This document shows, one piece after another, positions 1-64,000 of a stretch of DNA of 64,000 nt. The stretch covers positions 15,267,484-15,331,483 of the forward strand of contig NC_061061.1 in assembly GCF_021917145.1 (NCBI RefSeq). Reading direction: 5' to 3'. The stretch comes from Hypomesus transpacificus (lineage: Eukaryota; Chordata; Actinopteri; Osmeriformes; Osmeridae). The translations under genes and the position numbers were made by a program. The notes below the pieces were generated by a model, which had not been told where the DNA came from, ran no database searches, and saw only the letters and a list, made by a program, of their open reading frames with translations. The first letter of the stretch is position 1. Every line of letters starts with the position of its first letter.

Positions 1-2383
1 TCTTTACCCTAGACTCTTAAGGACCCTGACAAAGTCTGTATTTCTCTCTCTCTTTCTCTCTCTCCCTCTCACACACATACACAAATTCACAAGATGGATT
101 AGAGTGCAGGTGCCAAGGTGAAAAGAGTTACATGCAATTTGTATTAGACAACCAACCCCCCTCTCTCTCTGCCTCCCAGATCTCAGACTCATTCATCTGT
201 TCTTTGGTTATGTGAGTCAGGTTGAGTTGCATGAGAGATCCACAGCCTCGGACTAATGTCTGGCCCCAACACACACACACACACACACACATTACCATAC
301 CCTAATTCTGTCTCGTAGCATCACATTTTTGGGTTAATGCCTCTTACAGCTATCATGTCTGCTACAGCCAATGCTGTTGTTATGACAGCCTCACCAATCG
401 GTTTAATTTCAAACACAGGGTTATTCCACAACGTAGGGATTAGTTGATATAATCCTGTGCTCCCCAAAAATATAAAGACCACCACCTGAGGGAAACAATG
501 ACTCTAATACGATGACACAAGCTCACACAGACACAAACACACAAGGCATCCCCCTGTCCTTACACCATGATTTAGGGTGTACATTGTAAACACTTAACTT
601 TACATTGATACACTAAAACCAGTGAATAGACTGGTCAATGTTTAAAACATTTACGAAATAAGTCGGAGCGCTGTTGTATTTGGCAAGCACTCTTTCGGTG
701 TAAAGAACCCTGCAGACACCTCATCTTTGTTCAGGCAACAGTTTAACAAAGGTTTGGTCTGAAAAATATGCAAAATGTGTTTATTTTGGTTGTGGCTGAA
801 TTTCTTTGTTGTGTCAAGTACTTATGATTTACGACATTACAGTCTTCTGTCTTAAAGTAACATCCTCACATTTACCAATCTTACTTAATATGCTGCATGT
901 TTTAATGGAATGAATGAATGTCAAAGTCAACGCAAAATAAGGGGCACAATAAAGGTGAAGGTACAGAATCCAATGTAGACTGACAAGTATGATCTAATGC
1001 TACTTGAAGTGTGAACACAATATAAACATAATTGAATCAGATCGGTGAAGTGTATGTAAAATAACCTGAGGCCATCCTCCGAACCACATTAATGAATGTA
1101 CATTCTAATAATATCTCTCATTATGGTAGCTTAATTTTAGAGTTGATGAGGACAGACATTTACCTGTTATATATTTTCTCATCTGCTATATGCTGATACC
1201 GTCAGAGTCACTACATTGTGTATCAGGGTGTGGGAGGCGTTGTAAGTACAGTATGTGCTGTGTTTAACATATGACATCCTATATATACTACTGTACTCTA
1301 GATTATAGGTCATTGACATACATTCAGAAATAAAGTACATACATACATACAAAGGCACAATGCAATGCCTATGCTTAGCTACTTGGATGGACAGGCATAG
1401 GATATCTGATTACAGATCTATGCTCCAGATGTACAAAATCTTAAAATCGACTTCCCATATGGCGAGGAGGAACCCAAGAACACAGAAAATGTCTTATTTC
1501 TCCTGCCACTCTATCCATCTAGCCCTCCACCTCTCCTTTCTTTGTCCTCCATGCATTGTTTCTGTTATTCCTGGGGCTGGTCTGTCATGTTGCCAACCAG
1601 AGCAGAAGTAAACTGTTTGTACCCCACCCCCCCTCCTCCCTCACCCCATCCTCAAAGCTCTAACCCCCTCAAACATGGGTCTGGCTGCCATTCATTCATC
1701 TCAAACTATTCTAGCCCCTTCTTCCACTCTTCCACCCTACCCACCTTTATTGTTGCTCACCCCAGCCCCACCCCAGCCCCTACACTCCTTACCATCCCTT
1801 CTCTCTTTCCTATTGGACCTGGCAACAATGCTTTCCTCCTCTTTTTTTGCTCTCTCTCTCTCTTTTTCCATCTTTTCACAAAAAAAGCTACTCTGATTCA
1901 GCTTGAGCATCTATTTGCCTTTATCTGCTTAGCAGCCCACACAGTCAGTGGTAGAGAAGGGGCTTAAAAAAATGGTTGCACAGATGGTGAAAGAACAGAC
2001 AGAAATTTAGACAAATCCACACAGATAAATATGCAAACACAACACGCTTACAAACGCAAACACACATGGGTCACTAATTAAAAAATAAACACACACCATC
2101 ATCACCATTTTCTGACTCAACATTTAATTTCTTGGACCAGTTTATCCCCACTTGCAAATTAGCTGTACTCTCAATTAAAACCTGAACTTTGAATATGTTG
2201 ATATTTCACCATCTCTAATAATATATAGATCAAAGCCGGACATTCTGATTAGTTTACTCATTGGGGATGATATTTGCTTGAATAAGTTTAGTTTAGGGAT
2301 GTTACAGGCAAGTGATTCAAACCAGCCTTTACTGTTTCCACTTCCCATAATTGAACATGAAAACCAATGACAGTCTGTCTGAC

Positions 2384-2429
2384 ACCATTTCTGTCTGTCT
2401 GTCTGTCTGTTTTTCTGTCTGACACTATT

Positions 2430-2460
<31 letters not shown>

Positions 2461-2511
2461 TTCTCTATTTATTTCTCTCTCTCGCTTTCTCTCTGTCTCT
2501 CTCTCAAACAC
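2384..2511. repeat. GTCT/CT microsatellite block
   Basis: Runs of GTCT units, interrupted by TTTCTGTCTGACAC, pass into a CT-rich tract. It is a compound simple repeat with no coding signal. Confidence 0.9.
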
Positions 2512-3918
2512 ACACAAACATTCTGGGGTCAGGTAGTCCAGCTGTATAAGTTACACAGACAGTACTCATACATAAACAGTAAGTTGAAAACACCATGGGA
2601 GGAAAAGTGGAGCAGTTGAAGCATGCTGTGATAGAAATGCAGTGGTCAGTAGATCAAAGTCACTTAATACAAAATAAGTTTGATTTCCTTTGGTAGAAGC
2701 ACATAGACATGGAGGATGTTAACTTGCAAAGTTTTCCAAATTAATTCAATTTTAGCTTTGTGTCTTATATCATTCATGCAATTTCAAAACAGAGCATATG
2801 TCTCTGTTGTGAGAACAACCCTTGCCACTGTGGTGCTGTTGAGCTTTTATTCATGTGTAATTTGCAGTTTACTTTGCTGTTGCAGACAGTGACAGACAAA
2901 AGGGATGCAGGTAATTAGGGAGATGGGGCGAAATGGAATTTGTATTTATCCCTTGCCCAGGAGGCAATGGAGCATGAAACTTCAGGTAATAATAGACAGT
3001 TTTTGTATGTATGTGTGTTAGAAATGGAGAGAGTGAGAGAGAGTCAGTGAGAGAAATGTAATGAGGTGCCAAAAATAGAGAGAATGTGTGTGTGTGTGCG
3101 CGTGTGAATGAGAGAGAATGAAAGAGAACTAACAGCATAGGGAGAGATGGCACCGCTCTATTGTCATTGCCCCATCATGTGTTCACAGCTAATGTTGTCT
3201 CACTGAATATCTAGCTGGAGAAACGACAGAACTGAAGGAATCCATGCATGAGCTACCAGAGTTCCTTGGCCCATTAGTGAGCACTGAGAACTCTTGTCTA
3301 CAGCGTTTTTACAGATAATTAGTTAAGCACTTCTTTCCATCACAGGAAAAAGCAAGCAGAATAGCACTCCAAAAGATGCAGTGCAGTCCCATTAAAAAAG
3401 ATTCATTGATTATTGAGCGTTCATACTCTTAGAATAACCTGTTACTACATGGATGAATTACAAAGAACACGTATAAATCACAACAATAGCATGCCATGAG
3501 TGCTAGGAGTCTCAAATTCTGGTATTATACTATGCCAAGTATGTGACTTAGTATGCCTTCTTCAAGCAATCTATATGGCATATTTACAAATAAGTGCTTT
3601 GCGATGCCTCTATTAGAGCTGTGTAGCATGTTGAGCTTTGGCAGCTGCTACTCTACTCAAGCAAGACTGAATATTCTATAATCACTCTCTCTCTCACTGC
3701 AGTGTAAAGTTAAAAACAAGGTTAGATGGGTTCATTGTAAGTAGGTGAGTACGTTTATTATCACTGCTGAAAGCACGACTAATTGCTCTTGGTTTTGAAA
3801 CAGGGGACTGAGTGGTACACTTAATAGGAATTCTGAAGCCAACAACTCATGAAAATACAAGATTTAATAATTTTTTACCTCAAATAATTTATTTTACTAC
3901 TATTTGGAAATTAGAAAG

Positions 3919-3919
<1 letters not shown>

Positions 3920-3997
<78 letters not shown>
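3920..3997. repeat. (TA)n microsatellite, ~78 bp
   Basis: This is an uninterrupted alternating TA tract of about 39 units in intergenic DNA. Long TA tracts extrude cruciforms and are unstable. The tyrosine-isoleucine peptide read through it is an artefact. Confidence 0.97.
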
Positions 3998-3999
<2 letters not shown>

Positions 4000-6905
4000 T
4001 TTATGTTTATAAGTAAAATAACCTAAAATCATAATTGTACACATCAGTAAGTGCATCTTGAATTATGGTTACCTGCCGGGGTTCAGCTTTGACGTGAGGA
4101 GTGGGACGGCACTTAGAAGCAGGTCGAGGTTTGTGTGTCTCCTTCAGCCATCACCTCCTCTGGCAGTGTGAACCACTGCCCTACTTTAGCACCCTCCATT
4201 TTTAATGAGCCCTCCAGTTCTCCCCTCAATGAGCGCTTACTGTATGAGACAGAAACATATCAGACAGGACGACAAAGACAAACACATTCATGCATTCACA
4301 AACATACCAACGCTCAGACTGTTCTCTGACTGACCACCGAAGGACTGTGCCCTTCTACTCCTCGATTACCTACTGTAGTTTCTATATGCACTGTTTGTAC
4401 ATTAAATGAATTACATCAACAAAATTAATAAAATGTAGTGTATAATATGCGCACACAATTGTTTATACATTTTTTTATTACATTCCTATTTTTATGTATT
4501 GTTGTGGTGCTCAATTGCTGCTCCCCATTTCTTCAAAACTGCCAGTGCCTAACATAAACTGTGACACAAAATGGTTGCCATGGATCACCACCACTGTGGG
4601 TGTATTTAAATGCAGAACGATCGCAGCACCAAACCACAGCCTTGTGACTCTAACCTGCGTGATAGATTGACTGTTGTTTCACTGCTTCTACTGATGGAAG
4701 ACATCCCCATGGAAACCTTCTTCGATAAAGGGCATGGGCCCTTTATGGCTCTGCCAGAAATAAAAGCAACCTGGAACACAGCAGTGTGCATCTCCAACTG
4801 TCAATGTTGGATTCATTGTTCTCTTATTCAACATTGAGCTGAGGGAATTTTCTTTATGTTGATTATAGTTTTTTTCATTCTGTCATACCTTGTCTCAGTT
4901 TCTCCAAGCATATAATTACTTTTACACACTAGAGAAAACTAATAAATGTTCAGGTGGGTATCAAAGTTAGTCTTTATAGCTTCCCTAGGGCTTAATGTAC
5001 AGGTAAATGCAGACACAAATCCTCATTTGTTATCATTTGTGTAGGTTTCAATAACAGCCACTTCGAACAGCCATTATGGTCAGTGTTTCCGTTGATGTAG
5101 AATAATCTTTTACTCAGTGTGCTAACGTACACGTCTTACTTGATAACAGGGTATTCAAGCTAATTACTTGGTCTGAAACACTTTCACACAACAAATGGAC
5201 GAAAAATATATGAGGAAGTAGGACAGAATAGCGTAACACCGATATAACGGAGAAATAGGAGGCAGAGAGCCAGAAACCAAAGACAGAGCCAGAACAGGTG
5301 AGCTAAAAGTCAAGGTGAGTACCACGCGAGATATGAGAGTGGGAGAGCATGAAGGAGAGCGAACGCTTGACTTGCCGAGTGTAAAGCTCATCGGTCGTGG
5401 CAGAATCGGCACAGCTGTGGGAGGCAAGGTGTTAATTATGAAACATCTGTACAAACTCAGGGTCTCTCAGCTCCGCAGCCCGTCAGGATACTATACGGTT
5501 GGCTTTCTTTCACAGCTGAGGTGGGAGAGGAACACTGCGACAGCGAGGGGAGGACAAAAAGAGGCAGAATAGGAGTGCAGGATGTGAAAATGATAAATCG
5601 GAACAATTCCAAGGGAGCTTTCAACCACTTGCAGCAGTAGGAGGGCAGATGTAGAAAAGGAGGGAAGCGAATGATGAACAAAGAGATGAAAGGAGACTTA
5701 TGAAGGGTGAGGGGGGTCAGGACAATGTTTAAACATGACAATACATTTTGTATTCAGACTAAATTCTTAGTGTTCTTTGCTTACTATTCGATAATTATCT
5801 TCTCTCATGTCAGTCATTCAGACAGCTGCCAATGCCAGAAACAGAATTAAGAGTGTAATATACTTAAGCATTCTTTTTTTTAGCACATTGAGCAGTTCAT
5901 CCTTTATGAATATCTTAACTAGAACCAGAAGGGCAAAATACACACACAAACTTATAACCCTAAAGCATGAGTTACGCAAATGACAGGATACATTTGTAAA
6001 TAGATGCTCTGTCATCCTTTTGACCAACTCATCACTTATACGTTTACTTGAGAAAAAGATGTGCCTAGTTGGCACATAATCGAAAGTTGGCACCTCTGCC
6101 AGCAACCCCCTCCCACATCTACTCTGTTCCACCAAGAAAATAATCACCCCCCCCCCTCATCCCTCTCAATAACATCTTTATGGTCAATCTCCCTGTGCAG
6201 AGAAATCCCCTCCTCTGGCCAGATTACATTGCTGCCTGCTGGGGATTAGGGATTAAATTACATCAGGAAGCTGTTTTTCCTCATAATATTTTTTCTTCTG
6301 TGTGCATATACTGTACAAATGCTTCCCCAGAGTTGGTACAGGTAAGACAGCAAAACAAACTGACAAACAGCTCCTCTTGTTAGTCTCTCATCTTTAAGTG
6401 TTCGGACAAAGAGAACAGTTGTTTCATATGTTAAATTATTCTGAATATGTAATTAGTTATGATGTGTGCTTTTTAAAACCGCTTTGACAAAGGGACATTT
6501 AGTACCATGACAGATTTCAAGCACAGGCAACATTGCATTCTGTCAATTATTGGGTTACGTATTTGACAAGTTACAAATTAAAAGTTGTTTGTATATTGCA
6601 TAGGTATGGCTTAAAGGGCTAATCATTCAAAATAATGTTTTTGTAAAAGTATTCTTAATCCCTAAACAAAGGACCCAGCAGACAAGTAATCCCTCTCTCT
6701 ACAGACGCAGCATTTTAGGTGAAGCAAGACAATAGAAATTCCTAGTCAATGTTTACAGGTACACCCCTAATGCCATACCACATTTGCATGTGTAAATAAG
6801 TTACAACTATTGCCACTTGTCAGATGGATTGCTTTCTCTCCCTCTCTTAAAACCAGTACATAAGACAATCAATCAAACACTTCTTCATACAAAAAAAAAA
6901 AACAG

Positions 6906-6911
6906 TTTATT
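6906..6911 (-). terminator. Candidate smarcc1 polyadenylation signal
   Basis: The minus strand reads AATAAA here and is followed downstream by a T12 run (plus-strand A run 6891-6902), a classic signal plus U-rich layout. This would give smarcc1 a 3' UTR of about 1.8 kb. A second AATAAA on the minus strand at 7017-7022 is an alternative. This is inferred from sequence only. Confidence 0.5.
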
Positions 6912-8701
6912 AGACATTGTTCAGGTCTAAGTACCAACAGACCTGATCAAAATAAAAATAAACAAAATACAATGCTACAAACTTCCAAGAACAAAGATAA
7001 CTCGATCTACACAAAGTTTATTCTTAAAAATACATTATTGTAACACAAAAAGTAGCCATAAAAGATATATGTAAGGGGAAAGGAAAGAAGAGGAGGGGGT
7101 CCCATTGGTGGTGTGATATAACAGCCTGGAAAGATTGAGTGAGGAAGTGTGTGAATGTGAATGAGGGGGGGGGCATGTGTATTATACTTCTGAAAGAGTT
7201 GATATTCTACCTGAAGGAATGGGGATGAGAGGGACAACAGCGATGCAGCAGTCATGTGGGCAAGAAAAAAAAAAAAAGGAAGAGAGGCATACTAGAGGTA
7301 GCGAAAGGGTGCTTTGAGAGGTAGCAGAGAGCAAGGGGATGGGGTATCTAGGAGATACCCAGCAGACAAACAAAGAGGAGATACAAAGAGGTAGCAGAGA
7401 AGAGCGATACTAACAGTACTAGCGGATATAGGTGGGGGGGGGGGGGGGGGGGGGGGGGAGTGTACTGGAGAAGGAGGAGGTGTGTTTGTGGGGGAGAGGG
7501 GGGTTTAGAGGTGATGCGAGGTAGCACTAGGCGGGGGAAGGGGACTACGTTAACAGCACCTAAAACAGCTAGAAGCCCACTCCACCAAAGAATAGCACAG
7601 TTTCTCATTTATCACCACAAGTCTAGCTCTCTAAAAGGCTGCATGAAGGTCAGAGGGAGATCTCTGTAGGTGTATAGTCTCCAGTGCATCGGAGGAGCGT
7701 CCAGCGAAGCTTATTTTTGTGTAAGCCTCCAGTGAAGTTCAACGGCTAGGAGTTTGTGTGTGTTCAAGTGTGTGTTGAAGTGTGCACGCGTTACGCCTGG
7801 CTGGCAGTTTGAGTTATGGGTTTCTGGGTGCCCCCCCCAATTGATCGGTGGCCTGACAAGTGATTTTAGGGGCAAGGGGGCTGGGCAGCAGGGCGAACAG
7901 TCATCAAACTTCCTTGTCTGTCGTAAGCAAGTAAGTAGACACTCCCAACATACACACACACACAAACACATCCCTTCAGTGTATAGTACAGGGGCAAAGT
8001 GGAGAGGTAGATTCTCAGTGAGACAAGTGGTGTGTGTGAGAGTAGTTGGATCCCCTCTGTGTGCATGTGTAAAAGCGCTAGCTCCATGCAGTTGCCAAAC
8101 ATGCACGTCCCTGAAATGCTTAATAGCCCTCAAATCGAATTTGCTCCCCCTGGTGTTCCATTAGGGGAAAGGCAAAGAGGGGCACCAGAGAGAAACATGT
8201 TTGTGTGCGTGTGTGTGTGTGTGTGTGCGCACTACTGAGAAAGAAAAGGCTACAGTGTAATTCTAAAGAGATATAATAGAAGGGGAGCAGTAAGAAAGAG
8301 AGAGGTTCCTAATCCCTCCCTTGAATGGCTTCCCAATTATTTTAAACTGAGAAGAATGCTATATATGCTCAAGTACATGAGCGGTAGGAGCCTGATGTAA
8401 AATATGGGCTGCAAACCCAGACCTTCCCCCGAAAGAGATGAAAAAACAGTGTTTGTACTAGACAAGGGGAACCAGAGTCACACAGCCCCCTCGCAGCTGT
8501 GCCCTGAGTGTGTGTGTGTGTGTGTGTTCGTAAAAAAAGAATATGGTGAGTTTTCTTGCGTGAAAGTTTGGGACACCCTTGCCTTGAGCCCTGAGTGTGT
8601 GCGCGCGTGTGGTTGGGAAGGGGGGGTGGGGTGTTGAGAGAACAGCCAGCCAATAGAAAAGGCCATCAATAGGGGAAGATAATTTTAAGTGTGTGTGTGT
8701 G

Positions 8702-8734
<33 letters not shown>

Positions 8735-8736
8735 CC
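6912..8736 (-). other. smarcc1: Probable smarcc1 3' untranslated region
   Basis: This stretch lies between the smarcc1 stop codon (8737-8739) and the candidate poly(A) signals. It has no convincing coding exon. It carries several simple repeats: poly-G 7434-7458, CA/GT near 7950-7975, 8206-8228, 8508-8527 and 8689-8733. The GT tract starts only a few bases past the stop. The extent is inferred. Confidence 0.5.
7434..7458. repeat. Poly-G tract, 25 bp
   Basis: Uninterrupted G run on the plus strand (C on the smarcc1 sense strand), inside the presumed 3' UTR. Confidence 0.95.
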
Positions 8737-22337
<13,601 letters not shown>

Positions 22338-22341
<4 letters not shown>

Positions 22342-23342
22342 TGTTTCTTGTCCGCTGCCTTTTCTCTCTCCTCCAACGCGTCACTCACCAGGCAAGTTTT
22401 CGAAATGAAATTGCGCAGCCGCAGTAAACTTGGACGTTAATGAGAAGTCTCGCGATATGAACATGCACTTAGGGAATAGGAGTCGGGAGGGATTTTAGTG
22501 GGATTTAGGAGGTTTATTATATTTAGGGCATTTTTACACAGGTGTAATCTATGTTCAGAGTGCATATACTGTATGTTATGTTATGCCAGGTTGCTTTGCC
22601 TTGCTTTGAGTGCCCAGACTGACTTTGTGTTGTTCTGTGCATCTGACAGTAAAATACTTGAACTTTATCAGCTCTGACTCCCGGAAATAAATTGTGATTC
22701 TCCTCTCCAATATTCTCGGAAACACAAAAGTAAATGTACAACATTCAGTGAGTTTGATACAGGTTTGGCCCCTGCCAGTTACATATGTCAGGTGCAACTT
22801 AATCCTTGTGTATCACCATGATTTATTTTTCTAAATATATTTCCTTGTTGCCAAGTTATTCATTATTCTACTAGTTGTGATCTGTTAAGGTAAAAAAAGT
22901 ATTACTGGTAGTGATAGGTGCAATAAGTGTACCGTATCTTTACACGTGTACATGTTTATCGTTGTTCTACTGATAACTTGGAAAGCTGTAAAATGTACCT
23001 CGTTGAGATTCAAAGTTTACATCCACAGTTCACATTCAGCTGTTCGCGTCTGCATCTTAAATTTTCTCTGTCAGAAGGTAAGCATATTTGGAACAAGGTG
23101 GCAAAACGTTATTATTATAATTAGAATATAGCCAAGATGTCCTGATATAATAAATAGAGACTGAACTGTTCTAGTTTTGTCCAATTTTTCTGAAACTTTG
23201 AATAAGAAAAGTTGTTCAATGTTGCTTGATTGCAAAGAAGTAGGGTTGGATAAAGTGATCATGAAAGTATATCATTCACATAATACCCCTTATACACAGT
23301 CTTTGTTTACATAATTTCTTCAAGATTGGTGTCCTCTCCAGA
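22338..23342. promoter_or_regulatory. Shared smarcc1 / F-type lectin upstream region
   Basis: About 1 kb separates the divergent ATGs of smarcc1 (22341, minus) and lectin copy 1 (23343, plus), so promoter elements of both must lie here or overlap. GCCGCAGTAAACTTGGACG and CTCGCGATATGAA near 22420-22460 are the GC-rich part, as expected for a housekeeping promoter. A donor-like GAAG|GTAAGC at 23076-23083 may end a non-coding lectin exon. The whole region is repeated at 26109-27112. No TATA box is assigned. Confidence 0.5.
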
Positions 23343-25083
23343 ATGTTGAAAGAAACAGCAGTCTTATTTTTGTTGGCTTTTCCTTGGATGTCATTTGGTG
23401 CCCTAGCTCCAAGTAAGCAGACAGTTATACTTTAATATTAAACTATAAATGTTTGACTCATTCTTAGAATGAGGGTTTAGATGGAGCCACACTTAAAAAT
23501 GTTTTCGGTTTCATGTGTATCGGTGTAGGCTACTTACACAGATCATTTTTTACAGAGAATCTTGCCTTGCGTGGAAAAGCCACTCAGTCAAACCTCATAG
23601 ATAATCCATACTCTGGCTACAGTGATGCAAACAATGCCATTGATGGGAATCGCAATCCAAATTTCTATGAGGGGTCTTGCACTGCTACTGACACTCAGAC
23701 CAATCCCTGGTGGAGAGTTGATCTGCTGGACACATTCATAATCACCTCTGTCACCATCACTAATAGAGGGGATGCTGTTCCTGAAAGGATCAATGGTGCT
23801 GAGGTCCATATTGGAAAATTCATACTGAACGATGCTTTTAACACTTTGTAAGACATTTTATTTTAAGATTTTACACTTTGGACTTTGTTAGTGTTGATAC
23901 AACTATTGTTTTTGACATTGTAATGTGCGACTTTATCTTTATCTTAATTGGAGCTATGTTTTTCAGCGATTATTTCTCAACAACCGTGGTATATTAGTTA
24001 TACATTTAACTCTAAATGTCTTTAGTGTTCATTCTCAAATGTTATATATTATACCACTAGTCACATTACTTATATATACACCTGTGATCATTTACTCAGC
24101 TTGATCTCACTTCTGGAAAAAACTAAATCTTCTCAGGGCTGGGGTCATTCCCTCTATATCAGCTGGAAGTTCTCTCACACTGAAATGGGCCAAAGGTGTG
24201 GAGGGACGTTATGTGACCGTGCGTCTTCCTGGGAGTGGAAGACTTCTTACACTCTGTGAAGTAGAGGTTTATGGGTATCCTCCTCCAACTGGTATATCAA
24301 AGCCCTCCTTTATTCCTGATCATTTTGAATGCAGTTTGTTGGTCATAAATATCCCAGGCAATTGAGGCAATTTATTGCTTGTCAGATTAAAATTACAGGT
24401 GATGTTAGATTTTAACTAAACTAATCATACAATCTTTGATTATTGTATGTAGTATGGTCTAAGCAAATAAATGGATAAAGACTCAAAGTAAATGCTTTTT
24501 TCTACCCTGAAGAAAATGTAGCCATAGCAGGAAAAGCTACACAGTCCTCTGTGCATGGCAGTGGGTTTGCCAACAACGCCATTGATGGCAACAGGAATGG
24601 TGTGTACGAAGACGGGTCTTGCACTCACACTAAAGCTACAATCAATCCCTGGTGGAGGGTAGACCTCCTGAAGACCTACAGAGTGTTCTCCGTCACCGTC
24701 ACAAATACAGTTAACAGTGTCCCGGAAAGACTTAATGGAGCTGAGATCCGCATTGGACATTCCCTTGACGGCAATGGAATCAATAATCCCAGGTGAATTT
24801 TGGGAGGTTGAGTTCTTGAATGTCAACGCATTACAGTCTACTCTACACATGACTTGATTGACTATGAAAGCAACATGCTGTGTGAGGCATTTACACCATT
24901 AAGATATGCTTACATATCTTTCTTGTTTTCAGATGTGCAGTGATATCTTCTATTCCAGCTGGATTTTCTGAGACATTCCAGTGTAATGGGATGGAGGGCC
25001 GTTTTGTCGTTATTGTCATTCCAGGAAGAGCGGAGTACCTTACTCTGTGTGAGGTAGAGGTGAAAGGTTCCCCTCTTGACTAA
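23343..25083 (+). CDS. Tandem-domain F-type lectin (fucolectin), copy 1
   Basis: Secreted carbohydrate-binding protein of the eel-fucolectin family, usually acting in innate recognition of fucosylated glycans. Exons 23343-23412, 23556-23847, 24137-24291, 24513-24792, 24933-25083 give 948 nt and 315 aa. The signal peptide is MLKETAVLFLLAFPWMSFGA. Two F-type domains follow (~24-172 and 173-313). Each starts NLALRGKATQS or NVAIAGKATQS, then has AIDGNRN, GSCT, NPWWRVDLL and a closing LTLCEVEV. Each domain is built from one long and one short exon, so the introns show an old internal duplication. Domain 1 has Arg94, Asp96 and Arg101 but Ala67 where eel lectin has His52. Domain 2 has His211 and Arg245 but Thr238 and Asn240. 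The poly(A) signal AATAAA is at 25340. Binding specificity is unproven. Confidence 0.95.
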
Positions 25084-25339
25084 AACATTAATTAAAATCT
25101 GCTGAAGGACTGTGGTGAGACAGTGTAGACAGAGGATTCAGATGAGAGTTTAAACTCAAACAAAAAAAGTTAAAAGTAAACATCACTGAATGCTGTTGTA
25201 AACCATGATCTGAAAAGAAGAAGCAAAAACCAATCGCAACCCAATAACCTAATTTTTCAGCCAAATTCATGGTAAAATCCTTTTTCTTCTTCTTTAAATT
25301 CACAGTGTCAATATGATTATGTAAATGAATTGTTTGCTC

Positions 25340-25345
25340 AATAAA
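25340..25345 (+). terminator. Poly(A) signal, lectin copy 1
   Basis: AATAAA lies 257 nt past the stop codon and is followed by a GT-rich stretch (TTGTTGCAATGTTCTAAGTTG is split by other bases). The same hexamer is at 29110 in copy 2. Confidence 0.7.
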
Positions 25346-25634
25346 TCTAACTTGTTGCAATGTTCTAAGTTGTTTTAGGCTACGTGTTGTGGTCTGACAG
25401 AATGAATATCTTTAGCTGGACTATAAAACAGTATTCAGAGTCCATCAACTTTCATCACAGTTCAATAGTCCTTTGTCACATGACGAAATAAAAACCCTCA
25501 TAAATCCAGCATCTTACAGTATGAATAATAATTCACTAAATCAAATATGAACTTGTATGTATTCGGAATTACAAAAAACTGTTGTTAATGTTGCAACTCA
25601 TGAACATTTATTTAAATGAATTAGCAGCGATACC

Positions 25635-26105
25635 TATGGAGGACCAAACCTGCCAAAATCAAAAATAAATGAATAAATAAATAAATGTATAAATAAATGT
25701 ACTTATACATAAAAAAATTTAAATATATAAAAATAAATGTATGAAAAAATATTAATTACGTATTTATTTATTTACATGGCCATTTATTTCTGTATTTATT
25801 TATTTTTGTATTTATTTATTTTTGTGTACATTTATTTCTGTATTTATTTATTTATGTGTACATTTATTTCTGTATTTCCTTGTCCTTAAGCTAATGAGGT
25901 AAGCTGTCAATCAATGTATGTCACGGTGTCACCTTAACCCCATTGGTTGATTGGTATCAGAGTGCGAAGATGGACTTTCCATGCCTGGGGTTGCTATGAA
26001 TACCTTAGTAAACAAAAGACTGCACACACGCAACAGATAGCCAGAGATTTGATAGTTTTGGCTAGCTAACCTTGCTAAAAAAAGTGCTAGTCAAAACTAT
26101 CAAAT
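25635..26105. mobile_element. Truncated palindromic element (left arm and loop)
   Basis: This is identical to 29405-29875 except one base (25719 T, 29489 G). It keeps the left terminus, the whole left arm, the loop and only the first ~14 nt of the right arm (CAAAACTATCAAAT), where the duplication junction cuts it. The GATACC target-site copy precedes it at 25629-25634; there is none on the right. Confidence 0.92.
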
Positions 26106-26108
26106 TGT

Positions 26109-27112
26109 CATTGTTTCTTGTCCGCTGCCTTTTCTCTCTCCTCCAACGCGTCACTCACCAGGCAAGTTTTCGAAATGAAATTGCGCAGCCGCAGTAAACT
26201 TGGACGTTAATGAGAAGTCTCGCGATATGAACATGCACTTAGGGAATAGGAGTCGGGAGGGATTTTAGTGGGATTTAGGAGGTTTATTATATTTAGGGCA
26301 TTTTTACACAGGTGTAATCTATGTTCAGAGTGCATATACTGTATGTTATGTTATGCCAGGTTGCTTTGCCTTGCTTTGAGTGCCCAGACTGACTTTGTGT
26401 TGTTCTGTGCATCTGACAGTAAAATACTTGAACTTTATCAGCTCTGACTCCCGGAAATAAATTGTGATTCTCCTCTCCAATATTCTCGGAAACACAAAAG
26501 TAAATGTACAACATTCAGTGAGTTTGATACAGGTTTGGCCCCTGCCAGTTACATATGTCAGGTGCAACTTAATCCTTGTGTATCACCATGATTTATTTTT
26601 CTAAATATATTTCCTTGTTGCCAAGTTATTCATTATTCTACTAGTTGTGATCTGTTAAGGTAAAAAAAGTATTACTGGTAGTGATAGGTGCAATAAGTGT
26701 ACCGTATCTTTACACGTGTACATGTTTATCGTTGTTCTACTGATAACTTGGAAAGCTGTAAAATGTACCTCGTTGAGATTCAAAGTTTACATCCACAGTT
26801 CACATTCAGCTGTTCGCGTCTGCATCTTAAATTTTCTCTGTCAGAAGGTAAGCATATTTGGAACAAGGTGGCAAAACGTTATTATTATAATTAGAATATA
26901 GCCAAGATGTCCTGATATAATAAATAGAGACTGAACTGTTCTAGTTTTGTCCAATTTTTCAGAAACTTTGAATAAGAAAAGTTGTTCAATGTTGCTTGAT
27001 TGCAAAGAAGTAGGGTTGGATAAAGTGATCATGAAAGTATATCATTCACATAATACCCCTTATACACAGTCTTTGTTTACATAATTTCTTCAAGATTGGT
27101 GTCCTCTCCAGA
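26109..27112. promoter_or_regulatory. Duplicated smarcc1/lectin upstream region
   Basis: This copies 22339-23342, including the smarcc1 promoter, 5' UTR and ATG (minus strand 26111-26109). Read on minus, the ATG is followed by ACA ATT TGA, so the copied start codon opens only a three-codon frame. The smarcc1 exon 1 body and its splice donor were not copied. On the plus side it serves lectin copy 2. Confidence 0.85.
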
Positions 27113-28853
27113 ATGTTGAAAGAAACAGCAGTCTTATTTTTGTTGGCTTTTCCTTGGATGTCATTTGGTGCCCTAGCTCCAAGTAAGCAGACAGTTATAC
27201 TTTAATATTAAACTATAAATGTTTGACTCATTCTTAGAATGAGGGTTTAGATGGAGCCACACTTAAAAATGTTTTCGGTTTCATGTGTATCGGTGTAGGC
27301 TACTTACACAGATCATTTTTTACAGAGAATCTTGCCTTGCGTGGAAAAGCCACTCAGTCAAACCTCATAGATAATCCATACTCTGGCTACAGTGATGCAA
27401 ACAATGCCATTGATGGGAATCGCAATCCAAATTTCTATGAGGGGTCTTGCACTGCTACTGACACTCAGACCAATCCCTGGTGGAGAGTTGATCTGCTGGA
27501 CACATTCATAATCACCTCTGTCACCATCACTAATAGAGGGGATGCTGTTCCTGAAAGGATCAATGGTGCTGAGGTCCATATTGGAAAATTCATACTGAAC
27601 GATGCTTTTAACACTTTGTAAGACATTTTATTTTAAGATTTTACACTTTGGACTTTGTTAGTGTTGATACAACTATTGTTTTTGACATTGTAATGTGCGA
27701 CTTTATCTTTATCTTAATTGGAGCTATGTTTTTCAGCGATTATTTCTCAACAACCGTGGTATATTAGTTATACATTTAACTCTAAATGTCTTTAGTGTTC
27801 ATTCTCAAATGTTATATATTATACCACTAGTCACATTACTTATATATACACCTGTGATCATTTACTCAGCTTGATCTCACTTCTGGAAAAAACTAAATCT
27901 TCTCAGGGCTGGGGTCATTCCCTCTATATCAGCTGGAAGATCTCTCACACTGAAATGGGCCAAAGGTGTGGAGGGACGTTATGTGACCGTGCGTCTTCCT
28001 GGGAGTGGAAGACTTCTTACACTCTGTGAAGTAGAGGTTTATGGGTATCCTCCTCCAACTGGTATATCAAAGCCCTCCTTTATTCCTGATCATTTTGAAT
28101 GCAGTTTGTTGGTCATAAATATCCCAGGCAATTGAGGCAATTTATTGCTTGTCAGATTAAAATTACAGGTGATGTTAGATTTTAACTAAACTAATCATAC
28201 AATCTTTGATTATTGTATGTAGTATGGTCTAAGCAAATAAATGGATAAAGACTCAAAGTAAATGCTTTTTTCTACCCTGAAGAAAATGTAGCCATAGCAG
28301 GAAAAGCTACACAGTCCTCTGTGCATGGCAGTGGGTTTGCCAACAACGCCATTGATGGCAACAGGAATGGTGTGTACGAAGACGGGTCTTGCACTCACAC
28401 TAAAGCTACAATCAATCCCTGGTGGAGGGTAGACCTCCTGAAGACCTACAGAGTGTTCTCCGTCACCGTCACAAATACAGTTAACAGTGTCCCGGAAAGA
28501 CTTAATGGAGCTGAGATCCGCATTGGACATTCCCTTGACGGCAATGGAATCAATAATCCCAGGTGAATTTTGGGAGGTTGAGTTCTTGAATGTCAACGCA
28601 TTACAGTCTACTCTACACATGACTTGATTGACTATGAAAGCAACATGCTGTGTGAGGCATTTACACCATTAAGATATGCTTACATATCTTTCTTGTTTTC
28701 AGATGTGCAGTGATATCTTCTATTCCAGCTGGATTTTCTGAGACATTCCAGTGTAATGGGATGGAGGGCCGTTTTGTCGTTATTGTCATTCCAGGAAGAG
28801 CGGAGTACCTTACTCTGTGTGAGGTAGAGGTGAAAGGTTCCCCTCTTGACTAA
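27113..28853 (+). CDS. Tandem-domain F-type lectin (fucolectin), copy 2
   Basis: Second complete lectin gene. Exons 27113-27182, 27326-27617, 27907-28061, 28283-28562, 28703-28853 give 315 aa. It is identical to copy 1 in coding sequence except one base at 27940 (AGT to AGA). That changes Ser132 to Arg in a strand of domain 1 (SISAGS to SISAGR). All splice sites, the signal peptide, both domains and the split sugar-binding residues are as in copy 1. It keeps the complete ~1 kb upstream region, so it should be expressed much like copy 1 unless the new neighbour (a full palindrome downstream) matters. There are no breaks or frameshifts. Confidence 0.95.
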
Positions 28854-29109
28854 AACATTAATTAAAATCTGCTGAAGGACTGTGGTGAGACAGTGTAGAC
28901 AGAGGATTCAGATGAGAGTTTAAACTCAAACAAAAAAAGTTAAAAGTAAACATCACTGAATGCTGTTGTAAACCATGATCTGAAAAGAAGAAGCAAAAAC
29001 CAATCGCAACCCAATAACCTAATTTTTCAGCCAAATTCATGGTAAAATCCTTTTTCTTCTTCTTTAAATTCACAGTGTCAATATGATTATGTAAATGAAT
29101 TGTTTGCTC

Positions 29110-29115
29110 AATAAA
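29110..29115 (+). terminator. Poly(A) signal, lectin copy 2
   Basis: AATAAA 257 nt past the stop, identical in context to copy 1. Confidence 0.7.
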
Positions 29116-29404
29116 TCTAACTTGTTGCAATGTTCTAAGTTGTTTTAGGCTACGTGTTGTGGTCTGACAGAATGAATATCTTTAGCTGGACTATAAAACA
29201 GTATTCAGAGTCCATCAACTTTCATCACAGTTCAATAGTCCTTTGTCACATGACGAAATAAAAACCCTCATAAATCCAGCATCTTACAGTATGAATAATA
29301 ATTCACTAAATCAAATATGAACTTGTATGTATTCGGAATTACAAAAAACTGTTGTTAATGTTGCAACTCATGAACATTTATTTAAATGAATTAGCAGCGA
29401 TACC

Positions 29405-30287
29405 TATGGAGGACCAAACCTGCCAAAATCAAAAATAAATGAATAAATAAATAAATGTATAAATAAATGTACTTATACATAAAAAAATGTAAATATATAA
29501 AAATAAATGTATGAAAAAATATTAATTACGTATTTATTTATTTACATGGCCATTTATTTCTGTATTTATTTATTTTTGTATTTATTTATTTTTGTGTACA
29601 TTTATTTCTGTATTTATTTATTTATGTGTACATTTATTTCTGTATTTCCTTGTCCTTAAGCTAATGAGGTAAGCTGTCAATCAATGTATGTCACGGTGTC
29701 ACCTTAACCCCATTGGTTGATTGGTATCAGAGTGCGAAGATGGACTTTCCATGCCTGGGGTTGCTATGAATACCTTAGTAAACAAAAGACTGCACACACG
29801 CAACAGATAGCCAGAGATTTGATAGTTTTGGCTAGCTAACCTTGCTAAAAAAAGTGCTAGTCAAAACTATCAAATCTCTGGCTATCTGTTGCGTGTGTGC
29901 AGTCTTTTGTTTACTAAGGTATTCATAGCAACCCTAGGCATGGAAAGTCCATCTTCGCACTCTGATACCAATCAACCAATGGGGTTAAGGTGACACCGTG
30001 ACATACATTGATTGACAGCTTACCTCATTAGCTTAAGGACAAGGAAATACAGAAATAAATGTACACACAAATAAATAAATACAGAAATAAATGTACACAG
30101 AAATAAATAAATACAAAAATAAATAAATACAGAAATAAATGGCCATGTAAATAAATAAATACGTAATTAATATTTTTTCATACATTTATTTTTATATATT
30201 TACATTTTTTTATGTATAAGTACATTTATTTATACATTTATTTATTTATTCATTTATTTTTGATTTTGGCAGGTTTGGTCCTCCATA
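29405..30287. mobile_element. Palindromic (foldback) element, 883 bp
   Basis: Two arms of about 425 bp (29405-29830 and 29862-30287) are inverted copies with only a few mismatches, separated by a ~31-nt loop. Termini are TATGGAGGACCAAACCTGCC and its complement. It is flanked by 6-bp direct repeats GATACC (29399-29404 and 30288-30293), which look like a target-site duplication. The outer third of each arm is AT-rich with ATAAATAAAT units and the inner part is unique. There is no ORF with a recognisable transposase. It fits a non-autonomous foldback or long-TIR MITE. I cannot name its superfamily. Confidence 0.85.
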
Positions 30288-30440
30288 GATACCATCTGCA
30301 GGTGCAGTTTCCATATTGGTCGATGCATACAGTAAAATAGGAAACTGTCCACCTGGGAGAGCCAGAGAGCCAAGAGACACAGAAGGTTCTTCCAATAGGG
30401 AGAAGACAATGCCCACCAGTGGTGAAGAGGAGAACCAATT

Positions 30441-30446
30441 TTTATT
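30441..30446 (-). terminator. Candidate poly(A) signal of the Siglec-like gene
   Basis: AATAAA on the minus strand about 490 nt past the stop at 30937. This is the best-placed hexamer I saw, inferred only. Confidence 0.35.
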
Positions 30447-30936
30447 TTTACATCGCACACGTGTTCTCCTTAACTGTTTGACATCAGTATAATAATCTTG
30501 AGATCAATTCATTTGTCAGATTCTTTCATCCAAAGCGATGCACGAATTGTAAGTACCACAGATAATCAAGGACAAAGGACAGTAGAACAACAAGATTATT
30601 TCTCTGATCATTTTGTGGGGTCACACAGTGTAACATCTTAAATACACAACAACAACAAAATTATGCTAATACCACGAGAAGTAATGTACACGTAAGGTGC
30701 CCTAGTCCATTTAGAATCTGAAGAGATGTGTCTTCAGAACTGGAGAGAATGTGACTTTGTTTTCAAAGAACATGGTAATGGTAAAATGGTATTTTGTTAT
30801 TTTTGGCTTTTTCAATATTAACACAATTCTATATTTACAAACATGTAAATCATTTAAGTCACTTTGTTAAACCTTCTATATCAACGGTGTCACAGTGTCC
30901 ATGGTGAGCTATCCTCTCTGTTCTTCAGATGGGTTT

Positions 30937-33900
30937 TCAGGCAACCTGTGAAGTCTCTGTCAGGGCATAGGCTTGTTGTCTGGACCCTGACAGGCTTCTC
31001 AATCTCCTGTGAAGGGGTACATGGTGGGGATTCACATCAACAATAAACCATACTTGTAAACTTGTTAAAGGGGCAATTGACTGCAAAACCGATTTTACCT
31101 TGTCATTGTTGAAAAACGACAGTTCGGAGGGTAAACTGAACATACCGTGAATATCAAAGTCCATTGACACCTCTTTCCTATTCAAATCTCAAAAAGAAAA
31201 AAATTGGCTGTAAAACGCTAGCTTTTCAACAAAGCCACCGGTCCTACGTAGGACCGGTGATCGCCCTCTTATTGGCTCTGGTCTGTATCTTTGTCACGCC
31301 CCAGAATTTACATACAGACCAGTCTGAAGTAGCGTCTATCTCTGATACTAGTTTAGCTGCGCGCTGCTCTGTGTGGGCTACTTATAAGGAATTACAAAGA
31401 GGAACGTTTTGAATTATAACAAGGATATTGAAAATGGAGCACGGTCGTAAATGCTGTGTTCCAGGCTGTACAGGGAAGGCTAACACTCAGTCTTCCCAAG
31501 GAGCCAAACATTCAACAGGCATGGCTGCTGTTGTCTATGAGAAGATCCCAGCGAAGTTCGACACTCAATCATTCATTTGCTCTGAACATTTCACCCAAGA
31601 CAGTTTTGACAACCTTGGACAATTTCAAGCAGGATATGCTAGGAAGCTGAACCTGGAAAGAGGTGCTGTTCCAACCGTATGCTCATTGCAACCGTAAGCT
31701 ATAAGGACAGTATGATGTTGTGCTAACAGTTATTAGCAATGCTAACGTTTCCTGTATATAGCATACCAGGTAGAATGCTAAATACGTTTCTACACACATC
31801 AAATGACTCTAGCTAGACTAGCTGTAGTCGGTATTAGAAGGGAAGCTTCCGAAAAATAGCCAGAAAACGAACTGCAGTCTGGCTTATTGCTAACGCCTGT
31901 CCAGATAATCTATTTGAAAGAACTGGAGAAAGGCAGGTTATAGATACAGGATACGTTAGCATTGCTAGTAACTGTTACTAGTAACACCTAGACTGTAGGC
32001 ATGTAAACAAGTTTAGCTTGCTAGTTAATGCAAGAGCATAGGTAGAATGTGTGATCATTTAGCCTAGTTTATTGGCAATGGGGCTAACGTTGATTCATGT
32101 TCCTGACTGTGTTTCATTCAAATAAATAACCTGTGTAATGAAAATCTACAATTCACGATGCATGTTTGTCCAGATCTTTGTCATGTTATTTTACAGCAAG
32201 ATATCTAGAGCTAGCCTAGCTAGCTAACTGAAGCCGAGTAGAATCACGATATGGTTTGGTTGCTAAGCTGTAGCCTAACGTTCTACCCACCTAAGTCAAT
32301 CCAGTTTGCTTTAACAACAGCAGTGGAAACAAGTAATGTTATCATTTCAAATGATATATAGTCAATCTGTTGAAAACAGTGTTGTGTAGACACAATAGAT
32401 TTATTTGCGCGTTTTTATTTCAAGTCTCCAACTTCGGTGTTTCAGCGAGTGCTGCTGTTGGCCGTGTTGCGTTTTTGCTCCCAGCTTCACTCGTTGATAA
32501 CCAACCAATCAGCGCGCAGCTTATCTAAATATTAATGAGCATACCATAAAAGGAGAAAAGCTAGTGTTTTTTCCCGGGAACATTTCAGAGGATCTGTCAG
32601 AGGGCATAGAACAGCACCCGGGCCATTTTCAACCCAACCAATGTTACATACCCTATTCGGAGACCTTAAGGAACAGTGTGAAATACCCAAAAAACCCAGT
32701 CAATTGCCCCTTTAACTTCTAGTCTAATCATTCAGTTATTATTAGAACATTTCAAATACTTCACAAAACTGAAAATGTACACCTTAATACATTCATTTTA
32801 AAAGAAGTTCTGTTGATAATACACGCCTTCCTCTCTATCCCTTAGCCTCACCTTCCAATGCATGCCACTGTCACCAGGAGGACCAATATGATGGCCAGGG
32901 CCACACCTAAAATCACGATCTTGTTTTCAATCACAGACTCCAGCTTCTTTATTTTGTTCCAACAGGCACCATCTTCAGCAGAGTCACCTGAACATGAAAA
33001 CGTTTTAGAGGTTTGTAGGCCTACCTAAGATTTGCATAAATGGCCCAACTTGCAGCGCCCTAAATGTGTTTCGCTTTTGTGGTTGTTGTGGTTGTCAGGC
33101 AATAGTCCTTCAGAATAATGCCATGGCAACAGAAAGGATCACATGACTTCCTGACAGTTTATTTCAATTTTCAGACAGTGAAAGTTTACTCCCACAACCC
33201 ACCAAGCCAAGTTTTATCCATCTTGAAAAACCCTTAGCATAACCCATTGAATAATATAAAACAACATGTTTCCATGTACTGTAGCTGCTTTCAGAAGGAG
33301 TCCATTACCATAGAAGGAACCAAACAGACAGAATTAGCACACAGTGTGGCCTTCTGGAAAGAGGAAGAAGATGTACACATACTGAAACAGTGACAGAGAC
33401 AAACAGACAGACATGCAGGCAGTCAGGCAGGCAGGCAGGAAAGAGCAGAAAGAGCAGAAAGGCAGGTTGGAAAAATGTCTGGGTGGGAGGCAAGAGATAT
33501 ACAGAAAAACAGGCTTGCTGACCCAACACCAACTAGTGTAACAATCTTACTTGACACCATCAGCTGTATGCCACGCTGTGCAGGTAACTTCTCCACTGTG
33601 TGATTGGTGATTAGGTAGAAGACATATGTTGCACTGTCAGATGTACTCAAATCTGAGATACGCAGAGAGCAGTTCTTGCTGCCTGGTTTTCCCAGATACT
33701 CCACCCTGCCCAGGTAGGCAGGTTCAGGGAAGATCTGTGCACTGTGGTAAACATACCTGGGGGGCAGGTTGGAAGTGAATAGAATGAACTACAATTGAAT
33801 GGAATCAACGGACAGGCTGTGCATCCTGACCGAAAGATAGCCGATCAACCCAACACTAGCAGTAACTGTTTAATTGTTTAAGGAACGGTACCTGGGGGTG

Positions 33901-34449
33901 ATGCAACGACTCTGCTCCAGACACCACATTTCAGACAGGACGCTGATAGACGGTTGCTCTTCTCCCACCTCACTCAGCTCTTCACGTGTACGCTCAACCC
34001 CATTATGAGGAAGGTTGCGTGGGTAGTCAAAAGAGCAAGGGAGGACCACCGAGGAACCAGCCACAGCACACACTTGATTATGGGGGAGGTGCACTGCCCA
34101 CTCACAGGCGACGGCTAATAAACAGAGCCTTATGTCGTCAACTTAATACGCTTTCAGCAAACCTTAGTGATCTTACAGACAATGCATAGAACACATATTT
34201 AAACCTTTAATCTAAGAACACCAATAACTATCTTTGTTGCAATAACTTGAATAATATAAGAAAAAATATGAACTTCTTGTCAGAATGTTAATCGTAGAAC
34301 GCTACAAAGGAACATCCATTTTATCTAGATTGCTGAACCTTCTTGTCATTAATGTAATAGTGAGATGATTATGTAGAAGGTGGATGCTTACCTTTCAGAA
34401 TAACTGACAGTAGAAGCCATGTCTGAAGCTGTTTGACCCCTTTCTCCAT
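30937..34449 (-). CDS. Siglec/CD22-like single V-set membrane receptor
   Basis: Type I membrane protein of 230 aa. Minus-strand exons 34449-34392, 34114-33892, 33756-33551, 32987-32852, 31006-30937 total 693 nt in frame. Exon 1 is the signal peptide (KQLQTWLLLSVILKAVA). Exons 2-3 are one V-set Ig domain: B-strand Cys46 (SSVVLPCSFDYP), the YVYHS stretch, RVEYLG and E-strand Cys123 (NCSLRISDLSTSDSATY). The B-E cysteine pair and RVEYLG are typical of Siglec/CD22-like fish receptors. The Arg that binds sialic acid in Siglecs (F strand, YFFR-like) is Tyr141 here (TYVFYL). Exon 4 has a stalk Cys and the transmembrane span (IVILGVALAIILVLLVTVACI, ~186-205). The tail is 24 residues with one Tyr (QAYALTE) and no true ITIM. 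The last intron holds a Kolobok-like element. Confidence 0.85.
31236..31259. repeat. Perfect 24-bp palindrome inside the transposon
   Basis: A perfect two-fold-symmetric site centred on CTACGTAG, with CACCGG/CCGGTG ends. It lies about 170 bp inside the left terminus of the Kolobok-like element and 175 bp upstream of the THAP start codon. Confidence 0.9.
31434..31697 (+). CDS. THAP-domain fragment of a transposase
   Basis: 87 residues from the ATG at 31434. It shows the C2CH zinc signature: CCVPGC near the N terminus, then FICSEHF (C-x2-H), and a closing AVPTV like the AVPTxF box of THAP domains. The invariant Trp region in the middle is shortened (HSTGMAAVVYEKIP), so the fold may be defective. 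The reading frame stops at TAA 31695, but ACC|GTAAGC at 31693 is a good splice donor, so this may be exon 1 of a once-longer transposase. It lies within the TTAA-flanked element. A host-domesticated role is not suggested by anything seen. Confidence 0.7.
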   Translation: MEHGRKCCVPGCTGKANTQSSQGAKHSTGMAAVVYEKIPAKFDTQSFICSEHFTQDSFDNLGQFQAGYARKLNLERGAVPTVCSLQP

Positions 34450-35029
34450 CACTGCTCTTCCTCTTCCTCTTGTCTTTCTTTCTACTTTCTTTTCTCACAA
34501 TGTCTTATTTATCTTGATCTTTTTGTATCCTTACCTCAATTGTCATTCTTTTCTCAATCAACTTGCCTTCCCCTAAGACCTTAGTACAGTCTTACTTCTT
34601 CTTCTGTCCGGGAGTTGGTCAGAAGTGTTTCGTTTTTTTTTTACACTCCTCAGAGGAGGAGTTAGGGGATATTTGTTTTTTATTTTTAGCATTAGTGCAG
34701 ATTGGAATTAAAATTCCAAGTATTGCCACTAGATTGTTAAACTTTCTAGGCCATAGCATTAGTAAAAGCCTTGATGGAGATGGCCTCTCAATCGTGTCAC
34801 CTGTTGCACAAACGGGTTTTTAGGATAAGATTACTCAGCTGTGCTACACTAATGTAATCCTTTACAACCTAACATTGAGACCAACTAGATAGACAAACCA
34901 GATAGTCAATAATTCACGCTATAATTGTATCAGATGAGTAAACTCTTGAAGTCTGGGACCACTGGACGTCCCATTGTCTACTGAGTAACAATATTTAATG
35001 ACGTCACCGGTTCTGTACCTTTTCTGCGC

Positions 35030-35406
35030 TGTTGACCGTTTTATCTGGAACGAGCAGAGGGCAGAGAACTGTAACTTGCTGTGGCGGACTGTAAAAACCA
35101 CAGTTTTAGATATTTTAGAACGATTTTCACGCCAAGTGCTCTATCATTGTGCACGAGAATCGGATGCGATTTTTGTCTACTCTGGAGTTTATTTTTTTCT
35201 GTGTTTTTATTGGTTGTTGTCAGCCACCTGTGAACAGAAGGAAATAATTGACGATTCACTGACATTATACATGGTGTCGTCGGGCTATTACCGTTATCCA
35301 AGAGGCTACATCGAATGTTTAGAGCTGTAGTAATTTAGAGCTTTCGAGGTTGTAAATTAAGCCAATCGACAAGACTTTCCCCGCACTCACCGGTTTTAAG
35401 AGAAAG
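35030..35406 (+). other. hpn: Probable 5' non-coding exon of hpn
   Basis: It ends at a strong donor (AAAG|GTGAGTG at 35406). The next candidate exon starts after CTCCTGCAG at 35837 and carries the hepsin start codon. The left limit is unknown. There is no coding frame continuous with hepsin. Confidence 0.45.
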
Positions 35407-35959
35407 GTGAGTGATTCAGAAAATAATTAATTGGGGCAAATGTGTGTTACCCTGAACCAATTTTTACAAACTTTCAGGCATACTCAACAACTTCTATGTT
35501 AGTATAACATCCGGGGATTTGTGTCATTTCATTCAAAGTATTGGTTGTGTATAACTAGTGTGTTAAATCCACAAATCTTGTGCCCTAGGTGTAGTTATTT
35601 CAGGCCTCTGCTGTTTTGCCGTTAATGCTAAAAGAGTGATCATAATTGTTCCCAAAAATAAACCACTCAGTAAGACAGTTTCCTATCAGAAATAATTTGT
35701 TGTTCTTCTCATCTAAGCAAAAAATCTAACAAAAACACTTTGGGGCTAATCTTTTCAAAACATCCCATATTGCCCTTTGGTTTGTTGAACCTGTTTAACC
35801 CATCTGTGCCCTGACTAATAGTATTTTCTCCTGCAGAAGGAGAAGACGGAGGGGGGGAAGGCTGGGTACTAAACTAGACCTGTCTGGAGCAAACTGGGCA
35901 AAGAGGGACCCTTCAACTTAACCATATCTGTTTTCGCTTTCCATTTCCGAGGGGCTAGA

Positions 35960-38900
35960 ATGCCAGAGACTAAGAATGGTAAGTGTTACATACCTAGTCA
36001 GAAATTATGCTAGCCTGGCAGAGAACTGTTTTCCCCCTGTGTTTGACATCAGACATCAGACAACTTTGATGTTAACGATTAATAGAATTGTCTACTCTGC
36101 TTTTCTGTCACCATTTTGTTGTGAGTCATACCAGATTAGAACATTCAATTTGGACTAATCTGCTATGGCCTGCAACAGTTTCCCCTCATATCAAACTATT
36201 TTGTGTTTATCAAATCGAAGATTAAAAGTGTACCCTGGCCTCTTAAAGTTATAGTTGAATTGTATCTGTCCATCCTGGCAGTGGGCAGGATGCTAATGTT
36301 ACAGGAAATTATCAGTACTCCCATGGTTTTATTAACTAATATAAGTCATACAGTCCTTCACCATTATGTGGCTTGATCAAACACACAAACATACACACAC
36401 ACATAAACACGCACACAAGCATACACAAACATACATAGTGACCCAGTAGGTCCATCTTTCTCTCTCTCATTCAGCTGCCTGTCTTCTTCACAGCCTATCA
36501 AAAGTGGCTTGACTTTATGCTTTTTCAGGGTTTGGGTTATAAATTGCAGAAGGATAAGGTGAAGCCTTATCTTAAGTGTGCCTACCAGGCTTCAAGTCAA
36601 TTCATTTTTAAATACAAGCTGATAAGAGTGTGTACTTCAGTTCCAATTTACATTTTTGCTTTGTTTTGAATCGTTGAGCCGATACTTGTAGTTGGTGCTT
36701 ACCTTCAAAATTTTAAGCGAGTCCTCCATGTTTGCTGTCCGTCACGTCTCTGTACTCTGTACAGTCTGGTCATAACTGAAAACCTAAAAACATCATCCCC
36801 GGGCTATGTCCTACAGATAAATCTTCTTGTGGCTACAGTAGTTTACCTGTACACCCTATAGCCTACAACCCCTATGTCGAGCCCTGTCTTCTTTCTTACC
36901 GTTTCTCCCACAAAGAAGTTTCAATCACAAAGTGATTGTTTGTGACTGGAGTTAGGGTTGGGTTGAGATTGGGTGTGGCAAGTATAGGTTGAAAAGTTAT
37001 AATATTCAAGAGAGCTTAAGCCATTGGCTCACAATACCCCATGACTCACACTTAAGATACCTGTGCAGACAAGTTATAAAGACCCTAGTAATTTACTGTC
37101 TATGCCAGCTATTTCAAACCATTAATATAAAGTAGATGAACAGTGATTAGTACCTTACTGGGTTCAGAGTTCCAATGTGGGTATAATGGTGTCGCTGATA
37201 GAGTAGTTGCATATCACTGGCTTCTTCCTTGAGAATATGTTGCGTTCATAAAAACATCAACACATCATACTGATTCTTTTAGCGTGAGCTTGTCTTATAA
37301 CTATATTTGTAGTAACATTGTGCCAGGCAAACATTACATTTTCTAGACCTAAAACTCACTGCAGACCTTAGCTTGACCCATGGTTTACCACACTGTACAG
37401 AGATACCGTGCACATTACTCATCAAAGAGCCTAGCCAGGAGTGGGGGAGGAGCATGCACATACACACACACACATACACACGCACACACACACACAAACA
37501 TATACACACACAGCTTCTCAGGTGAAGCAGCAGACAATAGGCTGGTTGTTCTAAGTCCACTGGCCTTACGATGCATCGCTGCAGTCTGGGAGGAGTAGGA
37601 TGAGAAGGAAACCTGGGTTTTTCCTGGAAAACCACAGTTCGAATGCCAGGCGGGAAGGAGAATATCTCCTCACACATCAGTGACCACGATGATCCCTTGA
37701 CCGGCGGCCATTGTTATTACCCAGAGTTTTGTAGTAGAAGGAGCCCCAGTTCAGTCATATGTCAACTTTATAACGGGAAGACCTTGATGCCAGGGTCAAT
37801 AGAACATAAGAGAATAATAACGTTTTTGTTGAGGAGAGATTTTTTTGATAAACGACTAGAGCTGGTCTATATTTAATGTAGTCTTTTATTTATTTATTTA
37901 TTTATTTTCATCTGTGACCTTTATAGTGAGTCCCCCAACCTTAAGGTGTGTCAGCAAAACAGATAGAAGGTAATGTAAGTCTAAAGTGGACATTGACTTC
38001 TTAACCCTCTTTCTGCTGCCACACTCTGGCAGCAATTGTTTGAGAACCCCAACTTGGGACTCAACATTCCAGCTTGTACTCTGAGATTTAAACTCTGGGC
38101 AAGCTACAGGCCCAACTGGTTAAATCTTGGAACAGTCTATTGACACTGCTTTGTCATGGTGTCTCAGATCCACGGTTCCCCAAGAACAGTCATTGTTTGA
38201 AAACATTCTTCACAACATAGATTAAGCATTCAAGAAGAGATGCATTGTAAAAAGTCAGTTGGTTTACAATTTGGTATACTTATTTACACATTAGCTTATT
38301 TTGTGAATCTCTGAAGTTTCAATAACGTCAAACCACATGCGAAAGTTGTGTGGAGATGATGGTTTACAGAAAAAATTAAACTTTCAGCCAACCAAAACAG
38401 CCACACCCAGCTTTCAGGATGAGGAGTACTCCCTATTGGACAATCAGACTGTCCATTAACATCTTTTATCTCCATCCGGATGTATGGTAGACTTGCAGAG
38501 GACTTCCTGCAGGTACTAGGTGTAGGTTCTGATGAAATGACTCCATAATGACAGGAGCAAAGTTTTTCCTATAAGTCTTCTGATGGAAGATTTACAATTC
38601 TCGCTTTGGCTTGTGACACTCTGTGTCTGAAAATCATGGGATGCATATGTTTCCCCTCGTACAGTTTTAAACAGGCTTTGCCCTTGAAAGAGGAGACAGC
38701 CTGAGAATTAGGTGGTCAAGGTGGGGTTGGCCCAATGTGGTTTCCGCTCCGACCCCTAGCCTCCTGGCTTTGTCTGGTTTGTTTATCTAATTATGTTTTG
38801 ACTCTAAAACTAACATGCATTAATGATGATATATGATGGGAAATTGAGTTTCTTTACCTTATTCTAATCTATACGCAAACATTAATTCACACATAAACAC

Positions 38901-41900
38901 TTTTGGAACACAGTAGCAAACGACACTGTTTTTAACCTATGTATGTCATATTTAGAAGTGTAAGATGAAGAAGTCAGTGTCATCTTTATATAGCAGAAGG
39001 ACCAGTTACTTGTCTTAGCTTCAGCAACCCTGGCCAGGGAACACACTTGATCTCAGACATAACCTGCTGTAACAATGGCAGGATTTGATTTACTAGGGGG
39101 CTTGGGGGGGTTTGACCCCCTAATTAAGACTTGGACCCCCCCAAAAGAGGTCAAAACAACAGGTCGGTGGGGTTGATACATTTATATATCGTTCTTACCT
39201 GTATTGTAAATATTACTATATGCCGTTGGGAAGAAGTTGACCCCCCGATTGTCATTGTATAATTCGCACTCTAAACAAAGGTGTTTTGATGACAGCACTC
39301 TTGTGTCTTTTTTAAGGCTTCAATGAGTCCTGTTTGAAAAATCTGGGTTTGCTACCTGCTTTCTTGGCACCAGTGGTTTGGGGACACAGTGACATGGGAG
39401 GTGCAATATCTTCCCAGTTTGTTTTAGTCTCACGGAGACGCAGGCAGGCAGACAGGCTGGCAGCAGACTTTAGACTATTGATCCCATCTCTTGGACTGAT
39501 TCACTTTGGCAGTTTGTCTCACTGTGGGGCAAGTCTTGGCCCTCGGTTATGATGTGTAACTATGCATACGGTTATGGTCCGCCCTGTCTTGTTTTGTTCA
39601 TGTTTCATGTTGATTGGTATTACACACTTATCTCTGTGTGTGCGTGTGTTTACAGGAAGACCAGGGATAGCCGTGACCTGCGTGCTGACCCCGTGTCGGC
39701 TAGTTGGTGTGTGCGTGACCGTGGTCCTATTAGGAATGGTCGGAGTGGCTGTCTGGGCTGTAGGTGAGATACACAGATTTTGCCCTCAACACACACACAC
39801 ACACACAAACATACACACACATCAATCCTATTCATCTGTGTTGATACCTACTGAAAAACAGTTACTGTTAATACTGTACAACACTGTATTATTCTTGTTG
39901 TTACCATTATTTGGCTGGACATTGTAGGAGCTTGAACACTCTAATGTTGCAAACATTTGTTTTATTTCCTGATTTTTCTTGTAAAGTAACCTACTGCACC
40001 AGAGAAGAAGACACAGGACTTTATGACGGTAAGTGAGAAGAGACGACCGATCCGTCAGAGTAATGCTCAGCTATACAACAAAGAAAATGGACAATTCAAG
40101 AAACCTACATTTCAAATGAAATAACTGGTCCCTGTTTCCCCTTCCCCCTTCAGTCCAGGTGAACTCGATGGACCAACAGCTACGCGTGTTTGACTCTGCC
40201 CAGCACAGGTGGAGGCCGGTCTGCTCCTCAGAAGCCAATCAGCTGTTAGCCAGCATCAGCTGTGAAGAGATGGGATTCGTCAGGTTAGAACGCAGATACC
40301 AAGATTGACATGACCTTGACCATAAATATTCAGTTGTATGTACAGAGCTTTAATTATAGTGTTAATATCTGTGTGTGTATGTGTCCTGCAGTGTTGTTAA
40401 CTACTCTGCGTCAAGCTTGCCTGAGGGAAGCAACGAGGGTGTAGACTTCTTCTGTGTCAAACAGGACGAGTTGACCTATGGGAAAAGGATTAAAGACTCT
40501 CTTTATCCCTGGTAACACACAACATACTCTGTAACACTCAGTAACAAACTGTGTATCATCAGATAAGATTCTGTTTGGCATTAGTTATTAATTCAGTAAA
40601 TGTTGTCCCAATGCCCTAATGAAGTTGTAACCATTCAGTATGTGTTTAGCACTGTTTTCACATAAATATTGTACTGTGTCTATATTGTTTGTGCTTACTC
40701 AGTCTTCCTGTGTTGCAGTAACTGTGAGAGTGGCCAGGTTCTGACTGTGCTGTGTCAAGGTAAGACCTGAGAACGTTTGGTGAGAAACACATACCCTTAC
40801 GTAAAAGATAAAGGAAAACACCTATTTTTTGTAGTATTTAAGGTGCATTATTTAAGTATTTAAGGTTTTTCACCACACACTGACAGACCATAAAGCTCAA
40901 TGTTTAGGGAGAGTTAAATCAGGTGCACCTTAGTTATTCAAGTCAACTCAGGTCTTCCTGTAAAAGACATAAATCTAGATGTGTTGTTTTATGTCCAGAC
41001 TGTGGTCGACGCAGCTTGACGGAGGACCGCATTGTGGGCGGCGTGGACGCACGGCAGGGCAGCTGGCCCTGGCAGGTCAGTCTGCAGTACGACGGTGTGC
41101 ACCAGTGTGGGGGCTCCGTCATCTCTGATCGCTGGGTGGTCAGCGCGGCGCACTGCTTCCCCGAGTGAGAGCACACCCATGTTACATGCACACGCAAACA
41201 CAAAATAAGTAGGCCCTCACAGCCCTCACAATGCATGAAGAATACGCAGAGACTAATGGACAAATGTGCACACACACACACACAGCTGCTACAGTATGAT
41301 GGTGGCATATCTTACATGTTTCCCCGCTGTACCCTCTGTCCTGGCTGTGTTTATTATTCTTCTATTCACTTCTCTTCACTCAACTGCTCCCTCTCCGCTA
41401 GGCGGTACCGGCATCTCTCTAGGTGGCGTGTGTTGCTGGGCTCCAACTATAATAAACCAGTCCACAACACAGTGGTGATGGCGGAGGTCCGGACTGTGGT
41501 TTACCACAGCAGCTACCTTCCCTTTGTGGACCCCAACATAGATGACAATAGCAGAGACATTGCCGTCCTGGCTCTGGCACAGCCCCTCACATTCACTGGT
41601 ATGGACTGGAGGGAGAGAGAGGAAGACAGACAGATAGACAGGCAGAGAGAGAGAGAGACAGACAGGCAGAGAGACAGACAGACAGGCTGATAGGCAGAGA
41701 GACATAGGGCTGGCCGGCAGACAGGCATGGAGAGGGGGGGAGAGAGAGGCAGATAGGCAGCGAGACATACCAACAGACAGATAGACATACATAGTCGCAT
41801 ACATTAGCACAGGGGGCCAGTAGGATGTAGGATGGTGGGGTAGGTGTGGGACCAGAAGGTTGGGGGACCAGACAGTGAGAGGCTCTGTGTATAACTGGGC

Positions 41901-42512
41901 TGGGTGCTAGAAGTGAGAAGAGGTGGAATGAAGGATACGAGAGAGGGAGATTCTTGATAGGAGTCAGGTTACCATGGCATTCTGCTTGACAAAGGGCCTA
42001 CTCACCCAAAGAAACCAGGCACGTTGATGCACTTTTACGAAAGCAACATTAATTAATGTCCCTGTTTCTCGGTCAGTTTCAACATTAGTGTCTCTCCAGA
42101 CTTTTGTGGTTTTACAGAGGTAATTAACCTGCAGAAATAAAAGAGAAATAAACACAAGACAAGTCAACACTGTAGCGACCCCTTCATAGGGCAGTCATTT
42201 CTGCCACCTAGTGGTTGAACTCGCCATGGCACTGACTCATTCCTTTTGTCCCTATTATTATTTTCAGATTATATACAGCCAGTGTGTCTGCCCACCTATG
42301 GCCAAAGGCTGGTGGATGGACAGATGGGCACAGTGACAGGCTGGGGAAACGTAGGATACTACGGTGGGTCTCAGCAATCTCTTTGTTTGTCTTACATCTT
42401 CATTTCCCCCTGTTTCTCTCTCACATGTTGGTTCTTTCTGTCTCTTTTTCTGTGATAGGATTAAATAGAGTGTCCCTGATCTTTCTACTTATTAACGTAG
42501 CTCTCACAGTAG

Positions 42513-42565
<53 letters not shown>

Positions 42566-44264
42566 TCTCTCTGTCTGTCTTTCTAACTCTCTATAGGGAT
42601 ATGTAAACTATGTCCTCAAATCTACCAATCCTTCTCTCCTTTCTCCATCCCCCCCTCATTCCTCCACTCCTTGTTATTTATCCTACATCCTCTCCTTGTC
42701 TTCTCCTCTTGCCATTTCCTCCCCATCTCCCCCCTCTCCCTTTCCTCCTTCCCTCCATCTCTCCTCCAGGTATGCTAGCTGATGTCCTCCAGGAAGCTCA
42801 CGTGCCCATCATCAGTGATGCTGTGTGCAACGCCCCAGATTACTATGACAACCAGATCACCACCAGTATGTTTTGTGCCGGCTTTGAGAAAGGTGGCATT
42901 GATGCGTGTCAGGTCAGGACCCTATACTCCTGCTTTCCTGTCTTATTGTCAATTGACAATAGCGTTGCTTGACACTGCCTTTACATTGTGATACTTTAAT
43001 GTGTACTTTTAATTTAAGATTGCATTTCTCAGCCCTAATGTGGTGTGCATGTCTATGTGTCTATGTATGTGCTTGTGTATGTATGTGTGGCAGGGGGATA
43101 GTGGTGGTCCCTTTGTAGCAGAGGACTGCCTTTCCAAGGCTAGCCGCTACCGTCTGCTGGGTGTGGTGAGCTGGGGAACAGGCTGTGCCATGGCCAAGAA
43201 GCCTGGCGTTTATACCAGGGTGGCACGCTTCTTGCCATGGTTATCCACCGCAATGAGGGTGAGTGGGACAACACATATACATTTTGTATACACGAAAGCA
43301 CGGTCATAAGGATATCCTAGCAGTCTCATACTCATACTACATATGCACATACTACACAGAGTTTCCCGCAGCACTTTTCAGTTAAGGCGGCTGCTTAAGC
43401 AACACATGCCTGCCACCTTAAATAGGCCTACGTCATTACGGCGTTTTTGTTTTTGTTTTGCAGCGATATCCGTCGTGTCATTCTGTCCTGTTTTCTCCCT
43501 ACCATTCCAAAACGCCAATGTCCCTTCTCTGCAGCACGCATTAGTCTACCCCCCCCACACACACACACTTTAGTCTATCGCGGCAACCCCCCCCCCCCCC
43601 CCCCCCCCCCACCCTCCCCACGACTTGAACTAACACATTGTCTGCGGGAAACCCTGCTACATACACGAAACTGTACGCGCACACACACACGTCACATGTT
43701 GTCACAAAAGCACACTCAGAGATGCGTAGATTTAAGCAATAAGCCCCAAGAGGCCGTGTTTTGCGCTGATTTGCGCTAAGGGGAGTTACCTGTTCTAAAA
43801 TCAGCATAAAACACGCGGGGCTTATTGCTTTTCTAAAACTGTCACTACAAATATTTGATATGGAGTCATAATAAAAACAATTAGAAACAAAATTGTTTAA
43901 TAATAAACCGTCATTCTTCCGCCACTACAAAGTATAGTTCCTACATAAATCGTTGCCACGCAACAGCCAGATGGACACCTTTGCCGTGTTTTTATATTTG
44001 AAATTTTCGATACGCAGTAATATGGAATGTTAAAGAATGTTATGAGGACAACCTGTAAGGTTATGCTGGATTTTACAACATGGCATGTAACGCGACATAG
44101 CCAATCACAATCAAGGATGGGAACAACCAGTTTTAGAAACTAAAATACATAATAGTACATGATTCTATGTCATGGCAATAGTGTCACTGTGGAGTTAAAT
44201 TATCCTTTCTTCTCTGCAGACCTATCACAACTCTCCAGGCTTTCACAAGATGGCTAGAACATGA
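35960..44264 (+). CDS. hpn: Hepsin, type II transmembrane serine protease
   Basis: Cell-surface trypsin-like protease. Exons 35960-35978, 39656-39763, 39987-40028, 40154-40283, 40392-40511, 40719-40759, 40999-41164, 41402-41598, 42268-42363, 42770-42912, 43094-43258, 44220-44264 give 1272 nt and 423 aa (human hepsin 417). A short cytoplasmic N terminus is followed by the membrane anchor ([21 protein letters not shown], ~23-43). A hepsin-type SRCR domain follows (~57-152), with CSSEAN, SCEEMGF and FFCV. The activation site is DR164|I165VGG. Catalytic residues are His205 (SAAHC), Asp261 (SRDIAVL) and Ser357 (GDSGGP). Asp351, six residues before Ser357, predicts cleavage after Arg/Lys. DCGRR before the activation site keeps the Cys that tethers the two chains. 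All parts are intact. The first coding intron is 3.7 kb. Poly(A) signal at 44811. Confidence 0.97.
35979..39655 (+). other. hpn: Large hpn intron
   Basis: 3.7-kb intron between the MPETKNG exon and the membrane-anchor exon. It holds CA repeats (36384-36425, 37456-37511), TTTA units near 37885-37908 and a C/G-rich repeat-like patch at 39090-39255 (TTTGACCCCC and its near-inverse). No coding exon is recognised inside it. Confidence 0.6.
41608..41790. repeat. GACA/GAGA microsatellite in hpn
   Basis: Purine-rich GACAGACAGGCAGA and GAGA units just inside the intron after exon 41402-41598. It begins about 10 nt past the 5' splice site. Confidence 0.85.
42517..42580. repeat. (CT)n microsatellite in hpn
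   Basis: CT run with one CA interruption, followed by pyrimidine-rich DNA up to the CTCCAG acceptor at 42769. Confidence 0.9.
43587..43610. repeat. Poly-C tract, 24 bp
   Basis: Uninterrupted C run in the last hpn intron, giving poly-C in the pre-mRNA. Flanked by CA repeats. Confidence 0.93.
43728..44139. mobile_element. Dispersed repeat, copy B (pair with 19527)
   Basis: It shares about 300 bp with 19620-19925 (ACTACAAATATTTGATATGG onward). It begins with a small palindrome, TTAAGCAATAAGCCCC ... GGGGCTTATTGCTT, whose halves are inverted copies. It lies in the last hpn intron, about 80 bp before the final exon. No ORF. Confidence 0.72.
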
Positions 44265-44810
44265 GAAAGGGGAAATGGGAGAGGAGAACATCTCACTTAA
44301 GGTTCTCCAGTGGAACAATGATCAATGAGGCCTGGTCCAAACAAAACCTCTTTGCCATTACATTTTTTTATATGAACCTTCCCCCTTCTTGTAGGCTGCT
44401 TGATCTGCTCCTCAGGGTTCACAGTCCAAGACCTGGTTGTATAATCTGACAAACAAAAATGTGTCCTTAATGCCATGACAACTGATCAACCGTTTCTGAG
44501 GAGACAACATAGAGACGGCCATCAGGTATTTAAAACAAACGTATTTCGTTGGCGATTTCAACCAACATTTAAAGGGAGTTATTTTTCCTACCATACCTGA
44601 TTTAGGCAAAGTGTCTGTCTGTCTGTCTGTGGGAGTGTGTGTGTGTGTATGTGTGTGTATGTGTGTGGTTTCTTATGGTGCGAACATGAACTAATCTATA
44701 AAAAAGGCAAATTTTCATTCAGTAATAGAGCTGGTGAATGTATGATATTATTCTTATTGGAATCAGTATTTTGTTTTCCTAACTGTAAATATTAGGTGCT
44801 TTTCATTGCA

Positions 44811-44816
44811 AATAAA
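44811..44816 (+). terminator. hpn: Poly(A) signal of hpn
   Basis: AATAAA 547 nt past the hepsin stop codon, followed by TGTCTTCTGGTTTTTGAG, a GT/T-rich downstream element. Confidence 0.65.
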
Positions 44817-46203
44817 TGTCTTCTGGTTTTTGAGTTGTTACAATGAATCAGATATGCCTCTACAGTTGCATGCACTGTCCAATTCTGGTCTTGCCCTCTC
44901 ACCAACATTTCACCAACAGGACAGAGGAACAACAGATGTTTATTAAGAAATCCTTCAATTAAAATTGTATTTTCTTTAATGAAAAAATTAAACTGAAGGA
45001 AACGCATCAAACGTTTACCAAGCTATACATAACATCTGTAATATGTGCCATAACCCTATGGATAGTCTTCTCTGAAGCCAACCTACATGATTCTGATTGA
45101 CATTTTTCTTCTGGTTTTGTAGATTTAGTCATTTAGCAGACGCTCTTATCCAGAGCGAGTTACATTAAGTCCAGGGACATTCCCCCCAAGGCAAGTAGGG
45201 TGAATATGCTTTGCCCAAGGACACAATGTCATTTTGCATGGCTGGGATTTGAACCGGCAACCTTCAGATTATTAGCCCGATTCCCTAACCACTAAGCCAT
45301 CTGACCACCATTTTGGCCCCTTTATTTTTTTTTCCTTCAGGCGTAGTCTACCAGAAGGTAGACATAAATGTGAATGTACGTATCTTTAGTGTTAATTAAT
45401 GAAATTAGCAAACAACTTTTGTTACTGATTACTGTTCTGTTCATTGTATGTCAATTCTCATGTTGCATAAGGTATTGAAATAAATTCATAATTTAATTAA
45501 TACTTTGAATGTCTTGTTGGTCCTGTGTTATTATTTCAGGTGTTGCATTGATTTCCTTGTCTCTACTATCTGTCTGTACGTCTTTTAAGCTGATAGGAGC
45601 ATTTTAAATGGCTTGAGTTAAAGTTAAAGTGAAAGACTGAAACTTACATCTCCAAGGCATCAGTAGTACTTGTTGTTTGTGTTGCTATTCTTTACCCTTG
45701 GCATAGGAGAGGTCAAGTTGAGTGTTTGCTTTGGAAGGGAAATGTCTTTACACAAATCACACCATCCTTCCTTGAGAAGAGTGTGACAAGGGCATGGCGG
45801 AAGACCTGAAGGAGGAAGCCAGAGACTCTGGTGATTGGTCCAGGGTGTGGGAACAAGTGAAGGGCTCAGTGTCATTTGCTCCTGGCTATTGCATTGCACT
45901 CAATCTGGTTTAGTGTCTTGCTAAACCTGTTCTCTGCTTCCTCAAACATATTGTTTGCAAATGAGAAGAAATGTTAGATTGCAGATAAAGACAGAGAGAG
46001 AGAGTTGACTAACTTCTGCGACAAACGACAGATACTTTAAAATAACAAAGGGACTGGAAGGGGCTGCAAACTACAGCTAATGTAACTAAGGGAACTAGGG
46101 GATAACTAAGGGAAGTATATAGCAACAGGGGTTTGGATGACAGGTTTCTGCTTATAGTTAACTCATGAGGAGGTTCTTTACTTTCTAGTTTTGAGGAAGA
46201 GAA
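44817..46203. other. Intergenic, hpn to Ig-like gene
   Basis: Contains one SINE (45119-45305). Otherwise nothing I can assign. The promoter and any 5' UTR of the next gene must lie in its right half. Confidence 0.55.
45119..45305 (-). mobile_element. tRNA-derived teleost SINE, copy 5
   Basis: Same family as the smarcc1 intron copies, tail at left and tRNA-like head at right. It is in intergenic DNA. Confidence 0.87.
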
Positions 46204-47766
46204 ATGAGAAGGAGGAAGATTATGATGATGAATGTCTCTGGTATGTTTGCTGTCCTGCTGGAACTGCTCTGCCTTGCTCTGCAATCATCAGGTACCGATT
46301 TTGTGTGTATGTGGGTTTGTATCTCACTGTGTATAACACTGTAAAATCAATGGATATTTCAACTCATCAAGTATTTTTACATTGATGTTGACTGTCTCAA
46401 TACCAGATTTAACCTGAATTTTAATTTATTTGTTATTATCATTTTTGACCAGGTATAAATTAGATGGGTAGAAATATAAACACTATAAGCTTTTTTGTTT
46501 ACATAGCTGGCATAAAACGGAAATTACTCTGAGTTAAATCTCAGAGAGGCACAAGTGTACTAGATGTTCATTTGGGTTAGGAAGTGAAACCGATTTGGAT
46601 TGGCTAAACAGTAATTGTGCTGAACTGATTTTAACAGTAAAATAGTCAAGATGAGATCTTCTTTTGAAACCAGATGGGTATTCAATTATCAATGCATTAC
46701 GGTATCTTGCAATAATCTAAAAAAAAAAAAAACATTTTAACATTGTGAGAAAGGATATAATGCTGCCAATGATCAGGATTACATTTTGATGTCCCTTCCC
46801 ATCTACAGCCATGGCCAAAGTATTGGGAGCAACATACATCTTTTGTGTTTGCAAAACTTGTTGGTCCTTGGCATAAAATGACTGCTAACATAATTTCAGA
46901 AAGTCATATAATCAGCACAGGGGAAAGTGTGAACTAGTTCTAGCCAGGTGAAATCACTGTCATTCTAATTGGATTTTAAGAGCAGATTGACTGCTGTAAA
47001 AGAGAGGACTATTTGCATATATTGAAAACGTCACCCGCAAAAAGCAAAAAAATATATAAAATGTGCCCTATTGTATTCCAGTATTCTATAGAAACATGTG
47101 AAAAATTTTTCCTCAAATACTGAACCAGCAAACCTTGCAAAACACAACATTTGTCATTGCCAAACCTTATGGCCACAACTGTACACTCCCCTGCCACTGC
47201 CTTCGCTTCATCTTCTCTTAGTCTCTCAAGCCAGCTACCGGACTCTACCCCTCAACAAAACGGTGGCAGTAGGCAAGTCTGCTGTCTTCCAGTGTGGAGT
47301 GTCTCTCTCCACAAATCAAACCGTCTTCACCATCTACTCCAGCAATCGCAACTACTCCCTCGAATGCCCTGGACCGGAAGTCCTGCCTGTCAAGGTGAAT
47401 TACCTTATTTGAATGAATTTCTTCTTCACTCTCCCTTGCTCTCTGTCTGTCTACTGGCCAATTTTCTGGCATGGTGGCAATGCTTAGTTTGCAAGGTTGC
47501 CTCATAGCAAGAAGGTCCTGGGTTCAATTCCCCCTGGGGGCACTGCTTGGTGTTCCGGTGGGCTATCTTCCATTTCTTTCCGTCTGGAATTTGCCCCCGT
47601 GTTCAAATGACGAAGAAACCCAATATAAGAAGATGCAGACCAGATCGCTCTTGAGCACTTTTACTTGGCTCTTGGCCACCTTGATTGATCACTGCTCCTT
47701 GCTACCCTCGAAAAATGTATTGCAGGAAGGAAGAAAAGCAAAGAGGGAATTTCATCAATGGACACT

Positions 47767-47797
<31 letters not shown>

Positions 47798-48523
47798 TGG
47801 TAACGCCACTCCCTACACGTGTGTCACATTGCATTATCAACAAATGCATCTTATTCTTCTTTATCCTAGAAACTTAAAGGATCCTGTAGAAAGACAAGCG
47901 ATCAACTGATAGCTGACTGGAGCTTCAGTGGGACATCGTCCTCTGACAACAACACGCGTATAGAGTGCAGACAGTCGGGTCAATCAACAGTAGAGGCTTA
48001 CCTCAGAGTATACGGTAAACACACCTCTCCCCTAATAAGGAATAGTTACTCATGTATTTACCAGTAGTCATGACACACATTGATAGTTTGTCTGCCTGTC
48101 TGTCTGTCTGTTGGTTGACATATTACAACTGAATGAACAAATTATTTTCTGAAGAGGATGCCACTAAATTCGCCATCATCATCGGCTGTTCCATTGGAGG
48201 TTTCTTTGGGATCCTCTTGGTCTTTGGTTTGTCTTATGTCATGATAAAGAAGTCCCCGACACTACAGCGGTGCTTGGGTGAGTAGCACACCAACAAGCAC
48301 TGTCTCCCTGCTTCCTTGTGCTGCCGTCGGGGTTATTGTGAAAAACCTCTTGCACCACAACGGTGGGTCACAATGACCCGAAGGCACATTCTTCTCTCAC
48401 ACTTGTCTTCTCTATCCACATATCCTCAACTCTGTTCTTACTCTTTTTTCCTTTCCTGTCTTCTCTTCTCTCACAGGAGGAAGTGATCCTGTTGATGACA
48501 TGACATTGGTGTCCAAGAACTAG
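46204..48523 (+). CDS. Small Ig-like type I membrane glycoprotein, family unknown
   Basis: Exons 46204-46291, 47222-47394, 47870-48014, 48155-48277, 48477-48523 give 576 nt and 191 aa, all in frame with GT-AG junctions. A signal peptide (MFAVLLELLCLALQSS) is preceded by a basic, Met-rich start (RRRKIMMM); a later Met could be the true start. The ectodomain (~34-140) has four Cys (FQCGV, LECPG, GSCRK, IECRQ) and four N-glycosylation sequons (NKT, NQT, NYS, NNT). KSAVFQCGV resembles an Ig B strand, and the phase-1 exon borders are common in Ig superfamily genes, but no YxC motif is present. The membrane span is FAIIIGCSIGGFFGILLVFGL (~141-161). The ~30-residue tail ends DPVDDMTLVSKN with no ITIM or ITAM. 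I do not recognise the protein. Poly(A) signal at 49046. Confidence 0.82.
47470..47620 (+). mobile_element. Second tRNA-derived SINE family, fragment
   Basis: GCAAGAAGGTCCTGGGTTCA, followed by ATTCCCC, has a tRNA-like B box. It is followed by a CTGGAATTTGCCCCCGTGTTC stretch like the body of a different common fish SINE. It lies in the intron after exon 47222-47394. The right limit is uncertain. Confidence 0.55.
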
Positions 48524-49045
48524 CACCAGCAGATGGCAGCACTAGGTTTTTGTAAACAAACTGACTTGACTTAAATGTATTTATTATTTTGTTTATTTTA
48601 TTTCAATAGTTTTTGGTGGTTTTCAGCTTGTTAACTTAAAATTGTTACAATACATACATTTGAGTAATTACTCAATGTCCACTGACTATTTTTTGTTTGT
48701 TTTATAGTCCTCTATGAAAATAGTTTGACAGTAAACCAGTGACCACAGATATGTTGTAACATCGTTTGATGATTGTGTGTGTGCATGTGTGAGTGTCAGC
48801 AGGAGAACATTGAGTTGTTGATTCAGCTGGCCATGGTAATAGGCTCATGCATGGCTTCCTGCTATTCTCTGCTTTTCTCTGACACACACAGACACACACA
48901 TGCACAATTCAGGACATTCAGCCCCACAATCTCTTTGCATGTATTCCTTTCCTATGTGTATTAAATGTGTGGTTTACACTTGATTCAAACTGTTTTTTGG
49001 TGGTTACTTCGGATGTATGTTTGATATATTGCTGTATAAGTCTTA

Positions 49046-49051
49046 AATAAA
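49046..49051 (+). terminator. Poly(A) signal of the Ig-like gene
   Basis: AATAAA about 520 nt past the stop at 48523. Another AATAAA lies at about 49076. Confidence 0.55.
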
Positions 49052-50459
49052 TATTATCCTAATGACCCTAACCCTAATAAAGCTTTACATAATATACCTT
49101 AACATTTCAGTCACCATGGTGACTTGTTAGTGGTTATCGTTGTTTGTGTTGTCCTCTTCATGTTTGTATGTCTGTGGACAAGAAGTACAAAAAATATACA
49201 TTTACAAACACATGGCACACATACACAAACAGCTCTGCCTTTAACGTTTGGACTTGGACGTCTCAGTGCAGAACCTCTGTGTGCCTCTAGTTCACTTCAG
49301 CTGTGGTATATCTTCTGTCACATTGTAGCATTATCACTTTAGGGGACCATGCACTCTCATTGTAGCATTATCACTTTAGGGGACCATGCACTCTCATTGT
49401 AGCATTATCACTTAAGGGGAGCATGCACTCTCATTGTATCATTATCACTTGAGGGGAGCATGCACTCTCATTCTCTGCAGAGTTTGGGTTATATATAGAG
49501 CGACAGATAACACATCACCACGGTGGCAATAACACACACACACATACACACACAGATACACACATAAACCCCGGCACTGTCTCATGCTGCTTTAGACATT
49601 TGGACCCTCAGGCAAGCGTGTGAAGCCTGTCAAATCAGATGGTCTGTGACTGGTCAGAGTGAGAGTGTTAAACAGATATCTGTCCATGTAGTAAATGCAT
49701 CTTCATCAGCAGTTTCTTTGCTGATTTTGTTTTTACACTGTTTAACTATTCATAAGGAGCGAAGACTAATTGACATGACAAGGAAACAATATCTTGTCAA
49801 CAAGACACCTGTCTCTTGGTGACCAAGAGGCTATTAGAGGAAGAATATACTGCGGCATTCTTACTTCATACCCACCTCCCACGTTTGTCTGTCTGTCTGT
49901 CTGCCTGCTTGCCTGACTGCCCAACTGTCATATAGTTCCAGCTATCTTCCTCCTCCTGTTTTTTTCTCACTCCAGAAAGATAAGCTCTTATAATCTGATA
50001 ATTCACTGACATTTTCTCACTCCAAAAACAGTGAGGGAGTGTCAGGGAGCGGATCCATACTGGTATTTCAGCAGTGACAGTTTTTACAATCTTACATTGT
50101 CATTTAGCAGACTAAAACAAAAAGGTGAATCATTCTCAAATGTTTTTGGGAGAAACCTGGTGAGGAAATAGCAGATATCAGGGAGGAGGAATTGCATGCT
50201 GATGGTTATATGGTTCACACATTTATGTTCATGGTTATTCCATGCCTCCTTGACTCCAATGACAGTGGGCCATTATAGGAATCATCAAGATCATAAACAC
50301 AGACACACACACAAGAGCATGTCTTTGGAGTAAAACGCCAGAGGTCACATGACGTCACACAAGTGCATACAAAACACGTTTATGCACAACATGAATTTGG
50401 ATCCTCCTATTATGTGTTTATAATAACAACAATAAGGAGGAGCATTGGCACCTGTCTTG
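49052..50459. other. Intergenic, Ig-like gene to first FXYD gene
   Basis: Holds a four-copy minisatellite (49321-49468), a CA repeat near 49531-49565 and a GTCT repeat near 49887-49902. A SINE-tail fragment (CATTTAGCAGACT) is at 50101. No coding exon recognised. Confidence 0.55.
49321..49468. repeat. 37-bp minisatellite, four copies
   Basis: Four tandem units of 37 bp, each starting CATTGTAGCATTATCACTT and ending GCACTCT. The units drift from left to right (GGGGACC to GGGGAGC, TTTAGG to TTAAGG to TTGAGG). Confidence 0.9.
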
Positions 50460-50536
50460 GTAAAAAGAAGTGCACAGAATGAACTGCCCAGCAGATACCC
50501 CTGGACCACTCGCGGACAAAGACACAGAGCAGACAG
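50460..50536 (+). other. Candidate 5' non-coding exon of first FXYD gene
   Basis: It ends at a strong donor, CAGACAG|GTAAGAG, 1.3 kb upstream of the coding start exon, which itself begins after an acceptor (TCCTACTCAG at 51878) with only GTTGTTAAA before the ATG. That implies an upstream leader exon, and this is the best donor seen. The left limit is unknown. Confidence 0.4.
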
Positions 50537-51886
50537 GTAAGAGCTGGGAAGGTTGGGCGGAGAACACCCTCAGGGCTGTGGGTGTCATAACTAAGCTGTT
50601 CAACTCAGACTCTGCGTTCAGATTACCTGTATTAATTAGAGATAACAACTGAATCAGATAGGAGGAATGGGGGAATAAGAAGAAAAAAACACTTTGGTGG
50701 GTGAAGGGTAGAGAATTGACCTCTGCTCTCTGCTGATAGTCATTAAGTTGAAAGTCATGACATTAGTCATATTATTATATCATTTAATCATTTTTCTCTC
50801 TCACTCTCATCGGTTTTCGGTAACTATGGTCAGTGTGGGTGTACGTTGCTTTTTGAGCCATTTGCTTGCTGTAGAGTTGACTGGTGACTAATGCAGAATC
50901 TTGACCCTGGTGTGTGACTGGTTCTTCGTTCTTTGAGCCAGGAGGATATTTCTCAATGTATCATGTGGAATTCTGGACTTTGTTATTCAGCAGCAAGGAA
51001 CATTTGAAAAGACAATTGACAGAGATAGTTTTGTTACAACATTTGCATTGGTCAGCAATCAAGCCACGGGGTTCCCAAAGCCAAATGTTGCTGGTGGTGA
51101 TTTAGTGGAGTAATGCATGGCTTTCACATGGGAGATCAAGGTCGATCCTTATTTTGGAGGCTTTCATCTTGGCCAATGAGATCACGCACCCCATAGTGAC
51201 CATTCTGACCTTGACCGGCTCCCTGGAACAAAGTTTTGTAAAGATGGCATTTAAAATGAAAGATATCTAGCAGACAGCAATGAGAGACATTTTGGGGGGG
51301 TTGAATTTTGTGTATATTTTTTTTTATCAAAGAAAAACATGTCCATGTCTGTTAGAAGGTGACAGTGATAACTAAGTCTTTCTTTCAATATTTAAAATGT
51401 GATCATTACCATTTAAGTGTTAAACTTGGTATCCAGTGTAGAACTTGTTTCAGCCAGATTTCAGAACAAAAGGGTCATCATATTTCCAAAACATGGTCAT
51501 ATTAAACATGGCACAGGACCAAGGGCAAAACAAGGTCACCCACCTGCCCACAGAAGAGTGCAATTGTGTCCCACGATGCACTGCAAGTGTGTTTACTCTC
51601 AAAACACCCATGAGGCACTCCTGCTGTGAAGCAACCTTGCACAACACACACACACAACACACACACACACCCAAGGACATTCTGATGCAGAACACCCTAA
51701 CATAGGTGCAGACAAGGGTCAACACACACAATGATGTTTAAATAGAGACTGCATTGTCTCATCATAAATGAAAGTTAGATAGACCAAATTATCCAAATAA
51801 ATTACTGATGGTGGTCTTATAATCTATTTGGGAGTTTTAGGATCCCTTACAATGTTTTTTTGTTTTTTCCTACTCAGGTTGTTAAA

Positions 51887-53208
51887 ATGGGCCAATTATC
51901 TCTTGTGGTTCTGCTGGCAGGTAAATAATATGTTTCTGATGAAGATGTTTTGATTCATCCTGCCCCAAGTAATACTGTAACAGACAATTTGACCAGGCTA
52001 CCCACATGGTTTATTAAGACCATGGCTTTCTAAGACATTGATAGCCATTGATAAGACATTTCCTCAGAAAATGTACAAAACTAGTTTTTTTTACTAACTA
52101 TAGTAAGCTACTATGAAGTCAGATTCTCAAAATTGATTTAAAAATTATTGAGTTTGAGGAATTTATACCAGTGATTAATATCTGAATATTTGTTTCTTTC
52201 TTTTTCCCTCAGTTCTCTGTGCATTGTTCCCTGAGACTCAAGCCAGTAAGACTCTCAACTCAGATTCCAAACGTATTTTTCTATTGTTAATTGTGAAATA
52301 ATCTATCTGTATTTCATAGATCTTGTTTCATATGATCTTACTGGAGATGAGTGCAGATCAAACATTAGACAGTTGTTGTCTTGTTGTTAGTTTAAAAATC
52401 ATTGTGTTCCTTTTTTCATCTCTTCTCTTGACTGGTCCACCTGCTTTATTGTCTTATTTTGCCCCCTCCCCTCTGTTAATCCCCACTTTCCTACTCCTTA
52501 CATCCCTCTCTTCCCCATCTGTACACTGTGCTCCTTTCTCACACCATTTGTCTGTCTCCCTTCATCCCTACTTCACTCGTCTGCAGATCCGTTTGTTTAC
52601 AGTAAGTATCATTACTTATTTATACCCACTATAATGCTCTCAATAGTAAGTAATGCGAACTAGAGCCCAATATGAGCAAGGGATATACATAAAAATGAGT
52701 TTTAGTGTAAGCCTGTGAGCTAATAAGACAATGTGTCGAATGCGTCAATAATTGTATGTCATTTAATTGTTTACCTCATTCTGCAGACTATGAAAGACTG
52801 CGAATTGGAGGTCTGGTCATTGCCGGTTTGTTTGTAGTAGGAGGGCTAGCGGTTCTTCTGTGTAAGTATGAGACTGATCACTTTGAATTAAGTTAGTACA
52901 TTAAACATGTAACTAAAGACTATGTACCAACTTCAATATAAAGTTCTATGATTTTGGTGTGTTAAACTCAGACTATGCAACACTTTCTGATTCTCTTTAC
53001 AGATAACAAGTGCACTGGGAACAAGTAAGCACTTCACACATGCACATACGTCTTGTGTTCTTAATTTAAAGATGTCCTCACACCTTAAAGAACCTGTCTT
53101 TCTATATCTTATGTCCTTTATTTTACCCTGTCTTTTTTATCATTGTCATTCTCTTTCTCTCCCTTTAACGCATGTAGAAAAGTGGAGGATGACACCAGTG
53201 AACTCTAA
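51887..53208 (+). CDS. FXYD-domain regulator of Na,K-ATPase (FXYD11-like)
   Basis: Single-span membrane protein expected to bind the Na,K-ATPase alpha subunit and tune its ion affinity. Exons 51887-51920, 52213-52245, 52587-52601, 52787-52861, 53003-53024, 53178-53208 give 210 nt and 69 aa. The signal peptide is MGQLSLVVLLAVLCALFPETQA. The signature reads PFVYNYERLRIGGL, so the invariant Asp of PFxYD is Asn28; the AAC codon is split by an intron. Gly residues of the membrane segment (RIGGLVIAGLFVVGGLAVLL) are kept. The short tail is YNKCTGNKKVEDDTSEL. MGQLS and the short acidic tail resemble teleost FXYD11, from memory. Multiple tiny exons are normal for FXYD genes. Poly(A) signal at 53259. 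Confidence 0.88.
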
Positions 53209-53258
53209 GGCTTGAGGGACGGAATCAACAAACCAGACCGTTTCCACCCATCTGACAT

Positions 53259-53264
53259 AATAAA
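53259..53264 (+). terminator. Poly(A) signal of first FXYD gene
   Basis: AATAAA 51 nt past the stop, giving a very short 3' UTR. A 25-nt G run starts 16 nt after it. Confidence 0.7.
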
Positions 53265-53279
53265 GAAAAGAGAATAGGA

Positions 53280-53304
53280 GGGGGGGGGGGGGGGGGGGGG
53301 GGGG
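53280..53304. repeat. Poly-G tract, 25 bp
   Basis: Uninterrupted G run immediately after the poly(A) signal of the first FXYD gene, where the G/U-rich downstream element would lie. Confidence 0.95.
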
Positions 53305-56300
53305 CAGGTGTTTAGAACACTGATTCTGGGATGGGTGAGACTAGGCCTACTACACATTCATGTACTGTTCAGTGCATATGTAGTTCCAGAGATTTGGGGG
53401 GTTTCTACAGATAAACATCTATTATATTGTATGTGGTAGAAAAAGTGTGGATGTACAATTCAACAAACAAGTGTAACGATGGTGTTGTGGTTATTTAGTC
53501 CCTCCGTGGTGGGCAAGATTGAAAAAATAAGAACAGCTAAGTCATCAAACGTTATTATGTTGGTGTAGGATAGGCGCATAATATGACAATTTAATTCAAA
53601 GTTAATGTCAATGACTAATTTAAAAAACATTCTAAAAAAAACTAAACTGTGGAAAATTGTCGTTTTTCAACTCGATTCTTTAATGAGACGTCCCTAGTAA
53701 TTCGGCGTTTCCAGAATTCGGTTTCTGCTGTGGTAATGACGATGACAACATAATTAACATCAGAAAATGTTAACAGCTGGTCAAAACCCATGAACATGCG
53801 TGTTCGGCAAAGAATTAGCCTCCTCCCCACTCCAACGGTGTAACTTTAAACTCAACCCAATTCCAAATCCAGTAAACCTGTTGAGCGTCATAAGGGTGTT
53901 GGCGCTGTCTTCTGAACATTACTTTACGCTACGCTACCTCTGTTGTATCTTGCTGCCAGATTTCCTGATATTTTTCCTTCCACACTTCCATTTGGGTATA
54001 ACGCGTATCCAAGGTAGGTCACTATTTGTATCAAATAAGGAGCCCAATACTATCCAAATCGACAAAAGAGATGAGAACCACAATTACTATTCGTCTGAGA
54101 TATAATTTTATTCCACACATTTTACTCGTCAAATGCTTCTTGGAGTTAATTTAAGTCCCCTTTTCTTTTGCTGTTAGTGTTCTCTCCAGTTGTTATTATT
54201 ACTGTTCTTAATAGCCTACTATCTCATTGTGTTTGGTCGTGATGGACAACGTATTCGTGAGTAAGCTAATTAAACCCATTGTTCATAATATTTTTCCAAA
54301 CGAAAAATATGTGCGCTGTTTTTGCTGTTTGAATACGATCATTTTGACCACTTTTGAACATTTGATTATCAACATTTGCAATTATTCTACTTTAATACAG
54401 TATATGAAAACATGCCTTGAAGTTTCGGAAAAACCTCCGGACGTTCTAAAATACTATGGTAGCCTACCTCATGAGCGCATGTACAGTGCGCGTTTAACGA
54501 ACAATGAACGTTAAATCTATCATCTTTGCTAGCATCAATGTCATTCTCTTCTTCACCATCAGATATGGATGTCTGCCTCTACGCATTTTAGAATAATTTC
54601 CGTCTAGCCGCTGCTAGGTTTCAAATGCGGAAAAGCCGAGTAAAATGTGATCAGGATTCTGGATGTCAAACAGTGCAGTCAGAAGGAAGTAGCCTCGCAC
54701 GTGTCTATGCTCGACCCAGCATGTTTGATTCTATATAGGCCTGTCCACACCGTTGTAGCTGGTCTTAAAGGAAGATGTATTAATGGCATAGAAGATGGTT
54801 GGATTGCAATGGATGAAAAGGGCATCAGGACACGGCCAGTGTCACTAGAGTAAGCATATCCAAGCCTAATGTGGGCTACACCTAGTGTATACACATTCAT
54901 GCCATTGTCTCTTTGGAATTTGACTAGGTTGGTCAGATTCAAATGAATGGAGGTTGAAACTTTGACCTCAAGGTACTGTAACTTACAGAAGTCTTTCCAG
55001 ATCAGAGAGGAAAGGGGGAAAGAAGACACTGGTAAAATGCAGTGTGTCACACTTTCTAGCTGAGGTATGCTTCACACCTCTACAAGGTGATAATCCCAGT
55101 TGAACCTATTCCTATCTGCATAGTCTTTAGACTCACATGACTCTTATTCATCACTGAGACGCCAGCACTCGCATCAGAACACGCACGTTTGGGTTTTAAC
55201 CATCACCTAGGCCTTTCTCTCCTTTTGAGCAGGACAGTTGTTTCTAGGCCTCCAGCTCCTTTGAAACACAGGCAGCAGGAGATCTTGAGAACCCGTGAGG
55301 CTGTTGAACCAGTGAGCATGTCGCCAACTGTGTTGCTAACTGCTAACCTTGTGACGAGCCCAGATGACTCATGGTTATAATATGCTGTCCTTAGCGCCCT
55401 CCCTTCTTCGCTGAGACTAGAAGAATCGCATCAGAACTCTACTGTGGCTACTCTCTTGTCTGACTGGAGACAACATGGCAGCTTTCGAAACGGTGAAACA
55501 AGTAGAGCACAGTTAACTGACAAAAGCACAGCTGAAAAGTATTTGTCTCTTTATTTTTTACCCCACCCAAAAAAGTAATTTCAGAGGATCCAGTGTGCTC
55601 ATTGCAGACACAGTTGTATGACTTTAATTTCACTCAGACATTTGTGTGTGTGCGTGCACACACTACAGTCACACTACAAAGGGCAATGCCTATTCTCAGT
55701 GGTATGTTTTGTTCCTAAATTAGCTGCGTTTTGGATTCCTGTATCCAGGCACCACATCCTTTATGAGGCTGCCAGACATAAACACACACACACACGTGTA
55801 TACACACTCAAAATCAATGGGCAAGCAACCTTAAAACGGGGGTGAAGAGCTAAAGGGCCTGCCATATTAGAGAGTAACTTATGCACACACTCGCATACAA
55901 CAAACCACATACTCAGATTGACTTCAATGAACTTACTGTTATAGTAAGACTTCAAGACAGCCTAGAGCATCAGCAACAGGTATTAGGCTAACCATTTGTC
56001 TGTGGCAATATGTGATGTGGGAAAAGGTTGTGTATTATGTTTGCGTGATATCATGCACATGATCTGGAATTCCTTTAATTTCTTGGTTTTAAACCCCACA
56101 TTACAGGAGGCCTGATCCAGCCAGCCTCCATTGCTGTAGGCCCCAGCTGGGCACAGTGTTTACCCCAGGAATGAAAGACCTTCAAGGCCAAGCAGCCTCA
56201 GCCTCCTGTCCCTTTTATCCCTGTGGGTGCTTGGAACTTTATCCTGCTCAGTTTCTTTTTGAAGCCCTCTAGTACAGCGTTCCTGACCTCTAGGTCTTTC

Positions 56301-58593
56301 ACCCTTGCCTGTACAAATCAGATCTGGGTTGTGTATTTGAACAGCTTTTTTGTAGACTGAGGTAGACTGGTGACAGGTTGTGGCGACCAAAGGGCTAACA
56401 TGCCAGATTGGAGCTCAGCATTTTTTATAATGCTGCAAATGTAAGGAAAAACACGGTTTGTGTATTTGGGAATAAGGGAAGGTAGAAAGACGTCACAAAC
56501 TTGAACAGTGAAGTTATGAGTGATGATGGAAATAAGAGTTTGTGTTAAAAGGACAGAAAGGGTTTGCCATCTGAGGAGGAAAGAAGAGATGGTGGGGGCT
56601 TTCAGTAAAGATGTGCGTGCGTGCAAAGACAAAGAAGTGTACGTATTTGTGTCCCAATACAAATGTTAAATTATTCGAGCAGCTCAAGAACGAGAAACGG
56701 GTAGTCCGTAACAAACAACTAGATACAGTCAGACTACTATGTAGTCAGGCAGGGCAGCATGACCCAACAGGAACACTGGTTTCTTTTATACAAGGGAGTG
56801 GCCTGACTGCATGTCAGCCTTCTTGCATCCCTGCCAGCCTGCTTGCCTTTCTGCCTGCTGAGGGAGAAGGATGGGTACAGAGGGTTGCTGGATGTCTTCA
56901 AATTGCTGCTCGACTAAACCATCCACAACTGCACTGTCGAACTCCTCTGACCTCCTCTCTTACCCACACCCTTAACTAACATTTACTTTGTTATACGACT
57001 CTCCGAGTCTCTTCAGAGCTGTTACTCTCCTTTCAGAGCTCTCTAACTCTTTAGCTACAACTCTCTTCAATCTATCCCTTTGTCTTTTTTCTTGTTCTTT
57101 TCTTTTTAAGATCAACTATCACTTTGGCATTTTTTACTGTCTCTCCTGCCTCTCTTCTCTTTCCATCTCCCTTTGGATTGGAACATGAAGCATGCACGAC
57201 TAGGTTCTGGAGAGGTCAGTTCTTGCTTCGCTCCCGTCACCTTGTTGCCAGGCTTGGGTCTGGGGCAGCTGCTTCTGCCTGGTCCTGCCAGACAGTATGT
57301 ATGGTACATCCGTGCCACTGTAGGACAATCAGAACATCCTGGTATGTTTTAATGAGGATTCATGGACATACATATTGGACACAGATGTGGTTCCTGAGAG
57401 CCAGGAACCCTTTTTATTTGATAATTCAACCCTAACTTTGACTTTTAGTGCAGTAGTAGTTATAGATAAAGGTATACATTTTATTCTAATTTGGTGCAGG
57501 TGTGGATAAAACCTGATTTGTCTGGTCCCACCTCTAGGCCTGATTTGGTTGTAAATGCTGAGGGTTAGCACATACAAATGGCTTTAAATTTGAAAAAGAG
57601 TTGACAAAAGAACGTGGAAAAACTTGTTGTCTTTATCATCCTCATTGCATTCCTGAAGCCCAAACCATTGTTACTACAGCCCTAAAGGGGTCATGTTTCA
57701 ACAGGTGTGGGTATTTTTCTATTTGCACTGCATAACTGATCTGTAAGCCTGACCTTTTTCACCAACCTTAACTACCTCTCACTGATTACTTTAAAACTAG
57801 ACAATGTTTTTAGGATAACATTAAGGCAAATCCTAGATGGGAGAGCTTAAACATTTCTCACTCTGCATGGGCTCAGCTGGCCTGTAAGGTCATTGAGTAC
57901 CAATCTAAATCAGATGAAATGTCGGACTCCAGGGAATGGCTTGTGGTTGCGTCACTTTTCTGTTGACTTTGGGAGCCGGTGCGAGCCAGTTCTGGTTCCC
58001 TGGGAAGACCTATAGCTATCTGCCTGCCCGAGCTGGCTTTATCAAATCAGTATAGGACAGGAGGAACACGGGGTAATTTAATTCAGCAATTGTGCGATAC
58101 GATTGGAGCCTTAGTAGGTTTGTGGTCAGGAGTTAGCTTTTAGGTCCTGCTTGTACTGCTTGAGCCTAAACTCAGATCGTTTAGGTCATTAAGATCATGA
58201 TGGATTTGAGTGCCTTCTAGGGTAAGGCCTCTGGCTTCATGTTCTTTTAGAGGTTGGCCTATCCCAAGTCTGAACAAAGGACCTTACAGTAGACTTAAGT
58301 AAATCTGCATTGAAATAGGCACATTTTTAAACGGTTACTGCTTGGTCGGATCTCCCAGGTCTTTTTGTATTTTAATTGTTTTACTGATCTTTGTTGTGTT
58401 TAGAGAAGTAGAATAATACATCCGCTACATACTAAAGCAGAATGTATTGCAGGGTTTGTGTCCAACGTCTCATGAAATCCTGGTATGCAGTTTTATAAAC
58501 CAGGCACATCTTCAAATATACATGTATGCTTACCATGTACATGTATGGCTGTACAGTACTCAAACATATTTCTCTTTTGTTTGTTGAATTCAG
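53305..58593. other. Inter-FXYD DNA, no gene recognised
   Basis: 5.3 kb without an exon I can defend. The leader exon of the second FXYD gene must lie here, because its start-codon exon begins after an acceptor at 58593. 53680-54110 and 57130-57300 are the less AT-rich stretches. A CA repeat is near 55781-55794. Confidence 0.5.
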
Positions 58594-58609
58594 GTCAAAC
58601 AGCTCCAAG

Positions 58610-61317
58610 ATGGCCATGATCTCAGCTTGGGTTTTGATGGCAGGTGAGTGACGGGTCTTTTACATTTACATTTAGTCATTTAGCAGACGCTCTTATCCAG
58701 AGCGACCTACAGTACAGGGACATTCCCTCCAAAGCAAGTAGGGTGAAGTGCCTTGCCCAAGGACACAACATCATTTGGCACGGCTGGGATCGAATTAGCA
58801 ACCTTCAGATTACTAGCCCAACTCCCTCACCGCTCAGCCATCTGGCTCACTCAGTCCTTACCTGTCCTCTCAGACCGAACCTTATCATCAGTTATGACCA
58901 CCACCTCCTTCTCACAGAGGAAATTGACACGGTCTTAAGAGTTTGTGTCATAATATAAGCACGATTTTGTTGGACCATATACTAACAAAGAAACTGTACA
59001 GAGCATGAGTGGAGCACAGTACATGAATCCATTGACCTTTTTAAGAATGCTATTTAAGGACAATCTCCTTAACATAACACAACCGTTACAAGTGCTACAT
59101 TCACTGGCACAGCTGCCATTGTTGGGATGCCATTTAATATGGGAGTCAGGTGGCAGAGCGGTGAGGGAGTTGGGCTAGTAATCTGAAGGTTGCCAGTTCG
59201 ATTCCCGGTCGGTGCACATGACGTTGTGTCCTTGGGCAAGGCACTTCACCCTACTTGCCTCGGGGAGAATGTCCCTGTACTTACTGTAAGTCGCTCTGGA
59301 TAAGAGCTCTGCTAAATGACTAAATGTAATGGAAATGTAATGCAGCTTGTATTCTGTCAGCCTTACCATATATTTCTGTTACTTCCCAGTTGTATCCCTG
59401 GTTTTCGCTGAGGAGCAGAAACGTATGTACCAAGGCTTTATGTGGCACAGTTTCATAAACAAGTTTGGCGTGTGTGTATTTGAATGGAGATATGGACCAT
59501 ATGGGGCAGTCTGATCCTTGGTATTCAATGTTTAGGAAAGCAGAATTTGCAGTTCACCCACAAGGAGAAGCATCTGTTTGCATTATTCAGCCTTTGTCTG
59601 CATGAAGGGTGTTTTTTACTTTCAAACTGACTTGTCACCTCTCTGACTCTACAGCTGAAGAGGACCCATTTACCTTTGGTAAGTTCACTAGCGTCTAGTG
59701 TCAAGTCCTGAATCATAATATGATCCCTTGCTAGAAACTAACCTTTTTTTTCCTTTTTCCAGATTACCACAGGCTTCGTGTCGGTGGTCTGATCCTGGCA
59801 GCAGTCCTCTGCCTGATAGGCATCACTATTCTCTTCAGTAAGACTATCAGCATTAACTCAATGTCTCATACACGCTCTTACATATACAGAAAGAGGGTGT
59901 ATGTATAATTATTAGTTGTAGATATAGATATGCATACATACAGACACACAAACGCATAGGCACACGTGTACAGTGTCCTTAATGCTTCACACAGAAAGCC
60001 TACTACAAAGACATAGTGGCAGATAGTTGTGTTTGCTCACTTGCAGGTGGACACTGCCGATGCAAGTTTAACCAGGACAAGAGAAGGAGGACTGGAAGCA
60101 ACGCCCAGCAGATGCTAAATGACCAAGGTACAACTTCACCCTATTTTGCCAAGCATATTGTACATCATTTGATCAAATGTTCTTTTTTTTTTTTTGTCTG
60201 TTAAATTAGTTGAATAATTGGATGGAATCATTCTAATCTCAAAGTATTTTCCAGTTTCTACTGTATTGCTTTGTGTCTACCTCCCTCTCAAAAGACATTT
60301 GAAGGAGGCAAACGTAGGAGAAGGGAGAGAATACATCCTCCTCAATCTCAGTAGAGAGGCAGTGTTTGAGGCTGTGGGTGGGTTCTAGTCCGTCTGCCCT
60401 CCATATGTCTGTGTTGATTACCTGATGGCACATATGGCCATGGAGAGGCTTGTCTGACATGCATGCACTGGCACAGATATTCAGCCCAGCATCAGGTAGC
60501 ACTGATGCCCTTAGCCCTTTTTGCTCACAGATCTGATACTGGGCATTGGAAAAACACAATCTTATATGGACAATAATATCAGATCTTGTGTTGCATTGTG
60601 AACAAGGGCATGTTGGATGGAACACATTTCTGAAGATGAAACGCATGCATGGTCCTCGCTTTCCCACATGTAGCACGGAGAGGAAAAACACTAGTGTCAA
60701 TATTTCCATTATGACTCATCTGCTGTTGTGTGTGTGTGTGTACCCCTGAGAGTCACAGGGTGAGATGCATATACTTGAAGAGAGTCTGAGACAGAAAGCA
60801 AGTAAAGGCACTACCATGTGTTTAATTAACAAAAAAAGTAGCAATGTCAACTATTCCTCCACGGAGGGCTTCTCCTCAGGGAACCATGCTTCACCCGGAT
60901 TGGCTACTTACGCCTGTTGCAAAAAAAACAACGTTAGGAATGGACAGTAATCATGCAAATGTTTCTCTCCTGCTTTGTAGCTTGCTGTGTTTTCTCACTT
61001 TGAGCCCAGTTGGCTCAATTTATGTGGAGCGGAGTGTCTGTTAGCTGACGAGTCACAGCCGTGCTTGCTCATCAGCTAAGTCGGGAAACGTTCCAAGATG
61101 CTGCACACGACCTGGCCATGAGGGGGCCTGGGCCACTGGTGTGTGTGTGTGTGTGTGTTCCCCAAGATCAGAAACATCCCCGCCCAATGTCCTTCTCTGT
61201 GCTCAGTGTATTTGTAAAGCTAAATACTATTTGGAATTAGTGTTGGTATTTCCACGCTGGTCTGACCAACGTTCTATTTCTGTGTCTCTTTCACTAGCTC
61301 GGGCCAGTGAGTGTTAG
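58610..61317 (+). CDS. FXYD-domain regulator of Na,K-ATPase, second gene
   Basis: Exons 58610-58643, 59390-59422, 59655-59678, 59763-59837, 60047-60127, 61298-61317 give 267 nt and 88 aa. The first two exons (34 and 33 nt) and the membrane exon (75 nt) have exactly the lengths seen in the FXYD gene at 51887, so the two are tandem paralogues. The signal peptide is MAMISAWVLMAVVSLVFA. The signature reads EEDPFTFDYHRLRVGGL, with Phe30 in place of the Tyr of FXYD. The membrane span is GGLILAAVLCLIGITILF. The basic tail begins SGHCRCKFNQDKRRR, like mammalian FXYD1/FXYD6 (CRCKFNQ, CKCSFNQ), and ends QARASEC. Subtype not assigned. Poly(A) signal at 61365. Introns 1 and 5 are the longest. Confidence 0.92.
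58661..58852 (-). mobile_element. tRNA-derived teleost SINE, copy 6
   Basis: Same family. Its tail (TACATTTACATTTAGTCATT) starts 17 nt past the 5' splice site of the first coding exon of the second FXYD gene. Forms an inverted pair with the SINE at 59143. Confidence 0.88.
59143..59341 (+). mobile_element. tRNA-derived teleost SINE, copy 7
   Basis: Same family, opposite orientation to the copy at 58661 in the same FXYD intron. It ends about 48 nt before the next exon (59390). Head GTCAGGTGGCAGAGCGGTGA, tail CTAAATGACTAAATGTAA. Confidence 0.88.
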
Positions 61318-61364
61318 GAACCTAACCTAAAGCTGTCAACCGACTTCCTGCCTCTGCAACAACC

Positions 61365-61370
61365 AATAAA
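61365..61370 (+). terminator. Poly(A) signal of second FXYD gene
   Basis: AATAAA 48 nt past the stop, followed by a GTGTGAAGGTGAATTGTTTT downstream element. Confidence 0.7.
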
Positions 61371-62039
61371 CAATCTAAATGTGTGAAGGTGAATTGTTTT
61401 ATTTTATTTTTTGGTCCAATCTAAACCTGTTAATTTAGAGAGTGGAAGGTTTCACCACCCTATTGCTTTAGTTGGACATTTGGACACTTACCACCTGAAC
61501 CAGCCTAGTATGCACACAAACACATGCACACACTACATAGAACACACAAAGTAGGATTCTTTTTTATTATATTCTTTTGTATTTAAAACTAAGAAAGACA
61601 ACTTAAATATTAATATTTCTGAGCTACTTGTTTCCACTTATTGGACGTAAAATATAGGAGATAGACTGCTGTGTGTTTAAGTGGTGTTATACATGTTACT
61701 GTTGAAATTATTCCTATAAACTACTAGACTGCAGTATCATAAATCTCACCATGTTAATTGATGTTCATTAGGTTTTGTAGAATGTTGATAATTACAGTCA
61801 TGTATGGTTAAAGCGATTGTTAAATAAAGTCAGTGTTTCTATATCTCTACTTGTTGGTGTCATTCTCGTGTCATCTGTGGCTGATAAACTAGTAAGTCAG
61901 AGATTTGTTTGCCATATGTACAGTATAACAGCAACACACATTTTGGGCAATGGAATTCTTTCGACAAGACACCACGTAGTAGGCATAAAAAACAAAAACA
62001 AATGTTAAACATTTCTAGCAAAAATACCACGAAACAGCA
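61371..62039. other. Intergenic DNA after the second FXYD gene
   Basis: AT-rich with CA units near 61515-61530. Nothing recognised. Confidence 0.5.
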
Positions 62040-62570
62040 ATGAAAGTAGCAATAAAAAGGATCCAGTTGTAAATGGAGGTGTAAAGACCCCAAATCCTGA
62101 GTTTGAGGATGAATGTATTTAGCAGGCACAATTGTGTTAAAAGCTGGTCTGTAATCAATAAACAGCCTCCCCATGTATTTGTCATGCTTGTCCAGGTGGG
62201 AGGGGGCAATGTCCATAGATCCATTGGGGCAGTATGGGAATTACAAGGGGCCACAGGCATCAGGAAGGGGGGAGCAGATGTGAGATCAGCGTAACCGCTC
62301 AAAGCACTTCATGATGGTGGAGGTCAAAGGTTACAGGGTGGCAAGGCAGTCAAGCAGGTAATGAAAGGTTTCTTGGATACGGGGACAATTGTTGTCTGTT
62401 GTCAGCAAGAGGGGACAGCAGATTGGTTCAGAGAGAGGCTGAGTACAGAGGTGCTTATCTATGCTACCTGGTCGGAACACACAGGGAGGACACTGAATGC
62501 CATCTGGCTCTGGTGACTTCTGAGAATTGACTCTTTCCAGAGCTCTCAACAGCCGTAGGTATGGAGTCTA
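62040..62570 (-). mobile_element. Decayed LINE reverse-transcriptase fragment
   Basis: Minus-strand frames read in order EPDGIQC (compare the xGPDGI box), then a degenerate stretch, then TIMKCFERL, then LDKHDKYMGRLFIDYRPAFNTIV (shown here only as a family cue; the FID-x-x-x-AFNTI core is the RT motif), then LRIWGL. That order matches the RT domain of L2/CR1-type non-LTR elements common in fish. It is broken by frameshifts and stops and lacks the YADD region. Confidence 0.7.
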
Positions 62571-62819
62571 GTGACAGAGTTCTGGTTTCCTGGTCTTCAG
62601 CTAGACTTGCTGAAGGAATGGTGTTGCTCTTCTCAAACTGTAGGTAAGTGGTGTTAAGCATATTGTGAAGAGAGGCGACGGACTGGGCTTTACTGCTAAC
62701 TCAGTCCACTCCACATGTGCCTGGGGCTGGAGATGTAATAGTGGGACTCCAACTTATAGGCTCATTTAGCATCTCTGATGACCTTCCGAAGGCCTTCCGA
62801 AAGTCAGGTATCTAGACAA

Positions 62820-62969
62820 TTGGACAACTGGACAATCGATTCCTGGCAGTGCAAAATGACGTTGTGTCCTTGGGCAAGGCACTTCACCCTACTGGTCTCG
62901 GGGGAGTATCCCTGTACTTACTGTGAGTCGCTCTGGATAAGAGCATCTGCTAAATGACTAAAATGTAAA
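62820..62969 (+). mobile_element. tRNA-derived teleost SINE, copy 8 (5' truncated)
   Basis: Keeps the body (GACGTTGTGTCCTTGGGCAA) and the tail CTAAATGACTAAAATG followed by an A-rich end. The tRNA-like head is largely lost. Confidence 0.8.
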
Positions 62970-64000
62970 AAAAAAAAGTAAAACACCGAACTCTCCGTTT
63001 ACAAAACCTAGCAAGTGGATGTTTATCTACTATCTGTTTATCAGTGGAGGCTGGTCCATTAGAGGCAGAAGAGGATGCTCCTCCTTTATTTTTTAAAGGC
63101 GAGAGTAATATCCAGATATAAAAAAAGACTAATTGGTTGAAATAAACCATTACCTAATTTTAGTACAATTTATTAAAAAAATTCTCTCTTTGTAAAGAAA
63201 TCGATTATTTAAATTCAGATTAAAATGCTTTAATAGCGTCACCTGCAGGTAGAGGGGAAAGGGCTGTGTGAAGGAGGGGGGCAGAGCATATGCTATAAGT
63301 AGATAAGTTGCTTAAGTAGCTATAAAATAACACGACGCAGTTGGTCGGTTTTCCTCATGTCATCCCCAATTTGATACTACACTGTAGTCTATATCGTATT
63401 TAATTTTGTAAGTTCTCTTGTGTAGTGAAATAATTCCAAGTCTCGTAGTGGAGAAAAATGTTAAGTCCTGACAAGTCAAAAATAAGGCTGAGTCCAAACG
63501 TTTAAAATGATTATAAATCCAAAACAAATGCACTGGAACTCAGAGTTTTGATGCAAAGGTTTATTCAGACACAGGGTGACAAAAGTATCCAAGTGAGTGT
63601 GCTACCAAGACCAGACTGGCAAGTTTTCTCCAGACATTCACATATATATTTTCTTCCTATTATTTGTGTCAATTTTGCTATTGGTACCTTTCTGTTGGTG
63701 TCAATTTCTACGCTTTGTCACCCAATTGGCTCCTCTACTAGGGTTTCTGATTACAGAAGCTGTACCACATTGGCATCTCTGTCCTTACATAAATCTGACC
63801 ATGTTGGGTGTAAACACATCAAATTTATTCTAATTGGTATGGGATGCTCATGCTTTATAAACATAGAAAACCCCTAGACACAGACCTACGCCTGACCTGG
63901 GTACGACAGCTTCAGACATGGCTTGTAGGAGTTCCCGATGCTAGGCCATAAATGTATGTCCTAATTTACGGCTAGGCCTCTGCATTCCTTTGAGTGGTAT
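62970..64000. other. Window end, intergenic
   Basis: CAGTGGAGGCTGGTCCATTA at 63043, followed by GAGGATGCTCCTCC, looks like one end of a hAT-type fish repeat, but no partner end was found. The rest is AT-rich with no coding exon recognised. Confidence 0.45.

Follow-up and report, generated by a model that had tools for sequence, protein, structure and literature searches.

How two nearly identical copies of a lectin gene came to lie side by side, with their junction near the centre of a palindrome on one side and at a start codon on the other, is the question raised by this locus of Hypomesus transpacificus. A blastn self-comparison of the window, i.e., the whole 64-kb stretch of DNA that was analysed, revealed two direct tandem copies on the plus strand (22339-26105 and 26109-29875), each 3767 bp long, which are 99.92% identical and free of gaps. 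Their differences consist of three substitutions in a base-by-base check (23191/26961, T/A; 24170/27940, T/A; 25719/29489, T/G), and the filler TGT between them (26106-26108) brings the repeat period to 3770 bp. Outside the unit, both sides diverge immediately, and the flanks of the two parental breakpoints, ACTATCAAAT|CTCTGG and CTGTCGC|CATTGTT, are unrelated. The first copy comprises the start codon and 5' region of a gene that we take to be smarcc1 (a name suggested by the appearance of the sequence, not by a database match), the whole lectin gene, and the left arm, the loop and 20 right-stem bases of the palindrome; at the junction, base 20 of this stem beyond the loop is joined through the filler to the smarcc1 start codon, and the two sides share no homology. 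The duplication is a real feature of the assembly. An earlier note on this DNA had described two 3770-bp units with three differences and a TGT filler joining the stem to the CAT of the smarcc1 ATG, both of which were borne out. Furthermore, it had called the duplication very recent and had considered unequal crossing-over unlikely; a recent origin is supported, and no homologous tract for simple unequal crossing-over was found at the two breakpoints.

On its left side, the unit begins with the smarcc1 start codon itself, which reads CAT on the plus strand (22339-22341, minus strand) and from which the coding sequence runs leftwards. The orphan start codon of the second copy (26109-26111, minus strand) translates into Met-Thr-Ile-stop, running into the element, and an antisense transcript starting from it in the second unit is a conjecture. 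By eye, the junction also resembles smarcc1 codons 1-3 minus codon 2, which is a near match. When a template for TGT was sought among the neighbouring bases, the best match was 5 bp long; since 19 of the 64 possible fillers, including TGT, reach at least 5 bp, the templating by the flanks is not significant, and neither a repair polymerase nor a template is claimed for the filler.

Both units carry an F-type lectin gene on the plus strand, for which an exon model with GT/AG introns was built by hand. Copy 1 extends over 23343-25083 (exons 23343-23412, 23556-23847, 24137-24291, 24513-24792 and 24933-25083) and copy 2 over 27113-28853 (exons 27113-27182, 27326-27617, 27907-28061, 28283-28562 and 28703-28853). 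As the earlier note had claimed in calling them intact, both are open across all five exons, encoding 315 residues, and one of the three substitutions between the units alters residue 132 (Ser in copy 1, Arg in copy 2). The presence of the F-type domain is seen in the sequence through matches to Pfam F5_F8_type_C_2, with two F5/8-type models each matching in two stretches, as well as to striped bass FBP32 (PDB 3cqo; residues 24-315, E 6.1e-115). Like FBP32 and other binary F-type lectins, the window lectin has two F-type domains. However, it differs from them in being without the canonical fucose motif in both: the motif, which the portion of PMC5712786 available to us gives as H X24 R X D X4 R/K, had no match in either domain at spacings of 23-27. 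FBP32, used as a control, matches it in domain 1 only at a spacing of 26, and its domain 2 matches only if R-X-D is shortened to R-D; since FBP32 itself is off-motif, the motif as printed is not exact. In the alignment with FBP32, its His corresponds to Ala in domain 1 of the window lectin, and the first Arg is lost in domain 2. Some F-type members are described to deviate from the motif, and such domains may differ in specificity or lack one (PMC5712786, in the same portion). Across the genome, 44 exon-sized F-type lectin matches were found. The two window units account for 10 of them, a cluster at 8.22-8.32 Mb on this contig for 28, and contig 60 for the remaining 6. With 34 of the 44 falling in two clusters away from the window, the window pair therefore makes up a minor share of the family. 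The earlier note had spoken of an immune lectin; the F-type lectin stands, and the immune part is weakened, because neither domain matches the fucose motif and the other F-type matches cluster elsewhere.

Sequence comparison and folding characterised the palindrome at the right end of the second unit as a complete palindromic transposon derivative of 883 bp (29405-30287) with the termini TATGG..CCATA, flanked on each side by GATACC as a 6-bp target-site duplication. Its arms of 432-436 bp show 4 mismatches over 432 positions, one of which is a G.T pair left by a deletion join, and enclose a loop of 19 nt (29837-29855). The truncated element of the first unit (25635-26105, base check) retains the left arm, the loop and 20 right-stem bases, and has the left GATACC only. 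While the earlier note was right in placing the breakpoint beside the loop, the arms are slightly longer than its estimate of about 425 bp, and the breakpoint at 29875 is base 20 of the right stem, or base 14 counted after the G.T pair. The palindrome has an AT content of 71.6% and a predicted fold of -490 kcal/mol, compared to -75 on average across 20 shuffled sequences, and its 71-nt centre folds with a z of -8.4. No other close inverted repeat listed in the window approaches it in size: the next unrelated one, among 9 ungapped pairs of at least 40 bp, has 66-bp arms (91%), and the self-comparison contains two further, weaker inverted repeats, at 14049-14265 (83%, gapped) and at 58666-58848/59143-59329 (88%, arms of about 185 bp, 294 bases apart).

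Comparison with the genome assembly (437 Mb, 376 contigs) revealed that the inner arm of the palindrome recurs as inverted pairs some kb apart on many contigs, the counts being lower bounds, since 40 of 76 candidates were scored. Fifteen relatives were taken for comparison, and both ends were found in 14 (all except L015, for which one end was not found). These 14 are 3.7-7.5 kb long; all of them, as well as the window copy, have TA..TA termini (TATGGAG..CTCCATA), and a 6-bp target-site duplication, which the window copy also has, is exact in 13 and carries one mismatch in L014. Several relatives are giant near-palindromes, one of them with 2456-bp arms. In all 15 relatives, the inner repeat runs on as GTGCTAGTCAAGATG on both sides, and the window copy is therefore the deleted one. 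Placed side by side with the relative L012, its left repeat can be followed to GTGCTAGTCAA, where the right repeat takes over at GCTAGCCAAAACTATC; the two form a 9-base near-repeat. Furthermore, when up to 2 mismatches are allowed, the palindrome centre has only two matches in the 437-Mb assembly, and both are the window units. To judge from these comparisons, the palindrome is a private, internally deleted derivative of a transposon family with long terminal inverted repeats (TIRs) and 6-bp target-site duplications, which corrects the earlier note's designation of it as a foldback element.

TA..TA ends together with 6-bp target-site duplications mark IS3EU/GingerRoot transposons in the part of PMC10045372 that we could draw on, and the family of the window element has both features in common with them. 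It differs from them in its very long inverted repeats and in that a scan of the three longest among the open frames of at least 120 aa listed in the 15 copies gave no such transposase. Two of these frames (L011 and L022) match reverse transcriptase, the third (L023) matches DUF4371 weakly, below its cut-off, and an autonomous IS3-like DDE transposase was found in none of the three. Because of this result, membership of the family in IS3EU/GingerRoot is tentative.

The arms also bear on the order of events. When they were compared with 28 repeat ends of the 14 relatives over 428 columns, private changes comprised one left-arm change common to both units, two in the right arm only and one in copy 1 only, the latter being weak as a time mark because it is also present in 2 of the 28 relative ends. 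The shared and private changes indicate that the element was already marked when it was duplicated, with insertion and deletion preceding the duplication. As read from these marks, the order, with insertion and deletion before duplication, is firm. The insertion would be roughly ninefold older than the duplication, with a wide error: 3 changes in about 864 element bases against 3 in 7534 unit bases give a ratio of about 8.7 with a 95% interval of 1.2-65.

The reading that we prefer, and which taken as a whole we consider moderately probable, is that a transposon inserted, collapsed to a palindrome and, after a stall or cut at its hairpin, was re-joined 3.77 kb upstream, thereby duplicating the lectin gene. 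A long-TIR DNA transposon would have inserted about 550 bp downstream of the F-type lectin gene, creating the GATACC duplication, and its interior would have been lost via the 9-base near-repeat (GCTAGTCAA / GCTAGCCAA), leaving the near-perfect palindrome of 883 bp. At a later time, the palindrome may have extruded as a hairpin or cruciform that stalled a fork or was cut near its tip, whereupon the end 20 bases into the second stem would have been re-joined, with 3 bases added, at the smarcc1 start codon, resulting in a direct tandem duplication. The last step could have taken two forms. By template switching (FoSTeS/MMBIR), a strand copied 20 bases past the loop would fold back, leave its template and switch 3.77 kb behind; by two-break end joining, one sister would be cut near the tip of the hairpin and the other broken at the smarcc1 start, and the two ends would be joined. 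Both would have the same outcome and are indistinguishable from sequence. That the hairpin caused the duplication is our inference, and a single event is seen. The overall interpretation of the earlier note, in which a break or template switch at an extruded hairpin led to the gain of a lectin copy, is partly supported.

In the flanks of related elements, we searched for direct repeats of at least 250 bp and at least 90% identity and for extra transposon ends, covering 5 elements with about 10 kb of both flanks, out of the 15 relatives, plus 7 single stretches. In none of the 5 two-flank elements did a duplication end within the element, and none had a third transposon end; around two of them (L019 and L021) a single direct repeat is present, which lies outside the element in both cases. 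The 7 single stretches are not a clean control: in L036, a lone transposon end lies about 3 kb from a tandem array, and in L039 a short array adjoins a lone end. A more general proposal would be that deletion derivatives of this long-TIR family act as fragile germ-line palindromes, which repeatedly copy neighbouring genes from the hairpin tip without the transposon moving; we regard this as quite unlikely.

The structure could instead have arisen in the assembly, by stringing together two haplotypes 0.08% apart or through a chimeric read. Three differences in 3767 bp lie within the range of ordinary heterozygosity and are compatible with such an origin, and one breakpoint falls in a palindrome, at the centre of which assemblers and polymerases tend to fail. 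However, the window contains no N and lies within contig 2, which is 17.2 Mb long; the smarcc1 start-codon breakpoint is not repetitive in the self-comparison, the three junction bases extend neither flank, and despite AT-rich runs there are no indels between the units. Since the assembly yielded no further copy of the unit that might represent a second haplotype (both the smarcc1 side and lectin exons of this type occur in the window only), it cannot settle the question by itself; on balance, we consider an artefact unlikely.

Two other histories were considered. An identical final structure would result if a larger tandem duplication had arisen first and a deletion had then removed the DNA between the palindrome centre of copy 1 and the smarcc1 start of copy 2. 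The first step could, for example, have been a crossing-over involving two 300-bp direct repeats (at 19627 and 43839), which are 93% identical and flank the region; as to the second, palindromes are prone to deletion as well, long inverted repeats being connected with deletions in the portion of PMC4319165 available. That two events are needed and that the window holds no relic of a larger duplication makes this route very unlikely in our view. Alternatively, an ordinary non-homologous tandem duplication might have ended close to the palindrome by chance. While the case was chosen for its striking look and none of the 5 two-flank elements shows such an event, a breakpoint within 29 bp of the palindrome centre would be expected by chance in about 0.2% of cases (two tries, 64 kb), rising to about 0.5% with the two weaker inverted repeats counted, both values having been computed after the fact. 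We regard a coincidence as highly improbable.

If this explanation is confirmed, the locus records, in order, the insertion of a transposon, its collapse to a palindrome and a hairpin-anchored gene duplication. It would represent a natural, non-human case in which a break at a palindrome centre led to a tandem copy of a gene and of the region upstream of it, and many further sites for testing would be supplied by the transposon family in the same genome. None of the titles obtained in literature searches concerns this locus, and we do not claim that the combination of palindrome and duplication is absent from print.

By analogy, the locus is best filed as a putative addition to the known palindrome-centre rearrangements, the palindrome here being a transposon derivative. 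It shares with the human Xq27.1 and PATRR cases a near-perfect palindrome capable of forming a hairpin and a breakpoint near its centre without long homology (here with a 3-bp filler). Recurrent breakage is a further mark of such cases; in the one assembly analysed, the five two-flank relatives showed none. For Xq27.1, all insertions reported in the available part of PMC6489244 have one breakpoint near the palindrome centre, and a hairpin followed by MMBIR, a replication-based repair, has been proposed; duplicated DNA joined near a palindrome centre is likewise what we observed in the window, and the joins of the reported case, too, show little homology, only 1-2 bp (PMC6489244, same part). 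In contrast, the DNA copied there originates on other chromosomes or on the far arm, and the palindrome measures 180 bp, whereas the window shows a copy of the adjacent 3.77 kb at an 883-bp transposon remnant. PATRR palindromes can extrude cruciforms and break, and PATRR11 and PATRR22 are, like the window palindrome, near-perfect and several hundred bp in length, as far as the accessible sections of PMC7999016 describe them. They are, however, more than 90% AT and give rise to translocations, while the window palindrome, with 71.6% AT, is associated with a tandem duplication.

A search of the 437-Mb assembly containing the window with the lectin exons revealed that 28 of the 44 F-type lectin exon matches are grouped at G000:C2:8224137-8319278, on the same contig as the window and approximately 7 Mb from it. 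Within this cluster, 3 matches follow each other at 1.2-kb intervals (8224513, 8225715, and 8226920). A second group, comprising 6 of the 44 matches, was found on contig 60.

The long-TIR DNA transposon family from which the window palindrome derives is represented elsewhere in this assembly by a 5.1-kb copy (L016:468-5583), an almost perfect palindrome with arms of 2,456 bp (99.8% identity) and a 210-bp spacer. Arms of approximately 1.0 to 2.2 kb were found in 9 transposon copies besides this one. Another short derivative, distinct from the window palindrome, is located at L037:4810-5365; as read by eye, it retains just approximately 26 bp of one transposon end and is flanked on either side by GCCAAA. 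Furthermore, near-identical direct repeats form a tandem array at L036:7717-9259, approximately 3 kb from a solitary terminus of this transposon.

Self-comparison of the window showed 300-bp direct repeats (19627-19925 and 43839-44138, 93% identical), which lie on either side of the duplicated lectin region. Moreover, 4 UnaL2 LINE 3' elements listed by Rfam (18127-18180, 45123-45176, 58670-58723, and 62910-62963) belong to a repeat family of the window with members of approximately 185 bp, according to the same comparison. A run of 56 G is located at 12813-12868, within the smarcc1 region, and an open frame spans 31413-31697; judged by eye, its predicted protein looks like a THAP-type zinc finger.
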